This document shows positions 1 to 64,000 of a stretch of DNA of 64,000 nucleotides, one piece after another (the stretch's first letter is position 1; each line of letters starts with the position of its first letter). The position numbers and the translations under genes are program-made. Below the pieces are notes generated by a model. The model was not told the origin of the DNA. It was given only the letters and a program-made list of their open reading frames with translations, and ran no database searches. Source of the stretch: Xylanimicrobium pachnodae JCM 13526 = NBRC 107786 (lineage in GTDB: Bacteria; Actinomycetota; Actinomycetes; Actinomycetales; Cellulomonadaceae); contig BCWJ01000004.1 of assembly GCA_001592145.1 (NCBI GenBank), positions 186,001-250,000 on the forward strand. The letters run 5' to 3'.

Positions 1-995
1 GTACGCGCCTTCGGGTCGAGGGCGTCGCGCACGACGTCGCCCATCATGATGAAGCCGAGCACGGTCAGGCCGAGGGCCGCGCCCGGGTAGAGCAGGAGCT
101 GCGGGGACGTGCGGATGACCGCCTGGGCCCGGGAGATGTCCCCACCCCACGACACGGTCGACGGCGGCAGGCCCACACCGAGGAAGGACAGGGTCGCCTC
201 CACCACGATGAACGTCCCGAGCGCCACCGTCGCCGTCGCGATCACCGGGGCGATCGCGTTGGGGATGATGTGGCGCAGCAGGATCCCGGAGCGGCTCAGG
301 CCCAGCGCCTGCGCCGCGGTGACGAACTCGTTGTTCTTCACGCTCATCACGGCGCCGCGCGTGATGCGCGCGATCTGGGGCCAGCCGAACACCGCGAGCA
401 CGCCCGCGATGAGGAACGTGGTGCGGCTCTCGGAGAAGACGGAGGCGACCAGGATCGCGGCCAGCAGCAGGGGGATCGCGAAGAAGATGTCGGTGATGCG
501 CGACAGGATCGCGTCGAACCACTTGCCGTAGTAGCCGGCGAGCGAGCCGATGATGACGCCGAACACCGACACGCCCAGCGTGGTCAGCACGCCGACCGTG
601 ACCGAGGCCCGAGCGCCGAAGATGACGCGCGCATAGACGTCGCACCCCTGGCGGTCGAACCCGAACCAGTGGCCCGCCTCCGGGCCGCCCACCGATCGCG
701 ACAGGTCACAGAAGCGCGGGTCGGTCTGGGAGAACACGCCCGGGAAGAGGGCGACGAGGACGACGAGCAGGATGATGGCCGCGGAGACCCAGAACAGGAC
801 CCGGCCCCGCATCTGGACCCACGCGTCGCGCCACAGGCTGCTGGGCGCGGACGACTCGTCCGGAGCGTCGACCGCCCCGAGGACCGGCGACTGGTCGAGG
901 TCGGCGAAGAAGTGCGCCTGGCCGGCACGTACCCCGACGGCTGCGCCCTCCGGGACGTCCTCGGTGGGAATGTCGTTGGCAGCGGCGTCAGGCAT
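1..995 (-). CDS. oppC: Oligopeptide/dipeptide ABC transporter permease, OppC/DppC type (3' end beyond window)
   Basis: Second membrane subunit of an Opp/Dpp-type importer. The reading frame runs from an ATG at 995 and is still open at base 1, so the last residues lie outside the window. After a hydrophilic N-terminus there is a transmembrane segment, then the short conserved loop before the permease domain (GFDRQGCDVYARVIFGAR), then about five hydrophobic segments. The EAA loop follows (TAAQALGLSRSGILLRHIIPN). The last visible residues (MMGDVVRDALDPKAR) are typical of OppC C-termini. The start overlaps the oppB stop by 8 bases, which indicates translational coupling. ATPase genes are expected just outside the window. 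Substrate is inferred from family only. Confidence 0.9.
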   Translation of the reverse strand, partial: MPDAAANDIPTEDVPEGAAVGVRAGQAHFFADLDQSPVLGAVDAPDESSAPSSLWRDAWVQMRGRVLFWVSAAIILLVVLVALFPGVFSQTDPRFCDLSRSVGGPEAGHWFGFDRQGCDVYARVIFGARASVTVGVLTTLGVSVFGVIIGSLAGYYGKWFDAILSRITDIFFAIPLLLAAILVASVFSESRTTFLIAGVLAVFGWPQIARITRGAVMSVKNNEFVTAAQALGLSRSGILLRHIIPNAIAPVIATATVALGTFIVVEATLSFLGVGLPPSTVSWGGDISRAQAVIRTSPQLLLYPGAALGLTVLGFIMMGDVVRDALDPKAR

Positions 996-1914
996 AACGG
1001 ATCCTCGGGTCGAGCACGGCGTAGAGCAGGTCCACGATCAGGTTGGAGATCAGGTACACGATCACCAGGAACGTGGTGACCGAGACGATCGTGGGCGCCT
1101 CGTGGCGCGTGATGGCGGAGTAGAGCAGGTTCCCGACGCCGGGGATGTTGAAGATGCCCTCGGTGACCACGGCGCCACCGAGCAGGGCTCCCACGTCGGT
1201 GCCGATGAACGTCACCACGGGGATCAGCGAGTTGCGCAGCACGTGCACGCGCATCACACGGCCGGTCGACAGGCCCTTCGCCGTCGCGGTGCGCACATGG
1301 TCGGCGGTGCGGTTCTCCGCCACCGTCGTGCGCGTGAGTCGCAAGATATAGGCGAACGACGCCGATGCCAGCACGATCGCGGGCAGGATCAGCGTGCGGA
1401 ACGACACGTTCGACCCGACCGTGGCGGGCACCCAGCCGAGCTTGACACCGAACAGCACCTGGCCGGCGAAGCCGATGACGAAGATCGGCACGGCGATGAG
1501 GACGAGCGAGATCACCAGGAACGTCGAGTCGAAGATCCCGCCCTTGCGGATACCGGCCCACAGGCCCACGCCGATGCCGGCCACCGACTCGATGACGAGC
1601 GTCATCGCGGCCAGCTTGACGGTGGTGGGGAACGCGGCGGCGAGCAGGTCCGCGACCGGTCGCCGGGAGAACGACATCCCGAAGTCACCGGTCAGCAGGT
1701 TGCGCAGGTAGATGCCGTACTGGACCAGGAACGGCTGGTCGAGGTGGTACTGGGCACGGAGCTGCTCGGCCACCGCCGGGGGCAGCCCGCGCTCCCCGCC
1801 CAGCGCCGCGATCGGGTCGCCGGGTAACAGGAACACCATCGCGTAGATCAGCAGAGTCGCCCCGAGGAACACCGGGATCATCTGCAACAGCCGTCGGCCT
1901 GCGTACCACGCCAT
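988..1914 (-). CDS. oppB: Oligopeptide/dipeptide ABC transporter permease, OppB/DppB type
   Basis: 308-residue inner-membrane permease, normal length for the family. The N-terminus AGRRLLQMIPVFLGATLLIY is the usual first transmembrane helix of OppB. The periplasmic segment with YHLDQPFLVQYGIYLRNLL follows, then the permease domain with the EAA loop (VRTATAKGLSTGRVMRVHVL) and the C-terminal LLYAVLDPRIRYA. It lies between oppA (94 bases upstream) and oppC (8-base overlap), so the three genes form one minus-strand operon. It should form the translocation pore with OppC. Peptides are the likely cargo, although this family also moves nickel and oligosaccharides. Confidence 0.93.
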   Translation of the reverse strand: MAWYAGRRLLQMIPVFLGATLLIYAMVFLLPGDPIAALGGERGLPPAVAEQLRAQYHLDQPFLVQYGIYLRNLLTGDFGMSFSRRPVADLLAAAFPTTVKLAAMTLVIESVAGIGVGLWAGIRKGGIFDSTFLVISLVLIAVPIFVIGFAGQVLFGVKLGWVPATVGSNVSFRTLILPAIVLASASFAYILRLTRTTVAENRTADHVRTATAKGLSTGRVMRVHVLRNSLIPVVTFIGTDVGALLGGAVVTEGIFNIPGVGNLLYSAITRHEAPTIVSVTTFLVIVYLISNLIVDLLYAVLDPRIRYA

Positions 1915-2008
1915 CAGCGCTGCCCTTTCGTTCGTGCTTCGAGCCAGGGTGTCACGACGTCACGCCGCTCCGGGACCGCAGCCCCGGAACGGCGTGACGC
2001 AGGGTGAA

Positions 2009-3685
2009 TCAGCCTTGCTTGGTGATCAGGTAGTGCAGCGGGACGCTGTTCCAGCCGAACTCCACGTTGCTCACGGCCTCGCTGTAGCCACCGGTCGCGT
2101 TGGAGTACCACAGCGGGATCGCCGGCAGGTCCTTGAAGAGCTGCTCCTGCGCCTCCTGGAACTTGGCGTTGGCGGCGTCGACCGAGTCGGCCCGCAGGCC
2201 TTCCTCGAGGAGCTTGTCGACGATCGGGCTCGAGTAGTCGCCGTCGTTCGAGCCGGCGCCCGTGCCGTAGATCGGGCCGAGGAAGTTGTAGAGCGACGGG
2301 TAGTCCGCCTGCCAACCCGTGCGGAACGCCGTCGTGATCGTGCGGTTCGTGACGTCCGTGCGGAAGGTGGCGAAGTCGGGGTAGCTCTTGCCCTCGGCGT
2401 CGATGCCCAGCGTGTTCTTGATCGAGTTGGTGACCGCCTCGACCCAGCCCTGGTGGCCGCCGTCGGCGTTGTAGGCGATGGCGAACGTGCCGTCCCACGG
2501 GGAGATGGCGTCAGCCTGGGCCCACAGCTCCTTGGCCTTGTCGGGGTCGAACTTGAGCACCTCGCTGCCCGGGATGCTGTCGGACCAGCCGTCGATCACG
2601 GGCGACGTGAAGTCGGACGCCGGAGTGCGGGTGCCCTGGAAGATCACGTCGGTGATCTGCTCGCGGTCGATGGCCATCGAGATGGCCTGACGGCGCAGGT
2701 GACCCTCTTCGTCGTCCCCGAAGTGCGGCAGGCGCGCCGGGATCGTGAAGGACTGGAAGATCGCGGCCGGCTGGTTGATCGCGCGGTCGCCCAGGTCGGA
2801 CTCGAACGTCCCGAACGCGGAGTCCGGAACCGTGTCCAGCACGTCGAGCTGACCCGAGAGCAGGTCGTTGTAGGCCGGCTCGAGCTCGGTGTAGAACTTG
2901 ATGTCCACACCGCCGTTCTGGGCCTTGCGGTCACCCTGGTACTCGGGGTTCGGCGAGAGCTTCGCCTCGATGTTGTGGGTCCACTCGTCGAGCACGTACG
3001 GGCCGTTGCCGACCGGGTTCTCCCCGAAGGCGTCCATGTCGTCGAACGCCGAGTCGGGCAGCGGGTAGTACGCCGAGTAGCCCAGGCGCAGCGGGAAGTC
3101 CGACTGCGGCGACGTCAGGGTGGCGGTGAAGGTCAGGTCGTCGACGATCTTCAGGCCGGACATCTCGGTGGCCTTGGGCTCCGCGAACTCCGTGCAGGCG
3201 TCGTCGGCGCAGACCGTCGTCTCGTCGTAGCCCTCGAAGATGTTGAAGAAGTAGTTCGAGAGCTGCTGCGGGACGTCCGGGTGCGTCGTCGCACCGAAGT
3301 TCCACGCCTTGACGAAGTTCTCGGCGTGCACCGGGGTGCCGTCGGAGAACTTCTGGCCGTCCTTGAGCTTGATCGTCCAGACCGTGTTGTCGTCCGACGT
3401 GATCGAGTCGGCGACCTCGTTGTGCGGGGCGCCCTTGGCGTCGTAGTAGACGAGGCCGGCGAAGATCAGGTCGAGGATCTTGCCACCGGACGTCTCGTTG
3501 GTGTTGGTGGGGATCAGCGGGTTCTGCGGTTCGCCTCCCCAGGCCGTCACGATCCCGGTCGACCCGCCCTCGGCGGCCGGAGTGGTCTCGTCACCGGAGC
3601 CGGAGCCGTTCGATGAGCAGGCGGACAGTGCGAGGGCCCCGACCGCCAGAGCGGCGGTGAGCCCGGCGATTCGCCGATTCTTCAT
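2009..3685 (-). CDS. oppA: Extracellular solute-binding lipoprotein, family 5 (OppA/DppA-like)
   Basis: 558-residue binding protein for the importer encoded downstream. The ATG at 3685 is chosen because a GAGGAG ribosome site lies just upstream and the protein then begins with a lipoprotein signal peptide (MKNRRIAGLTAALAVGALAL) ending in the lipobox LSAC. A Ser/Gly/Asp/Glu-rich linker follows, then the SBP_bac_5 domain with typical strings such as LKDGQKFSDGTPVHAENF, NPVGNGPYVLDEW and AISMAIDREQI. The mature protein should be lipid-anchored outside the membrane. The 220-base gap upstream separates it from the ABC cluster, so the operon promoter is probably there. Exact ligand cannot be read from the sequence. 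Confidence 0.93.
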   Translation of the reverse strand: MKNRRIAGLTAALAVGALALSACSSNGSGSGDETTPAAEGGSTGIVTAWGGEPQNPLIPTNTNETSGGKILDLIFAGLVYYDAKGAPHNEVADSITSDDNTVWTIKLKDGQKFSDGTPVHAENFVKAWNFGATTHPDVPQQLSNYFFNIFEGYDETTVCADDACTEFAEPKATEMSGLKIVDDLTFTATLTSPQSDFPLRLGYSAYYPLPDSAFDDMDAFGENPVGNGPYVLDEWTHNIEAKLSPNPEYQGDRKAQNGGVDIKFYTELEPAYNDLLSGQLDVLDTVPDSAFGTFESDLGDRAINQPAAIFQSFTIPARLPHFGDDEEGHLRRQAISMAIDREQITDVIFQGTRTPASDFTSPVIDGWSDSIPGSEVLKFDPDKAKELWAQADAISPWDGTFAIAYNADGGHQGWVEAVTNSIKNTLGIDAEGKSYPDFATFRTDVTNRTITTAFRTGWQADYPSLYNFLGPIYGTGAGSNDGDYSSPIVDKLLEEGLRADSVDAANAKFQEAQEQLFKDLPAIPLWYSNATGGYSEAVSNVEFGWNSVPLHYLITKQG

Positions 3686-3908
3686 GTTTCTCCTCAGTGA
3701 AGGACAGCAGCAGCTTCCTGCCGATGACCGCAACGCGACGAGCAACGGCGCTCGACGCGCCTGGCCCAGACAACGGACCGCTGTGATGTTAGGACACCAC
3801 GCAGGTCCCGTGTCCACAATGTGAGCGAAGCGGCAACGAACTGTTACCGACTCGGTATAGGCGCTAAAGGGTGCCTTCACCGATTGTGCACCGTCGCCCC
3901 GCTCCCGG

Positions 3909-4664
3909 TCAGGTCGCCGCCACGCCGTGACGCCCGCTGCTCGGTCGGCCACCGGATCGACCACCAGATCGGCCACCGGAGCGGCCACCGGAGCGGCCAC
4001 CGTGCAGGTCCACCACCCGGTCCGCGCGCTCCACCAGCAGCGGGTCGTGGGTCGCGAGCACCGCCGCCACACCGCGCGCGTGCACCAGCTCGCGCAGCAG
4101 CTCCATGATCATGGCCGCGCTCGCGGAGTCCAGCTGGCCGGTCGGCTCGTCCGCCAGCAGCACCCGGGGCTCGGCCACGAGCGCCCTGGCGATGCCCACC
4201 CGCTGCTGCTGGCCGCCCGAGAGCTCGTACGGGCGCTGCCTCGCGTGGGCACTCAGCCCCACCGCGTCCAGGGCGGCGGCCACCCGCCGCGTCCGCTCCG
4301 CCCCCGGGGTCCGGCGCAGCCGCAACGGCACCTCGACGTTCTCCGCCGCGGACAGCACGGGCACCAGGCCGAACGACTGCAGCACGAACGCCGTCTCCTC
4401 GCGCCGCACGCGCAGGGCCTCCGCCTCACCCATCGCCGTGAGCTCCCGCCCACCGGACAGCAGCACCCGGCCCGACGTCGGCCGGTCCAGCCCGCCCAGC
4501 AGGTTGAGCAACGTCGTCTTGCCCGAGCCGGACGGGCCGCGCAGCACCACCAGCTCCCCCGGGGCGGCCTCGATCGTCACCCCGTCGACGGCGCGGACCC
4601 GGCCGTCGCCCTGGCCGAAGTCCCGCACCAGGGCCTCGCCACGCACCGCGTACGACGTCGTCAT
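3909..4664 (-). CDS. ABC transporter ATP-binding protein, MacB/LolD family
   Basis: 251-residue nucleotide-binding subunit with Walker A (GPSGSGKTTLLNLLGG), signature LSGGQQQRVGIARALV, Walker B (VLLADEPTGQLD) and H-loop (VLATHD). The LolD/MacB class pairs with FtsX-type permeases, two of which are encoded just upstream. The ATG at 4664 overlaps the stop of the preceding ATPase as ATGA, so the two are translationally coupled. The C-terminus carries four tandem GRSGG-like units from a 12-base repeat near 3960-4010, a low-complexity tail unlikely to be catalytic. The cluster may export lipids, peptides or antibiotics, or remodel the envelope; nothing here decides which. Confidence 0.9.
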   Translation of the reverse strand: MTTSYAVRGEALVRDFGQGDGRVRAVDGVTIEAAPGELVVLRGPSGSGKTTLLNLLGGLDRPTSGRVLLSGGRELTAMGEAEALRVRREETAFVLQSFGLVPVLSAAENVEVPLRLRRTPGAERTRRVAAALDAVGLSAHARQRPYELSGGQQQRVGIARALVAEPRVLLADEPTGQLDSASAAMIMELLRELVHARGVAAVLATHDPLLVERADRVVDLHGGRSGGRSGGRSGGRSGGRPSSGRHGVAAT

Positions 4665-5662
4665 CGCTCCTCCTGCCCGCGCTGGTCGCCGGGGTCCACC
4701 ACGTCTGCGCCCGCGCCCGTGCCGGGGCCGGAGCCGGGGCGCGCCCAGCGCCACACCCCCACATGGTCCGGTTCGAGCGAGAGCCGCACGCGTTCTCGCA
4801 GGTCGAGCCGCTCGACGACGTCGGCCGGGAGCTGGAGGCGGCCCACCCGGTCGAGCACCGCGAACTCCTCGGCGACGTGCCGCGTCACGCCCTGCGCGTC
4901 CACCTCGGTGCGGCGCAGCACCTCCGTGGAGGTGCGCCCGTCGCGGATGCGCACCGTGCGCGCGACGTGGTCCGCGACCGCCGGGTCGTGCGTCACGATC
5001 AGGACGGTGACCCCGATGGCTGCCCCCACGCCGCGCAGCGCCTCGAGCACCTCGGCACTCGTCGCCTCGTCGAGCTCGCCCGTCGGCTCGTCGGCCAGCA
5101 GGACGCGCGGCGACCCGGCCGCTGCGACCGCGATGGCCACCCGCTGCTGCTCACCGCCCGACATCTCGTGGGGGCGCCGGTCCGCGACGTGCGCCACCCC
5201 GAGCAGGTCCAGCAGCGCCAGCACGTGCGCGCCACGCCGCTCCGCCGCGACGCCGCGCGCCGGGGAGGCCAGGTCGAGGGGCAGGCGCACGTTCTCGGCC
5301 CCCGTGAGGTACGGGAGCAGGTTGCGCGACGACTGCTGGCGCACGAACCCGACGGTGCTGCGCTGGTAGCACACGCGGTCACGCCCGCCCATCGTGGTCA
5401 GGTCCGTCCCCGCGACGACGGCGGAGCCGCCGGTGGGCCGATCCAAGCCGGACAGGATGCCCAGCAGCGTCGACTTGCCGGACCCCGACGCCCCCACGAC
5501 GGCCACCACCTCCCCCGGCTCGACGTCCAGGTCGAGGCCCTGCAGGGCCTGCACCTCGACACCGTCGGTCGCGAAGATCCGCACCAGGCCGCGGCAGCGG
5601 ATCTCCCCACCGCGCGCCGCCCGGACCCCACCCGTCGGGCCCGCCGTCGTCCCCGCTGTCAT
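4661..5662 (-). CDS. ABC transporter ATP-binding protein, MacB/LolD family, with AbrB-like C-terminal extension
   Basis: 333 residues. The first ~235 form a LolD/MacB-type ATPase: Walker A GASGSGKSTLLGILSG, signature MSGGEQQRVAIAVAAA, Walker B VLLADEPTGELD, H-loop VTHD. The remaining ~90 residues are not part of the ATPase fold. They contain FAVLDRVGRLQLPADVVERL followed by alternating strands, resembling the swapped-hairpin AbrB/SpoVT/MazE fold, then a Gly/Asp-rich tail. The start is the ATG at 5662, overlapping the upstream permease stop as ATGA. Two ATPases and two permeases in one coupled run suggest a heteromeric transporter or two related ones. The tail's role (regulatory or dimerisation) is inference. 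Confidence 0.88.
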   Translation of the reverse strand: MTAGTTAGPTGGVRAARGGEIRCRGLVRIFATDGVEVQALQGLDLDVEPGEVVAVVGASGSGKSTLLGILSGLDRPTGGSAVVAGTDLTTMGGRDRVCYQRSTVGFVRQQSSRNLLPYLTGAENVRLPLDLASPARGVAAERRGAHVLALLDLLGVAHVADRRPHEMSGGEQQRVAIAVAAAGSPRVLLADEPTGELDEATSAEVLEALRGVGAAIGVTVLIVTHDPAVADHVARTVRIRDGRTSTEVLRRTEVDAQGVTRHVAEEFAVLDRVGRLQLPADVVERLDLRERVRLSLEPDHVGVWRWARPGSGPGTGAGADVVDPGDQRGQEER

Positions 5663-8466
5663 CGGTCGTCTCCCGTCCGCAGCTGCGCTGCCACGTCTCG
5701 CCCGCTCCGCACCGCCACCACGGCGCCCGCCACCACCGCCACCGCCACCACCGCGACGCCCAGGCCCGTCAGCACCACGGGGTCGTGGCGCGCGAGCGGC
5801 TGCGCGGACCCCCCGGTCAGGACCGTCAGGTCGACGGCGGCGAGCACCACCGCGGGAACCGCCCACGCCAGGACCGCACCCGCCACGAGCGCCACCACCA
5901 CCCACGGAGCCGTCTCCCACACCACCAACGACCTGCCCTGACGCGCGCCCGCCCCCAGCGAGCGCAGCACCGCGAGCAGCCGGGCCCGTGCGGGCCCGGC
6001 CAGCAGGAGCGTGAGCACCACCGTCATCGCCACGAGGGCGGCCGCGAGCGCCAGCGCCGCCGTGGCGGCCAGGCGCAGGGCACGCGGTGCCGGCGACTGC
6101 GCCAGCTCGGCCGCGGTGCCGGCCGCCGTCTCCCAGCGAGCCGTGCCCGTGTCGACGACGGCCGCCAACGCAGGGGGCACGTGCGTCGTCGACCCCACGG
6201 CCGTGTCGAGGCGCACGAACGCCACACTCGGCACGTACGTCACGCCCAGCACCTCGGCGGCGCGTCCGGCGTCGACCACCACGAACCTCTGGGCGGGCGG
6301 CATGCCCGGCAGGAGGTCGATCGTGCCGACGGAGCGCACCGGCACCGGGTCCTTCGTGGACCCCTGACGGGCGAGCTCGCCCGCGGCTCCCCCCGGCAGA
6401 CCCGCGCCCGTCGACGCGAGCACCGGCAGCGTGCCGTCGGCGGTCTCCCGGGTCAGCGCCGCGAGCATCGCCGCCGGGACCGCGCCCGGCACGCCGTCCT
6501 GGACGCGGGTGAGCTCGGCGGCGTCGACCGCCATCACCGCGACCCGCTCCTGCGGTGCCGGCGCGCCCTGCGAGGTCGACGGGTCCAGCGGCGTCAGGCC
6601 GCCCGTGCCGAACCCGCCGAGGGTCGCGACCGCCGCGACGTCCTGTGCCGCCCGCAGGCCCGCGACCTGCTCGGGGCTGATCCATACGTCGGAGACGCGC
6701 AGGTCGGCACCGACGTGCTCCCAGGCGGCGTCGGACATCCCGGCGTCCACCGTGGCGCTCAGCACTGACGACGACGCTGCGACGGCCACGCACAGCACCA
6801 GGGCGACGGCGGGCAGCACACCACCTGCCGGGTCGCGGCGGGCGCGGGCCGCTCCCAGGAACCCGACCAGGCCGCGCCGCCGGGCCAGTGCGCGTTCCAG
6901 CGGCGCGACCAGCCAGGGCAGGGCGCGCACGACGAGCAGGGCCACGGCCAGGCACAGGAGCGCGGGCGCGACGACGACGAGCGGGTCCAGCCGTTCCGCC
7001 CCGGCCCCTGCGCCCGCGGCACCGCCGGCCCCCACCGCGCCGCGCGCCACCAGGAGCCCGGTGGACACCGCGGCGGCGATCAGCACCAGCGCCTCGCCGG
7101 TCACCCGCCAGGGCCGGCTGCCACCGGCCCCGAGATCGGCACGCCGTCCGACGCCGAGGCGGGCACCCGAGGCCGTGAGCGTCAGCGCGACGGCGGGTGC
7201 GAGCCCCGCCCCCAGCGCGAGCAGCACCTGCCCGGCGGTGACGGTGCCCGGGACCAGCAGGAGGCCCACGGCCGTCCCGACCGCCGCCCCGGGCAGGCCC
7301 GCGACCGCACCCTCGACGCCCGCCACGGCGCGCACGGCCCCGCCGGACGCGCCGCGGGCGTGGAGCAGCGCGAGGGCCTTCCGCCGTCTCTCGACGACCA
7401 GACGCGACCCGAGCGCGAGCACCACGAGCAGCGCCCCGACCGGCCCGGCCGCGGTCACGGCGAGCACCGCGTCCACGCTCACCTGCTGGGCCAGGACGCG
7501 GCCGAGCAGGTCCGTCGCGCCCGTGGAGACGCGCACCGGAAGGTCGTCCAGCCCTGAGGACTGCAGCGAGGCGGCCGTGAACCGGCGGGTCTGGTCGAGC
7601 AGGGTCCGGGTCTCGGCGCCCGCCACGTCCGACAGGTCCACGGGGTACCACAGCGTGAGCCGCGGCGACCCGAGCGCGAGCGGCAGGATCACCTCGGGCG
7701 CCACGGACCCGGCAACCGTGACGGTCGTCCCCGACAACGGGTCCGTGACGATCAGCGGGTCGCCACCGTAGGCGGCGTGCTCGAAGTACCCGTCCGCGCC
7801 CGGAACCGGCTCGTAGAGGCCCACCACCACGACGGGCGGGAACGGCGGTGGCAGCTCGTGCACCGAACCCACCGTCCAGCCGATCGCCGTGGCCCCGGCG
7901 CGCGAGAGCACGATCTGGGTGGGTGTCACCGGTGCGGCGTCATCGGCGTCGGCGGCGGCCCCGTCACCCCACCGGAAGGTGACCGGGTTCGGGAGCGGCC
8001 ACGCCCCCTCGACCAGGCGGGCGTGCTCGGCAAGATCGGGCGCGGCACGCAGCACGAGCGCGACGGCGGAGATGCCGAGGCCCGAGGCCGGCGCGGCAGG
8101 CACCTCGGGGGCCGAGACCGTGACGTGCGGCGGCCCGACAGTGCCGCGCAACGGCTCGGGCAGGCCTCGGCGGACCTCCTCCAGCCAGGTCAGCACCCGG
8201 TCCCAGGGCGGCGCGGTCGGCACGTCCGAGGCCCGGTCCGTGAACGAGCGCGGTGCGCCCGTGGGGGTCAGCCGCAGATCGCGGGACACCGCGGAGATCT
8301 GGCTCGCCGCGTGGTCCAGCATCGCGCCGTGCCACCGGTCGACGGCGCGCGGCAGCACCGTCAGGACGAGTGCCGCCACCAGCGCGACGGCCGCGAGCAC
8401 GGCCGCGGCGCCCCACGACGCGCGCAGCCCCCGGCGCACCAGGAGCCACAGCGTGCCCAGGCTCAT
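5659..8466 (-). CDS. Large FtsX-family ABC transporter permease
   Basis: 935-residue membrane protein. One transmembrane helix lies near the N-terminus (LRASWGAAAVLAAVALVAAL), followed by a ~300-residue extracytoplasmic region. A central block of hydrophobic segments follows, then a second soluble region and a C-terminal helix group. This is the duplicated FtsX layout common in actinobacteria. Membrane segments are Ala/Val/Leu-rich with cytoplasmic ARRR/RRRK turns (VVERRRKALALLHARGASGG), typical of the FtsX coupling helix. It starts at ATG 8466 inside the stop of the preceding permease (ATGA) and ends in the start of the ATPase. It is presumably the pore subunit working with the downstream ATPases. 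Confidence 0.86.
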   Translation of the reverse strand: MSLGTLWLLVRRGLRASWGAAAVLAAVALVAALVLTVLPRAVDRWHGAMLDHAASQISAVSRDLRLTPTGAPRSFTDRASDVPTAPPWDRVLTWLEEVRRGLPEPLRGTVGPPHVTVSAPEVPAAPASGLGISAVALVLRAAPDLAEHARLVEGAWPLPNPVTFRWGDGAAADADDAAPVTPTQIVLSRAGATAIGWTVGSVHELPPPFPPVVVVGLYEPVPGADGYFEHAAYGGDPLIVTDPLSGTTVTVAGSVAPEVILPLALGSPRLTLWYPVDLSDVAGAETRTLLDQTRRFTAASLQSSGLDDLPVRVSTGATDLLGRVLAQQVSVDAVLAVTAAGPVGALLVVLALGSRLVVERRRKALALLHARGASGGAVRAVAGVEGAVAGLPGAAVGTAVGLLLVPGTVTAGQVLLALGAGLAPAVALTLTASGARLGVGRRADLGAGGSRPWRVTGEALVLIAAAVSTGLLVARGAVGAGGAAGAGAGAERLDPLVVVAPALLCLAVALLVVRALPWLVAPLERALARRRGLVGFLGAARARRDPAGGVLPAVALVLCVAVAASSSVLSATVDAGMSDAAWEHVGADLRVSDVWISPEQVAGLRAAQDVAAVATLGGFGTGGLTPLDPSTSQGAPAPQERVAVMAVDAAELTRVQDGVPGAVPAAMLAALTRETADGTLPVLASTGAGLPGGAAGELARQGSTKDPVPVRSVGTIDLLPGMPPAQRFVVVDAGRAAEVLGVTYVPSVAFVRLDTAVGSTTHVPPALAAVVDTGTARWETAAGTAAELAQSPAPRALRLAATAALALAAALVAMTVVLTLLLAGPARARLLAVLRSLGAGARQGRSLVVWETAPWVVVALVAGAVLAWAVPAVVLAAVDLTVLTGGSAQPLARHDPVVLTGLGVAVVAVAVVAGAVVAVRSGRDVAAQLRTGDDR

Positions 8467-10991
8467 CGCACCTCCTCGCGGTACGTGGTGTCCCGCACCT
8501 GCGCCCGCACGCGTGCGCCCGCCGCCACCGCGACGCCGACCACGCCGACGACCAGCGCCCCGGTCAGCGCGCCGGCCGGCGCCGCAGCCCACGCGAGCAC
8601 GGCCGGCGGTACCTGGTCGACCCCCGTCACCGTGCTCAGCACCAAGCCCGGTGCCACCCCCGCGCCGAGCGCCCACCCCCCGACGACGCCGAGCACCGCG
8701 CCACCCACGACGACGACACCGAGCTCGACGGCCCGTGACCGACCCTGCACGCGCGGCCCCACACCGATCGAGCGCAGTGCCACGACCTCACCCCGCCGGG
8801 CTCGCAGGCCCGCGTCGGCCGTGACCCCCACGCCCAGGACGGCAAGGGCCACGACGCCCGCGGCGGCGATCCACGTGGCCGCACGCACCGGGCCGGAGGC
8901 ATCCGCGCCGGGAGCCGCCGTCGCCGGGGTCACCACGGTGGTGCCGGGCAGCGCCTCCTCGACGGCGGCGGCGACCCGGCGAGCCGCGGCGTCGTCGGAC
9001 GCGGACCACGCCCCGGCCCGAACCTCGGCCACGTCCGCCCAGACCTCGGCCGGGGCGGGGAGCTGCATGCGTGAGCGCAGGAGCGCCGCGTTGAGGTGGG
9101 CCAGATCCGCCATGGCCACCGCCGGCCGCAGCGCGCCGGGCATCGCCTCCACGGTGCCGCCCACCACGATCGGCACCCGCACCCCCAGCGCACCGAGCTC
9201 GAGGCGATCCCCGGTGCGCACGCCCAGGTCCGTGGCCAGCGAGGTGGTCACCACGGCCGCGACGGGGGCCGTGCCCAGGGCTGCGGGCGCAACCCGCAGC
9301 CGGTGGCGGGACCTGCCCGTGACCAGCAGGTCCGCACCCAACCCGGCGGCCTCACCGGCGCCCGTGCCCGAGCCCGCGCTCGCCCCCGCACCCGTGCCCG
9401 CCCCCGTGTCGCCCAGCACGGTCGTCCACGACGCTGTGAGGTCCACCGGTTCCCGGTGGTCCTGAACCAGCGCCGCCACGCCGTCGACGGCGAACCGGAG
9501 CTGGAGCGCCTCACGGGCGCCGACGACGTCGAGGTCCAGAGCGACCAGTCGCCAGCCGTGCGCGGGCCTGGGGAGCTCGAGGCGGATCGTCGACGAGGTG
9601 GGCCCCGGGCCTCCCTCGGTGAACGCCCCCAGGGGGAACCCCGCCAGCGCCCCGTCGGCGCGAGCCAGCCACAGCGTGGCGGCGGGGAAGCCGGGAGGCT
9701 CGTCGGCGCCGCCCACCGTCGGGGTGCCGTAGGCCGTGCCCGCGAGCGCCACGCTCGCCGTGACGCCCACCTCGAGCGCCGTCGTCCCGTCGGGCAGCGT
9801 GGGCGCCCCCGGGAACGGGTCTGCGCCACCACGCAGGACGCCGTCCACCGTGGCGGCGTCGGACGCCCGCGTGGTCCGCACGACGCCGGCTGCGGCAGCG
9901 GCCGGGACCGCGAGCACCGTGGGCTTGACGTGCTGGACCGACGTCTCCAGCCGCAGCACCGGTACCGCGGCGTCGACCCCGGTCACGGCGGCCACGACAT
10001 CGGCGTCGGCCCCGGTCAGCCCCTGCGCAGGGGTGACACCGGAGCGGGTCACCCGCACGTCGGCGCCCGCGGCCAGCACCCCGACGTCGCCCGCCATGCG
10101 CTGTGCCGTGCCCGCGTACACACCCGCGAACGCAGCCGACCCGGCGGCGAGCACCACGAGCACGAGCGGCACCGCGGAGGCGACCAGGCGCCGCCCCGCC
10201 TGACGCACCGTGACGACGGCGAGGCCCGGATGGCGCGCGACCACCCGCTCCGCCAGCCGGGCCAGAGGACCCAGCACCGCCACGGCCACCACCACGAGCG
10301 AGGCGAGCACCAGAGCCGGCGCGGAGGCAGCGAGAGGGTCGGTGCGCGTCCCGCCGTCGGCCGCGACGACCAGCGGTGAGCCGTAGCGCCGCAGCTGCAC
10401 CAGAGCCACCAGCGCGACCAGCACCGTGAGGACGACGACGCCGCCCGTCGCGACCTGGCGCGCCCGACCCGACCGGTCCGCGAGCGACCGGCGGGCCGCG
10501 GCGTGCACGCCGATCGCCGTCGTCGCCGAGAGCAGGATCGCCGCGACCAGCGCCACGCAGGCCCCCACGACGACGAGCAGCCACGGCTCGGCGGGCCGCC
10601 CCGCACCGCGCAGCACGGCAGCGGCCACCACCGTGCCCGCACCCGCCCCGATCAGGCACACGACGGCAGCCTCGGCCACCGCGAACGCGGACACCTGCGC
10701 CGGGCCCGCGCCGCGGGACAGCAACAGCTCGGTCTCCGCGCGCCGCTCCTGGCCGAGCAGGCGGCCCACCTGCGCCACCGTGACCAGTGCGGCCACCACG
10801 AGCAGCGCCACCGGCACACCCGCTCCCGCCACCACCGCCGTGCGGGCGGCCGGCACCGCGGCCGCCCCGGACCGGACCACCGCCAGCGTGGCCACGAGCA
10901 TCGCCGCCAGCACGGCGACGAGCGCCCCGACCAGCGCGAGCAGCGCGCGTTGCGTCCCGGCTCGGCGGGCCAGCAGCACGGCTCTGCTCAC
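8463..10991 (-). CDS. Large FtsX-family ABC transporter permease, second copy
   Basis: 842-residue permease with the same duplicated FtsX layout as its neighbour: N-terminal helix (LLALVGALVAVLAAMLVATL), the cytoplasmic coupling element (GQERRAETELLLSRGAGPAQ), several central helices, a long extracytoplasmic domain and a final helix group including another coupling motif (RRGEVVALRSIGVGPRVQG). The GTG at 10991 is preferred over longer forms because AGAGGTGA precedes it at good spacing and the protein then begins close to the first helix; the longer N-terminus is Arg/Ser-rich and implausible. It is the first of four overlapping genes. The two permeases probably form a heterodimer. Confidence 0.85.
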   Translation of the reverse strand: MSRAVLLARRAGTQRALLALVGALVAVLAAMLVATLAVVRSGAAAVPAARTAVVAGAGVPVALLVVAALVTVAQVGRLLGQERRAETELLLSRGAGPAQVSAFAVAEAAVVCLIGAGAGTVVAAAVLRGAGRPAEPWLLVVVGACVALVAAILLSATTAIGVHAAARRSLADRSGRARQVATGGVVVLTVLVALVALVQLRRYGSPLVVAADGGTRTDPLAASAPALVLASLVVVAVAVLGPLARLAERVVARHPGLAVVTVRQAGRRLVASAVPLVLVVLAAGSAAFAGVYAGTAQRMAGDVGVLAAGADVRVTRSGVTPAQGLTGADADVVAAVTGVDAAVPVLRLETSVQHVKPTVLAVPAAAAAGVVRTTRASDAATVDGVLRGGADPFPGAPTLPDGTTALEVGVTASVALAGTAYGTPTVGGADEPPGFPAATLWLARADGALAGFPLGAFTEGGPGPTSSTIRLELPRPAHGWRLVALDLDVVGAREALQLRFAVDGVAALVQDHREPVDLTASWTTVLGDTGAGTGAGASAGSGTGAGEAAGLGADLLVTGRSRHRLRVAPAALGTAPVAAVVTTSLATDLGVRTGDRLELGALGVRVPIVVGGTVEAMPGALRPAVAMADLAHLNAALLRSRMQLPAPAEVWADVAEVRAGAWSASDDAAARRVAAAVEEALPGTTVVTPATAAPGADASGPVRAATWIAAAGVVALAVLGVGVTADAGLRARRGEVVALRSIGVGPRVQGRSRAVELGVVVVGGAVLGVVGGWALGAGVAPGLVLSTVTGVDQVPPAVLAWAAAPAGALTGALVVGVVGVAVAAGARVRAQVRDTTYREEVR

Positions 10992-11070
10992 GAGATGGTC
11001 ACCTCTGCGACGACGACGTCCAGAATCGCTCCGGGCACCATACCGACCGCGTGCCGCCCCGTCCCCTCGC

Positions 11071-11598
11071 TCACCCCGGTGCGGCGGCGGCATGCGCACG
11101 CTCGTACTGCGCACGCGAGTCCTGCACGGCCTTGACCGCCGCGTCGAGCGCCTCCGCCGCAGCCCGCTGCCGAGCCACGACGGCGGCCGCGACACGCTCG
11201 AGCGACCGCGCGGTGTCCACCCCGGCCCCCGCGGGCACCGGCCGGATCGCCGCGGGCGGCGCCACCGTGTCAGCCACCGTGATCGCGGCGGACAGCGCCG
11301 TCAGCGTCGTCGGGTCGGCCACCGTGCCCTCCGCGTCGGTGAGCAGCTCACGCGCGACGTCGATCTGGACGGACAGCTCGTCGCGCTCCACGCCCCACCG
11401 GGTGACGTGCTCCGCCGTCGCCGCCGTCGCCGCGTGCACCTGGCGCACCGTGTCCAGCCGCGACCATGCCAGGCACGCACCGAGCACCACCAGCACGACG
11501 ACCAGGAACGCCGACGCCCGGCGCCGCCGGTAGGTCCACTCCGACGCAGGAGCGACGGGTCGCCGGGGCACGTCGAGGACGGCTCCCACCACGACCAC
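11071..11598 (-). CDS. Small single-pass membrane protein of unknown function
   Basis: 175 residues; I do not recognise the family. After a ~25-residue basic N-terminus (WTYRRRR) there is one transmembrane helix (ASAFLVVVLVVLGACLAW). An Ala-rich helical extracytoplasmic domain follows, with heptad-like Val/Leu/Ala spacing (for example SLERVAAAVVARQRAAAEAL) consistent with coiled coil. It lies upstream of, and on the same strand as, the FtsX/ATPase cluster, about 80 bases from the first permease, so it may be co-transcribed. A role as a periplasmic adaptor is possible but is inferred from topology and position only. Start is uncertain: several in-frame GTG codons lie close together at the N-terminus. 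Confidence 0.6.
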   Translation of the reverse strand: MVVVGAVLDVPRRPVAPASEWTYRRRRASAFLVVVLVVLGACLAWSRLDTVRQVHAATAATAEHVTRWGVERDELSVQIDVARELLTDAEGTVADPTTLTALSAAITVADTVAPPAAIRPVPAGAGVDTARSLERVAAAVVARQRAAAEALDAAVKAVQDSRAQYERAHAAAAPG

Positions 11599-11691
11599 CT
11601 CCGCGTGCGAACACCACCTGTCGACGCGACAGTCTCAGACCCCCACGGCCCGGCGCAGCACCGTGGCGCGCACCTGGCGCCCGGTGCGCGA

Positions 11692-12160
11692 TCAGGGTCT
11701 ACCCGTCGCGGCGACCGCCTCAAGTCGCGGCTCGATCGACTCGGCCGTGGGGTTGACGGCAAACGATGGGCTGAGGGTCCAGGAGCCGCGGTCGGCGAGG
11801 AAGCCGTGGTTGCGCAGATGGTCATCGGTGTTGCCGAGTGCGACATCGGCGACAACCCGATCGAACAACTCGTGGTGATCCGACCTGGGCGAGCGCGAAA
11901 GGTCCCTCATGGCTCCTGCGATGTCGGCGTAATCACGGGAAGTCCAGATCGTCCAGCCGACGCGGAACACGGTCTTCGGCGCGGGCGCGCGAACGCTCCG
12001 CCTTCTCGATCAGGTTCCGGCCCCATCGGTCCGGCGCGCTGTCCGCGAAGGCACGCACGAGCCCGGTCTGGTGCTGCGCGCCGGAGACCAGCGGCGCCGG
12101 AACGTCCTCCAACGCATCCGGACGCGTTCGCACCGCGACGGTGCGGTGAGGCCTGGTCAC
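11692..12160 (-). pseudogene. Decayed HipA-family toxin kinase gene
   Basis: Two fragments in different frames match HipA. The upstream one (about 11933-12160) has FADSAPDRWGRNLIEKAERS, the conserved HipA N-subdomain string. The downstream one (about 11692-11970) has FDRVVADVALGNTDDHLRNH, the catalytic-loop region of HipA kinases, followed by WTLSPSFAVNP. Roughly 200 residues that should lie between them are missing and the frame changes at the junction. The C-terminal helices are also absent. HipA kinases phosphorylate aminoacyl-tRNA synthetases and need a cognate HipB; no HipB is visible. With about 155 codons of an expected 400 this cannot be functional. Confidence 0.75.
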
Positions 12161-12225
12161 GCAACCTTCAGCGGCGTGATCGCTGCGATCTGCGCCGCGG
12201 CACGATCCTCCGCCAGGTCCAGCTC

Positions 12226-12459
12226 CTACCGCATCTGCAGGTTGAGCCAGAGCTGCGCCGAGACGCCGAAGTAGCGCTGGAGACGCAACGCCGTATCGGC
12301 CGAGACTCCACGCTTGCCGTGCACGATCTCGTTGATCCGGCGCGGCGGGACCCCGATGGCGACGGCAAGCTTGTTCTGTGTGATCTCGAAACCCTCGATG
12401 AAGTCCTTCATGAGGACCTCACCGGGGTGGATCGGCGGAGTCTTGTCCGTGGTAGTCAA
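12226..12459 (-). CDS. higA: HigA-type antitoxin, XRE helix-turn-helix
   Basis: 77-residue antitoxin of the HigBA (RelE-superfamily) type. It begins TTDKTPPIHPGEVLMKDFIE, the conserved HigA N-terminus, followed by the HTH (ITQNKLAVAIGVPPRRINEI) and ends with FGVSAQLWLNLQ, the usual HigA C-terminal helix. The start is a TTG at 12459 with a strong GAGGAGGTGGAG ribosome site; an internal ATG at 12411 would remove conserved residues. As in normal higBA pairs the start lies inside the end of the higB frame, but here higB is broken. HigA binds and neutralises the toxin and represses the operon. It may survive as an orphan regulator. Confidence 0.82.
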   Translation of the reverse strand: MTTTDKTPPIHPGEVLMKDFIEGFEITQNKLAVAIGVPPRRINEIVHGKRGVSADTALRLQRYFGVSAQLWLNLQMR

Positions 12460-12575
12460 CGATCTCCACCTCCTCGGGCCCAGCAGCGGTCCGCACGAAG
12501 CAGATCCGCCACGGATCGTTGATCCTGATGCTGTGCTGTCCGGCGCGGTCGCCCGTTCCCGAACGACCTGATCAC
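12419..12575 (-). pseudogene. higB: higB toxin remnant with internal deletion
   Basis: The C-terminal part of a HigB mRNA-interferase is clear in one frame: GDRAGQHSIRINDPWRICFV, then GPEEVEIVDYH, running into the start of higA as usual. Directly upstream, in another frame, a GTG begins VIRSFGN, the normal HigB N-terminus. The two ends are fused with about 40-50 codons and a reading-frame register missing. The central helices are therefore lost and no full protein can be made. The junction is near 12553. This explains why no toxin-sized reading frame is found beside an intact antitoxin. Confidence 0.8.
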
Positions 12576-12608
12576 GCGACCAGCGGATCACGAGGGCCGT
12601 CAATAACG

Positions 12609-13694
12609 CTAGACGTTGAACCTGAACTCCACCACGTCGCCGTCGGCCATCACGTAGTCCTTGCCCTCGATGCGGGCCTTGCCCGCCGCGCGCGCCGCCG
12701 CGACCGAGCCGGCCTCGACCAGGTCCTCGAAGCCGATGACCTCGGCCTTGATGAAGCCGCGCTCGAAGTCGGTGTGGATGACGCCGGCGGCCTGCGGGGC
12801 CTTCCAGCCCGTGCGGATCGTCCAGGCGCGCGACTCCTTGGGGCCGGCCGTGAGGTAGGTCTGCAGGCCGAGGGTGTGGAAGCCGACCTTGGCGAGCTGG
12901 TCCAGGCCTGACTCCTCCTGACCGTTGGCCTCCAGCATCTCGCGGGCCTCGTCCTCGTCGAGCTCGACCAGCTCGGACTCGAACTTGGCATCCAGGAAGA
13001 TCGCGTCGGCGGGGGCCACCAGCGCGCGCAGGCGATCCTGCATCGCGGCATCGGCGAGGCCGTCGTCGTCCGTGTTGAACACGTAGATGAACGGCTTGGC
13101 GGTCATGAGCTGGAACGACGCGATGTCGGCCAGGTCCAGGCCGGCGGCCTTGGCACCCTGGAAGAGCGTGGTGCCGGCCTCCAGGATCGCCTGCGCCTTC
13201 TTGCCGGCCTCCAGGAGGGCGGGGTCACCCTTCTTGATCTTGACCTCCTTCTCGATGCGCGGCAGCGCCTTCTCGAGAGTCTGGAGGTCCGCCAGGATGA
13301 GCTCGGTGGCGATGGTCTCGATGTCGCCCTCGGCGTCCGTGGACCCCTCGACGCGGATCACGTCGGGGTCGGAGAACACGCGGGTGACCTGGCAGATCGC
13401 GTCCGCCTCGCGGATGTTCGCGAGGAACTTGTTGCCCAGGCCCTCGCCCTCCGACGCGCCCTTGACGATGCCGGCGATGTCGACGAAGGACACCGTGGCG
13501 GGCAGGATGCGCTCGGACCCGAAGATCCCCGCGAGCACGTCCAGGCGCGGGTCGGGCAGGGGAACCACGCCCACGTTGGGCTCGATCGTGGCGAACGGGT
13601 AGTTCGCGGCGAGCACCTGGTTGCGGGTCAGGGCGTTGAACAGGGTGGACTTGCCGACGTTGGGCAGGCCGACGATGCCGATGGTAAGGGCCAC
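12609..13694 (-). CDS. ychF: Ribosome-binding ATPase YchF (Obg-related P-loop NTPase)
   Basis: 361 residues, exactly the family length. The protein starts at GTG 13694 (MALTIGIVGLPNVGKSTLFN), giving the G1 motif within 20 residues as in all YchF proteins. The switch/G3 region is VDIAGIVKGASEGEGLGNKF. The altered G4 region (YVFNTDDDG) is consistent with ATP rather than GTP preference. A helical insert follows, and the C-terminal TGS-like domain contains GVIHTDFERGFIKAEVIGFE and ends DGDVVEFRFNV. YchF binds the 50S/70S ribosome and modulates translation and oxidative stress responses. It appears monocistronic and is a reliable housekeeping marker. Confidence 0.97.
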   Translation of the reverse strand: MALTIGIVGLPNVGKSTLFNALTRNQVLAANYPFATIEPNVGVVPLPDPRLDVLAGIFGSERILPATVSFVDIAGIVKGASEGEGLGNKFLANIREADAICQVTRVFSDPDVIRVEGSTDAEGDIETIATELILADLQTLEKALPRIEKEVKIKKGDPALLEAGKKAQAILEAGTTLFQGAKAAGLDLADIASFQLMTAKPFIYVFNTDDDGLADAAMQDRLRALVAPADAIFLDAKFESELVELDEDEAREMLEANGQEESGLDQLAKVGFHTLGLQTYLTAGPKESRAWTIRTGWKAPQAAGVIHTDFERGFIKAEVIGFEDLVEAGSVAAARAAGKARIEGKDYVMADGDVVEFRFNV

Positions 13695-13705
13695 GGGCGG
13701 CAAGT

Positions 13706-14500
13706 CTACGGGGCGTCGCCGCCCGCCAGCGTGGCAAGGTCGCGCAACGCGAACCGCAGGTGCTCCCACTCCTCGTTCCCGACGACGCCCAGGCAGCGTG
13801 CCACCGTCCGCGAGCGGCGGTACTCCTCCGGGGCGTCGTCGGCCCACGGAGGCAGGCCGCGCGACGCCCCGGCGAACGTCTGCGCCGTCTGCGCGGCCAG
13901 GACGGCGCGCACCTGGGCGACCCGCTCGGCGCGCACCGCCAGCACGTCCTCCCACAGCGGCGTCGCCGTGACGTCGATGCCGAGCCCCGCCGCCTGCGCG
14001 TCCCACTCGGTGAACGGCAGGCCCAGCGGGCTGAACGCGTCAGCCAGCCCGAGCACGGCGTGCCGCACCCATCCGTCGGTGGCGAACACGAGGTGGCGCA
14101 GCGTCTGCGCCACCGACCACTCGCCACCCACCCTCACGTCCCGCAGCTCCGGGTGGGCCGTCGCCTGCTCGATGACCGCGGACCAGCGCTCCTGGGCGGC
14201 GTCGTAGGCGGCGAGCTGCTCCACCGGGTCCGGCGACCTGCGCTGGGCGCGACCCGGGAACCGAGCGTTGAGCGCCGCCTCCACGAGCGGTGCGACGGCC
14301 ACCCCGTTGACGGTCAGCCCGATGAGGTTGCCGTCGATCTCGGCATCCTCGAGGTCGACACCGCGAAACACCGCGCCGGTGAGGACGGACTGGTCGAACC
14401 TCGCCCCCGAGAGGTCGCAGAGCCGGAACTCGGCACCTTGAAGGCCGGCCTCGACAAAGCGTGCGCCGCGGACGTCGTCGTCACCGGTGAACTGGACCAT
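13706..14500 (-). CDS. Pentapeptide-repeat protein fused to a DinB-like domain
   Basis: 264 residues. About the first 80 hold a short pentapeptide-repeat run (GARFVEAGLQGAEFRLCDLS, ARFDQSVLTGAVFRGVDLED), an A(D/N)LxX-type right-handed helix. The rest is a DinB/YfiT-type four-helix domain (AQERWSAVIEQATAHPELRD, GGEWSVAQTLRHLVFATDGW, WEHLRFALRDLATLAGG). The histidine in QTLRHLV corresponds to the usual metal-ligand position of DinB proteins; others are less obvious. This architecture is known in actinobacteria, often annotated as DinB family, but has no defined substrate. It starts at ATG 14500 and ends 11 bases before the ychF start, so co-transcription with ychF is likely. Confidence 0.82.
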   Translation of the reverse strand: MVQFTGDDDVRGARFVEAGLQGAEFRLCDLSGARFDQSVLTGAVFRGVDLEDAEIDGNLIGLTVNGVAVAPLVEAALNARFPGRAQRRSPDPVEQLAAYDAAQERWSAVIEQATAHPELRDVRVGGEWSVAQTLRHLVFATDGWVRHAVLGLADAFSPLGLPFTEWDAQAAGLGIDVTATPLWEDVLAVRAERVAQVRAVLAAQTAQTFAGASRGLPPWADDAPEEYRRSRTVARCLGVVGNEEWEHLRFALRDLATLAGGDAP

Positions 14501-14556
14501 GCACCCGACGCTACGCCGGGGCGCCCACACCCGTCCCGGCCCGCCCCGAGAGCCGG

Positions 14557-16146
14557 TCAGGAGTAGGACAGCACCCGCTGGAGCAGCTCGGGCGCGCGGC
14601 GGTCGTACACCCGTGCCCCCCACCGCACCCCGCCCAGCAGCGCCGCGACCCCTACGGCGAGCGCGACGACGCACGCCACCCAGCCGAGCACCGGTTCGGC
14701 CAACCCGATCGCCAGCCCCGACAGCACGAGCGCGGGGGCCGAGACCAGCAGGGTCAGGCCCATCCCCACGCCCTGGGCGACCATCGTCGCGCCGGTGGCA
14801 CCCTGCGGCTGTTTGAACGGGCTCTCCCCCGGCTTGGGGACCGGGTACAGCCAGCGGGCGCTCACCAGGCTCGACACCCCCGTGGACGCCCCAAGGGTCC
14901 CCAGGCTCAGGCCCACGAGCGGGGCGAACCACTCCCACCGGCCCGTCAGGGCGGTCGTGATCACGGCGAGCACGATGATGACGGGGACCCCGGCCATCAG
15001 CACGGGCAGCGCGCGGCCCCACCGGTCGGTCCGGCCGTCGATACCCGTCGCGACGTGGAGCGCGAACGCCGTGTGGTCGTAGGCGATGTCGTTCGAGATC
15101 CCGAACCCGAGCATCCATCCCGTCATCGGCGCGGCGATCAGCACGACCTCCGGTGCGTCACCGCCGCCGGCGAACCACATGATCACCGGCAGCAGAGGAA
15201 TCACCACGAACGACATCGAGTAGCGGGGGTCACGCCGCCAGTACGTGGCGGCGCGCGCTGCGACGGCACCCACCGGTGTCGCGGGAACGCGGTCGAACCA
15301 GCCGAGCCCCTTGCCCCGCGCCCCCTTGCCGGCCGTCTCGCGCGGCGACTCGAACGATCGTGCCAGCGCGCGCTCCCACGCCCACGCGGCGAGCACCACC
15401 GACGCGACCGCGATCAGCAGACGGGCCAGCGCGCCGAGCCAGTCGGCGTCGTGCACCGCCACCGCCAGCCCCCAGGGGGCCCCGAGCGGAGTCCACCCGA
15501 GCCACCCGGCCAGCTCGGCGACGGTCCCGGAGAGGGCACCGGCCTCACCGGCGGCCTCGGCCGCCTGCCGCGAGAACCAGGTGAAGATCGGGCCCATGAG
15601 CATGATCGGCAGGATCGTGACCGCGGCCATCACCTCGCGGGAGCGGCGCGACTCGAGCAGCGGGCTCAGCACGGTCGTGATCGCGCGCGACCCCACGACG
15701 CACAGCGCGACCGCGAGGACGGCGCCGACGAGGGCCGCGACCACCACGAGTGGCGTGCGCCACCAGGCGAACGCCGCGCCCACGAGGGTCACGAGGGTGG
15801 CGATCCCGGGTATCGAGACGACACCCACCACGGCGAGCCCGGCGACCAGGTTCCAGCGCCGGATGCCGAAGGTGATGAACCGGTGCGGGTCGAGGGTGGC
15901 GTCGACGCCGTACAGGAACACGGGCACCAGCCACCAGGCGAGCACCACGACCGCGCCGACGATCACGAACACGTTCCCGGCACCGTGCGCGTTCGCCGTT
16001 CCCCCCGCGATCGCGCCGACGACGACGCCGAACACCACGGAGACCGCGTACAGCGCGCCGACGACGAAGCCGATGGTCTGCCACACGCTCCGCCGGAACG
16101 TGTTGGCCATGAGGGTCAGCTTGAGGCGGACGAGCTGCGCAACCAC
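14557..16146 (-). CDS. ABC-2-type exporter membrane protein
   Basis: 529-residue integral membrane protein with about 11-12 hydrophobic segments. Examples are IGFVVGALYAVSVVFGVVVG near the N-terminus, VFVIVGAVVVLAWWLVPVFL, and the C-terminal pair LGWVACVVALAVGVAALLGG. It begins VVAQLVRLKLTLMANTFRRS at GTG 16146, preceded by GGGGAGG at good spacing, and overlaps the end of the ATPase gene upstream by 31 bases, so the two subunits are coupled. The arrangement (ATPase then polytopic protein) is that of a two-gene exporter. Substrate unknown; drug, lipid or peptide export are all possible. Confidence 0.82.
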   Translation of the reverse strand: MVAQLVRLKLTLMANTFRRSVWQTIGFVVGALYAVSVVFGVVVGAIAGGTANAHGAGNVFVIVGAVVVLAWWLVPVFLYGVDATLDPHRFITFGIRRWNLVAGLAVVGVVSIPGIATLVTLVGAAFAWWRTPLVVVAALVGAVLAVALCVVGSRAITTVLSPLLESRRSREVMAAVTILPIMLMGPIFTWFSRQAAEAAGEAGALSGTVAELAGWLGWTPLGAPWGLAVAVHDADWLGALARLLIAVASVVLAAWAWERALARSFESPRETAGKGARGKGLGWFDRVPATPVGAVAARAATYWRRDPRYSMSFVVIPLLPVIMWFAGGGDAPEVVLIAAPMTGWMLGFGISNDIAYDHTAFALHVATGIDGRTDRWGRALPVLMAGVPVIIVLAVITTALTGRWEWFAPLVGLSLGTLGASTGVSSLVSARWLYPVPKPGESPFKQPQGATGATMVAQGVGMGLTLLVSAPALVLSGLAIGLAEPVLGWVACVVALAVGVAALLGGVRWGARVYDRRAPELLQRVLSYS

Positions 16147-16973
16147 GCCAGGCCCTCCCCTTCCTTGCGGCCACCCACCAGGTCCACGAACCGGTCCTCC
16201 AGCGACTGACCGGCCCGGACGGCGTCGACCGTGCCCGCGGCGAGCACCCTGCCCTGCGCGACGACGGCGACGTGCGAGCACATGCGCTGCACCAGGTCCA
16301 TGACGTGGCTGGAGACGACGACGGTGCCGCCGTCGGCGACGTACGCGTGCAGGATGTCGCGGATGTTGGCGGCGCTGACCGGGTCCACGGCCTCGAACGG
16401 CTCGTCCAGCACGAGCACGCGCGGGGCATGGATCATCGCGGACGCGAGCGCGACCTTCTTGGTCATGCCTGCGGAGTAGTCGACGACGAACGTGTCGCGG
16501 TCCGCGGTGAGGTCCATGGCGCGCAGCAGGTCCTCGGTGCGCTCCGTGACCGTGGCCCGGTCCAGGCCGCGCAGCAGGCCCGCGTAGGTGATGAGCTGAG
16601 CGCCCGTGAGGCGGTCGAACAGGCGCACGCCGTCAGGCAGGATGCCCAGTCTGCGCTTGGCCGCGGCGGGGTCCGTCCACACGTCGGTGCCGTGCACGGC
16701 GGCGGTGCCGAAGTCGGGGCGCAGCAGGCCCGTGGCCATGGACAGCGTGGTCGTCTTGCCCGCGCCGTTGGGGCCGACGACGCCGTAGAACGACCCGGTG
16801 GGCACGTCGAGGGAGACGTCGGCGACGGCGATCTTCTGGCCGAACCTCTTCCACAGGCCGCGCAGGCTCAGGGCGGCGGACGGGTCGGGCGGCGGAACCG
16901 AGGGTGCGGGCTGGTGGGATGGCGCGGAAGGCTGCGAGGCGGGCTGCGGGGCAGGCACGGACAGTGTGATCAC
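16116..16973 (-). CDS. ABC transporter ATP-binding protein (exporter type, CcmA/NatA-like)
   Basis: 285 residues with a Pro/Ser/Gln-rich ~40-residue leader, then a compact ATPase: Walker A VVGPNGAGKTTTLSMATGLL, a shortened signature YSAGMTKKVALASAM, Walker B VLVLDEPFEAVD and H-loop SSHVMD. The signature reads YSAGM instead of LSGGQ, a variant seen in several ABC-2 exporter ATPases. The GTG at 16973 has AGACAGG upstream; a second GTG 12 bases downstream is possible. It overlaps the membrane-subunit gene and they should work as one exporter. It faces rmuC divergently across 156 bases. Confidence 0.87.
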   Translation of the reverse strand: MITLSVPAPQPASQPSAPSHQPAPSVPPPDPSAALSLRGLWKRFGQKIAVADVSLDVPTGSFYGVVGPNGAGKTTTLSMATGLLRPDFGTAAVHGTDVWTDPAAAKRRLGILPDGVRLFDRLTGAQLITYAGLLRGLDRATVTERTEDLLRAMDLTADRDTFVVDYSAGMTKKVALASAMIHAPRVLVLDEPFEAVDPVSAANIRDILHAYVADGGTVVVSSHVMDLVQRMCSHVAVVAQGRVLAAGTVDAVRAGQSLEDRFVDLVGGRKEGEGLAWLRSSSASS

Positions 16974-17129
16974 CTGTCTTGTCGGCGGGGTTCCTGCGCA
17001 CAGTAGTGGCCCGCACCGACACCCGCCAGGGATCTGCCGCCGATCGCACGGCGTGGCACGGACGGCCCATGATGCACGCCCTCGGGCATGTCGCCGGGCT
17101 GTGTCGGTACCTCGTGCCACGCTGCCAGC

Positions 17130-18677
17130 ATGACGACGACGACCTGGATCCTCCTCCTGCTCGGCGCCCTCACGGTGGGTGTGCTGGTCGGCTGGTTGCT
17201 GGCCGCCAACCGGGCGGGGGCGGCCCGGCGCTCCGCGGACCTCGAGGTGGCCGGCAGGCACGCCGAGAACGAGGGCCTGCGCCGCGAGGCGGCGGGCCTG
17301 CGGGAGCAGGTCTCCCTGGTCCGGGCGGACGCCGAGCAGCGGATCGCGGCGCTGCGCGAGGACGCCGAGGCCCGCGCGGCGCAGTCCCGCGCCGACGCCG
17401 AGGCCCGGCTCGCGGAGCTCCGCGCGGAGACGGAAGCCCGCCTCGCGGCCGCGAAGGCCGAGGCGGACGAACGGGTGCGCGAGGTCAAGGCCGACCAGGA
17501 GGCGGAGAAGCAGCGCTTCCAGACGGTGGCGAGCGACGCGCTCCAGGCCAACACGAAGCAGTTCCTCGACCTCGCCGCGGAGCGCCTGCAGGTCTCGACG
17601 GTCAAGAACGAGGAGGCGCTGGCCCAGCGCGAGCTCGCGATCAAGGCCCTCGTGGACCCCCTCTCGGAGTCGCTCAAGGCCGTGCGCACCGAGGTGGCCC
17701 AGGCCGAGAAGGCGCGCATCGAGGGGCAGTCGACTCTCACGGAGAACCTGCGTCTGCTAACCGTCGCGAACGCCGAGCTGTCCAAGGGCACGGGCGACCT
17801 GGTGACCGCGCTGCGCTCGTCGCAGACCCGCGGCGCCTGGGGTGAGCTGCAGCTGCGCCGCGTGGTCGAGGCCGCCGGCATGCTCAAGAACGTCGACTTC
17901 GAGGAGCAGGCGTCGGTCACGACGGACGACGGGAAGCTGCGCCCCGACATGGTGGTGCACCTCGCGGGCGGCAAGCACGTGGTGGTCGACTCGAAGGTCG
18001 CGTTCCTCGGGTGGCTGGAGGCCCAGCAGGCGGACGACGAGGCGTACCGCGAGCAACGGCTCGACGCGCACGTGCGCCACCTGCGCAAGCACATCGACGA
18101 CCTGGCCGGCAAGGAGTACTGGGAGCAGTTCTCCCCCGCCCCGGAGTTCGTGGTGATGTTCGTCCCGGCGGAGGCGTTCCTGTCGGCGGCCGTGGAGCGT
18201 GACGCCGGGATCATGGAGTACGCCGCCCGCAACAACGTCATCATCGCGACGCCGATGACGATGCTCGCGCTGCTCAAGACGGTCGCGTACGCGTGGCGGC
18301 AGGAGGCGCTGGCCGAGAACGCGCAGAAGGTGCTCACCGTCGGCAAGGAGCTGTACTCGCGGCTGGTCACCATGACGGGCCACATCACCCGCACGGGCAA
18401 CGCGATCGCCTCGGTCACCAAGCACTACAACTCCATGATCGGCTCGCTCGAGAGCCAGGTGCTCACCTCGGCGCGGCGCATGGTCGCGCTCGACGTCGTC
18501 GACGAGTCGAAGACGATCGAGGAGCTGACGGGCATCGATGCGACCCCACGCCCCATCGTCAAGCCCGAGCTGCTGGCCGCGGAGGCGGAACGGGTGGTGG
18601 CGATCGAGTCGCTGGCGGCCGCCGACCGCAAGGCGCTCAAGGACCTCCAGGCGGACGACGACGCGGCGGCCGGCTGA
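17130..18677 (+). CDS. rmuC: RmuC family protein (putative DNA-recombination nuclease)
   Basis: 515 residues. An N-terminal anchor helix (TWILLLLGALTVGVLVGWLL) is followed by about 130 residues of Ala/Glu/Arg-rich coiled coil (ELRAETEARLAAAKAEADER). The RmuC domain comes next, with conserved strings NLRLLTVANAELSKGTGDLV, RGAWGELQLRRVVEAAGM and RPDMVVHLAGGKHVVVDSKV. The D-(E/D)-SK stretch matches the PD-(D/E)XK-like core proposed for RmuC. RmuC limits rearrangements at inverted repeats in E. coli. ATG 17130 is preferred over the frame start at 17088 because it places the helix at the extreme N-terminus. The 3' end is followed by a palindromic repeat between convergent genes. Confidence 0.93.
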   Translation: MTTTTWILLLLGALTVGVLVGWLLAANRAGAARRSADLEVAGRHAENEGLRREAAGLREQVSLVRADAEQRIAALREDAEARAAQSRADAEARLAELRAETEARLAAAKAEADERVREVKADQEAEKQRFQTVASDALQANTKQFLDLAAERLQVSTVKNEEALAQRELAIKALVDPLSESLKAVRTEVAQAEKARIEGQSTLTENLRLLTVANAELSKGTGDLVTALRSSQTRGAWGELQLRRVVEAAGMLKNVDFEEQASVTTDDGKLRPDMVVHLAGGKHVVVDSKVAFLGWLEAQQADDEAYREQRLDAHVRHLRKHIDDLAGKEYWEQFSPAPEFVVMFVPAEAFLSAAVERDAGIMEYAARNNVIIATPMTMLALLKTVAYAWRQEALAENAQKVLTVGKELYSRLVTMTGHITRTGNAIASVTKHYNSMIGSLESQVLTSARRMVALDVVDESKTIEELTGIDATPRPIVKPELLAAEAERVVAIESLAAADRKALKDLQADDDAAAG

Positions 18678-18695
18678 CCGCGGCCAGCCCCCTCG

Positions 18696-18734
18696 TCGGT
18701 TGAGCCTGTCGAGACCGCGGCAGGCTCAACCACC
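18696..18734. repeat. Dispersed palindromic element, short-armed copy
   Basis: Copy of the GGTTGAGCCTG...CAGGCTCAACC family. Here the arms are 11 bases (18698-18708 and 18721-18731) with a 12-base loop that keeps TCGAGACC. It lies between the convergent 3' ends of rmuC and ispH and could terminate both. Compare 30140-30204, 36196-36250 and 39028-39079. Confidence 0.85.
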
Positions 18735-18743
18735 GGGTTGGGC

Positions 18744-19715
18744 TCAGCCGGCGGTGCGGCGGGTGCGCAGCTCCGGCGGCAAGGAGAAGACCAGGTCCTC
18801 AGCCGCGGTCGACACCTCCTCGACGCTCGCGAAGCCGTGCCGGGCCAGGTGAGCGATCACGTCCTGCACCAGGATCTCGGGCACCGACGCGCCCGACGTG
18901 ACGCCCACGGTCCCGGCGTCAGCGAGCCACCCGTCCTCGATCTCCGCGGCGCGGTCCACGCGATACGCGGCCCCCGCACCGGCCTGCCGGGCCACCTCGA
19001 CCAGCCGCACCGAGTTCGACGAGTTCGCCGAGCCCACGACGATGACGACGTCGGCGTCGGGGGCGATCTTCTTGACCGCCACCTGGCGGTTCTGGGTGGC
19101 ATAGCAGATGTCGTCGCTGGGCGGGTCCTGGAGGGACGGGAACCGTTCGCGCAGGCGGCGCACCGTCTCCATGGTCTCGTCCACGGAGAGCGTGGTCTGC
19201 GAGAGCCACACCACCTTCGCGGGGTCACGCACCACCACGTGGTCGACGTCGTCGGGGCCGTTCACCACCTGCACGTGCTCGGGCGCTTCCCCTGCGGTGC
19301 CCTCGACCTCCTCGTGCCCGGTGTGGCCGATCAGCAGGATGTCGTAGTCGCCCTTCGCGAACCGGACCGCCTCCCTGTGCACCTTGGAGACCAGCGGGCA
19401 GGTGGCGTCGATGGTGGCCAGGGAGCGGGCGGCCGCGGCCTCACGCACGGCGGGCGACACCCCGTGGGCGGAGAACACGAGGCGCGCGCCGGCCGGCACC
19501 TGCTCGGTGTCGTCGACGAAGATCGCGCCGCGCTCACGCAGGGTCTCCACGACGTGCTTGTTGTGGACGATCTCCTTGCGCACGTAGACCGGCGCCCCGT
19601 ACTTCTCCAGCGCGGTCTCGACGGCGACGACGGCGCGGTCCACCCCGGCGCAGTACCCGCGCGGGGCGGCGAGCAGCACGCGCTTGGCGGAGGCAGGGGC
19701 GGCGGGAACGGTCAC
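18744..19715 (-). CDS. ispH: 4-hydroxy-3-methylbut-2-enyl diphosphate reductase (IspH/LytB)
   Basis: 323 residues. Last enzyme of the MEP isoprenoid pathway, reducing HMBPP to IPP and DMAPP with an oxygen-sensitive iron-sulfur cluster. All three cluster cysteines are present: Cys22 in [11 protein letters not shown], Cys106 in [11 protein letters not shown] and Cys204 in [11 protein letters not shown]. The substrate-binding His/Thr/Ser elements are also visible ([34 protein letters not shown]). The GTG at 19715 gives the usual short leader before [13 protein letters not shown]. It is divergent from xseA with only about 50 bases between the starts, so their promoters must be compact or overlapping. 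Confidence 0.97.
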
Positions 19716-19765
19716 CGGACCAGTTTAGGTGGGGGCGTGTCGGCGGCATGGGGCAGGCTGGGCCC

Positions 19766-20992
19766 GTGACCTCAGCCGCGCCCCCGCCCACCTCGCCCGA
19801 GTCGCCCTGGTCGGTCGCCGTCGTCTCCGAGAAGGTGCGCGGGTGGATCGCGCGGCTCGGCGACGTGTGGGTCGAGGGCCAGGTGGTGCAGTTCCGACGG
19901 CGCCCCGGGGCGTGGATGCAGTACCTCACGCTGCGCGACGTGGACGAGAAGGTCTCGTTGACCGTCTCGGTGCAGACGTCGGTGCTGAGCGCGTCCACGG
20001 CCACGATCGAGGAGGGCGCGCGCGTCGTGGTGCACGCCAAGCCCGACTTCTTCAAGGGCAACGGCTCGTTCTCGCTGCGGGCCGCGGAGATCCGGCCCGT
20101 CGGGGTGGGCGAGCTGCTGGCCCGGATCGAGCACCTGCGCCGCATCCTGGCGGCCGAGGGCCTGTTCGACCCGTCGCGCAAGGTCCCGCTGCCGTTCCTG
20201 CCGCAGGTGGTCGGCCTGGTCACGGGCCGCAACTCGGACGCCAAGCATGACGTGATGAAGAACGCGCAGCAGCGCTGGCCGCAGGTGCGGTTCGTGGTGC
20301 GTGAGGTCGCGGTGCAGGGCACCTCGGCGGTGCGCGAGGTCAAGGCGGCGATCGCGGAGCTCGACGGGCTGCCCGAGGTCGAGGTCATCGTGGTCGCGCG
20401 CGGGGGCGGCGCCCTGGAGGACCTGCTGCCGTTCAGCGACGAGTCGCTGGTGCGCGCCGCGGCCACCTGCCGCACCCCGCTCGTCTCCGCCATCGGGCAC
20501 GAGCAGGACTCCCCTCTGCTCGACCTGGTCGCGGACCTGCGCGCGTCCACCCCCACCGACGCCGCCAAGCGCGTGGTGCCCGACGTCGCCGAGGAGCGCC
20601 GCCGCATCGAGCAGGCGCGCGTCACCATCCGGCACGCGGTGCGTTCGCGCGTCGAGCGGGAGCAGCACGGCCTCGACGCCATGCGCACGCGGCCCGTGCT
20701 GGCCCGCCCGCAGTCGATGGTCGAGTCCCGCGAACGCGACATCGAGTACCGCATCACCCATGCGCGTCATGTGCTCAACGCCGCGCTCCTGACGGCGTCC
20801 GGAGAGATCGGGCGGCTGGAGGCGCAGGTCCGCACGCTCTCGCCCGCCTCGACGCTGGAGCGCGGCTACGCCGTCGTCCAGCGCGCGGACGGGCACGTGG
20901 TCCGCTCCCCCGACGACGCCGCCGCCGGCACGGGGGTGCGGCTGCGCCTCGCGCACGGCGAGCTGGCCGCGACCGTGGACGGGGGCGCGTGA
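19766..20992 (+). CDS. xseA: Exodeoxyribonuclease VII large subunit
   Basis: 408 residues. Degrades single-stranded DNA to oligonucleotides with XseB. The N-terminal OB-fold is visible (VWVEGQVVQFRRRPGAWMQY), then the catalytic region with PQVVGLVTGRNSDAKHDVMK, EVIVVARGGGALEDLLPFSD and PLVSAIGHEQDSPLLDLVAD. A long helical C-terminal part ends with the conserved LERGYAVVQRADG. The start at GTG 19766 gives the family-typical leader; an ATG at 19748 is also in frame, and neither has a clear ribosome site. Unlike many actinobacteria, xseB does not follow directly: it lies about 2.8 kb away after two unrelated genes. Confidence 0.95.
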   Translation: MTSAAPPPTSPESPWSVAVVSEKVRGWIARLGDVWVEGQVVQFRRRPGAWMQYLTLRDVDEKVSLTVSVQTSVLSASTATIEEGARVVVHAKPDFFKGNGSFSLRAAEIRPVGVGELLARIEHLRRILAAEGLFDPSRKVPLPFLPQVVGLVTGRNSDAKHDVMKNAQQRWPQVRFVVREVAVQGTSAVREVKAAIAELDGLPEVEVIVVARGGGALEDLLPFSDESLVRAAATCRTPLVSAIGHEQDSPLLDLVADLRASTPTDAAKRVVPDVAEERRRIEQARVTIRHAVRSRVEREQHGLDAMRTRPVLARPQSMVESRERDIEYRITHARHVLNAALLTASGEIGRLEAQVRTLSPASTLERGYAVVQRADGHVVRSPDDAAAGTGVRLRLAHGELAATVDGGA

Positions 20993-21000
20993 CGGGGCGC

Positions 21001-21021
21001 GCGTCTTCGGGAGTGAGACGC
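21001..21021 (+). terminator. Hairpin after xseA
   Basis: GCGTCT (21001-21006) pairs with AGACGC (21016-21021) across a 9-base loop, starting 8 bases after the xseA stop. There is no U-tract, as usual in this GC-rich background. Modest stem, so moderate support. Confidence 0.45.
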
Positions 21022-21059
21022 CTCTTGGTGCGCGGATAGTTGCCGCTAGCATCCATCGC

Positions 21060-22073
21060 GTGACAACGACGCGCACCGCACCAACCCGTACCCGTACCCC
21101 TGCCGACCGGAACGCGGTGCTCGCCGTCACCGTCTTCCCGCTGCTGGTGATCGCCGCCGGCGCGGCCGGCTTCTTGCTGCCCGGGACGTTCGCGCCGGTC
21201 ACCTCCTCGGTGCCCTATCTGCTCGGCGTCGTGATGTTCTGCATGGGCGTCACGCTGACGCCACCCGACTTCGCCCGGATCGCGCGCCGCCCCTGGGTGG
21301 TGCTGCTCGGCCTGGTGGCGCACTACGTGATCATGCCGCTGGCCGGCTGGCTGATCGCGCACGCGCTGGGCCTGTCACCCGCGCTCGCCGTGGGCGTCAT
21401 CCTGGTGGGGTGCGCGCCCAGCGGGACGGCGTCGAACGTCATGGCGTACCTCGCCAAGGGTGACGTGGCGCTGTCCGTGTCGGTGGCGACGCTCTCGACG
21501 CTCCTGGCCCCGCTCCTCACCCCGCTGCTCACGCTGTGGCTGGCGGGGCACTACCTGCACGTTCCCGCGGGGGCCATGTTCCTCGACATCGTCAAGACGG
21601 TGCTGCTGCCCGTCATCGTGGGAGTGCTCGTGCGCGCGGTCGCAGCGCGGTGGGTCGACCGCCTGTCGAACGCCTTCCCGTGGATCTCGGTCGCCGCGAT
21701 CGCCGTGATCGTCGCCGCGGTGATGGGCAACAGCGCCGACGCCTTCCGCACCTCGGGCCTGCTCGTGCTCGCCGCCGTCGTGCTGCACAACGGGTTCGGC
21801 CTGTTCCTCGGCTACCTGGCGGGGCGGGCTGCACGACTCGACCACCGGGCCCGCCGCGCACTGGCGTTCGAGGTCGGCATGCAGAACTCAGGCCTCGCGG
21901 CGTCCCTCGCGGCGGCCCATTTCGCGACCATGCCGGCCGCTGCGCTGCCGCCGGCGGTGTTCTCGGTGTGGCACAACATCTCCGGCGCGCTCACCGCGGC
22001 CTGGCTCGCACGCAAGCCGCTGCCCGAGGCTGAGGCGGCCGCCGTCACGGAGCACGCCACGGCGGCCGCCTGA
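21060..22073 (+). CDS. Bile acid:sodium symporter (BASS) family transporter
   Basis: 337 residues with about 10 membrane segments, the BASS/SBF fold. Diagnostic strings include VPYLLGVVMFCMGVTLTPPD, the discontinuous-helix region VGVILVGCAPSGTASNVMAY and FEVGMQNSGLAASLAAAHF, whose Glu/Gln-Asn pattern forms the sodium sites. In bacteria these carry pantoate-like or other organic anions (PanS, ASBT homologues); the substrate here cannot be read. It starts with GTG at 21060 after a hairpin, converges on the ABC-F gene, and shares a GC-rich terminator with it. No associated biosynthetic gene is adjacent. Confidence 0.9.
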   Translation: MTTTRTAPTRTRTPADRNAVLAVTVFPLLVIAAGAAGFLLPGTFAPVTSSVPYLLGVVMFCMGVTLTPPDFARIARRPWVVLLGLVAHYVIMPLAGWLIAHALGLSPALAVGVILVGCAPSGTASNVMAYLAKGDVALSVSVATLSTLLAPLLTPLLTLWLAGHYLHVPAGAMFLDIVKTVLLPVIVGVLVRAVAARWVDRLSNAFPWISVAAIAVIVAAVMGNSADAFRTSGLLVLAAVVLHNGFGLFLGYLAGRAARLDHRARRALAFEVGMQNSGLAASLAAAHFATMPAAALPPAVFSVWHNISGALTAAWLARKPLPEAEAAAVTEHATAAA

Positions 22074-22079
22074 CGTCCC

Positions 22080-22099
22080 CGCCGGGCCACACCCCGGCG
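22080..22099. terminator. Bidirectional hairpin between convergent genes
   Basis: Perfect 7-bp stem CGCCGGG (22080-22086) with CCCGGCG (22093-22099), loop of 6. It fills the 26-base gap between the stops of the BASS transporter gene and the ABC-F gene, so it can serve both strands. Confidence 0.65.
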
Positions 22100-23719
22100 T
22101 CAGCGGGCGCGCTCCACGCGGCGTTCGTCCCAGACGGGCTCGGGGGTCTCGCGCACGACGCCGTCGGAGCCGAACACCAGGAACCGGTCGAAGGTGCGGG
22201 CGAACCAGCGGTCGTGGGTGACGGCGAGAACGGTGCCCTCGAAGGCTTCGAGCCCGTCCTGGAGCGCTTCGGCCGACTCCAGGTCGAGGTTGTCGGTGGG
22301 CTCGTCGAGCAGCAGCGCGGTGCAGCCCGAGAGCTCCAGGCGCAGGATCTGGAACCGCGCCTGCTGCCCGCCGGAGAGGCGGTCGAAGGGCCGCTCGGCC
22401 GCGACGGTCAGCTCGTAGCGCCGTAGGGCCGACATGGCCGCGCCCAAGGGAAGCGCGTGATCGGTCCACAGGATCTCGACGAGCGGGCGCCCGAACAGCT
22501 CGGGGTGGGCATGGGTCTGCGCGAAGTGCCCGGGCACCACTCGAGCCCCGAGCTTCCACGCCCCGGTGTGCGCGACGTCCTGCCCGGCGAGCAGCCGCAG
22601 GAAGTGCGACTTGCCGGAGCCGTTGGAACCCAGCACGGCGACGCGCTCGCCGTAGAACACCTCCAGGTCGAACGGCTTCATGAGCCCGGTCAGCTCCAGG
22701 GCGGAACACGACACGGCGCGCAGGCCGGTGCGCCCGCCGCGCAGCCGCATGGTGATGTCCTGCTCGCGCGGCGGCTCGGGCGGCGGCCCGGCCTCCTCGA
22801 ACTTGGCGAGCCGGGTCTGGGCGGCGCGGTACCGGGAGGCCATGTCGTGCGAGACGGCGGCGGCCTGCCGCAGCGTGAGCACCAGCTTCTTGAGCTGGGC
22901 GTGCTTCTCGTCCCACCGACGCCGCAGCTCCTCGAACCGGGCGAACCTCTCCCGGCGTGCCTCGTGGAACGTGGCGAACGAGGCACCGTGCACCCAGGCG
23001 TCGGCGCCGGTGGGTGAGGCTTCGAGCGCGACGACACGGTCGGCGGCCCGCGCGAGCAGCTCGCGGTCGTGGCTGACGAACAGCACGGTCTTGCGGGTGG
23101 CCCGCAGCTGCTCCTCCAACCAGCGCTTGCCGGGAACGTCGAGGTAGTTGTCGGGCTCGTCGAGCAGCAGCACCTCGTCCGGGCCGCGCAGCAGCGCTTC
23201 GAGCACCAGCCGCTTCTGCTCACCGCCGGACAGGGTGCGCACCTGGCGCCACTGGGCCTTGTCGAACGGCACCCCGAAGGCCGCCATGGTGCACTCGTCC
23301 CAGGTCGTCTCGGCCTCGTAGCCGCGCGCGTCGGCCCAGTCGGCGAGCGCCTGCGCGTACGCCATCTGGGCGGGTTCGTCGTCGTCCTCGAGCATGCGCG
23401 TCTCGGCGGCGTCGACGGCGCGGGCGGCGTCGCGGATGTGCGGCGTGGCCACGGAGACGAGCAGGTCGCGCACGGTGGACTCGTCCCGCACGGAGCCCAC
23501 GAACTGCGGCATGACGCCGAGCCCGCCGCTCACGGTCACGGACCCGCCGGAAGGCTTCAGCTCCCCGGTGACGATCCGCAGCAACGTGGTCTTCCCCGCC
23601 CCGTTGGCGCCCACGAGCGCGGTGATGCTGCCCTCGCCCACGCGGAAGGAGACGTCGTCGAGCAGCGTGCGCCCGTCCGGGAGCACGTACTCGACGTGCG
23701 CGACCTCACAGTGACCCAT
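22100..23719 (-). CDS. ABC-F family ATPase (ribosome-associated or antibiotic-resistance type)
   Basis: 539 residues with two ATPase cassettes and no membrane segments. Cassette 1: Walker [19 protein letters not shown], signature [15 protein letters not shown], Walker [17 protein letters not shown] basic, helical linker of ~80 residues follows ([20 protein letters not shown]), matching the P-site tRNA interaction motif region. Cassette 2: [53 protein letters not shown] proteins act on ribosomes as translation factors or antibiotic-protection proteins. The start at ATG 23719 puts the first strand at the N-terminus. Related actinobacterial proteins are often annotated as resistance factors, but this cannot be decided from sequence alone. 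Confidence 0.92.
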
Positions 23720-23830
23720 GGGGCCATGGTCCAGGCCGGAGGCCGGGCAGGGCAAAGTGATTCCGCGGCCGTGGCGTTCGGAAATGGGACGCCGGCGCAC
23801 CGTGTCGGCGGTCGGGGGGACACTGAGGCC

Positions 23831-24130
23831 GTGAGCGCACCGACCGGCCCCGACCTGTCCGCCCTGCCCGACCCGGCGACCCTCGGCTACGAGCAGGCCC
23901 GCGACGAGCTCATCGCCGTCGTGCAGCGCCTGGAGGCGGGCGGGGAGCCCCTGGAGACGTCGCTCGCCCTGTGGGAGCGCGGCGAGGCCCTTGCGGCTCG
24001 CTGCCAGCAGTGGCTCGACGGCGCCCGCGAGCGCCTCGACGCGGCCTCGCGCCGCGGCGCCAACGGCACCACCGACTCTGACGCCAGCACCCCTGACGCC
24101 AGCACCGATGACGAAGGAGCAGATGCGTGA
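23831..24130 (+). CDS. xseB: Exodeoxyribonuclease VII small subunit
   Basis: 99 residues: a two-helix XseB core ([20 protein letters not shown], then [34 protein letters not shown]) followed by a disordered Thr/Asp/Ser tail. The pattern L-E-x-G-x-x-x-L-E-x-S-L-x-L-W-E-R-G-E is diagnostic. It starts at GTG 23831. Its stop overlaps the next start as GTGA, so it is coupled to the carbonic anhydrase gene rather than to xseA. XseB binds the XseA helical region in the active complex. Confidence 0.93.
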
Positions 24131-24879
24131 GCCCTGACGAACAAGCCGTGTTCCGCGGCACCGCCGCCAGCATCCCGACGATCCCCGCCCCGGCGGATCC
24201 GTCGCCCAAGGTGGAGTCCCGCACCCCGCAGGACGCGTGGGCGGCCCTGCGTGCGGGCAACTCGCGGTTCATGGCCGGGGAGCCGCTGCACCCGTCGCAG
24301 AGCGTCGACCGGCGCCGTGAGCTGGCGCAGTCGCAGCACCCGCACACGGTGATCTTCGGGTGCTCGGACTCGCGGGTGGCGGCGGAGATCATCTTCGACC
24401 AGGGCCTGGGCGACGTGTTCGTGGTGCGTACGGCGGGTCACGTCGTCGACACCACGGTGATCGGGTCGATCGAGTACGGCACGGAGCTGCTGGGGGCGTC
24501 GCTCGTCGTCGTGCTGGGGCACGACCTGTGCGGCGCGATCGCGGCGACGGCGCACACGCTGGCCACCGGGGAGCAGCCGCCGGGGTACGTGCGCGCCGTG
24601 GTGGACAAGGTGATCCCGTCGGTGGTGGCGCTGACGTCGAAGGCGCACACCCCGGGCGACACGGCGCCGTACGACCCGGACACCCTGTACGACCCGGACA
24701 CGCTGCGCACGGCGCACGTGCGCCAGACGGTGGACGTGCTGGCCGGGTACTCGGCGGCGCTGCGCGAGCGGGTCGAGAAGGGTGACCTGGCGATCGTGGG
24801 CGTGGAGTACGACCTCGCGGAGGGGAACGCGCGCCTGGTGCACGTGTTCGGCGAGGTCGGCGAGGAACCGCTGCGCTGA
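24127..24879 (+). CDS. Beta-class carbonic anhydrase
   Basis: 250 residues. Interconverts CO2 and bicarbonate. Zinc ligands are visible: Cys79 in FGCSDSR, His132 and Cys135 in GHDLCGAI, with the Asp81-Arg83 dyad also present. The core reads [20 protein letters not shown] and [20 protein letters not shown], as in Mycobacterium and Streptomyces enzymes. A C-terminal insert contains a direct duplication [12 protein letters not shown] near residue 180 from a short tandem repeat at about 24670-24705. The GTG start overlaps the xseB stop (GTGA). Confidence 0.94.
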
Positions 24880-24986
24880 TCGGGTGTGTGCGCCCGCGGG
24901 TGGCCCCAGGCCGCCCGCGGGCCGGACCGCCCGGTTCGCGTCGGACGGGTTCCGGGGCACCCCGCGGCGTGGGGCACCATAGGCGC

Positions 24987-26414
24987 ATGACTCACGACAC
25001 CGCTGTCGGCGCCACCGCTACGCCGGCTTTCCGCATCGAGCACGACACCATGGGCGAGGTTCGCGTCCCCGCCGACGCCCTGTACTGCGCGCAGACCCAG
25101 CGCGCGGTCGAGAACTTCCCCATCTCCGGCACCCGGCTGGAGCGCGGCCACATCGAGGCGCTGGCCCGGATCAAGAAGGCCGCGGCCCGCGCGAACGCGG
25201 AGCTCGGCGTGCTCACGCCCGACGTCGCGGAGGCGATCGTGGCGGCGGCGGACGAGGTGGCCGGCGGGGCGCACGACGCGCACTTCCCGGTGGACGTGTA
25301 CCAGACCGGCTCGGGCACGTCGTCGAACATGAACACCAACGAGGTGCTGGCCACGCTGGCCACGGCGCGCCTGGGCCGGGACGTGCACCCGAACGACCAC
25401 GTCAACGCCTCACAGTCCTCCAACGACGTGTTCCCGACGTCGGTGCACGTGGCGGCGACCTCCGGCGTGGTGAACGACCTGGTGCCGGCGCTGGACCACC
25501 TGGCGGAGGCGCTGGGGGTGAAGGCCGCCGAGTTCAAGGACGTCGTCAAGTCGGGCCGCACCCACCTCATGGACGCCACCTCGGTGACGCTGGGTCAGGA
25601 GTTCGGCGGGTACGCGGCGGCGGTGCGCTACGGCGTCGAGCGCCTGCGCTCGGCGCTGCCCCGGGCGGCCGAGGTTCCGCTGGGTGGCACGGCCGTGGGC
25701 ACGGGGATCAACACCCCGGCCGGCTTCCCGCAGCGCGTCATCGCGCTGCTGTGCGAGGACACGGGGCTGCCGCTGACGGAGGCGCGCGACCACTTCGAGG
25801 CGCAGTCGGCGCGGGACGGGCTGGTGGAGCTGTCCGGTGCGCTGCGCACCATCGCGGTGTCCCTGACCAAGATCTGCAACGACCTGCGGTGGATGGGCTC
25901 GGGCCCCAACACGGGCCTGGGCGAGATCTTCCTGCCGGACCTCCAGCCGGGTTCGTCGATCATGCCGGGCAAGGTCAACCCGGTGGTGCCCGAGGCGGTG
26001 CTCATGGTGTGCGCGCGCGTGATCGGCAACGACGCGACGGTGGCGTGGGCGGGTGCGAGCGGGGCGTTCGAGCTCAACGTGCAGATCCCCGTCATCGCGC
26101 AGGGGGTGCTCGAGTCGATCCGCCTGCTGGCGAACGCGTCGCGGGTGCTGGCGGACAAGACGATCGCGGGCATCGAGGCGAACGTGGCCAAGGCGCGCGC
26201 GTACGCGGAGTCGTCGCCGTCGATCGTGACCCCGCTCAACCGGGTGATCGGGTACGAGGCGGCCGCGAAGGTGGCGAAGTACTCGGTCAAGGAGGGCATC
26301 ACGGTGCGCGAGGCGGTGGTGGCGCTGGGCTTCGTGGAGCGCGGTGAGGTCACCGAGGAGCAGCTCGACGCGGCGCTGGACGTGTTGAAGATGACGGTGC
26401 CGCCGCAGGGGTGA
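24987..26414 (+). CDS. fumC: Class II fumarate hydratase
   Basis: 475 residues. Hydrates fumarate to malate in the TCA cycle. Superfamily signatures are intact: [47 protein letters not shown], and [11 protein letters not shown] (the flexible catalytic loop). The His in RTHLMDAT is the active-site region. ATG 24987 is chosen because it gives the typical short leader before [14 protein letters not shown]; upstream in-frame sequence is Pro/Arg-rich and not conserved. It follows the carbonic anhydrase gene by about 107 bases on the same strand and may have its own promoter. Confidence 0.97.
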
Positions 26415-26456
26415 CGCCGTTCGGCCGGGGCGGGCGACGGTAGACTCAGGCAACAT

Positions 26457-27644
26457 ATGTCGATCGCATCTCGCCCCGCTCCCGGCCCAGCGCACCGTCC
26501 CACCAGCATCTCCAGCGTCCGGCACGCCACCCGCGAGGTGCTGGCACCCGGGCTCCTGCGCGAGGCGGCCCGCGCACGACAGGCCGCGCCGCCGGTGGTG
26601 TTCGCGCTGCGTGTGGGTCTCATCGCCGGAGTCTGCCTGGCCGTCCCCGCCGCGACGGGGCATCGCGAGCTGGCCACGTTCGCGGCCCTCGGCTCCCTGA
26701 CCACGCTGTACGGCCGTGGCCCGTACCGTCGACGCGGCCCGATGCTCGCGCTGGCGGGAGCGCTGATGGTGGGCTCGATCGGCCTGTTCACGCTCATCGA
26801 GGCCGCCGGTGCGCCCGCGTTCGCCGGGTTCGTCCTGGTCGCGGTGCTGGCGGCCGGGATCTCCGGGCTGATCGTGCTGCTGCGCGCCGGCGCTCCGGGG
26901 GCGACCATCATCGTGTTCGGGGCCGGTGCGGGACTCGCGGGATCGCCCACGCTGGACGACGTCGTACCACGCACGATCGCGGCGGCGGGCGGCGCGCTGC
27001 TCGCGTGGCTGGGCTGCATGGCCGGGGCGGTCGTGAGGCGCCGACTGCGGAACGCCGTCACGGCGACGGGCGAGACCCCGCTCACCCTGCGGGCGCAGGC
27101 CCGGGCCTCGTGGCCCACCGAGGACTGGCGGCTCGCGGTGACGAGGGTGCTCGCTGCCTCGCTGGCGGCCTCGGCGGTGGGTGTGGCGCTCGGGCTGCAG
27201 CACACGGCGTGGGCCGTCATGGGCGCCACGGCCGTCCTGCACGGCGCCACGACCCGTCACGTCGCGGTACGCGCCGTGCAGCGTGCCGCCGGCACCGCCG
27301 CCGGGGCGCTCCTGATCGCCTACCCGCTGCTGTCAGCTCCCGTGGGCTTCTGGGGGCGAGCCGCCGTCATCATGGTGCTCCAGGCGGTCACGGAGCTGGT
27401 CATCGTGCGGCACTACGGCCTGGCCCAGCTGACGATCACCCCGATGGCGCTGCTCATGGTGACGCTCGGGCAGCCCGTCGCGGCGGGCGACCTGACGGTG
27501 GACCGCGCCGCCCAGACCGCGATCGGCGCCGCGGCGGGGCTGCTGGCCGCGGTCGCCATCCACCACTGCCGCCCGTTCCGGCGATCCCACCACGCCGGGC
27601 AGGGGTGGGTCACGCCCGGCCCAGCGGCAGCTCCCGCGGACTGA
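26457..27644 (+). CDS. FUSC-family (aromatic acid exporter-like) membrane protein
   Basis: 395 residues with two sets of hydrophobic helices. The first ~170 residues hold about five (FALRVGLIAGVCLAVPAATG, LALAGALMVGSIGLFTLIEA), and a second set sits around 250-370 (GALLIAYPLLSAPVGFWGRA). The repeated string ATFAALGSLTTLYGRGPYRR and the later WAVMGATAVLHGATTRHVAV match FUSC/YccS-type proteins, which include p-hydroxybenzoic acid efflux components. A TAGACT box lies 12 bases before the ATG, so the transcript probably has a very short leader. The 3' end overlaps the tetR 3' end by 35 bases on the opposite strand. Confidence 0.82.
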   Translation: MSIASRPAPGPAHRPTSISSVRHATREVLAPGLLREAARARQAAPPVVFALRVGLIAGVCLAVPAATGHRELATFAALGSLTTLYGRGPYRRRGPMLALAGALMVGSIGLFTLIEAAGAPAFAGFVLVAVLAAGISGLIVLLRAGAPGATIIVFGAGAGLAGSPTLDDVVPRTIAAAGGALLAWLGCMAGAVVRRRLRNAVTATGETPLTLRAQARASWPTEDWRLAVTRVLAASLAASAVGVALGLQHTAWAVMGATAVLHGATTRHVAVRAVQRAAGTAAGALLIAYPLLSAPVGFWGRAAVIMVLQAVTELVIVRHYGLAQLTITPMALLMVTLGQPVAAGDLTVDRAAQTAIGAAAGLLAAVAIHHCRPFRRSHHAGQGWVTPGPAAAPAD

Positions 27645-28248
27645 GCACCTGCGCGACGATCGCCTCGATCGCGAACTCGCTGGCCTCCGCCAGGTCGACC
27701 GCCGCGGGGTCGAGCAGCCACTGCACCTGGAGCCCGTCCATGACGGCGAGGATCGAGGCGGCGGCCTTGTCGATCGTGTCGGGCTCGTTGATCCCTTGCT
27801 CCTGGCACATGACGCGGAACGCGCGCGCCACCTCGCCGCGCAGGGTGGCGTATCGGCTCTCGAAGAACGCGCGTGCCGGGTGGTCGTCGGTGACGGACTC
27901 CGCGGACAGCACCACGAAGGCCTGCACGATCCCGGCGCGCTGCGCGTTGAGGAAGGCGGTGCGCACCAGGTGGCGGAACAGCTCGGCACCGCCGGGGATG
28001 TGATGGTCCGGCAGGTCGGCGACGTCGCTGCGGTCGCGGTACTCCAGCACCTCCATGAGCAGCGCGTCCTTGGACCCGAAGTGGTGCAGGATCCCCGCGT
28101 GGGTCATGCCCACCTGGTCCGCGATCTCCGTGAGCGAGCCCTTGTGATAGCCCTTGGCGCCGAAAGTAGCCACCGCTGCCTTGAGGATCTCTTCGCGCCG
28201 AGCGCGCGTCTGCGGACGGGGCGCACGCCCTGACCTGCCCGTTTCCAT
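27610..28248 (-). CDS. TetR/AcrR family transcriptional regulator
   Basis: 212 residues. The N-terminal HTH is clear: RREEILKAAVATFGAKGYHK, then LTEIADQVGMTHAGILHHFG, SKDALLMEVLEYRD. The C-terminal ligand domain is helical and ends LPLGRA. It is divergent from the transporter/beta-glucosidase operon starting at 28435, and a palindrome in the shared 186-base gap is a plausible operator. The simplest reading is local control of sugar uptake, and the ligand could be the imported oligosaccharide, though TetR control of such operons is less common than LacI control. Its 3' end runs 35 bases into the FUSC gene. Confidence 0.92.
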   Translation of the reverse strand: METGRSGRAPRPQTRARREEILKAAVATFGAKGYHKGSLTEIADQVGMTHAGILHHFGSKDALLMEVLEYRDRSDVADLPDHHIPGGAELFRHLVRTAFLNAQRAGIVQAFVVLSAESVTDDHPARAFFESRYATLRGEVARAFRVMCQEQGINEPDTIDKAAASILAVMDGLQVQWLLDPAAVDLAEASEFAIEAIVAQVLSPRELPLGRA

Positions 28249-28338
28249 GAATCACTTCCCCTTGTCGTGCCCATTCAACCGCACCGTCGCCGCGTTGTTG
28301 CCGAACTGTAACCGCGGTATGGCGCGATCTGCTTCACA

Positions 28339-28360
28339 GGTTACTTACCGGACGGTAACC
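28339..28360. promoter_or_regulatory. Putative TetR operator
   Basis: TTACCG (28345-28350) and CGGTAA (28353-28358) form a perfect 6+2+6 inverted repeat, nested in a longer GGTTAC...GTAACC arrangement (28339-28360). It lies in the divergent gap, 75 bases before the binding-protein start and 90 bases before tetR. Size and symmetry suit a TetR dimer. Confidence 0.55.
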
Positions 28361-28434
28361 TCCTGGCACGCGCACTCGACGACGAGGGCCACCCAGGGCG
28401 GGTGGGGCGCAGGAACATCGATGAGGAGTTTCAC

Positions 28435-30123
28435 ATGAGGTCGAAGATCACGGCCACGGTGGCCATCAGCGCCGTCGCCGCCCTCCTCCTGACCGCGTGC
28501 GGCGGGGGCGGCGACGACGACGCGGCAGGCGACGGAGGAGCCCAGGGATCCACGCCCACCGCGGGCGCCCCGCTCACGATCGCCAAGCCCGACGGCGCCA
28601 TCGCCACCGAGTCGAACAACCCGTGGCTGGGCGACTCGTCCGCCAACAAGCTCGGCTACAAGAACGTGCTGTTCGAGCCGCTCGCGTTCGTCAACCCGGT
28701 GGGCAAGAACGAGACGACGCCCATGCTCGCCGAGAAGATCGAGTGGAACGACGACTACACCCAGGTGCGCCTGACCCCGCGCGCCGGGGTGAAGTGGAAC
28801 GACGGCGAGGACTTCACGGCCGACGACATCGTCTTCACGTTCACCCTGATCAAGAACACCCCGGCCCTCGACACGGGCAACCTGCAGCTCACCGACATCG
28901 CCAAGGACGGCGACGACGTCGTCCTGACCTTCGCGGAGTCGAAGTTCGTCAAGCAGGCGCAGGTGCTGCACATCGACATCGTCCCCGAGCACATCTGGAA
29001 GGACGTCGAGGACCCGACGACGTTCACCAACGAGGGCGACCCGGTGGGCACCGGCCCGTACGTGCTCGACAGCTTCACCAGCCAGTCCGTGACCATGACG
29101 GCGCGTGACGACTACTGGGGCGGCGACCTCGCCGTGCCCACGCTGTACTACGTCTCGTACAACGACAACACCGCGCTGACCACCGCGCTCGCCAACGGCG
29201 ACGCCGACTGGGCGCAGGCCTTCATCTCCAACATCGACAGCGCCTACCTGGACAAGGACCCGGAGCACAACGTGTTCTGGGCGGCCAACGTCATGGCCCC
29301 CGACGTGCTGTTCGTCAACCACCAGAAGAAGCCGTTCAACGACCTCGCCTTCCGCAAGGCCGTGAACATGGTGATCGACCGCCCGTCACACACCGAGATC
29401 GCCCGGGAGAACGCCGGCCCGGTGCTCACCTCCGTCACCGGCCTGCCCCTGCCCGTCGGCGAGCAGTACATCGCCCCCGAGTACAAGGACGCCGAGTTCT
29501 CGATCGACGTCGACGGCGCCCGCGCCGTCCTGGAGGACGCCGGGTACACGTGGAACGGTGACAAGCTGATCGACCCCGACGGCGAGCCCGTCGCGTTCAC
29601 GCTCCAGGTCCCCCAGGGCTGGAACGACTACGTCACCGGCATCAGCCTCATCGCCGACCAGGTCACCAAGACCCTGGGCGCCGACGCCCAGGTGGCCACC
29701 CCCGACGTCGACACCTGGTGGGCGGCCAAGCGCACGGGTGACTTCGACGCGATCATGCACTGGACCGACGCCGGCACGACGCCGTACGACCTGTACTCCG
29801 ACACGATGGACGGCCGCTGGCTGCTCGCCGGCGACGAGGTCGACTTCAACTTCGGCCGGTACACCAACGACGAGGCCACCTCGCTGCTGAACACCTACGC
29901 GACGTCCTCCAGCGACGAGGAGCGCACGGACGCCCTCCAGAAGGTCCAGAAGATCTTCGTCGAGGACGTCCCGGTCATCCCCGTCGGCACGCACCCCGTC
30001 CTGGCCGAGTACAACACCCGCAACTACGTCGGGTGGCCCAACGAGGACGACCAGTACGCGACGGCCGACCCGCTGCAGGTGTCCGTCCCGCTGATCCTGA
30101 CGAAGCTCAAGCCCGCGAGCTGA
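28435..30123 (+). CDS. Extracellular solute-binding lipoprotein, family 5, of an oligosaccharide-type importer
   Basis: 562 residues. The ATG at 28435 has GAGGAG upstream and opens a lipoprotein signal (MRSKITATVAISAVAALLL) with lipobox LTAC, followed by an Asp/Gly-rich linker. The SBP_bac_5 fold is evident: TPRAGVKWNDGEDFTADDIV, EGDPVGTGPYVLDSF, FNDLAFRKAVNMVIDRPSHT, QVPQGWNDYVTGISLIADQV. This family is named for peptides. Homologues whose operons contain glycoside hydrolases bind cello-, xylo- or manno-oligosaccharides, and the beta-glucosidase ending this operon favours that reading. A palindromic repeat separates it from the ATPase genes, which may lower downstream expression relative to the binding protein. 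Confidence 0.92.
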   Translation: MRSKITATVAISAVAALLLTACGGGGDDDAAGDGGAQGSTPTAGAPLTIAKPDGAIATESNNPWLGDSSANKLGYKNVLFEPLAFVNPVGKNETTPMLAEKIEWNDDYTQVRLTPRAGVKWNDGEDFTADDIVFTFTLIKNTPALDTGNLQLTDIAKDGDDVVLTFAESKFVKQAQVLHIDIVPEHIWKDVEDPTTFTNEGDPVGTGPYVLDSFTSQSVTMTARDDYWGGDLAVPTLYYVSYNDNTALTTALANGDADWAQAFISNIDSAYLDKDPEHNVFWAANVMAPDVLFVNHQKKPFNDLAFRKAVNMVIDRPSHTEIARENAGPVLTSVTGLPLPVGEQYIAPEYKDAEFSIDVDGARAVLEDAGYTWNGDKLIDPDGEPVAFTLQVPQGWNDYVTGISLIADQVTKTLGADAQVATPDVDTWWAAKRTGDFDAIMHWTDAGTTPYDLYSDTMDGRWLLAGDEVDFNFGRYTNDEATSLLNTYATSSSDEERTDALQKVQKIFVEDVPVIPVGTHPVLAEYNTRNYVGWPNEDDQYATADPLQVSVPLILTKLKPAS

Positions 30124-30139
30124 GCCACTCCCCTGTTGG

Positions 30140-30204
30140 TGGTTGAGCCTGTCGAGACCACGCCCCCCGTGCGACATCGGGGGTGGTCTCGACAGGCTCG
30201 ACCG
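30140..30204. repeat. Dispersed palindromic element, full copy
   Basis: Left arm 30140-30160 and right arm 30184-30204 share the GGTTGAGCCTGTCGAGACC core (one transition in the right arm), with a 23-base loop that itself contains a short G/C hairpin. It sits between the binding-protein stop and the first ATPase gene of the same operon, so it may act as an attenuator rather than a full terminator. Confidence 0.9.
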
Positions 30205-30249
30205 TCGTGCGGCCTGCGGGCCGTCGACCCGAGGAACGGAACACCCCCT

Positions 30250-31098
30250 GTGACCAGTGAGAACGTGCTCACGGTCCGTGACTTCAGCGTCGTGTACGAC
30301 GTCGACCCGCCCGTGGAGGCGGTCGTGGACGTGTCGCTCGACCTGAGGCGCGGCGAGATCCTGGGCCTGGCCGGCGAGTCCGGCTGCGGCAAGACGACCC
30401 TGGCGTACGGCATCCAGCGCCTGCTCAAGCCGCCGGCCGCCATCACGTCGGGCAGCGTGACCTTCCACGACGAGTCCGGCACCAGCACCGAGCTGCTCGA
30501 CCTCGGCAACGCCGAGTTCCAGCGCTTCCGGTGGGACAAGATCTCGATGGTGTTCCAGGGGGCGATGAACGCGCTCAACCCGGTGCTGTCGATCGGCAAG
30601 CAGCTCGCGGACGTCTTCGAGACGCACCGCCCCCGCATGACCCGCGAGGAGCGCACCGCCGAGTGCGCGCAGCTCCTCGACATCGTCGGCGTCGGGCGTG
30701 ACCGCCTGCGCTCCTACCCGCACGAGCTCTCGGGCGGCATGCGCCAGCGCGTCATGATCGCCATGGCGCTCGCGCTGCGGCCCCAGCTCATGGTCATGGA
30801 CGAGCCGACGACGGCGCTCGACGTGCTGGTGCAGCGCGAGATCCTGTTGCAGATCTCCGACCTGCGCGAGGAGTTCGGCTTCTCCGTCGTCTTCATCACG
30901 CACGACCTGCCCCTGCTCCTGGAGATCTCCGACCGCATCGCGGTGATGCGAGCCGGCCGCCTGGTCGAGGTGGACACGGCGTCGAACATCTACCACCACG
31001 CGCAGCACGAGTACACGCGCACGCTGCTGGGCTCCTTCCCGAGCCTGACGGGCGACCGTGGCAAGTTCCTGCGCGCCGGAGAGGAGGGGGCGGCATGA
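30250..31098 (+). CDS. ABC transporter ATP-binding protein, OppD/DppD type
   Basis: 282 residues. Walker A GESGCGKTTLAYGIQRLL, a Q-loop in SMVFQGAMNALNP, signature LSGGMRQRVMIAMALAL, Walker B LMVMDEPTTALDVLVQ and H-loop FITHDL are intact. The Q-loop MVFQGAMNALNPV and the linker after the second ATPase half are DppD-like. The GTG at 30250 is chosen because the longer frame begins inside the palindromic element and has no conserved residues. It ends in ATGA, overlapping the start of the second ATPase. Confidence 0.92.
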   Translation: MTSENVLTVRDFSVVYDVDPPVEAVVDVSLDLRRGEILGLAGESGCGKTTLAYGIQRLLKPPAAITSGSVTFHDESGTSTELLDLGNAEFQRFRWDKISMVFQGAMNALNPVLSIGKQLADVFETHRPRMTREERTAECAQLLDIVGVGRDRLRSYPHELSGGMRQRVMIAMALALRPQLMVMDEPTTALDVLVQREILLQISDLREEFGFSVVFITHDLPLLLEISDRIAVMRAGRLVEVDTASNIYHHAQHEYTRTLLGSFPSLTGDRGKFLRAGEEGAA

Positions 31099-31886
31099 GC
31101 ACTCTTGAGCTGAAGGGGGTGTCCAAGCGGTACCGCGTGCGCGGCAGCGGCACCATGCTCGCGCTCGACGACGTCGACGTGACCATCACCTCGGGCCGCA
31201 CCCTCGCCCTGGTCGGCCAGTCCGGGTCGGGCAAGTCGACGATCGCGAAGATCATCACGCAGCTCGAACGGGCCACCTCGGGTGAGGTGCTCCTGGACGG
31301 CGCGCCGATCCCCCGCCGCGGGGCAGCGCTGCGCCGGTACCGCCAGCAGGTGCGCATGGTGTTCCAGGACCCGTTCGCGTCGCTCAACCCGTACCACTCC
31401 ATCCGCCACCACCTGGAGCGCCCCCTGCGCCTGGACAAGGTGGTGCCCCGCGCTCAGATCGAGGCGGAGGTGGTGCGGCTTCTCGACCTGGTGCGCCTGG
31501 ACCCGGGCGCCACGATCGACCGGCGCCCGCACGAGCTGTCAGGTGGCCAGCGCCAGCGCGTCGCCATCGCCCGCGCGATCGCCTCGCGGCCCTCCCTGCT
31601 GGTGGCCGACGAGCCCGTGTCGATGCTCGACGTCTCGATCCGCCTGGGCGTGCTCAACCTGCTCGCGGACCTGCAGCGCTCCCAGAACCTGGGCGTCCTG
31701 TACATCACCCACGACCTGGCCACGGCCCGCCACTTCTCGGACGAGATCATGGTGCTCAACCACGGCCGCGTCGTCGAGCAGGGACCGTCCGACGACGTCA
31801 TCCTCAACCCGCAGCACGAGTACACCCGGGCGCTGCTGGCCGCCTCCCCCGATCCCGACAAGCACTTCGAGGGGGCCGCACGATGA
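31095..31886 (+). CDS. ABC transporter ATP-binding protein, OppF/DppF type
   Basis: 263 residues. Walker A VGQSGSGKSTIAKIITQLER, Q-loop MVFQDPFASLNPYHSIRHHL, signature LSGGQRQRVAIARAI, Walker B LLVADEPVSMLDVSIRLGVL and H-loop YITHDLATARHF are intact. It pairs with the preceding ATPase to form the asymmetric nucleotide-binding dimer usual for Opp systems. Start and stop overlap both neighbours as ATGA, indicating strict stoichiometric coupling. C-terminal residues (HEYTRALLAASPDPDKHF) are typical of oligopeptide-type ATPases. Confidence 0.92.
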   Translation: MSTLELKGVSKRYRVRGSGTMLALDDVDVTITSGRTLALVGQSGSGKSTIAKIITQLERATSGEVLLDGAPIPRRGAALRRYRQQVRMVFQDPFASLNPYHSIRHHLERPLRLDKVVPRAQIEAEVVRLLDLVRLDPGATIDRRPHELSGGQRQRVAIARAIASRPSLLVADEPVSMLDVSIRLGVLNLLADLQRSQNLGVLYITHDLATARHFSDEIMVLNHGRVVEQGPSDDVILNPQHEYTRALLAASPDPDKHFEGAAR

Positions 31887-32875
31887 ACACGCTGCGCTTC
31901 TTCGCACGCCGCGCCGCGTTCTACCTGTTCACGGCGTGGGCGGCGATCACCATCAACTTCTTCCTGCCGCGCTTCATGAAGGGCGACCCCGTCCAGGCGT
32001 ACCTGGGACGCCACCGCGGCAACGTCACCCCCGAGGCGATCGACTCGCTGCGCATCCTGTTCGGCCTCAACTCGGACCGGTCGCTGCTGCAGCAGTACGT
32101 CGACTACTGGGGCCTGATGTTCTCGGGCGATCTGGGCCGCTCCTTCTCCCGCGGCCTGGCGCCCGTGACCGACGTCATCGCCTCGGCCCTGCCGTGGACC
32201 GTCGGGCTCGTCGGGATCGCGACGATCCTCAGCTTCGTCATCGGCACCCTGCTGGGCTCCCTCATCGGCTGGTACCGCGGCTCGCGGGCCGACGTGCTGG
32301 TCCCCATCACCACGTTCTTCTCCACCGTCCCGTACTTCTGGATGGGCCTGATCGCCATCGCCGTCTTCGCGACCGGACTGGGCTGGTTCCCGGCGTCGCA
32401 CGCCTACGGTCGCGGGTCCGCGCCGTCGTGGGACCCGGCGTTCATCCTCGAGGTGATCCAGCACGGCACGCTGCCCGCACTGACCATCGTCATCGCCTCG
32501 CTGGGCGGCTGGATCCTCGGGATGCGCAACATGATGGTCACCATCCTCGACGAGGACTACGTGACGGTCGCCCAGGCCAAGGGGCTTCCTGCCCGCCGGG
32601 TCCTGGCCCGCTACGCGGCCCGCAACGCGGTGCTCCCCCAGATCCAGAGCTTCGCGCTGTCCCTCGGGTTCATCGTGGGCGGCACCCTGGTCATGGAGCT
32701 CGTGTTCTCCTACCCCGGGGTCGGCATGCTGCTGCTGGATGCCACCAGCGCCAAGGACTACCCGCTCATGCAGGGGCTGTTCCTGGTCATCACCCTCACC
32801 GTGCTCATCGCGAACATCCTGGCCGACGTCGCCTATGCGATCCTCGACCCGCGCACGCGCCAGATGGAGGCCTGA
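31883..32875 (+). CDS. ABC transporter permease, OppB/DppB type
   Basis: 330 residues. The first helix lies in FFARRAAFYLFTAWAAITIN. A periplasmic loop with LRILFGLNSDRSLLQQYVDY follows, then the permease core with the EAA motif VAQAKGLPARRVLARYAARN and C-terminal VAYAILDPRTRQMEA. Length is slightly longer than the peptide-type permease at the start of the window, consistent with a paralogue of different specificity. It overlaps the preceding ATPase gene (ATGA) and is followed 5 bases later by the second permease. Confidence 0.92.
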   Translation: MNTLRFFARRAAFYLFTAWAAITINFFLPRFMKGDPVQAYLGRHRGNVTPEAIDSLRILFGLNSDRSLLQQYVDYWGLMFSGDLGRSFSRGLAPVTDVIASALPWTVGLVGIATILSFVIGTLLGSLIGWYRGSRADVLVPITTFFSTVPYFWMGLIAIAVFATGLGWFPASHAYGRGSAPSWDPAFILEVIQHGTLPALTIVIASLGGWILGMRNMMVTILDEDYVTVAQAKGLPARRVLARYAARNAVLPQIQSFALSLGFIVGGTLVMELVFSYPGVGMLLLDATSAKDYPLMQGLFLVITLTVLIANILADVAYAILDPRTRQMEA

Positions 32876-32880
32876 TCCCC

Positions 32881-33927
32881 ATGACCGCAACCATCACCTC
32901 CGAGGCCACCGCCGCCGCCCCCACCCCCGCGCCGACGCGCAAGGGCTGGGCAAGCGCGTTCTCGATGTTCCGCAACGGCAAGTCCATCACCGGACTGGTG
33001 ATCCTGGGCATCTTCGTGCTCATGGCCGTGTTCGCCCCGCTCATCGCCCCGTTCGAGCCGTTGGCGAAGGACTTCCGCGCGCTGCGCCAGCCGCCGTCGG
33101 GCACGCACTGGCTGGGCACCACCCACATGGGCGAGGACGTGTTCAGCCAGATCGTGTACGGCACGCGCGGCGTGCTGATCGTCGGCTTCGCCGCCGGCAT
33201 CGTGGCCACGATCATCGCGGTCGCCGTCGGCGTCACGGCCGGGTACATCGCCGGCTGGAAGTCGGAGTCGCTGTCCGCGCTGACGAACGTGTTCCTGGTG
33301 ATCCCGGGCCTGCCGTTGATGATCATCATCACCTCGCAGTCCGACAACCCGTCGCTGTTCCTCGTGGCCGGCGTGCTCGCCGTGACCGGGTGGGCGTGGG
33401 GTGGGCGCGTGCTGCGCGCCCAGACCATGTCGCTGCGCAACCGCGACTTCATCCAGGCCGCCCGGGCCAACGGTGAGCCGCTGTGGCGGATCATCACCGT
33501 GGAGATGCTGCCCAACCTCATGGCCATCATCGCGTCCTCGTTCGTGGGCACCGTGACGGCGGCCGTGCTGGGCCTGACCACGCTCGCGTTCATCGGCGTC
33601 ATCCCCATCACCAACCTCAACTGGGGCACGATCCTGTTCTGGGCGCAGCAGAACGGCGCCTTCCCCGACTTCTGGTGGTGGTACATCCCCGCCGGTCTGG
33701 CCATCGCCCTGCTCGGCGTCGCGCTCTCGCTGATCAACTTCGGCATCGACGAGTACGTCAACCCCCGCCTGCGCTCCGCGGGCGAGCGCGCCCGCGCCCT
33801 GCGCAAGCGCGGCATCAAGACCACCTCAGCCGTCACCACCGTGCGGCGCACGACGTCGGACCCGGCGCGGCGCACGACGTCGGACCCGGCGCCCCGCACC
33901 ACCCCCTCACCGAAGGACCACGTATGA
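32881..33927 (+). CDS. ABC transporter permease, OppC/DppC type
   Basis: 348 residues with five or six helices. The family string PPSGTHWLGTTHMGEDVFSQ follows the first helix, and the EAA loop is FIQAARANGEPLWRIITVEM. The C-terminus is unusually long after the last helix: a basic ~50-residue tail containing RRTTSDPA twice, produced by a perfect 24-base tandem duplication (33844-33891). The stop codon overlaps the beta-glucosidase ATG (ATGA), tying transport to hydrolysis. Confidence 0.91.
   Translation: MTATITSEATAAAPTPAPTRKGWASAFSMFRNGKSITGLVILGIFVLMAVFAPLIAPFEPLAKDFRALRQPPSGTHWLGTTHMGEDVFSQIVYGTRGVLIVGFAAGIVATIIAVAVGVTAGYIAGWKSESLSALTNVFLVIPGLPLMIIITSQSDNPSLFLVAGVLAVTGWAWGGRVLRAQTMSLRNRDFIQAARANGEPLWRIITVEMLPNLMAIIASSFVGTVTAAVLGLTTLAFIGVIPITNLNWGTILFWAQQNGAFPDFWWWYIPAGLAIALLGVALSLINFGIDEYVNPRLRSAGERARALRKRGIKTTSAVTTVRRTTSDPARRTTSDPAPRTTPSPKDHV
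33844..33891 (+). repeat. 24-base perfect tandem duplication inside permease tail
   Basis: Two identical 24-base units, 33844-33867 and 33868-33891, encode RRTTSDPA twice in the cytoplasmic C-terminal tail. The duplication is in frame and falls outside the conserved permease fold, so it is probably neutral slippage. Confidence 0.85.
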
Positions 33928-36185
33928 CCTCCGTAGAGTCGACCTCCGTGCAGCCAACCACCATCGCGTATCTGGACCCGTCTCTTCCCGTGGCTGAGCG
34001 GGTTGCTGACCTGCTTGCGCGCATGACGCGGGAGGAGAAGGTGGGTCAGATGATGCAGCTTGATGCCCGGGACGGTGTCGAGGAGCTGGTGCTGGGCAGG
34101 CATGTGGGCTCGATCTTGCACACGTCTCCGCAGCGGGTGCTGCAGGCGCATGATCTGACGGACCGGACGCGGTTGCGGATCCCGTTGCTGATCGGTGAGG
34201 ACTGCATCCACGGGCACTCGTTCTTCGAGGGCGCCACGATCTACCCGACCCAGCTCGGCATGGCCGCGACGTGGTCGCCGGACCTGGTCGAGAAGATGGC
34301 GCGAGCCACCGCGGTCGAGGTGTCCGCCACGGGCATCCACTGGACGTTCTCCCCGGTGCTGTGCATCGCCCGGGACCTGCGCTGGGGGCGCGTCAACGAG
34401 ACGTTCGGGGAGGACCCCCACCTGATCGGCGAGCTCGCCACGGCCGCGGTGCGCGGCTACCAGGGCGACGGGCTCACGGATCCGACCGCGATCCTGGCCA
34501 CGGCGAAGCATTTCGCGGGGTACTCCGAGACGCAGGGCGGGCGCGACGCGTCCGAGGCTGACATCTCGCGGCGCAAGCTGCGTTCGTGGTTCCTGCCCCC
34601 GTTCGAGCGGGTCGCCCGGGCCGGGTGTCGCACGTTCATGCTCGGGTACCAGACCACCGACGGCGTCCCCATCACCGTCAACGACTGGCTCCTGACCGAC
34701 GTGCTGCGCGGCGAGTGGGGGTACACAGGCACCCTCATCACCGACTGGGACAACGTGGGCCGCATGGTCTGGGAGCAGAAGGTCCAACCCGACTACGCGC
34801 ACGCGGCGGCCGCGGCCGTCAAGGCCGGCAACGACATGGTCATGACCACCCCGGGGTTCTACCAGGGCGCGCTCGACGCGATCGACGCCGGACTGATCGT
34901 CGAGTCGGACCTGGACGCGGCGGTGTCCCGCATCCTGACCCTGAAGTTCGAGCTGGGCCTGTTCGAGGACCGCCGCCGCCCCGACCCGGCCCGCATCGCC
35001 GCCGTGATCGGGTCGCACCAGGACCTGAACCTGGAGATCACCCGCCGCTCCCTGGTCCTGCTCGAGAACGACGGCCTACTCCCGCTGGACCCGGCTCCGA
35101 AGAAGGTGGTGGTGATCGGCCCGCTGGCCGACGACGCCCAGGAGCAGCTCGGCGACTGGGCCGGGAACTCCGGGCAGGCCGGGTGGCTGCCCGACGGGCA
35201 CCCGCGGGCCATGATCACCACGGTGCTCGACGGGCTGCGCGACCACAGCCCGGCCGGGTGGGAGGTCACGTACGCGCGCGGCGCGGACATCGTGACCCTG
35301 GAGCAGGACCCCGAGGGCACGCACTTCCCGGACGGGCAGCCCCGCCCGCCCGTCCAGGTCCCCTGCGCCCCGGACCCGGCCCTGCTCACCGAGGCGGTCG
35401 ACGCCGCCACGGCCGCGGACGTGGCCGTCGTCGTCGTCGGCGACGTCATCCCCCTGGTGGGCGAGGGACGCTCGACCGCCACCTTGAACCTGTTCGGGGC
35501 GCAGAACGCCCTGATCGACGCCGTCGCCGCGACGGGCACCCCGTACGTCATCGTGCTCCAGGCCTCCAAGCCCCTGGTCCTGCCCGAGTCCGCGGCATCG
35601 GCGTCGGCGATCATCTGGGCCGCGAACCCCGGCATGACCGGCGGGCAGGCCATCGCCGAACTCCTGCACGGGACCATCGAACCGGCCGGACGACTCCCGA
35701 TCTCCTTCGCCCGGCACGTGGGGCAGCAACCCACCTACTACAACCAGCTCCGCGGGCAGCACGGCCACCGGTACGCCGACCTGACCCAGGATCCCGCCTA
35801 TCCCTTCGGACACGGGCTGAGCTACACCACCATCGAGTACACCGACCTGGTCATCGAGACCCCCGACGTCACCGCCACCGACACCATCACGGCGTCCGTG
35901 ACCCTGACCAACACCGGTGACCGCCCAGCGCTGGAGACCGTCCAGGTCTACGTCTCCGACCTCGTCACCTCCGCCTCCTGGGCCGAACGCGAGCTCAAGA
36001 CCTTCCGACAGGTCCACCTCGACCCCGGCCACCAGGCCACCGTGAACCTGGAGCTCCCGGCGTCGGCCTGCACCATCGTCAACGCCGCGGGAGAACGCAT
36101 CGTCGAACCCGGCACCTTCGAGCTCCAGGTCGGCCCCTCCTCACGCGCGAACGACCTGCTGCGGGCCCCCTTCACCATCGCCTGA
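33924..36185 (+). CDS. Glycoside hydrolase family 3 beta-glucosidase (intracellular)
   Basis: 753 residues, without a signal peptide, so probably cytoplasmic. The N-terminal barrel has RIPLLIGEDCIHGHSFFEGA, RDLRWGRVNETFGEDPHLIG, ATAKHFAGYSETQGGRDASE (KHF substrate-binding motif) and the nucleophile region TLITDWDNVGRMVWEQ with the Asp around residue 273. The second domain holds LVLLENDGLLPLDPAPKKVV and GEGRSTATLNLFGAQN. A C-terminal fibronectin-III-like domain completes the usual three-part layout. It releases terminal beta-D-glucose (or xylose) from short oligosaccharides. Its ATG overlaps the permease stop, so it most likely hydrolyses what the transporter brings in. Confidence 0.93.
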   Translation: MTSVESTSVQPTTIAYLDPSLPVAERVADLLARMTREEKVGQMMQLDARDGVEELVLGRHVGSILHTSPQRVLQAHDLTDRTRLRIPLLIGEDCIHGHSFFEGATIYPTQLGMAATWSPDLVEKMARATAVEVSATGIHWTFSPVLCIARDLRWGRVNETFGEDPHLIGELATAAVRGYQGDGLTDPTAILATAKHFAGYSETQGGRDASEADISRRKLRSWFLPPFERVARAGCRTFMLGYQTTDGVPITVNDWLLTDVLRGEWGYTGTLITDWDNVGRMVWEQKVQPDYAHAAAAAVKAGNDMVMTTPGFYQGALDAIDAGLIVESDLDAAVSRILTLKFELGLFEDRRRPDPARIAAVIGSHQDLNLEITRRSLVLLENDGLLPLDPAPKKVVVIGPLADDAQEQLGDWAGNSGQAGWLPDGHPRAMITTVLDGLRDHSPAGWEVTYARGADIVTLEQDPEGTHFPDGQPRPPVQVPCAPDPALLTEAVDAATAADVAVVVVGDVIPLVGEGRSTATLNLFGAQNALIDAVAATGTPYVIVLQASKPLVLPESAASASAIIWAANPGMTGGQAIAELLHGTIEPAGRLPISFARHVGQQPTYYNQLRGQHGHRYADLTQDPAYPFGHGLSYTTIEYTDLVIETPDVTATDTITASVTLTNTGDRPALETVQVYVSDLVTSASWAERELKTFRQVHLDPGHQATVNLELPASACTIVNAAGERIVEPGTFELQVGPSSRANDLLRAPFTIA

Positions 36186-36195
36186 CCCCCTCCGC

Positions 36196-36250
36196 TGGTC
36201 GAGCCTGTCGAAACCACCCCGGCACGACGTGGTCTCGACAGGCTCAACCA
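36196..36250. repeat. Dispersed palindromic element, full copy
   Basis: Arms 36196-36216 and 36230-36250 are inverted complements of the GGTYGAGCCTGTCGARACC core with a 13-base loop. It lies between the convergent 3' ends of the beta-glucosidase gene and phoH2, where a bidirectional terminator would be expected. Confidence 0.9.
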
Positions 36251-36266
36251 CCGCAGTCGGCGCCCG

Positions 36267-37598
36267 TCAGAGCTCCCAGGTCTCCAGGAGGTCGGTGACC
36301 AGGGCCGCGATGGGGCTGCGCTCGGAGCGCGTGAGGGTCACGTGCGCGAACAGCGGGTGACCCTTGAGCTTCTCGATCACGGCCGCGACGCCGTCGTGCC
36401 GCCCGACGCGCAGGTTGTCCCGCTGGGCGACGTCGTGCGTGAGGATCACGCGGCTGTTCTGCCCGATGCGGGAGAGCACGGTGAGCAGCACGTTGCGTTC
36501 CAGGGACTGCGCCTCGTCCACGATGACGAACGCGTCGTGCAGCGACCGCCCACGGATGTGGGTCAGCGGCAGCACCTCGAGGATGTCGCGGGCCACGACC
36601 TCCTCGACGACGTCGGGCGAGACGAGCGCGGACAGGGTGTCGTAGACGGCCTGCCCCCAGGGGTTCATCTTCTCCGCCTCGGTGCCGGGCAGGTATCCGA
36701 GCTCCTGCCCGCCCACCGCGTACAGGGGCCGGAACACCAGGACCTTGCGGTGCGAACGGCGTTCGAGCACGGACTCCAGGCCGGCGCACAGCGCGAGCGC
36801 CGACTTGCCGGTGCCGGCCCGGCCACCGAGCGAGAGGATCCCGATCGACTCGTCGAGGAGCAGGTCGATGGCGATGCGCTGCTCCGCGGAGCGGCCGTGC
36901 ACGCCGAACACCTCGCGGTCGCCGCGCACCAGGGCGATCTTCTTGTCGGCCGTGACGCGCCCGAGCGCCGACCCCCGCGGCGAATGGATCACCAGGCCGG
37001 TGTGCACCAGCAGCGGCCCCGCGTCGGCGAGCACGTCGTCCCCGAGCTCGGCGAGATCGAGCTCTTGGTGCTCCCACAGGGTGGCCATCTGGTCGTCGGC
37101 GACGTGTACCTCCGCCATGCCCGTCCAGCCGGAGTCCACGGCCTGCTCGGCCTTGTACTCCTCGGCGGCGAGCCCGACGGCGGACGCCTTGATCCGCATC
37201 GGCAGGTCCTTGGAGACGACGGTGACCGCCCGTCCCTCCGCGGCCAGGCTGGCCGCGACCGCCAGGATGCGCGAGTCGTTGTCACCGAGGCGGAACCCGT
37301 GCGGCAGCACGGAGTCGTCGACGTGGTTGAGCTCGACGCGCAGCGTGCCGCCCGCCTGGCCCAGTGGGATCGGGGCGTCCAGCCCGCCGTGCCGCGTGCG
37401 CAGCTCGTCCAGCAGGCGCAGCGCGGACCGGGCGAAGTACCCGAGCTCGGCGTGGTGGCGTTTCCCCTCCAGCTCCGTGACGACGACGATCGGCAGGACG
37501 ACGTCGTGCTCGTCGAACCGGAACATCGCGCGCGGGTCGGACAGGAGCACCGAGGTGTCGAGGACGAAGGTGCGACGAGCCGCTGCCTGAGGATCCAT
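36267..37598 (-). CDS. PhoH2 protein: PIN ribonuclease domain fused to PhoH-like ATPase
   Basis: 443 residues. The N-terminal PIN domain starts [20 protein letters not shown] (catalytic Asp in VLDTSVLL), with further acidic residues in [11 protein letters not shown] and [11 protein letters not shown]. The C-terminal half is PhoH ATPase: [20 protein letters not shown], Walker [38 protein letters not shown] (Walker B) and [16 protein letters not shown]. PhoH2 proteins in mycobacteria unwind and cleave RNA. The ATG at 37598 yields the PIN motif at residue ~13, as in homologues. It is divergent from nhaA across 200 bases. Confidence 0.93.
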
Positions 37599-37716
37599 GA
37601 TCGTGCCGCCTCTCGTGGGGACGGCGGTCCACCGTCCGCGTGGCACCACCGTACGGACGGTTCGCGCCGCATGGGTGCGCGTACGGCGCGTGTCGGGGTG
37701 ATGCCCCGGGTTTCGT

Positions 37717-37798
37717 TATGCTCGACGGCGGTGTGCCGGGAAGTCTGGTCGGCGGCGCCGGTGGGAGCACCGGCGGTCCTCGCCAACCCTGGAGCCTG
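37717..37798 (+). promoter_or_regulatory. Structured 5' leader of nhaA (candidate riboswitch or attenuator)
   Basis: A TATGCT box (37717-37722) is followed by a short leader that folds strongly. Hairpin A pairs CCGG (37736-37739) with CTGG (37745-37748), loop GAAGT. Hairpin B has an outer stem GGCG (37751-37754) with CGCC (37781-37784) and an inner 8-bp stem CGCCGGTG (37756-37763) with CACCGGCG (37768-37775), loop GGAG. It ends 14 bases before the nhaA ATG. Position before a Na+/H+ antiporter suggests ion or pH control; I cannot match it to a named RNA class from memory with certainty. Confidence 0.5.
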
Positions 37799-39034
37799 AT
37801 GAACCACCCCTCCCGGACCGCCCGCCTGCGCGCCTGGGTGTCCCAGGACATCCCCGGCGGCATCCTGCTGCTGGGGGCCGCGCTGCTCGGCCTGAGCCTG
37901 GCGAACTCCCCGTGGCACCGCGGGTACGAGGCCGTCGCCGCCACCGTCATCGGGCCATCCGCCCTGCACCTCGACCTCACCGTGGCGCAGTGGGCCGCGG
38001 ACGGCCTGCTCGCGGTGTTCTTCCTCGCCGTCGGCCTCGAGCTCAAGCACGAGCTCGTGGCCGGGTCGCTGCGCAACCCGCGCGAGGCCGGGGTCCCCAT
38101 GCTCGCCGCCGCCGGGGGGATGGCGGTGCCCGCGATCGTCTTCGTCGTCGTCGAACTGATGGCCGACGACGCCCCCGCGCTGCACGGCTGGGCGATCCCG
38201 ACGGCGACCGACATCGCGTTCGCCCTGGCCGTGCTCGCCGTGTTCGGGCGGGGCCTGCCACCGGCGATCCGCACGTTCCTGCTCACCCTTGCCGTGGTGG
38301 ACGACCTGCTCGCCATCGTGGTCATCGCGTTCTTCTACGGCGACGGGCTGGCGCCGTGGCCGCTGCTCGGCGCGCTCGCGCTGATCACCCTCGCGGGGGT
38401 GCACGTCCGCGCGCGGCGGCCCCGCCGGTGGGTGCTGGTGCCACTCGCGCTCGCCGCATGGGCGCTGCTGCACGCCTCGGGCGTGCATGCCACGGTCGCC
38501 GGGGTGCTGCTGGGGCTCACCGTCCCGGCACGCGCCGTGCACGGCGAGGCCACCGACCGCGCGACCCGCTGGGCGCAGGCCGTCACGCCCTGGTCGCAGG
38601 GGGTGGCGCTGCCGTTGTTCGCGCTGTTCGCGGCGGGGGTCTCCCTGGTGGGCGACGGCTCCGGCCGCGCGGTCGTGGCCCAGCCCGTGGTGCTCGCCGT
38701 CGTCGTCGCCCTCGTGATCGGCAAGCCGCTCGGCGTGCTCGGCACCGCGGCGCTGGTCACCCGGCTCACTCCCCTGCGCCTGTCCCCCGGCCTCCGCGTG
38801 CGCGACCTGCTCCCCGTCGGGCTGCTCGCCGGCATCGGGTTCACGGTCGCGCTGCTCGTGGCCGAACTGTCCTTCGGCTCGGCGTCGGCCCTCACGGGCG
38901 GCGCGAAGATCGCCATCCTGGGAGCGTCCGCGCTGGCGGCCACCCTGGGGGCCGTCAGCCTGCGCTGGGACGCCCGCCGCACGCCCCGCGTCATCACGCC
39001 CGTCCCGCCCGACGACGCCCACCCCGCTGGTTGA
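37799..39034 (+). CDS. nhaA: Na+/H+ antiporter NhaA
   Basis: 411 residues, about 11-12 membrane segments. NhaA hallmarks are present: the paired aspartates in LAVVDDLLAIVVIAFFYGDG, the helix IV assembly region IPTATDIAFALAVLAVFGRG, the early helix ADGLLAVFFLAVGLELKHEL, and the C-terminal LLAGIGFTVALLVAELSFGS. It exchanges protons for sodium or lithium and sets pH and salt tolerance. ATG 37799 follows GGAG closely. The TGA stop lies inside the left arm of a palindromic repeat, and the last residues (DDAHPAG) are encoded by or next to it. Confidence 0.96.
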   Translation: MNHPSRTARLRAWVSQDIPGGILLLGAALLGLSLANSPWHRGYEAVAATVIGPSALHLDLTVAQWAADGLLAVFFLAVGLELKHELVAGSLRNPREAGVPMLAAAGGMAVPAIVFVVVELMADDAPALHGWAIPTATDIAFALAVLAVFGRGLPPAIRTFLLTLAVVDDLLAIVVIAFFYGDGLAPWPLLGALALITLAGVHVRARRPRRWVLVPLALAAWALLHASGVHATVAGVLLGLTVPARAVHGEATDRATRWAQAVTPWSQGVALPLFALFAAGVSLVGDGSGRAVVAQPVVLAVVVALVIGKPLGVLGTAALVTRLTPLRLSPGLRVRDLLPVGLLAGIGFTVALLVAELSFGSASALTGGAKIAILGASALAATLGAVSLRWDARRTPRVITPVPPDDAHPAG

Positions 39035-39079
39035 GCCTGTCGAGACCACCCACCGCCATGGTTTCGACAGGCTCAACCA
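39028..39079. repeat. Dispersed palindromic element, best-conserved copy, supplying the nhaA stop codon
   Basis: Arms 39028-39048 and 39059-39079 are 21 bases each and complementary except for one G:U-compatible position, with a 10-base loop. The nhaA codons GCT GGT TGA run into the left arm, so the element provides the stop. It sits between convergent nhaA and ramB. Confidence 0.92.
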
Positions 39080-39086
39080 CCGGGGC

Positions 39087-40577
39087 TCAGCGGGGCGCGG
39101 GCGCGTGGCGGTCCAGGAACTCGTAGACCTCGGTCTGGTCGACGCCCGGCATCGCGCCCTGCGGCATGGTCGCGAGCATGGACGCGTGCGGGCGGGCGCT
39201 CGGGAACGCGTACCCCGCCCAGCGCTGGGCGAGCGGGGCCGGGGGGCGCCGGCAGCACGACTCGTCGGGGCACCGTGAGGTGGTCCGCGCCGTCGTCTCG
39301 CGCCCCAGGAACCACTTGACCTGCGCGTACGGCACGCCCACGGACACGGAGAACAGGCCGTCGGGGGTGTCGGAGACGTGCGAGGTGCACCAGTAGGTGC
39401 CCGTGGGCGTGTCCGTGTACTGGTGGTAGGCGGAGACGCGGTCGGGCACGTCGAACGCCACCCGGGCCGTCCACTGCTTGCACACGTACTGCCCCTCGAC
39501 GGTGCCGAGCGCGTCGGTGGGGAACCGCACACCGTCGTTCTCGTAGGCCTTGTGGATGACCCCGGACTCGTGGACCTTCATGAAGTGGACGCCGATGCCC
39601 AGGTGCCTGGTCGCCAGGTTGGTGAAGCGGTGCGCGGCGGTCTCGTAGGACACGGCGAACGCATCGCGCAGGTCCTCGACGGAGATGGACCGGGCGTCCT
39701 TGGCGGCCTTGAGCACGCGCACGGCGTCGCGTTCGGGCAGCAGCAGCGCGGCGCACAGGTAGTTCGCCTCGACGCGCTGGCGCAACAGCTCGGCGTAGTC
39801 GCGCGGCTCGGCGTGGTCGAGCACGTGGGAGGCGAGGGCCTGCAGCAGCGCGGAGCGGGCGTCGGTGCGGCCGCGGATGCCGTCGCTGGGCAGGTAGACG
39901 CGGTGGTGGCGCCGGTCGATCACGGAGCGGGTGGAGTGCGGCAGGTCGGGCACGTGGTGGATCTCGAAGCCCAGGTGGGCGGCCAGGTCGGCGGCCTGCC
40001 GCTGCGGCAGCGGCCCGCCCTTGTGCCCGACGCCGTCGAGCAGCCGCGCCGCGGTGATCTCCAGGTCGCCGAAGTAGTTGTCGCGGGCGCGCATGTCGTA
40101 GCGCAGCTCGGTGTTGGCGCGGCGGGCCTCCTCCGGCGTGAGCGCGCGCTCGGAGTGCAGCCGTTCGAGCTCCTCGCGCAGGGCGAGGATCGCCTCCAGC
40201 GCGTCGGTGGGCAGGCCGCGGCCCACCCGCACGGGGCGAATGCCGAGCGCGTCGAACAGGGGCCCGCGCTGGACGCGCTCCAGCTCGACCTCGAGCGCGT
40301 CCCGGTGCGACGGCGGGGCGGGGTCCAGCAGGTCCTCGACGCCTGCGCCCAACGCGTGCGCCACCGCCTGGAGGCGGGACAGCGTGGGCTCTCGCTTGCC
40401 GTTCTCCAGCAGGGACACCTGGGAGGGGGCCTTGCCGATCGCGGCGGCCAGCTCCTCCAGGGTCATGCCCCGGGCGAGGCGCAGATGCCGCACGCGCCGC
40501 CCGACGGTCAGCGCGTCGGGTTCCTCCGAGATGGGTGACGCCGCCGGGACGAAGTCTCTCGTCGTCGAGATAGCCAT
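39087..40577 (-). CDS. ramB: RamB-type transcriptional regulator of acetate/glyoxylate metabolism
   Basis: 496 residues. XRE HTH at about residues 25-80 ([40 protein letters not shown]). A middle segment resembles ImmA/IrrE-type sensors ([40 protein letters not shown]), and the C-terminal ScfR-type domain contains the cysteine cluster CPDESCC. This is the RamB architecture; RamB represses aceA/aceB and other acetate genes in corynebacteria and mycobacteria, where it sits beside icl. Here it is divergent from aceA with a 148-base intergenic region, the obvious place for its binding sites. Confidence 0.93.
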
Positions 40578-40725
40578 GACTCAGGGTGACATGCGCCACA
40601 CCTTCCCTTCAAGAGAAGAATCCCGAAACTTCTGCTCCGCGGCGCTGGTGCACGGGCGCTCGGTGGGAGGAACGTCGTGTTCACGCAGCCGAGACGGCCG
40701 CAGTCCGACGACGAAGGAGACCGAG

Positions 40726-42057
<1,332 letters not shown>

Positions 42058-42079
42058 TCATCACCGCCAGGAGGACATC

Positions 42080-43741
42080 ATGACCACGCTCACCGAACGA
42101 CCCATCGCCGACGCGATGTCCGGCACCTCCGTCACCACCGTGCGCCGCGCCACGGGGCGCGACGCCGAGATCCTCACCCCCGAGGCGCTCGACTTCCTGG
42201 GCCTGCTGCACGGGCAGTTCGCCGACGACGTCGCCGAGCTCCTCGCCACCCGGCGCCGTCGGGCCCTGGCCGTCGAGGCGGGCCAGGACCCCGACTTCGA
42301 CCCCGCGACCCGACCGGTGCGCGACGACCCCACCTGGCGGGTGGCCGGCTGCGCCGGAGCACCCGGGCTGGAGGACCGCCGCGTCGAGATCACCGGCCCC
42401 ACCGACCCCAAGATGACGATCAACGCCCTCAACTCGGGTGCCCGCGTGTGGCTCGCCGACGCCGAGGACGCGAGCGCCCCCACCTGGGAGAACGTCATCG
42501 GCGGCCAGCTCTCGCTGCGGGACGCGATCCGCGGCACGCTCGGCTTCACCTCCCCGGAGGGCAAGGAGTACCGGCTGCGCTCGCAGCGGCTGACCGACCT
42601 GCCCACCATCGTGTTCCGGCCGCGCGGCTGGCATCTGCCGGAGACGCACCTGCGCGTCCAGCACCCCGACGGTGCCGTGACCGCCGCCTCGGGCGCCCTG
42701 GTGGACTTCGGCCTGTACCTGTTCCACAACGCCGCCGAGCTCATCGCCCGCGGTCGCGGCCCGTACTTCTACCTGCCCAAGCTGGAGGGGTACCGCGAGG
42801 CGCGGCTGTGGAACCGCGTGTTCGAGGTGGCACAGGAGGCCCTCGGCATCCCGCGCGGCACCATCCGCGCCACGGTGCTCATCGAGACGCTGCCGGCGGC
42901 GTTCGCCATGGAGGAGATCCTCTACGAGCTGCGCGAGCACGCCGCGGGGCTCAACGCGGGCCGCTGGGACTACCTGTTCTCCATCATCAAGAACCTGCGC
43001 ACCCGCGGCCCCGCATACGTGCTGCCCGACCGCAACCAGGTCACGATGACCGCCCCCTTCATGCGGGCGTACACCGAGCTGCTGGTGGCCACCTGCCACC
43101 GCCGCGGAGCCCACGCCATCGGCGGGATGAGCGCGTTCATCCCCGACCGCCGCCGGCCCGAGGTCACCGACCGCGCGCTGGCCAAGGTGTCCGAGGACAA
43201 GAAGCGTGAAGCGGGCGACGGGTTCGACGGCACCTGGGTGGCCCACCCGGACCTCATCGACACCGCCCGCGCCGAGTTCGACGCCGTCCTGGGCGAGCGC
43301 CCGCACCAGGTGGACCGGCTGCGCGACGACGTCCACGTGGGCCAGGCCGAGCTGCTCGACATCGCCAGCGCCTCACGCACCGGCGCCACCGTCACCGAGT
43401 GCGGCCTGCGCTCCAACATCTCCGTGGGCGTGCGCTACATCGCGTCCTGGCTGCGCGGCACGGGCGCGGCGGCCCTCGACAACCTCATGGAGGACGCCGC
43501 CACGGCCGAGATCTCGCGCTCCCAGGTGTGGCAGTGGATCGCCGCCGGCATCCGCACCGAGCACGGCCGTGTGACCCGCGACCGCGCGTCGTCGGTCCTG
43601 GACGAGGTGGTCGCCGGCTTCGAGCGGTTCGACGGCGACCGGTACGACGACGCCGCCGCCGTCTTCCGCGAGGTCGCCCTGGGCGAGGCCTTCCCGCCGT
43701 TCCTGACGACCATCGCGTACGAGCGGTACCTGGCCGGCTGA
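42080..43741 (+). CDS. aceB: Malate synthase A
   Basis: 553 residues, the AceB size class rather than the ~720-residue GlcB. Condenses glyoxylate with acetyl-CoA to malate. Conserved regions include [60 protein letters not shown] (catalytic Glu), [19 protein letters not shown] and [20 protein letters not shown]. The catalytic Asp lies in the C-terminal [21 protein letters not shown] strong AGGAGG precedes the ATG. It closes the two-gene glyoxylate-shunt operon and is followed by a perfect hairpin terminator shared with hsdR. Confidence 0.97.
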
Positions 43742-43748
43742 CGCGCGA

Positions 43749-43782
43749 CCGTGGGTCCTGCGACGGCGCGCAGGACCCACGG
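43749..43782. terminator. Perfect 14-bp hairpin between convergent aceB and hsdR
   Basis: CCGTGGGTCCTGCG (43749-43762) pairs exactly with CGCAGGACCCACGG (43769-43782), loop of 6. It fills the 43-base gap between the two stop codons and can terminate both transcripts. The GGGTCCTGC core recurs in the hairpin at 63331-63360. Confidence 0.88.
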
Positions 43783-43784
43783 CG

Positions 43785-46700
43785 TCACGCCGCCACGCGC
43801 GGGGCGATCGCCTCCATCTGGGCGATGACCAGGCGGATGGCTTCGGGCTGCTTGTCCGGCGGGTAGCGGTGCTTGATGAGCAGCCGCTTGATGGAGGAGC
43901 GCAGCTTGGCCCTGACGTCGTCGCGCACGCGCCAGTCCGTCTTGATGTCACGGCGCATCACCGCCACCAGCTCGCGGGCGATCTCCGCGAGCTTGTCCTC
44001 GCCCTGGAGCAGCACCGCGGAGTCGTTCTGGGACACGGCGTCGTAGAAGGCCAGCTCGTCGTGGCCCAGCGGCGGGTCGAACTGCTGGCCGCGCAGCGCC
44101 TCGGCGGCCAGGTCCGCACCCATCTCGACGAGCGCCGCGATGACCTCCGCCGAGGTCAGGTTCGCGTTGGTGTAGCGGGTCATGATCGCTTCGAGCCGTT
44201 GCGAGAACACCTGCTGGCGCGTCAGGTTGCCGCGCGTCAGCCGTCCGGACTCCTGGGTGATCAGGGCGCGCAGGGCTTCGATCGCGAGCTGCGGGTGCGG
44301 GGTCGCCTGGGCTTGCGCCAGGAACTCCCGGTCGAGCTGGTCGAGCCGGGGCCGTTCCAGCCCGGCGGCCGCGTAGACGTCGACGACGTCGCGCGCGTCC
44401 ACGGAGGCGTCCGCGAGCGCCGCGAGCAGGCGCTGCACCTCCTCGGGGACGGCCTCGCCGCGGCTCTGGCGTTCCTGCGCGTCGAGCTTGCCCATCCAGA
44501 CGCGCACCTCCTCGTAGAAGCGCACCTCCTGGGCGAGGTCGGCGAGGGTCTCCTGGTGCCCGGCGACGGCCCACGCGCGGACCAGTGCCTGGGCACGGCG
44601 CCGGAACGAGTCGGCGAGCGTCTCCCCGTCGTAGGGCCCGCCGCTGGGGCGCCCGTCGGCGGCACGCGCGTTGCCGGGGGTCTGCGGGCTGCGCAGCCAG
44701 CCGACGACGTGCCAGACGGCGTCGATCCAGGCGCGCGGGGGCGCGGCCCCGTTCAGCCGGTCCCGCCACGCGGTGGGCGCCAGGAGGGTGCGGAGCTGGT
44801 CCACGACGTCGCGCACGGCGGCCGCGACCTCGGCGACGTCGCGGCCCACGGGCTGCTCGGCGCGGTCCTGGTCGGTGTACTCGGCGAGCGCGGCGCGCAG
44901 GTTCTCGGCCAGGGGCGCGTACCCGACCATGAGGCCGGAGTTCTTGCCGCGGAAGGTGCGGTTGACGCGCGCGAGGGTCTGCATGAGCAGGGCGCCGCGC
45001 AGCGGCCGGTCCAGGTAGAGGGTGTGCAGGGACGGCGAGTCGTAGCCGGTGAGCAGCATGTCCTTGACCAGCACGATCTCGAGCTCGTCACCCGGGTCCT
45101 TGAGGCGTTGCACGACGACGGCGTTCTCGGAGTCGCGGCGCACGTGGTCGGCGATCGGGGGCTGGTCGGCGGCGGTGCCGGAGTAGAGCACCTTGATGCG
45201 CCCGGCGTGCAGGTCGTCGCTGTGCCACCGGGGGCGCAGCCTCACGATCTGTTCGTAGAGGCGGGCGCAGATCTCGCGGGTGCCGCAGACGACGAGGGCC
45301 TTGCCGGGGGCGGGGGTGGTGGTGTCGCCTGTCGAAACCGCCGGGTGCAGCGGGGCCACGAGCTCGTGCATGTCGTCGCGGCGCCGCTCCCAGTGCGCGA
45401 CGAGGTCCTCGGCCAGCGCGGTCAGCCGGGCGGGCGCCCCGTAGACGGCGTTGACGACGGCGACGGACCGTTCGATGCGTTCGCGTTCCACGTCGTCGAG
45501 GCCCACGGTGGCCTCGTCCGCGGCGGCGTCGATGGTGTCGGCGTCGACGTCGTCGGCGAAGGTGACCTTGACCAGGCGCGGCTCGAAGTACACGGGCACG
45601 GTGGCGCCGTCGGCGACGGCGCGCGTGAGGTCGTAGGTGTCGATGATGTCGCCGAACACCCGCCGGGTGTCCCGCTCCCCCTGCGCGATGGGGGTGCCGG
45701 TGAACGCGATGAGGGTGGCGTTCGGCAGGGCGTTCTTGAGGTGCCAGGCGTACCCGTCGAGGTTGTCGTAGTGGCTGCGGTGGGCCTCGTCGACGATGAG
45801 CACGATGTTGTTGCGCGTCGAGAGCACGGGGTGCCTGGCGCCGGACTTCTTCTCCGCGGCGGTCAGGCCGAACTTCTGCAGGGTGGTGAAGTAGATGCCG
45901 CCCGTGGTGCGCGAGGCGAGCTCGTCGCGCAGCTCGGCGCGGCGCTCCACCTTGTGCGGCGCCTCGGCCAGCAGCTGGGAGCGGGCGAACGTCTCGTAGA
46001 GCTGCGTGTCCAGGTCGGTGCGGTCGGTGACCACCACGATGGTCGGGTTCAGCAGTTGCGGGTGGCGGGCGATGGCCGCCGCGTACAGCTCCATCTCCAT
46101 GGACTTGCCGGAGCCCTGCGTGTGCCAGACGACGCCGGCCCGCCCGTCGCCGGCGACGGCCTGGACGGTGCGCCCCACCGCCTTGGTCACGGCGAAGTAC
46201 TGATGCGGCTTCGCGACCCGCTTGTGCAGTCCGGCGTCGTCGGCGTCGAACGCGACGAACCCGCGCAGGAGCTGGAGGAACCGTTCCGGGTTGAACAGAC
46301 CGGAGAGCAGCACCTCGAGCGGCGTCATCTGGCCGGTGGCCCCCACCAGCCCGTCCTCGCCCACGAGCCGCAGATGGTCGCCCTCCGGGCGTCCGTCCGG
46401 GCCGACGACGCGGCCGTCGTCGTCGACGTTCCACGGTGCGTAGTGGTTCAGGGAGGTGAACGGCGTGCCGTACTTGGCGACGACGCCATCACTGATCACG
46501 GTGAGCACGCAGAACCGGAACGCCATCGGCAGCTCGCGCACGTACGTGGTGACCTGGGCGTGCGCGGAGGCGACGTCGGCGTGCGGGCTACCCGCGTTCT
46601 TGAGCTCCAGGATCACCACGGGCAGGCCGTTGAGGTACAGCACGACGTCGAAGCGCCGCTCCACCTCCCCGTCGGTCACGGTGACCTGGTTGACGGCCAG

Positions 46701-47132
46701 CCACTCGTTGTCCTCCTCGCGGTGGGAGACGAGACGGACCGTCGGGGTCTGCTCGCGGCCGTCCTCGATGAACGTGATGCGGAACCCCGCCGTGAGGAGG
46801 TCGTGGCCGCGCTTGTTCTCCGTGATCGCGTCCTGCGAGGTGGGCCGCAGGATCTGCGCGATCGCCTGCTCCTGGAACTCGCGCGGCACCTCCGGGTTCA
46901 GCCGGCGCACCGCCGCGCGCAGGCGGGACGGGATCGCCAGGTCGGCCCACGACTCGCGCTGCGGCTGCTCCCCCAGCGCCGCGTAGGACGGGTGCCCCGC
47001 GCCGCTCGTCGCGCCCGGTGCGATCGCCGAACCCGGCAGCGGCAACCAGCCCAGCGGCTCCGCCAGGTACTCCAGCGCGAGCGCCTCCCAGTCGGCCTCG
47101 TGCGCGGGCGGGGTGGTGGCGAGGGCAGGCAC
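43785..47132 (-). CDS. hsdR: Type I restriction enzyme, motor/nuclease subunit HsdR
   Basis: 1115 residues. The N-terminal HSDR_N nuclease domain has the E-x-K element (NGLPVVILELKNAG, around residue 174). The SF2 motor follows: Walker A WHTQGSGKSMEMEL (about 340), DEAH box LIVDEAHRSHYDNL (about 445), motif III AFTGTPIAQGE, and motifs V-VI (DMLLTGYDSPSLHTLYLDRP, LMQTLARVNRTFRGKNSGL). A helical C-terminal region ends in the DUF3387-like segment (IKTDWRVRDDVRAKLRSSIK, RLLIKHRYPP). GTG 47132 is preferred because GGAGG sits 4 bases upstream; ATG 47165 is also in frame. Its partners hsdM and hsdS lie about 9 kb away on the same strand. A 13-base fragment of the dispersed palindrome is embedded at 45327-45339. 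Confidence 0.94.
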   Translation of the reverse strand: MPALATTPPAHEADWEALALEYLAEPLGWLPLPGSAIAPGATSGAGHPSYAALGEQPQRESWADLAIPSRLRAAVRRLNPEVPREFQEQAIAQILRPTSQDAITENKRGHDLLTAGFRITFIEDGREQTPTVRLVSHREEDNEWLAVNQVTVTDGEVERRFDVVLYLNGLPVVILELKNAGSPHADVASAHAQVTTYVRELPMAFRFCVLTVISDGVVAKYGTPFTSLNHYAPWNVDDDGRVVGPDGRPEGDHLRLVGEDGLVGATGQMTPLEVLLSGLFNPERFLQLLRGFVAFDADDAGLHKRVAKPHQYFAVTKAVGRTVQAVAGDGRAGVVWHTQGSGKSMEMELYAAAIARHPQLLNPTIVVVTDRTDLDTQLYETFARSQLLAEAPHKVERRAELRDELASRTTGGIYFTTLQKFGLTAAEKKSGARHPVLSTRNNIVLIVDEAHRSHYDNLDGYAWHLKNALPNATLIAFTGTPIAQGERDTRRVFGDIIDTYDLTRAVADGATVPVYFEPRLVKVTFADDVDADTIDAAADEATVGLDDVERERIERSVAVVNAVYGAPARLTALAEDLVAHWERRRDDMHELVAPLHPAVSTGDTTTPAPGKALVVCGTREICARLYEQIVRLRPRWHSDDLHAGRIKVLYSGTAADQPPIADHVRRDSENAVVVQRLKDPGDELEIVLVKDMLLTGYDSPSLHTLYLDRPLRGALLMQTLARVNRTFRGKNSGLMVGYAPLAENLRAALAEYTDQDRAEQPVGRDVAEVAAAVRDVVDQLRTLLAPTAWRDRLNGAAPPRAWIDAVWHVVGWLRSPQTPGNARAADGRPSGGPYDGETLADSFRRRAQALVRAWAVAGHQETLADLAQEVRFYEEVRVWMGKLDAQERQSRGEAVPEEVQRLLAALADASVDARDVVDVYAAAGLERPRLDQLDREFLAQAQATPHPQLAIEALRALITQESGRLTRGNLTRQQVFSQRLEAIMTRYTNANLTSAEVIAALVEMGADLAAEALRGQQFDPPLGHDELAFYDAVSQNDSAVLLQGEDKLAEIARELVAVMRRDIKTDWRVRDDVRAKLRSSIKRLLIKHRYPPDKQPEAIRLVIAQMEAIAPRVAA

Positions 47133-47290
47133 GGGACCTCCAGCAGGGACGACGACGCGGCGCATCGTTGCTCGTGTGTGTGCTCGTGGTGAGCGTATCG
47201 GCGGGACGTCTCCGAGCATCACGCATGACGACGCCCGGGCGCTCGCGGCGCGACGATAACGGGGGTTTCAGCCCCACTGTGGCGGGGATC

Positions 47291-47354
47291 CGCACCACCG
47301 TGCTGGTGGAACCGCACCATCTCCGTGGTGGACTCGCACCACGTCGATGGTGGA
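47291..47354. repeat. Three tandem 22-base repeats, each a small hairpin with variable loop
   Basis: CACCA (47293, 47315, 47337) and TGGTG (47304, 47326, 47348) recur at an exact 22-base period. Each pair forms a 5-bp stem around a 6-base loop of different sequence (CCGTGC, TCTCCG, CGTCGA). Flanking CG and GGA bases are also conserved. The array lies between the stop of the AAA ATPase gene and the hsdR start, on the minus strand downstream of one and upstream of the other. Confidence 0.85.
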
Positions 47355-47361
47355 TCCGCCG

Positions 47362-48780
47362 TCAGCGCCACGCCTCCAGCAGGTCGGCGGCGGTCCATGC
47401 CTGGGCGAGCCGGGCGTCGGCGGCGCCGGCGGGGCAGACGGCGACGAGCGGCGTGGCGAGCGTCGCACCCGGGACGCTGACGGCGTCCGCGGCCAGCGCG
47501 TCCACCTCTGCCGCCGTGACCGCGCGATGGCCTCGCCACTTGATGGTTCCTACGAAGTCGATGCTCGTGCCCGGGCGCGCGTCGGTGGCCACGAGGTCGA
47601 TCTCGGGGACGTTGTTCCGCGGCCACCACCCGCCGACGCGCTCGGCGGACGGCCACCGGCCGTCCGGCAGCAGGCGCGCGAGCGCGGACCGGACGACCGG
47701 CTCGACCGCTCTGCCCCGCCACGCCTCGAAGGACGCCGCGTAGCGTCGCGCCGCGAGGTCAGGGCGCCCCCGGTCTATGTCGCCGAGCGCCGGTTCGACC
47801 AGGGCGAGCCAGAAGCGGAGCGCCGGATCGGCGACCCGCCAGCGCCGGTCCTTGGCTGCTCGCCGGGTCGAGAGGGGCTCGTCGGCGACGACAACCCGCT
47901 TCTCGGCGAGCACGGCGAGCGAGCGCTCGAGCGATGTCGCCGAGACACCCGACACTGCGAGGACGCCGCTCCACGTCCGTTCACCGCGACCGCCGATAGC
48001 GCGCAGGATCGACCGCGCCTGGGTGGCCTCGGGGAACTCGGTGTCGAGCACACGTGCTCCGCTCACCACGAGCGCACTCGTGGAGCGCGAGAACGAGCGG
48101 CGCACGAAGCCCGCGGCGTCCTCGCCCGGCTCCCACTCCTGCGCGACCAGGGGCTGTCCGCCCGTGACGAGGAACGCGTCGAACGCATCCATCCCGGAGA
48201 GCCCCGTCATCCGGCCGACGTCCCGGGGGCTCAGCTCGCGCAGGATCATCTCCGTCGCACGACCGTGGAACGGCTGGTCGGGCCTTCCCAGCGCCTCCAT
48301 CATCGCCAGGTCCGACCCGAGCAGCAGCAGGAGCACAGGTTTCTGGGCGAGCTCACGGTCCCAGACGCGCTGCAGCTCCCCCGGCCCACCATCGATCCCC
48401 TCGAGTAGCCACGGCAGTTCGTCGATGACGACGACGGACGGCATGTCGCTCGGCAGCGCGGCCGCCAGGAGACGAAGTGTCGCGCTGAGAGACGACGGCT
48501 CCGTCCCGTCGGCAAGGTCTGCTCCCGGCAGGTCGGAGGTGGCGATGGCGGAGGCGAACGCGGCGAGCTCGTCCCGGACCGGGGCGCCGCGCGCGGCCTG
48601 GAAGTAGACGCTCGGGAGCCCCGACCGTTCGATGAACTCCGTCACCAGCCGCGACTTCCCGACTCGCCGGCGCCCGCGCAACAGAACCGCCACGCCCTTG
48701 TCGGCGCGTCGTCCCGCGCGAACGATCGCCAGCAGACCAGCCAGCTCATCGAGCTCGACCTCGCGGCCCACGAACCCCAC
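47362..48780 (-). CDS. AAA+ ATPase with C-terminal DUF234/PD-(D/E)XK-like domain
   Basis: 472 residues. The protein begins VGFVGREVELDELAGLL at GTG 48780, with GGAGGG six bases upstream. Walker A is LLRGRRRVGKSRLVTEFIER and Walker B is PSVVVIDELPWLLEG; the sensor region GSDLAMMEALGRPDQPFHGR is typical of the 'archaeal-type' or DEXX-box ATPase family. A winged-helix-like segment follows (GVLAVSGVSATSLERSLAVL, AEKRVVVADEPLS). The C-terminal domain, with PEIDLVATDARPGTSIDFVG then TIKWR, looks like the D...E/D-x-K core of the nuclease-fold DUF234 domain, though the acidic residue before the Lys is replaced by Ile. Function is unknown in general; such genes are mobile and often found beside defence genes. 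Confidence 0.84.
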   Translation of the reverse strand: MGFVGREVELDELAGLLAIVRAGRRADKGVAVLLRGRRRVGKSRLVTEFIERSGLPSVYFQAARGAPVRDELAAFASAIATSDLPGADLADGTEPSSLSATLRLLAAALPSDMPSVVVIDELPWLLEGIDGGPGELQRVWDRELAQKPVLLLLLGSDLAMMEALGRPDQPFHGRATEMILRELSPRDVGRMTGLSGMDAFDAFLVTGGQPLVAQEWEPGEDAAGFVRRSFSRSTSALVVSGARVLDTEFPEATQARSILRAIGGRGERTWSGVLAVSGVSATSLERSLAVLAEKRVVVADEPLSTRRAAKDRRWRVADPALRFWLALVEPALGDIDRGRPDLAARRYAASFEAWRGRAVEPVVRSALARLLPDGRWPSAERVGGWWPRNNVPEIDLVATDARPGTSIDFVGTIKWRGHRAVTAAEVDALAADAVSVPGATLATPLVAVCPAGAADARLAQAWTAADLLEAWR

Positions 48781-49041
48781 CGTCGTCCCTCCAATCACCA
48801 CGAAGTTAACTACCATCGACAATAGTAATCTTTTTGGGTGTGTCTCGCAGGGGCCCGGCTCCGAAGGATCGAGCCTCCTTCAGCCCGGCGGCACATGTTC
48901 GAAGTCGTCCCGCCGCCCGTCCAGGTCGCGGAGAGTGTTGTCGCGACTGACAATCCGAAGTGACCCTAGATAGTGCTGGCGCGACGACCAGAGAGGACCC
49001 TGGCGGCTGTGGCCGCTGCCAGCCGTGGAGCGGAGGCGCAG

Positions 49042-49971
49042 ATGTCTACCGAGATCGAACCGTTGGTCGGCCGTCGTGGCCGAGGCCTCAAGAGCCGAGG
49101 TGGGCTGTGGGGCGAATGCCTCGCGGAGTTCCTCGGCACGTTCGTGCTCATCGCCTTCGGGTGCGGCTCCGTCGCCATGGCGGTCGCAGCCTTGCCCGGG
49201 TCGGGGCGCACCGAAGGTGCCACCACGATCTTCGTGGGAGTGGGCGACTGGCTTCTCATCGCCCTGGGCTGGGCGTTCGCGGTGGCGTTCGGCGTCTACG
49301 TCGCCGGCGGGATCTCCGGCGCCCACCTCAACCCCGCCGTCACCTTGGCGTTCGCCGTACGCCGCAGGTTCGCGTGGGCCAAGGTTCTCCCCTACTGGGC
49401 CTCACAGCTGGTCGGCGCGTTCGTCGGCGCCGCCCTGGTGTACGTCGTCTACAAAGATGCGATCACCGCGTTCGAGAATGCCAGCAACCCGCCCGGACAC
49501 AACGTGGCGACCTTCTCCATCTTCGCCACGTTCCCCGCCCAGTACTTCGGCAGCAGCGTCTGGGGGCCCCTGATCGACCAGATCGTCGGGACGGGCTTCC
49601 TCCTGATGCTGATCGCCGCCGTGGTCGACATGCGCAACATGGCCGCCCGGGCCAACCTGGGCCCGCTGATCATCGGTTTCGCGGTGGCCGCCATCGGCAT
49701 CTCGTTCGGCGCCAACGCCGGCTACGCCATCAACCCCGCCCGCGACCTCGGACCGCGCCTGTGGGCATGGATCGCCGGGTGGGGGGACATCGCCATGCCG
49801 GGCAACGGCGACTGGTTCAGCAACTACTTCTGGATACCCATCGTCGGACCGCTCATCGGCGGCGTCATCGGCATCCTCCTGTACGACCTGTTCATCAGCG
49901 ACGTCCTCTCCGCGCGGGCGCAGCTGTCGGGTGTCCAGGACGAGCCCGGTCCCGCCGACCCCGAGGAGTGA
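49042..49971 (+). CDS. MIP family channel, aquaglyceroporin/glycerol facilitator type
   Basis: 309 residues, six membrane helices plus the two NPA half-helices: SGAHLNPAVTLAFAV and NAGYAINPARDLGPRLWA. The Asp after the second NPA-Arg (NPARD) is the GlpF-type marker, against NPARS in water-only AqpZ. Extended loops (DAITAFENASNPPGHNVATF) also fit glycerol facilitators. ATG 49042 has GGAGG five bases upstream; an upstream in-frame ATG at 48973 has none. No glpK or glpD is adjacent, so the channel appears to be standalone cargo in the accessory region. It could pass glycerol, urea or other small neutral solutes. Confidence 0.9.
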   Translation: MSTEIEPLVGRRGRGLKSRGGLWGECLAEFLGTFVLIAFGCGSVAMAVAALPGSGRTEGATTIFVGVGDWLLIALGWAFAVAFGVYVAGGISGAHLNPAVTLAFAVRRRFAWAKVLPYWASQLVGAFVGAALVYVVYKDAITAFENASNPPGHNVATFSIFATFPAQYFGSSVWGPLIDQIVGTGFLLMLIAAVVDMRNMAARANLGPLIIGFAVAAIGISFGANAGYAINPARDLGPRLWAWIAGWGDIAMPGNGDWFSNYFWIPIVGPLIGGVIGILLYDLFISDVLSARAQLSGVQDEPGPADPEE

Positions 49972-50040
49972 CCAGGCGGGGGTGAGGCTCGGCGAACGCC
50001 CGTCGCGGTGATCCGACGCCGGGTGGCCGCCCGGAACGCG

Positions 50041-50087
50041 CCAGGTCGTGCCGTCGCACGCCACACGGCCTCTCCTGGCACGACCGG
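50041..50087 (+). terminator. Long-stem hairpin after the glycerol facilitator gene
   Basis: GGTCGTGCC (50044-50052) pairs with GGCACGACC (50077-50085), extended by CC/GG with one bulge, around a 24-base loop. It lies 70 bases after the channel gene stop and 90 bases before the surface-protein start, so it may be a terminator or part of the next leader. Confidence 0.45.
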
Positions 50088-50176
50088 ACGCTTCCGCGCG
50101 GGTGTGAGCCACCTAACGTCGACGGCGCACCGTGGCGCCGCCGCCCGGTGTTCACCGACGGCCTATGGAGACCGCG

Positions 50177-52288
50177 ATGCCCACCCCCCGATCCCACCCC
50201 CATCGCCACGCGCGCCCTGCTCCGCAGGCACGGGTAGCCCCGAGGGCCCCGGGAGGGAGGCGTCGCGACGCTCAGCGCCGCCTGGCCGGACTCACGGCCG
50301 CCGCGCTGGCGCTGACCGGCGCGATGGTGGTCGCAGGTCCGGGCACGCCGGCCCCGGCGACGGCCGCAGCTGCGACGTCGTCCCAGCGCCCGGGGTGCCC
50401 TGACCCCGGAGACATGCCGTCCATCAGCCAGCTCCCGCCGCAGTTCACCGACTCGAACGTGACGGTCTTCGCCGGGAGCGACTTCATCGCGGAGGGTCGG
50501 GCGGCCGAGGCGGAGGGGCTGATCGTCGCCTCCCGCGACGCCCGGTTCGATCTGGAATCCGGAGCCCCGGGGAGCCCACGGACGTTCAACGTCGGCACGG
50601 TGGGGGCCGGGTCGCAGATCGCCCCCGGCTGGCACCAGCCCATGCTGCAGACGGGCCGCGACGTGTACATCGCCGACGGGGTGCGGGTGGACGTCGGCCA
50701 CAACAGCGGCGGCGGGCCTCAGGGTGGCGCGGTCAACGCCGGTGGGGCCGTCACGGGCGACGGCACGCTGGACCTGAACGGCGGCCCGCTCACCGTGGGC
50801 GTCGGTGCCGATGCCGCCCTCGACCCGTGGCACGACTTCCACGACATCATCGCCATGACGTCGGACGCACTCGGCGCGCTCGCCGCCACCGGGACCGCCC
50901 GAACGTCGTCGTGGCACAGCACCTACTTCACGAGCGACGGGACGGACCGTCCCCTCGAGGTGTTCGAGATCGACGCCGCGGACCTTGCCCGGACCCGCGA
51001 GTTCCGGTTCGTCAACCTGCCCGGGGACGTCCCCGTGGTGGTCAACGTCATCGGCGGCGGTGACGTGGGGATCGAGAAGAACTTCGTTGCTATCAACGGC
51101 GAACGGGTCGACATGCTCGACCGGCTCGGCCCCGCGGCGTCACGGATCCTGTGGAACGTGAGCGCGGCGTCGTCGTTCACCACGCTCGGCACCAGCGAGT
51201 GGATCGGCACGCTGCTGGTGCCCCACGGGGACATCACCATCAACACCAGCACGAACGGACGCCTGCTAGCGGGCGGCAACGTGACGACAGCGGGCGCCGG
51301 GCACGAGATCCACAACTTCCCCTGGGTGGGGCCGGGTCCGTTCGACTGCATCGACGGCAGCTTCACCGCCCGCAAGACCGTGGTCGGCGACGCCGCCGCG
51401 GCCGTCCCCGCGGGCACCACGTTCGAGGTCGTCTACGTGCACGACGCCGATGGCGCCCTCACCACGGGCACCCTCCACCTGCCCGTCTCGGGCGCACTCG
51501 TGAGCGGCCCACGCCTGCCCTACGGCACCACCGTGCGCCTCACCGAGACCAACCTGCCCGACCTCCCCGGGGTGACGTGGGGCGAGCCGATCCTGCAGGT
51601 CGACGGCGTCGCCCAACCCAACGGCAGCACGTTCGTCATCGGCGCCGACACGACCATTCGCGTCGTCGTCGTCAACACCGCGCACGACCCGGGCACGCTC
51701 CTGCCCGAGGCGCTACCGCCCGAGGCCATGCCGCCCGACGCCGATGCCGACGCCGATGACCTCCCGGGCTCGGACGACCTGCCCGACGTCGATGACGCAC
51801 CAGATGTGGACCACCTGCCCGACGCCGACGAGCCCGACACCTCCCTGCCCGACGCCGACGAGCCCGAGGACGCGGGCGACGAACAACCGGGCGTCGATGA
51901 GCAGCCCGAGACCGGCACGCCCGATGCAGACGAGGAGCCGGGGGCCGAGTACACGCCCGACATCGATGACGCCGACGACGACGCGCCCGAGTCAGACGAG
52001 ACCCCGGGTCCAGGCGGCGAGACTTCGCCTCCTCCGTCCAGCCCCGCACCTGTGGAGCCGGCACCGTACGACCCGCCGTCAGACGACGGCGACGCGGCCC
52101 CGGAGGAGCCGCCCGCTGACGAACTGCCCGCTGACGAGCACGGGGCAGACACCGGGGACGCCGGGATCACCACCATGACCGGCGGTCACGTGACGGCGAG
52201 TTCGCTCCAGCTCGTCGCTGCGGCCACTGTCCCCCTCCTCCTCGGGGTGGCGGCCGCGGCGCTGATCCACGCGCGGCGGACGGCCTGA
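50177..52288 (+). CDS. Choice-of-anchor A surface protein with acidic stalk and C-terminal membrane anchor
   Basis: 703 residues. A long basic leader with a signal-type hydrophobic run (LAGLTAAALALTGAMVVAG) ends near APATAAA. The choice-of-anchor A domain spans roughly residues 75-380 (NVTVFAGSDFIAEGRAAEAE, LPGDVPVVVNVIGGGDVGIE, GTLLVPHGDITINTSTNGRL, HEIHNFPWVGPGPFDC). A DUF5979-like Ig module follows (FTARKTVVGDAAAAVPAGTT). Then comes a ~150-residue Asp/Pro/Glu-rich stalk with PDADEPD-type repeats, and a final transmembrane helix (SSLQLVAAATVPLLLGVAAA) with an RR tail. There is no LPXTG motif. ATG 50177 is chosen for the GGAG six bases upstream. Likely surface-exposed adhesin or matrix protein; ligand unknown. 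Confidence 0.82.
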   Translation: MPTPRSHPHRHARPAPQARVAPRAPGGRRRDAQRRLAGLTAAALALTGAMVVAGPGTPAPATAAAATSSQRPGCPDPGDMPSISQLPPQFTDSNVTVFAGSDFIAEGRAAEAEGLIVASRDARFDLESGAPGSPRTFNVGTVGAGSQIAPGWHQPMLQTGRDVYIADGVRVDVGHNSGGGPQGGAVNAGGAVTGDGTLDLNGGPLTVGVGADAALDPWHDFHDIIAMTSDALGALAATGTARTSSWHSTYFTSDGTDRPLEVFEIDAADLARTREFRFVNLPGDVPVVVNVIGGGDVGIEKNFVAINGERVDMLDRLGPAASRILWNVSAASSFTTLGTSEWIGTLLVPHGDITINTSTNGRLLAGGNVTTAGAGHEIHNFPWVGPGPFDCIDGSFTARKTVVGDAAAAVPAGTTFEVVYVHDADGALTTGTLHLPVSGALVSGPRLPYGTTVRLTETNLPDLPGVTWGEPILQVDGVAQPNGSTFVIGADTTIRVVVVNTAHDPGTLLPEALPPEAMPPDADADADDLPGSDDLPDVDDAPDVDHLPDADEPDTSLPDADEPEDAGDEQPGVDEQPETGTPDADEEPGAEYTPDIDDADDDAPESDETPGPGGETSPPPSSPAPVEPAPYDPPSDDGDAAPEEPPADELPADEHGADTGDAGITTMTGGHVTASSLQLVAAATVPLLLGVAAAALIHARRTA

Positions 52289-52843
52289 CGCCGCCGCGCC
52301 GCGAGCGAGCAGCCGAAGCCGACTCTCGGCACCGCCTTCGTGTCGCGGAGAACCCTCGAGCAGAAAGTCGAGTGCGCCGCGAGCAGCCTCCGGATCGTCG
52401 GACGTGCGCCAATGCCGGGGCGTGATCATGCCGTCCTCACTGATCTGCGGCACGGGACCCTCGGCGACCGAGACACCGAGGTTCCCGCTTCCCGAGGACA
52501 ACAGCCCGAACTCACGGCGCAGTTCAAGACGGTCCTCGACCCCACGAACCCACGCGGCCGTCGCACTGCCCGGTGCGACCCGGTCCCCGATGACATTCGT
52601 CGCGCTCACACCTGTCCGGAACACGCGCTCGTCAGCCAAGAACGCCACCACCTGCTCCGGACCCGCCCGGAACAGCTCACGTCGCCCGACTCCGGCCAAC
52701 CGTGCCGACCACACCTCTCGACCGGCGCCAGCGGTGAGACGCCGCCGCAGCCGAGACAACTCGTCACTGCGCAGCCACGTCGGACGCACGCCATCTGCGA
52801 GCGCCGCCGCAGCCCAGGCAACTCGCGACGACATCGCACGCAC
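52079..52843 (-). CDS. Unrecognised protein, probably C-terminally degraded, overlapping the surface-protein gene antisense
   Basis: 254-residue frame. The first ~165 residues look protein-like: RVAWAAAALADGVRPTWLRS, DELSRLRRRLTAGAGREVWS, FRAGPEQVVAFLADERVF, HWRTSDDPEAARGALDFLLE. I do not recognise the family. The last ~70 residues (from about 52288 down) are antisense to the end of the surface-protein gene and have shadow composition, so the natural C-terminus was probably lost and the frame reads into its neighbour until a chance stop. It lies 23 bases after the acetyltransferase gene on the same strand as the last member of a small operon. A GTG at 52843 or ATG at 52834 can start it. Confidence 0.4.
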   Translation of the reverse strand: MRAMSSRVAWAAAALADGVRPTWLRSDELSRLRRRLTAGAGREVWSARLAGVGRRELFRAGPEQVVAFLADERVFRTGVSATNVIGDRVAPGSATAAWVRGVEDRLELRREFGLLSSGSGNLGVSVAEGPVPQISEDGMITPRHWRTSDDPEAARGALDFLLEGSPRHEGGAESRLRLLARGAAASGRPPRVDQRRGRHPEEEGDSGRSDELERTRRHVTAGHGGDPGVPGVCPVLVSGQFVSGRLLRGRVAVV

Positions 52844-52866
52844 CCGATCGGGCCGGGCCCCGCCAA

Positions 52867-53370
52867 CTACCTGACGGGGCGCGCAGGAAGCTCCAGGTGG
52901 AGGATCGGATACGGTCGGCCATCGCCGTCCATCTCGTCGCGCCCAACCTGCACAAACCCGTGGCTGAGATAGAAGCCGTACGCGGCCGCATTCTGCTCGT
53001 TCACGTCAACCTTGGTGACGCCGTGCTGAGCGACAGCCTCGCGGAGCAACGCCGTGCCAACGCCGGTGCCCCGTGCCTCGTCCGTCACGAAGAGCATCTC
53101 GAGACTGCCCTCGGCGACGCCGGCAAAGCCGACCGGCGTCCCCCCTCTCGCCGCGACGAGGAGGGTCACCGCGGGCAGATACATCGCGGCAAGGTTTCCC
53201 TCGATGCGCTCGAAGTCGGACTCCTCCAGGAAGTCGTGCGTCGCTCGCACGGCACTGCGCCAGATGTCGACGAGCACGGGGTACTCACTCTCACCCGATG
53301 AGGCGCGGACAACAAGGGGCTGCTCAACTGGCCGGGCCGCGCGGCGGTCGAGTTCATGGCGTCTCACCAC
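52867..53370 (-). CDS. GNAT family N-acetyltransferase (YjaB-like)
   Basis: 167 residues. Resembles the E. coli YjaB family: LVDIWRSAVRATHDFLEESD near the N-terminus, LLVAARGGTPVGFAGVAEGS, the acetyl-CoA loop LFVTDEARGTGVGTALLREA and the terminal TKVDVNEQNAAAYGFYLSHG. The conserved VNEQN and GFY are present. The GTG at 53370 gives a ~20-residue basic leader before the domain. It begins 8 bases after the stop of the preceding gene on the same strand. Substrate unknown; in toxin-antitoxin contexts GNATs may acetylate tRNA, but this subfamily is not one of those I recognise as toxins. Confidence 0.85.
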   Translation of the reverse strand: MVRRHELDRRAARPVEQPLVVRASSGESEYPVLVDIWRSAVRATHDFLEESDFERIEGNLAAMYLPAVTLLVAARGGTPVGFAGVAEGSLEMLFVTDEARGTGVGTALLREAVAQHGVTKVDVNEQNAAAYGFYLSHGFVQVGRDEMDGDGRPYPILHLELPARPVR

Positions 53371-53378
53371 GGAGTCCC

Positions 53379-54194
53379 TCAGCTCTCCACGCGGCGGTCG
53401 ATCTCGGCCACCAGGCGTTCCTCGATGGGTTCGTCCTCAGGGCGCGGGTCGCGGACGTCGGCACGGAGCCGGAGTCTGAGCAGTGCCAGGTGGAGCGACT
53501 TGATCGATGCGTGTGACAGGTCCTCACCGGCGCGCGCGATGTCCACGACCAGGTCCGGTGGCAACCAACCGGGCTCCGGCCGCGAGCCGGGCCGCTCGGG
53601 CCACAGCACCGTCTCGGCGAGGTTGCTGATCGATGCTCCCGCCCGGTAGCGCGCAAAGAGGTGGATCGACTCGCCGCGCGGCGTGTAGAACCAGCCGCCC
53701 CGGAACACGCCGATCACCCCGGCGCGTTCCCGCAGCATCCAGGCGGACGACGACGCCGCGTCATCCGTGCCGGGAGCAGGTGGGAGCCAGGCGAGGTCCG
53801 CGCCGGGCAGGTCACCGGGATGGACGACGTCGGCGGGCTCGTTGCGCACCACAAGGCTCGCGAGCACCTTGCTGATCACGAAGGCCGTCATCCAGCCGAT
53901 GGATGGGTCACCGGTGGCGATCCCTCCCATCCGTGTACCGCGCACCAGAGCCGTGGCCAGCCGCCGCAGCTCTCGGTGCGGCATCGGCCACGCCCACTCC
54001 GAGGCCGGCACCGGCGGCTGCACGGAACTGCGCACCTCAGGCTCCGGACCGAACACGAACGTCACCCGGTCCGCGCCGCCACCCCGCACGATCAGATCGG
54101 ACCGCCCCGGGGCGGGGACCACCTCGCCGTCCGAGAAGCGCCCCGCGACCTCCGTGGCCAGCCGCCACGCGGCGGCAACGGTGACCGAGTCCAC
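53379..54194 (-). CDS. Protein of unknown function, 271 residues
   Basis: I do not recognise the family. It is soluble, with no signal peptide or membrane segment. N-terminal part: VAAAWRLATEVAGRFSDGEV, then a beta-rich stretch DLIVRGGGADRVTFVFGPEP. Centre: HRELRRLATALVRGTRMGGI and WMTAFVISKVLASLVVRNEP. C-terminal part is helical and Arg/Glu-rich (SIKSLHLALLRLRLRADVRD, EERLVAEIDRRVES). The start GTG at 54194 lies one base after the stop of a 40-codon frame, so translational reinitiation is likely. Located in a compact operon with an XRE regulator and an acetyltransferase. Could be an effector or sensor of that operon, but this is speculation. Confidence 0.6.
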   Translation of the reverse strand: MDSVTVAAAWRLATEVAGRFSDGEVVPAPGRSDLIVRGGGADRVTFVFGPEPEVRSSVQPPVPASEWAWPMPHRELRRLATALVRGTRMGGIATGDPSIGWMTAFVISKVLASLVVRNEPADVVHPGDLPGADLAWLPPAPGTDDAASSSAWMLRERAGVIGVFRGGWFYTPRGESIHLFARYRAGASISNLAETVLWPERPGSRPEPGWLPPDLVVDIARAGEDLSHASIKSLHLALLRLRLRADVRDPRPEDEPIEERLVAEIDRRVES

Positions 54195-54195
54195 C

Positions 54196-54318
54196 TCACC
54201 CACGCTTCTGCCCAACCTCGCGCACCTCCCGGATGACATCGTTCATGGCCGCGACCATCGCCGACGCGAGCGGCAGGAGCGCGACCAGGTGGGACCAGGT
54301 CACTTCAGGCGACAGCAT
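54196..54318 (-). CDS. Small coupled protein, 40 residues
   Basis: Frame ATG 54318 to TGA 54196: begins MLSPEVTWSHLVALLPLASA, then a helical MVAAMNDVIREVREVGQKRG. The first half is hydrophobic enough for a membrane-associating helix, the second is charged. It sits in the gap between the XRE regulator and the 271-residue protein, whose GTG follows its stop by one base, a strong positional argument for translation. No homologue known to me. Confidence 0.4.
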   Translation of the reverse strand: MLSPEVTWSHLVALLPLASAMVAAMNDVIREVREVGQKRG

Positions 54319-54345
54319 CGCCTGAATCTTGCCGGGGTGCCGGCC

Positions 54346-54600
54346 TCACGCCTTGTGCTCCAGCTGGACGTCGAACCGGACGCGGAACCCGGTCGCCGCG
54401 AGAACACGTGCCAGGGTTGCCATCCGCACGTTGCCGTCCCCGTTGAGGAACTGGCTCACTCGGCTCTCCCCCACGCCGAGGCGGGCCGCGAGCTCGCGTT
54501 GCGTGATGCCCGACTGCTCCACGGCGCGGTTCATCACGGCCACCGCATCGACCGCCAGCCGAGCCGCGCGGCGGTTCAGTTCAGCCCCATCGCTGGTCAT
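54346..54600 (-). CDS. XRE-family helix-turn-helix regulator (antitoxin-like)
   Basis: 84 residues. A single HTH occupies most of the protein: AVEQSGITQRELAARLGVGE, SRVSQFLNGDGNVRMATLAR. It ends VLAATGFRVRFDVQLE, a C-terminal extension typical of short antitoxin-like regulators (HigA2/XRE of TA pairs). ATG 54600 is used; an ATG at 54609 is also in frame. It overlaps the preceding 61-residue frame by 20 bases, the geometry of toxin-antitoxin pairs. It probably represses its own operon. Confidence 0.82.
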   Translation of the reverse strand: MTSDGAELNRRAARLAVDAVAVMNRAVEQSGITQRELAARLGVGESRVSQFLNGDGNVRMATLARVLAATGFRVRFDVQLEHKA

Positions 54601-54766
54601 GTGCCACATCCTCTTCTCTGACCCGCGTCGCCAGGGTGATCTCGTCAGGCGGTGCCCGTCGCATCGTCGGCGGCTCCACGAACGCCGTCGCGAGCCGCAA
54701 GAACTCGTCGAGCTCGGGCAGCGGGGGGCGGACCCCAGTGGTCAGCACCTCGCGCTCCACACGCAC
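54581..54766 (-). CDS. Small protein upstream of XRE regulator, 61 residues
   Basis: Frame from GTG 54766 to 54581: VRVEREVLTTGVRPPLPELD, then EFLRLATAFVEPPTMRRAPP, then DEITLATRVREEDVAHDQ. Composition is protein-like and it overlaps the XRE start by 20 bases. I do not recognise it. It may be a full small protein or the tail of a degraded toxin: upstream of the GTG the same frame stays open without a convincing start. A frameshift relative to a sequence further upstream is possible. Confidence 0.35.
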   Translation of the reverse strand: MRVEREVLTTGVRPPLPELDEFLRLATAFVEPPTMRRAPPDEITLATRVREEDVAHDQRWG

Positions 54767-54843
54767 TACATCATCATCTGGACGACGGACAACACTGTGG
54801 AGGTTCCAGGTCCGCAATGCAGCACGAGCAGCAACTCGCTCAC

Positions 54844-54948
54844 CCCCGTCCGAGACACGGGGTTGGCGACTATCACGGCGGCCCGATAGGCTCGACGCAA
54901 CATGGCCAGCCCCTCTGCCCGCTTCGGGCACGGGCTGGTCTTCATATG
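54844..54948 (+). ncRNA. Candidate structured RNA: three consecutive hairpins before the Abi_2 gene
   Basis: H1: CCCCGT (54844-54849) with ACGGGG (54857-54862), 7-base loop. H2: CGACTATC (54867-54874) with GATAG-gc-TCG (54885-54894), one two-base bulge. H3: GGCCAGCCC (54904-54912) with GGGCTGGTC (54932-54940), including one G:U pair. H3 also encloses an inner stem GCCCG/CGGGC (54917-54921 and 54925-54929) with a 3-base loop. H3 ends 18 bases before the GTG start. No protein-like frame on the plus strand explains it. Either a cis-regulatory leader or a separate RNA working with the HEPN protein. Confidence 0.5.
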
Positions 54949-54958
54949 AGGGGACGGC

Positions 54959-55933
54959 GTGGTCACCTATAGCAAGCCCTACAGGACCTTCGAGGAGCAG
55001 GCGCAACTGCTGGTGTCCCGCGGCATTCAACTGCGGTCGGACCGCGCGCTCTGGGCGCTCGAGCGGATCGGGTACTACCGGCTCAGCGGATACTGGTACC
55101 CGTACCGTCAGGTCGACACGGAGGGGAGCGACGCCGCCGGGAAGCCGGTTCGGCGGAGCAACGTCGTTCCCGGCACCGACATCGAGCAGATTCTCCGCCT
55201 CTACGAGTTCGATCGTCAGCTCAAGTTGCTTGTCATGGAGGCCATCGAGCGAGTTGAGGTGGCCCTGCGGGTCGAAATCGCGTACGTCTTGGGGAAGCGA
55301 CACCCCACCGCCCACCAACGGCCGGAGTGCCTTGACGGAAGGTTTACCAAGCCACGACCCGGTCGGCCGTCTCGACACGACGACTGGCTCCGCAAGTTCG
55401 ATGAGCACCTCGACCGATCATCTGAGGAGTTCGTCGAGCACTTCAAGCGCAAGTACGACGGCGATCTTCCGGTCTGGGTGGCCATCGAGGTTCTTGACTT
55501 CGGTTCGATGTCGATACTGTTCCATGGGTGCAAGCCCCCGGACCGCAGCATGATCGCGGATCGGCTAGGAGTCGTCGACGCCACCGGTGTAGGCGACGGC
55601 AAGGCCCTCGGGAACTGGCTCCGCGTCCTGAACCTCCTCCGGAACACGTCCGCGCATCACGCGCGGCTCTGGAACCGCAACCTCGTCGATCAGGTCGCAA
55701 CATCCCGAGTCGGCCACATCCGCGAGCTGGCGCACCTGTCCAGCCTGAGTGCCCGCGACCTCGCTCGCGTCTATCCAGCCATCACGGTTCTCTCCTGGCT
55801 GTTGAAGTCGGTCGACCCAACGACCGACTGGGTCGACCGACTTCGCGAACTGCTCGGGCGGTTCCCGTCAGATGGCGTCGTGGCCCTCGCCGACATGGGT
55901 GTTCCCGCCGCATGGAGAGAACTACTCAACTGA
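54959..55933 (+). CDS. Abi_2 (AbiD/AbiF-like) HEPN-type abortive-infection protein
   Basis: 324 residues. Opens with the Abi_2 signature YSKPYRTFEEQAQLLVSRGI, then ALERIGYYRLSGYWYPYRQ, EQILRLYEFDRQLKLLVMEA and IERVEVALRVEIAYVLGKRH. The HEPN ribonuclease motif R-x4-6-H is present in LLRNTSAHHARLWN (around residue 228). A helical C-terminus follows. Abi_2/AbiF proteins give phage-resistance phenotypes, presumably through RNA cleavage that stops growth. The GTG start has AGGGGA upstream. It is preceded by a three-hairpin candidate RNA and converges on a 5'-nucleotidase gene, with a 12-base overlap of their 3' ends. Confidence 0.9.
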   Translation: MVTYSKPYRTFEEQAQLLVSRGIQLRSDRALWALERIGYYRLSGYWYPYRQVDTEGSDAAGKPVRRSNVVPGTDIEQILRLYEFDRQLKLLVMEAIERVEVALRVEIAYVLGKRHPTAHQRPECLDGRFTKPRPGRPSRHDDWLRKFDEHLDRSSEEFVEHFKRKYDGDLPVWVAIEVLDFGSMSILFHGCKPPDRSMIADRLGVVDATGVGDGKALGNWLRVLNLLRNTSAHHARLWNRNLVDQVATSRVGHIRELAHLSSLSARDLARVYPAITVLSWLLKSVDPTTDWVDRLRELLGRFPSDGVVALADMGVPAAWRELLN

Positions 55934-56866
55934 CGGCTCATCCTCCTGGTTCGCAACCCCATACGGGATGTGCACACTCGGGGCCACGGCAGCGGTCGAG
56001 TCGAGGTGTGGGCGCTGATCGTCGAAGAAGATATGCGGCTTCATCACGTCGAGCACCTTGCCCTTGTCGACTCCACCCAGGAAGAACGCATCGTTGACCG
56101 TGACACCCCAGCCCTCCAGGGTACGGATCGCGCGTTCGTGAGCGGGGGCGTTCCGCGCCGTCACGATCGCGACCCGGACGCGCGGCTCGTACGCCGGGTC
56201 AGTACGCCGGTGCGCTGCCTCGACACCCTGGATCCTGTTGATGTCTCGCAGAAAGGCACTCAACGGCCCTGGGCGGAGCGGTTCATCCTGATTCTTACGC
56301 TCATGTTCCCGGAAATCGTCGATCCCGCGCTGCTGGTAGATCCGCTCCGATGCATCGTCGGCGAGCACGCCGTCGAAGTCGAACGCGATTCGCAGTTCTT
56401 CCCCCGGTTCGTGTGCAAGCATTGCCGACTCCAGCACCTGGCCGGCGGGTAGGCCGCTCCTGATCGCAGCGCGAACGTCGCCGGAGTTGGCCGACAGGAA
56501 CAGCGACATGTCGAGAGCCCGCATGTACTCGAACGGAGCCCGCCCCTGCGTGAACACCGACCGAGTGATCTCCAGGCCGTGTGTGGCGATCGATCGCATC
56601 ACGCGGAGCCCGGTCGACGGATCGTTCCGCGAGAGAATGATCACCTCCACTATCGGATCTTCCGGGCTCAGGTCGTTGAGACCAAGCAGCCGCTTGACGA
56701 ACGGGAACGCGACGCCGGGCTCAAGCGTGTCGTCGATATGCGCGGCCTGATACAGCCGGTAAGCCTCTTCCCCCTGGGCCCGGAAGACACCGTCTGACTC
56801 AGTCAGGTCGAACAGTGCACTGGATGCGATCCCGACAACGAGCCGCTCGCCAAGCTCAAAAGGCAC
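55922..56866 (-). CDS. Cytosolic 5'-nucleotidase (NT5C1-like, PF06189 type) coupled to hsdS
   Basis: 314 residues. Matches the family of vertebrate cN-I and bacterial homologues: LVVGIASSALFDLTESDGVF, EEAYRLYQAAHIDDTLEPGV, AFPFVKRLLGLNDL, VEVIILSRNDPSTGLRVMRS, RAPFEYMRALDMSLFLSANS. The HAD-type catalytic motif is IAFDFDGVLADDASERIYQQ, a second is VRVAIVTARNAPAHERAIRT and the acidic motif is KPHIFFDDQRPHLDS. It dephosphorylates nucleoside monophosphates. The GTG at 56866 has GGAGGGAGG upstream and overlaps the hsdS stop by 11 bases, so it is the fourth gene of the restriction operon. Confidence 0.88.
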   Translation of the reverse strand: MPFELGERLVVGIASSALFDLTESDGVFRAQGEEAYRLYQAAHIDDTLEPGVAFPFVKRLLGLNDLSPEDPIVEVIILSRNDPSTGLRVMRSIATHGLEITRSVFTQGRAPFEYMRALDMSLFLSANSGDVRAAIRSGLPAGQVLESAMLAHEPGEELRIAFDFDGVLADDASERIYQQRGIDDFREHERKNQDEPLRPGPLSAFLRDINRIQGVEAAHRRTDPAYEPRVRVAIVTARNAPAHERAIRTLEGWGVTVNDAFFLGGVDKGKVLDVMKPHIFFDDQRPHLDSTAAVAPSVHIPYGVANQEDEPSVE

Positions 56867-58141
56867 GGGGCCTCCCTCCGTCAAGACGCACCCTTGCCAC
56901 ATCGTCGGCCGCAGGCGAGCGCACATCGTCGACGATGCGCTCGGCGTCACTGACGCGCAGACGGCCCGACATCAGCGCGGGCAGCAGGGCGTCGCGCGTG
57001 GTGGCCAGCGCAGAGTTCTCGTGCAACGCGGCACTCGCCCGGGCGTGGAGGGGCGCGACGCGCGCTCCGAATGTGAACATCGTCTGCTCATCGGCGAGCG
57101 TCACAGGCAGCTTCTTGAAGTTGCCCCGCGAGAGCTCCATGAACGTCGCACCGTTCGCGTGGTCGAGGTACTCGGAAACTCGGCTGCGCATCTCGTGGAA
57201 CAGCCAGTACCGCAACCTCTCGTCGTGAGGCTGGACGACGATAAACCCTTGGTTCACGGCCATCGGCGCTTCCGCGACCGCGAACGCACCGATGGTCGCC
57301 CTCGATGTCATGAAGATGCTTCCCACCGGATAGAGGGCTGACGACGTCGCCGCGAGGCCCGCCTCCGTGATCGTTCGACTGGTCCGCGAGACATAGGGCC
57401 CGTTCAGGCCCGTGACATCGGTCGGCGTCAGCCACAGGACGTCGCCATCCCAGTACTCGGGAACCGTTGACCGAGGGGTCCCGCCACCGCCGACGCTCGC
57501 AACATCCGCATAGGTTCGGCTACCGGACTTCGCGGAAGCCGCCGCCTTGAGAAACTCCGCGCAGGCGAGTTCGTCGGCCGTGGTGGCGAGTTTGGTGTTG
57601 GTCGCGATCTTGTCGTCAAGGGATCCCAAGACCTCGGCGATCGCCCGCTGCTCGCACAGCGGTGGCGTAGGAAGCACTGCTGAGCGAATGATCCTCGCGT
57701 TCAGATTCTGCTGAGCCGCTCCATTCGCTAGTCCTGCAATATCTCCTCGCGTTAGGAGTAGCGCATAAAACAGCCAGCGCGCGTCGGCTTCGCAAGGGTC
57801 CACGACCATCGCGCATGCCGCTTGGTTGCATGCGGCCGGCACAGACAACCAGCCAAGTCGCCCAACCGTTGCTCCATACATCGCCATCAACACCGTACCC
57901 GCTGGGAGAATCTTCGCGGAGGAGTTGGAAACCCCACTGAGAGAAATATATTCTTCGCAGTCAGCCACCACTGCATCAGACAGGTCTCCGGTCTTTACCC
58001 ACGGTACTGTCGCGGGCGAGAAAAAATCGGGACGTTTCCGAGACGGCGTCCCCCCGCTCGTAACACGTTGACAAAGTGACTCAAGCGTCCGCAGACCCCA
58101 CCTCGGATTCGCGCCGTGAAGCTCAGCGACGGTGTTGCCCT

Positions 58142-58145
<4 letters not shown>
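56856..58145 (-). CDS. hsdS: Type I restriction enzyme specificity subunit HsdS
   Basis: 429 residues with the usual two target-recognition domains and two conserved helical spacers. TRD1 begins LRTLESLCQRVTSGGTPSRK, with VPWVKTGDLSDAVVADCEEY and MAMYGATVGRLGWLSVPAAC. The first spacer is LPTPPLCEQRAIAEVLGSLD followed by DDKIATNTKLATTADELA. TRD2 has VASVGGGGTPRSTVPEYWDG and DVLWLTPTDVTGLNGPYVSR; the second spacer (LHENSALATTRDALLPALMS, GRLRV) ends the protein. GTG 58145 overlaps the hsdM stop as GTGA. The central part is lower in GC (AT-rich patch near 57900-58030), normal for horizontally exchanged TRDs. Confidence 0.93.
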
Positions 58146-59748
<1,603 letters not shown>

Positions 59749-59749
<1 letters not shown>

Positions 59750-61857
59750 TAGGCGTCCTTCCGGATGGGGTCGGGGGTGGCGTCGGGGTCGGGCTGGTCG
59801 GGGTCATTGTGGCGGAGGCGTACGACACCCGTGGTCACGCCGTCGGCCAGCGTGGTGGCAAGCGCGTCCAGGTCGGCGATCCGGCGTCGGGCGGCGTCGG
59901 CGGCAGCACGCACCTCGCGTAGCGCACGGCCGACGGCGTCGGCCTGCGTGGCGGGCACGAGCCGCACCTCCCAGGTGCGCCACCACTTGGCACCGGGGGC
60001 CTGGCTGCCGACGTCGGCGGCGAGCACCTCGGGAACCAGGACCGGGGTGGCGGGGCGGGTGCCTTCGACAGGCTCAACCACCGGGGGCGGCGTGACGCGC
60101 AGCACCTGGGCGGGGTACTCGACCACGGAGAAGCCGTCGACGTCGACAGCGGCGGCCGGGCGCGGCGCAGTGGTGAAGACGACGTCGCCGGGCTCGGTGA
60201 GCCGGGCGGCCGCGGCGGTGGCGACGGCGAACGTGTCCACCGACCGCGCACCCCAGGCGGCGTCGCCGAGGATCTCGGACACCCCGAGCACACGCGTGCT
60301 GCCAGGGCCGGCGACGCCCGCGGTCACGCGATTCGGGTCCACCCGGTTGCCGGCGATACGACGCACCCGCCCCTGGGCGGCGAGCGTGCCGAGCGGGATG
60401 CGGCTCACCGTGCGCGCGGCACCCCGCTCCACCCGCAGGCCCGCGAGCGGTGCGGTCGCGGAGGGTGCAGTCCCGGCCGCGAGCTCGAGGACCCGCACTG
60501 CCGCGGCCCCGCCGTCGTCGTGCGCTCCCGCAAGCACGTGCCGGCCCGCGGTCGCGAGGCTGCCGCCGCGGGCCAGGAGCTCGCGGACCAGCACGAACCG
60601 GGCGAAGCGGAAGGCGTGCCCGCGGACATCACGTGAGCTGCCGAGCGCAGAGACAACATCGGTGAGCAGATCGTCGAGAACCGCCCGCGGCAGCGGCTCC
60701 CTCGCGGCGAGCGGGTGCTCACTGAGGTCGGCGATCATGGTCCACCGCTCGGCGATGGCCACCGACGGGTGCGCGTCGCCCAGCACCCACAACGCGAGGC
60801 GCTGACGAGCCCGCTCCACCACCAACCCGGGCGGGAGCAGCACCACGGCGCGCAGCCGGTCGGTACGCAGCAGCGCGGCCCGGGCCGACTCGACGGCCGG
60901 GGCCGCGGCCTCCACGAGGGCGCTCGCAGGGCCGAGCACCACGGCGCGCTGCCCCGGATGCAGGCCGAGCACGATGTCGTCGACCCGGGCCAGCACGGCC
61001 ACGTCGTCGAGCTCGGGCTCGCCCGCGGCGGGGATGGCGGTGACGACGACGCGGCCCGGGTCCGGGGTGTCTCCCGTCGCCTCCACGTCCCAGCCGTGTG
61101 CGGCCAGGCGCCGCCGCGCCAGGCGACCCGACGCTCCGGCGGGCACCCGCGCGAGCGGCGTGTCCAGGTGGTTCGACGCGGCCAGCACCGCGTGCAGCAC
61201 GTCACCCGCACCAGGGTGCGGGTCAGCCACCAGGCCCACTCCGTCGATGCTGCCGATGCCGCCGACGACGGCGGCGACCAACGAGAGTCCGGCCGGGTGC
61301 AGCGCCGACGCCGCCAGCTGTTCGTCCCGGACACGGAACCGCTGCGCGAGCAGGGCCTCCACCGCAGCGCCGGGCGTGTACGCGGCGGACGCCGCCAGGT
61401 CCGCGAGCGCGCCGGTGCGCTCCACCTCCTCGCCGAGCGCCACGACCTCGCGATAGAGGAAGGCGTCGTCCGGGTCGAGCTCGTCCGCCAGGTCGAGGAC
61501 CTCTGCCCGGGGTACCCCGGTGAGCGGGGCGGACGTGTACGCCTTGATCGCGAGCAACGCCGCCAGGCCGTCGCGTCGCTCGCGTTCGCCGAGCACCGAC
61601 TCGGCGTCGTCGAGCACCGCCCGCAGCGCCACATCCGCGCCGAACGCCGCGTTGTTGCCGAGTCCCGTCGCTTCGATCCAGCCGACGACGTCGGAGGCGC
61701 GGAACCGCGGGGCCCCCTCGTGGACGGCAACCGGCGCCGGGAAGGGCCGCGCACCGCCGGCGTGGCGACGCCGCCACGTGGACACCACCGGACGCTGAAC
61801 GTGCGCCAGCTCGGCGACGTCGGGCAGGGACAGGCGCAGGCCGTCGAGAACGTCCAC
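59749..61857 (-). CDS. HTH plus degenerate N6-methylase-like plus HsdS-like hybrid protein heading the hsdMS operon
   Basis: 702 residues; start GTG 61857 with AGGAGGT five bases upstream. Residues ~8-65 form a MerR/AlpA-like HTH (LSLPDVAELAHVQRPVVSTW, PRFRASDVVGWIEATGLG). A central region keeps the HsdM outline: YTPGAAVEALLAQRF (~158) for the FYTP string, and VADPHPGAGDVLHAVLAASN (~207) for motif I. The NPPF position instead reads VVVTAIPAAG (~267), so methyl transfer seems lost. The C-terminal ~150 residues resemble half of an HsdS: EPGDVVFTTAPRPAAAVDVD, then AKWWRTWEVRLVPATQADAV and a helical spacer. A half-copy of the dispersed palindrome encodes VVEPVE near residue 592. It overlaps hsdM by one base, so is part of the restriction system; role unknown. 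Confidence 0.7.
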
Positions 61858-61916
61858 GGGCCACCTCCTTCCGCGGGCCATCCTGCCTCATCGCGACCGG
61901 TTTCGGCGCCTAGTTG

Positions 61917-61934
61917 CGATAAGGGCCCTTATCG
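61917..61934. promoter_or_regulatory. Perfect 18-bp palindrome at the head of the restriction operon
   Basis: CGATAAGGGCCCTTATCG is self-complementary over all 18 bases, centred at 61925/61926. It lies 60 bases before the hybrid-gene start and 45 bases before the divergent DUF3892 gene. Such symmetric sites between divergent genes are typical operators; the hybrid protein's own HTH is one candidate ligand. Confidence 0.6.
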
Positions 61935-61979
61935 TGCTGCACGCTTCCCAAGCCGTCCGCGTCCCGCCACAGTCAGCGC

Positions 61980-62261
61980 ATGCCGTTCATCCGAGCCATC
62001 AAGGTCGAGGAGCCCGGGACCCGCACCGAGCACGTGGTCGAGGTCCTGGTCTCCGACTTCACCACCAGCGCGCTCCGCGCCCTGCCCGTCGAGCAGGTGT
62101 GCACCGCGATCCGTCGCGGCTCGCGCTATCGCACGTTCGACGAGCGCACGGGCCGGCAGACCGACGTCGAGGCCCGCGTGGTGCGCGGCGGCCTGCGGCG
62201 TGTGACCACCGTGCGGGCCGGCGTCGAGACCGACGACCTGCTCAAGCTCCCGCGCATCTGA
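61980..62261 (+). CDS. DUF3892-like small protein
   Basis: 93 residues. Opens MPFIRAIKVEEPGTRTEHVV and ends GVETDDLLKLPRI, the latter matching the DNL(L)-x-LP ending of DUF3892 proteins. The middle has SVEQ-like PVEQVCTAIRRGSRYRTFDE and RVVRGGLRRVTTVRAG. Mostly beta strands by pattern. Function of the family is unknown. It is divergent from the restriction operon and 32 bases upstream of a membrane protein gene on the same strand. Confidence 0.75.
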   Translation: MPFIRAIKVEEPGTRTEHVVEVLVSDFTTSALRALPVEQVCTAIRRGSRYRTFDERTGRQTDVEARVVRGGLRRVTTVRAGVETDDLLKLPRI

Positions 62262-62293
62262 ACCCACGTAACGACGACTCCCCGGAGGAAACC

Positions 62294-63262
62294 ATGACCG
62301 ACCCCATCACGTCCCGGTTCGCGCCCGAGAGCCACGCCGCCGCACCCGACCCGACCGCCGGCGCGGGACCCGTTCCCGGTCCCACCCCCGTCCCGGGGCC
62401 GGTTCCGGGGCCCGTCCTGGGCGCGCACGCGGCTCCGAGCCCGGCCCACTACCCGAGTCCCACCCCGGGCGGCGGACGCGGCAACGGCCTCGCCGTCGGC
62501 GGGTTCGTCGTCGCCCTGATCGGCGTGGTGCTCTGCCTGATCCCGATCGTCAACAACGTGGCCTTCGTGCTCGCCGCCGTCGGGCTCGTCCTCGGGATCA
62601 TCGGCCTGGTCAAGACGCGCAAGGGTGCACCCAGGAAGGGCCTCGCCGTCGCCGCGATCGTCCTCGCCGTCGTCGGCGGCATCGGCGTCATCGCCTCGCA
62701 GGCTTTCTACGGCAAGGTGCTCGACGACGTCGCCGACTCCCTCGACGACACGCCCGTCGCGGCCGCACCGGAAGCCGAGACCACTCCCGCCGACGACACG
62801 GAGACGACCGACGAGGCCGCCGACGTGGCGGAGCCTGCCCCCGCCGAGCAGGGCACCCGGGCCAACCCGTACCCCGCCGGCACCACCGTCAGCAACGCGG
62901 AATGGGACCTCACGCTCGGCACCCCGCGCGAGGCGTGGGGCGAGATCCAGGCCGAGAACCCCTTCAACGACGCCCCTGCGGCCGGCACCGAGTACTGGAT
63001 CGTCCCGCTGAGCGGCACGTTCAAGGGCGAGGGCTCGCGCGCCCCTTGGGTGGACATCACGGTGCAGTTCGTGGGCGATGACAACGTCACCTACGACGGC
63101 ATGGACTGCGGCGTCATCCCCACCCCGATCCTCGACGTCGGCGAGCTCTACGCGGGCGGCACGTTCGAGGCGAACGCCTGCATCGCCGTTCCCGCCGGGG
63201 CGCCCGGTCTGTTCACGCTGGAGACCGGCTGGTTCTCGGAGCCGGTGTTCTTCGCGAAGTAG
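62294..63262 (+). CDS. Membrane-anchored protein with DUF4190-type helices and extracytoplasmic domain
   Basis: 322 residues; ATG 62294 follows GGAGGAAACC. An ~65-residue Pro/Gly/Ala cytoplasmic leader precedes two membrane segments (LAVGGFVVALIGVVLCLIPI and VAFVLAAVGLVLGIIGLVKT), then a basic hinge (RKGAPRKG) and a third (LAVAAIVLAVVGGIGVIASQ). This is the DUF4190-like arrangement. An acidic Thr/Ala-rich linker leads to a ~130-residue beta-rich domain (NAEWDLTLGTPREAWGEIQA, EYWIVPLSGTFKGEGSRAPW) containing two Cys that could pair (DGMDCGVIP, FEANACIAVPAG). The last domain resembles DUF4352/TelA-like sandwich domains. Role unknown. Confidence 0.75.
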   Translation: MTDPITSRFAPESHAAAPDPTAGAGPVPGPTPVPGPVPGPVLGAHAAPSPAHYPSPTPGGGRGNGLAVGGFVVALIGVVLCLIPIVNNVAFVLAAVGLVLGIIGLVKTRKGAPRKGLAVAAIVLAVVGGIGVIASQAFYGKVLDDVADSLDDTPVAAAPEAETTPADDTETTDEAADVAEPAPAEQGTRANPYPAGTTVSNAEWDLTLGTPREAWGEIQAENPFNDAPAAGTEYWIVPLSGTFKGEGSRAPWVDITVQFVGDDNVTYDGMDCGVIPTPILDVGELYAGGTFEANACIAVPAGAPGLFTLETGWFSEPVFFAK

Positions 63263-63330
63263 GAGCAGACGAGGCTCGACCCGCCGTTCCGCCACGGCAC
63301 CGCAAAGCGTCACGGGACCCAGGTCTCGGG

Positions 63331-63360
63331 CTGGGTCCTGCGACACCGTGCAGGACCCAG
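63331..63360 (+). terminator. Hairpin terminator, GGGTCCTGC family
   Basis: CTGGGTCCTGC (63331-63341) pairs exactly with GCAGGACCCAG (63350-63360), loop of 8. It lies 68 bases after the membrane-protein stop. The core is shared with the terminator at 43749-43782. Confidence 0.75.
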
Positions 63361-63510
63361 CACCCTGCGTGCGCGCCCCGAGCTTCGGCGCGGCGCACTT
63401 ACCACAGCAATGGCGGGTGCCGGTGCCTACCAACTCACCACGCCCTCCGGCGGACTCGCTGCCGGTGGTCGTATCGCATGGAAACCGTGATCACACGAGG
63501 GAGAACGCCG

Positions 63511-64000
63511 ATGCACACCGACGCCCACCTGATCGACACCATCGTCGAGTCTCGCCGACGAGTCAGCGAACTGGAGGATCTCTCGGCGCCACACCAGGAT
63601 CCTTAACACTCTCAACACGTCTCTTCCAGTGGTCATCGGCGCGACAGCACTAACCGCCACTCTCACCACATTCTCGCGTGCGCTCATTCCCCTTTACGTT
63701 TCTGCGCTTGCGTACTGCGTCCTGGCGGCCACAGGCATCGGGATCATCCGATGGTGGTACGGGTCCCCCACCGCCGTCTTCGGAAAGCCCGAGTCCCCTC
63801 GCGCCCTTGAGGTAGAACTCGACGCAGAACGCGACAGAAACTCCTTGACACTCAGTGGCGCCAGCGTGGCGCTGCAGACCCGGCAGTACTCCTATCAAGG
63901 CGAGATGCAACGGAGCATTGCCGGCATCCGGCGAAGCAGTGGTCACTACCGGGTAGTCAACAATGCGTTCCAGTCGGTGATCATACTGGGATCGTTAGCC
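63511..64000 (+). pseudogene. Frameshifted SLATT/DUF4231-like membrane protein gene (runs off window)
   Basis: An ATG at 63511 with GAGGGAGA upstream starts MHTDAHLIDTIVESRRRVSE and stops at 63605. A second frame, open from 63533, continues RRHTRILNTLNTSLPVVIGA, two hydrophobic segments (LTATLTTFSRALIPLYVSAL, AYCVLAATGIGIIRWWYGS), a Glu/Asp/Arg helix (ALEVELDAERDRNSLTLSGA) and SGHYRVVNNAFQSVIILGSL at the window end. The join of a short N-terminus and a 2-helix membrane unit, then a second hydrophobic unit starting, resembles SLATT or DUF4231 proteins. A +1 shift somewhere in 63533-63603 separates the parts. Composition is less GC-rich than neighbours, suggesting transfer. Confidence 0.5.

Follow-up and report, generated by a model that had tools for sequence, protein, structure and literature searches.

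How type I restriction-modification (RM) systems are controlled on entering a new cell is little understood beyond the proteolysis of HsdR, and few dedicated type I transcription regulators were met in the literature that we searched (HsdC and RptR). RptR of Gammaproteobacteria is encoded by the gene that comes first in its type I RM locus, and has conserved binding sites in the promoter; it is a small helical homodimer that acts as a repressor through TAGCTA repeats lying over the -10 (PMC12255303). HsdC of Mycoplasma gallisepticum binds the promoter of its own operon, at the direct repeats (GTGTTAN5)2 (PMC5282649). In type II systems this task can fall to fusions of a helix-turn-helix (HTH) with a methylase (PMC12707154), e.g. 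M.SsoII, M.Ecl18kI and M.EcoRII, which are autoregulators with an N-terminal HTH and a methylase body that bind their own promoter (PMC3695355, PMC12707154). These are type II methylases, of the C5-cytosine kind for SsoII and Ecl18kI. The controller (C) proteins, HsdC among them, are dedicated HTH regulators encoded together with the RM genes under their control; by function, a C protein would activate both its own and the linked RM promoter. C proteins are small. Finally, Actinobacteria encode proteins with an HTH, an N6 methylase and half of an HsdS (e.g. at our locus L003), several of which still have motif I together with a string resembling motif IV (EPPF, HPPF or DPPY).

The window analysed here is a stretch of 64,000 nucleotides from Xylanimicrobium pachnodae, and we call the first gene of its type I RM operon, and the protein it encodes, X. 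X is like RptR in leading a type I RM locus with conserved sites in its promoter region, but it has 702 residues and a 16-bp palindrome upstream of the promoter. It is like the M.SsoII type in having an N-terminal HTH, a methylase body and an operator, recognized by sequence only, in its own promoter. Unlike that type, its body is of the N6 kind and has lost motif IV, it carries a half-HsdS, and it is encoded beside a separate HsdM with an intact NPPF. The direct repeats of HsdC also differ from the palindrome of X. X resembles the C proteins as an HTH regulator, in our reading, dedicated to the RM genes beside it; the layout of its promoter fits the C-protein function, for which we have no expression data, and X differs from C proteins in being derived from a methylase. 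It shares the three-part architecture of the L003-type proteins and represents a more degraded, hsdM-linked branch. What sets X apart from RptR, HsdC and the type II HTH-methylase fusions is that it is a methylase/half-S protein with degraded catalytic motifs, encoded next to an HsdM whose motifs are intact. Our analysis, which is computational only and includes no binding or expression data, suggests that X is probably a transcription regulator dedicated to the type I RM operon that it leads. No title or abstract start in the open-access literature searched describes an X-like protein; subscription journals and preprints were mostly outside the scope of this search.

Gene X and its domains

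The features of the locus are collected in Table 1. According to the open reading frame, X starts at a GTG, and the stretch GGAAGGAGG (61872-61864) ends 6 bases 5' of this start. An alternative in-frame ATG at 61881 would give a protein of 710 residues, yet it lies inside the inferred promoter. The stop codon of X and the GTG start of hsdM have one base in common (TAGTG). A first-pass annotation, made from the sequence alone, had described this overlap and the 702-residue protein, together with an FYTP-like string (AYTPGAAVEAL), a motif I (DPHPGAG) and a VVVTAIP, and all of these held; the palindrome upstream of X was absent from it.

Table 1. Coordinates in the window of X, its predicted domains, the linked genes and the upstream elements
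Feature	Position	Strand	Remark
X, HTH / N6-methylase-like (inactive as judged by motif) / half-HsdS protein	59749..61857	-	First gene of type I RM operon
N-terminal HTH, residues 8-66	61660..61836	-	Model; invariant columns; weak profile matches
Recognition helix, residues 22-31 (RPVVSTWRRR)	61765..61794	-	Model; covaries with operator half-site
N6-methylase-like domain lacking catalytic motif IV (residues 184-380)	60718..61308	-	
Target-recognition-like domain (half HsdS), residues 485-635	59953..60405	-	hhalign to HsdS first half
HsdS-like long helix at the C terminus, residues 636-676	59830..59952	-	Model and hhalign
hsdM, NPPF intact	58142..59749	-	
hsdS, approximate start	56856..58148	-	
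hsdR	43785..47222	-	Same strand as X, ~9.6 kb past hsdS
-10-like hexamer CAGGAT	61880..61885	-	32 nt past operator; imperfect against family consensus TANNNT
Operator palindrome (putative) GATAAGGGCCCTTATC	61918..61933	none	Sole such site in the 4.0-Mb genome; conserved upstream of X

Several other genes were observed in the neighbourhood. An AbiD/Abi_2 gene (54959-55933, plus strand) and a gene of the 5'-nucleotidase family (55922-56950, minus strand), the latter a PADLOC candidate (PDC-S08), are located between hsdS and hsdR, and an Abi_2-like frame is likewise found between these two genes in locus L053. A divergent ORF of 93 residues (61980-62261, plus strand), whose match to DUF3892 falls under the curated cut-off, has the intergenic region in common with the palindrome. 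The genome also encodes a second and distant type I HsdM (contig C33, 6232-7704) with 37% identity to the HsdM of the window; it has a single match to X.

We predicted the 3D structure of X with AlphaFold2 using an alignment of 61 members (mean pLDDT 89.7 and pTM 0.75). In the model the N-terminal HTH is followed by a helical stretch and an alpha/beta domain resembling a methylase, and then by a beta domain resembling a TRD, with a helix of 41 residues last. The top ten Foldseek matches are nine DNA-methylase chains, mostly titled type I and including 7eew, PacII M1M2S and StySJI M, and one type IIG enzyme, all with probability 1.0 and E-values of 2e-12 to 2e-8; the TM scores by query are modest (0.32-0.36) and the RMSD is large. 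Residues 485-683 align to the first half of HsdS with an E-value of 1.6e-6 (hhalign probability 90), and the match of the half-S region to the second half is weak (E-value 5.8e-4, probability 29). X has one TRD and one helix, and not the full HsdS layout of two TRDs and two conserved helical regions. Residues 15-40, in the HTH, hold 10 of the 21 invariant columns of the alignment, and the profile matches of the HTH are weak (HTH_17 and MerR_1 in two of 61 members each, LacI in one).

The single sequence of X has no match in Pfam, PADLOC or NCBIfam at E-values up to 1, or among PDB chains at E-values up to 10, and searches with the 61-member alignment gave weak or chance matches only. The N6_Mtase family (PF02384) does not match the X of the window and is matched weakly by six of the 61 members (best E-value 0.0072); PADLOC PDC-M06B is matched by 12 of them (best E-value 3.1e-4). 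A direct profile comparison of X with HsdM by hhalign gave nothing significant (probability 0.6). However, a set of seven L003-type sequences aligns with X over nearly the full length (E-value 7.5e-26) and with HsdM (E-value 1.3e-34), both being one-to-one E-values. The kinship of X with methylases therefore rests on the fold match and on this bridge, the direct comparison with HsdM being negative. We take the three-part architecture as shown, and the earlier reading of X as a methylase/specificity hybrid with an HTH held in the model, the Foldseek matches and the profile comparison; a predicted fold without methylase or TRD similarity, which would have refuted it, was not what we found.

The loss of the catalytic residues is likewise shown. 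In the search for motif IV, no [ND]PP[FYW] was found throughout 81 aligned sequences, and two of the 81 have an SPPW a few residues beyond the motif IV place. The catalytic degeneracy claimed earlier for the window (VVVTAIP in place of NPPF) is therefore confirmed, and we infer from the motifs that it is a trait of the X family and not specific to the window. That X is inactive as a methyltransferase is inferred by motif only and without an assay. The genome encodes a second HTH-methylase-half-S protein, L003 (contig C7, 61171-63336), which has 722 residues, a DPVCGIG and an EPPF, and its relatives elsewhere show HPPF, ETPF, DAPF, DPPA or DPPY at motif IV. Altered motif IV strings might be common across the HTH-methylase superfamily.

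Distribution of X and its linkage to hsdM

The scan of genome contigs gave at least 110 relatives, and the best 80 were taken as loci. All titles but one are actinobacterial, and the exception is labelled Planococcus. In 74 of the 80 loci hsdM follows X directly on the same strand. Among the remaining six, the contig ends inside X or within ~110 nt of it in four (L046, L062, L071 and L091), and in L052 hsdM is 3 kb from X. The sixth, L051 (9980-12031), has X but no hsdM within the stretch fetched and could be an orphan regulator with a different layout. Where the hsdM start can be placed, it lies between -30 and +60 of the X stop in 66 of 67 loci, with the one-base overlap in 26 of the 67. Of the 75 loci that have hsdM, 72 also have an hsdS, and in the remaining three the sequence stops in or close to hsdM. 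In L045 (9667-12069) we observed an X frame-shifted within the HTH, with an intact operator at 9804.

Eleven of 99 related genomes have a match to X, nine of them substantial, and in these nine X is encoded beside the best hsdM, scoring at least 764 bits (the hsdM of G022 is split); the next six hsdMs in the 99 genomes (634-515 bits) have no adjoining X. At the level of the order, 37 of 396 genomes match X, and in each of the 30 loci obtained X is followed by an hsdM of the same strand, at least seven of these loci repeating earlier loci and one (L191) being the window itself. At the level of the phylum, 13 of 396 genomes have any match, including six with the HTH only and three, the window among them, with all or most of X. 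An adjacency cut-off was passed by 33 of 43 loci. Below it, in six loci of the order sample as well as in L201 and L204, the hsdM frame opens earlier, inside X, the hsdM frame of L154 begins ~750 nt on, and the contig stretch of L203 shows no hsdM. The synteny of X with hsdM is thereby shown, and homologues found consistently away from hsdM, which would have counted against a function tied to the RM operon, were not observed (74 of 80 and 30 of 30 adjoin hsdM).

The palindrome, the promoter and the recognition helix

The sole strongly conserved element that we saw upstream of X is the palindrome GATAA-N6-TTATC, located ahead of the -10; its spacer is rich in G and C, and in many cases it extends to CTGATAA-N6-TTATCAG. 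At no more than 300 nt from the X match, an exact copy is found in 75 of the 80 loci, including L052 with a 5-bp spacer, and a copy with one mismatch in the other five. Random windows from the same loci gave 4 exact sites and 19 within one mismatch in 4000, and a separate random control gave 6 and 14 in 3842 windows. One of the two patterns used to fetch the 80 loci was the canonical recognition helix, and the uniformity of the operator among them is therefore partly conditional. Bias is lower in the order sample, for which a variant-helix query was used, but at least seven of its 30 loci repeat earlier ones. Six of its loci lack upstream DNA and were left out (L175, L184, L186, L187, L192 and L199). 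Among the 24 testable ones, 21 have a GATAA site with at most one mismatch, L173, L183 and L195 and, with one mismatch, L177 being counted here; the rest are L197, with two mismatches, and L170 and L172, with alternative half-sites.

Across the 99 related genomes the exact site occurs anywhere in 18, that is in eight of the nine X-bearing genomes and in 10 of the 90 others. It is located no more than 150 nt upstream of X in G000, G017, G022, G032, G057, G088 and G091; the operator of G015 has one mismatch, and the exact site of G003 is not beside its X. Among the other HTH-methylase relatives that were scanned, no GATAA-type operator with up to one mismatch was found in L003, L013, L014, L123, L124, L156-L161, L163, L164, L168 and L169, while the X relatives L154, L155 and L166 do carry one. 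L156 matches X only in part, in a frame of 303 residues whose upstream DNA may be truncated. When part of the HTH-methylase set was tested for palindromes of any kind, there was one match outside X, in L157, with 0.07-0.20 expected per region. We consider the operator as a conserved element to be shown; its binding by X is inferred without binding data.

The spacing between the operator and the promoter is also shown. Past the operator, a TANNNT follows at 32-35 nt in 64 of 71 non-redundant promoters, and at 31-36 nt in 77 of the 80 loci. In a subset of the loci the end of the operator and the start codon are 44-48 nt apart, with ~6 bases between the hexamer and the start, and this short gap fits leaderless transcripts and hence supports the -10 assignment. 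The operator centre would be ~53 bp before the inferred transcription start. Such a position at about -53, with no conserved -35 hexamer in the 71 non-redundant promoters, suggests activation. Actinobacterial promoters often do not have a -35, and the missing conservation is for this reason a weak case. The layout thus suggests that X may activate its own operon; the effect on expression is inferred and not shown, and a repressor is not excluded. In L051 the operator is located ~17 nt ahead of a TAGCCT.

Some loci have further copies of the operator. In L052 the hsdM split off from X has another palindrome ahead of it, followed by a -10 at 33, and the hsdR frames of L024 and, with one mismatch, L036 are preceded by a palindrome with a -10 at 34. 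In L026 a second palindrome lies at the start of the open frame of hsdR with no clear -10 (no TANNNT). With up to one mismatch allowed, the 80 loci contain 23 additional sites, and these four are the ones placed at hsdM or hsdR. The second copies at these genes indicate that the operator can accompany RM promoters and not X alone. The exact extra sites not placed there are three in L079 and one in L091, and among the second exact sites of L079, L026 and L091, only the one at 9418 in L079 has a -10 at the usual place (32). The three in L079 (9418, 18849 and 20505) surround one X operon and could represent a small regulon. The detached hsdR of the window has no operator of its own in the site scan of the 4.0-Mb genome.

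The half-site changes together with the recognition helix of X. The helix [ST]RPAVSQW (class B) is found with GTTAA-N6-TTAAC in five genomes of one genus (G783, G911, G897, G904 and G898), and the helix TRQAVTNW (class C) with GTTTA-N6-TAAAC in three (G003, G811 and G886). In locus L012 of G003, for example, the site is GTTTA-GCCCGC-TAAAC with a -10 at 32, and the GATAA site is absent. The genomes of both classes retain the 6-bp spacer and a -10 at 32-35. Where only the proline or its immediate vicinity is altered (L154, L183 and L195), the site is still GATAA. This covariation, itself shown, ties the HTH of X to the palindrome and is in our view the decisive result for the regulator reading, although the class changes represent few independent events, class B being found in one genus and class C in two genera of one family.

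Possible roles of X

We propose the following model. The ancestor of X would be a self-contained HTH-methylase-half-specificity protein, and the catalytic site would have been lost later. Two HTHs of X, most likely joined in a dimer through the half-HsdS helix, would read the half-sites of the palindrome, whose centres are 11 bp apart, or about one helical turn; both the dimerisation and the binding are inferred. With the palindrome just upstream of the X-hsdM-hsdS promoter, and in a few loci also upstream of a detached hsdM or hsdR, X would activate its own operon in the manner of a C protein, and the RM system would be turned on only once X has built up. Activation rather than repression is again inferred. 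Points against this model are the poor -10 of the window itself (CAGGAT), the lack of an operator at its detached hsdR, the further sites, most of which do not lie ahead of hsd genes, and the layout of L051. A DNA-binding regulator of hsdMS was one of the three options offered by the first-pass annotation, and it is the one for which the operator, together with the way it covaries with the helix, speaks strongly.

The conservation of X gives some indication of the role of its body. In 108 locus pairs with HsdM more than 85% identical, the identity is 30% for HsdS, 65% for the HTH of X and 60% for its TRD. X is more constant than HsdS, and so it seems to read something that stays constant as the specificity turns over. 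We speculate that the retained methylase/half-S body serves dimerisation, or the sensing of HsdM/HsdS or of a cofactor, all of which is inferred. In the type II regulator M.Ecl18kI, regulation survives the loss of methylation and needs the methylase domain (PMC3695355), which by analogy is a plausible precedent for the retained body of X.

An alternative hypothesis could be that X represses the operon from the same operator, by negative autoregulation like RptR, and is released by some signal. This remains possible. RptR and the mycoplasma C protein, the known type I regulators, repress (PMC12255303, PMC12707154), M.Ecl18kI represses its own gene (PMC3695355), and the operator of L051 is close to a -10-like hexamer. 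Against it, the operator ends 32-35 nt before the -10 (64 of 71), upstream of a would-be -35, whereas the sites of RptR overlap the -10.

A bolder reading, which we regard as doubtful, is that X is a mimic of M2S turned into a sensor-activator. Its body would dock with HsdM, or compete for HsdS or a cofactor, so that transcription of the operon would report the assembly of the modification complex, and an HTH-operator code of at least three specificities would insulate X-RM systems present in one cell.

It is much less probable that X acts mainly as a fourth subunit or inhibitor of M2S through its half-S helix, with DNA binding merely localising it. The retained methylase and half-S folds and the one-base overlap with hsdM (26 of 67 loci) are in favour of such a role. 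But X has diverged far more than HsdM has, the identities in close pairs being 53% and 87%, respectively, and this role needs no operator at the promoter, no fixed spacing to the -10 and no covariation with the helix. The inhibition of M2S, an option raised earlier, is not excluded as a second activity.

Two other explanations are very unlikely. An alternative specificity factor giving HsdM a second target, also proposed earlier and suggested by the TRD-like domain, is disfavoured by the identity of that domain (60% where HsdS has 30%, 108 pairs), by its single copy and by the hsdS already present in 72 of 75 loci with hsdM. The view of the palindrome as the site of another regulator with X an unrelated passenger is left with the unmeasured binding of X in its support, and is opposed by the half-site changing with the recognition helix in two classes and by the distribution of the exact site, which is present in 8 of the 9 genomes with X and in 10 of the 90 without.

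Under the preferred reading of X as a dedicated regulator of its operon, a methylase has apparently been converted to this role across many actinobacterial genera. The operator is predictable from the recognition helix, which makes the regulation testable in any such strain. The operator and X together provide a marker for annotating such operons, and a small helix-operator code.
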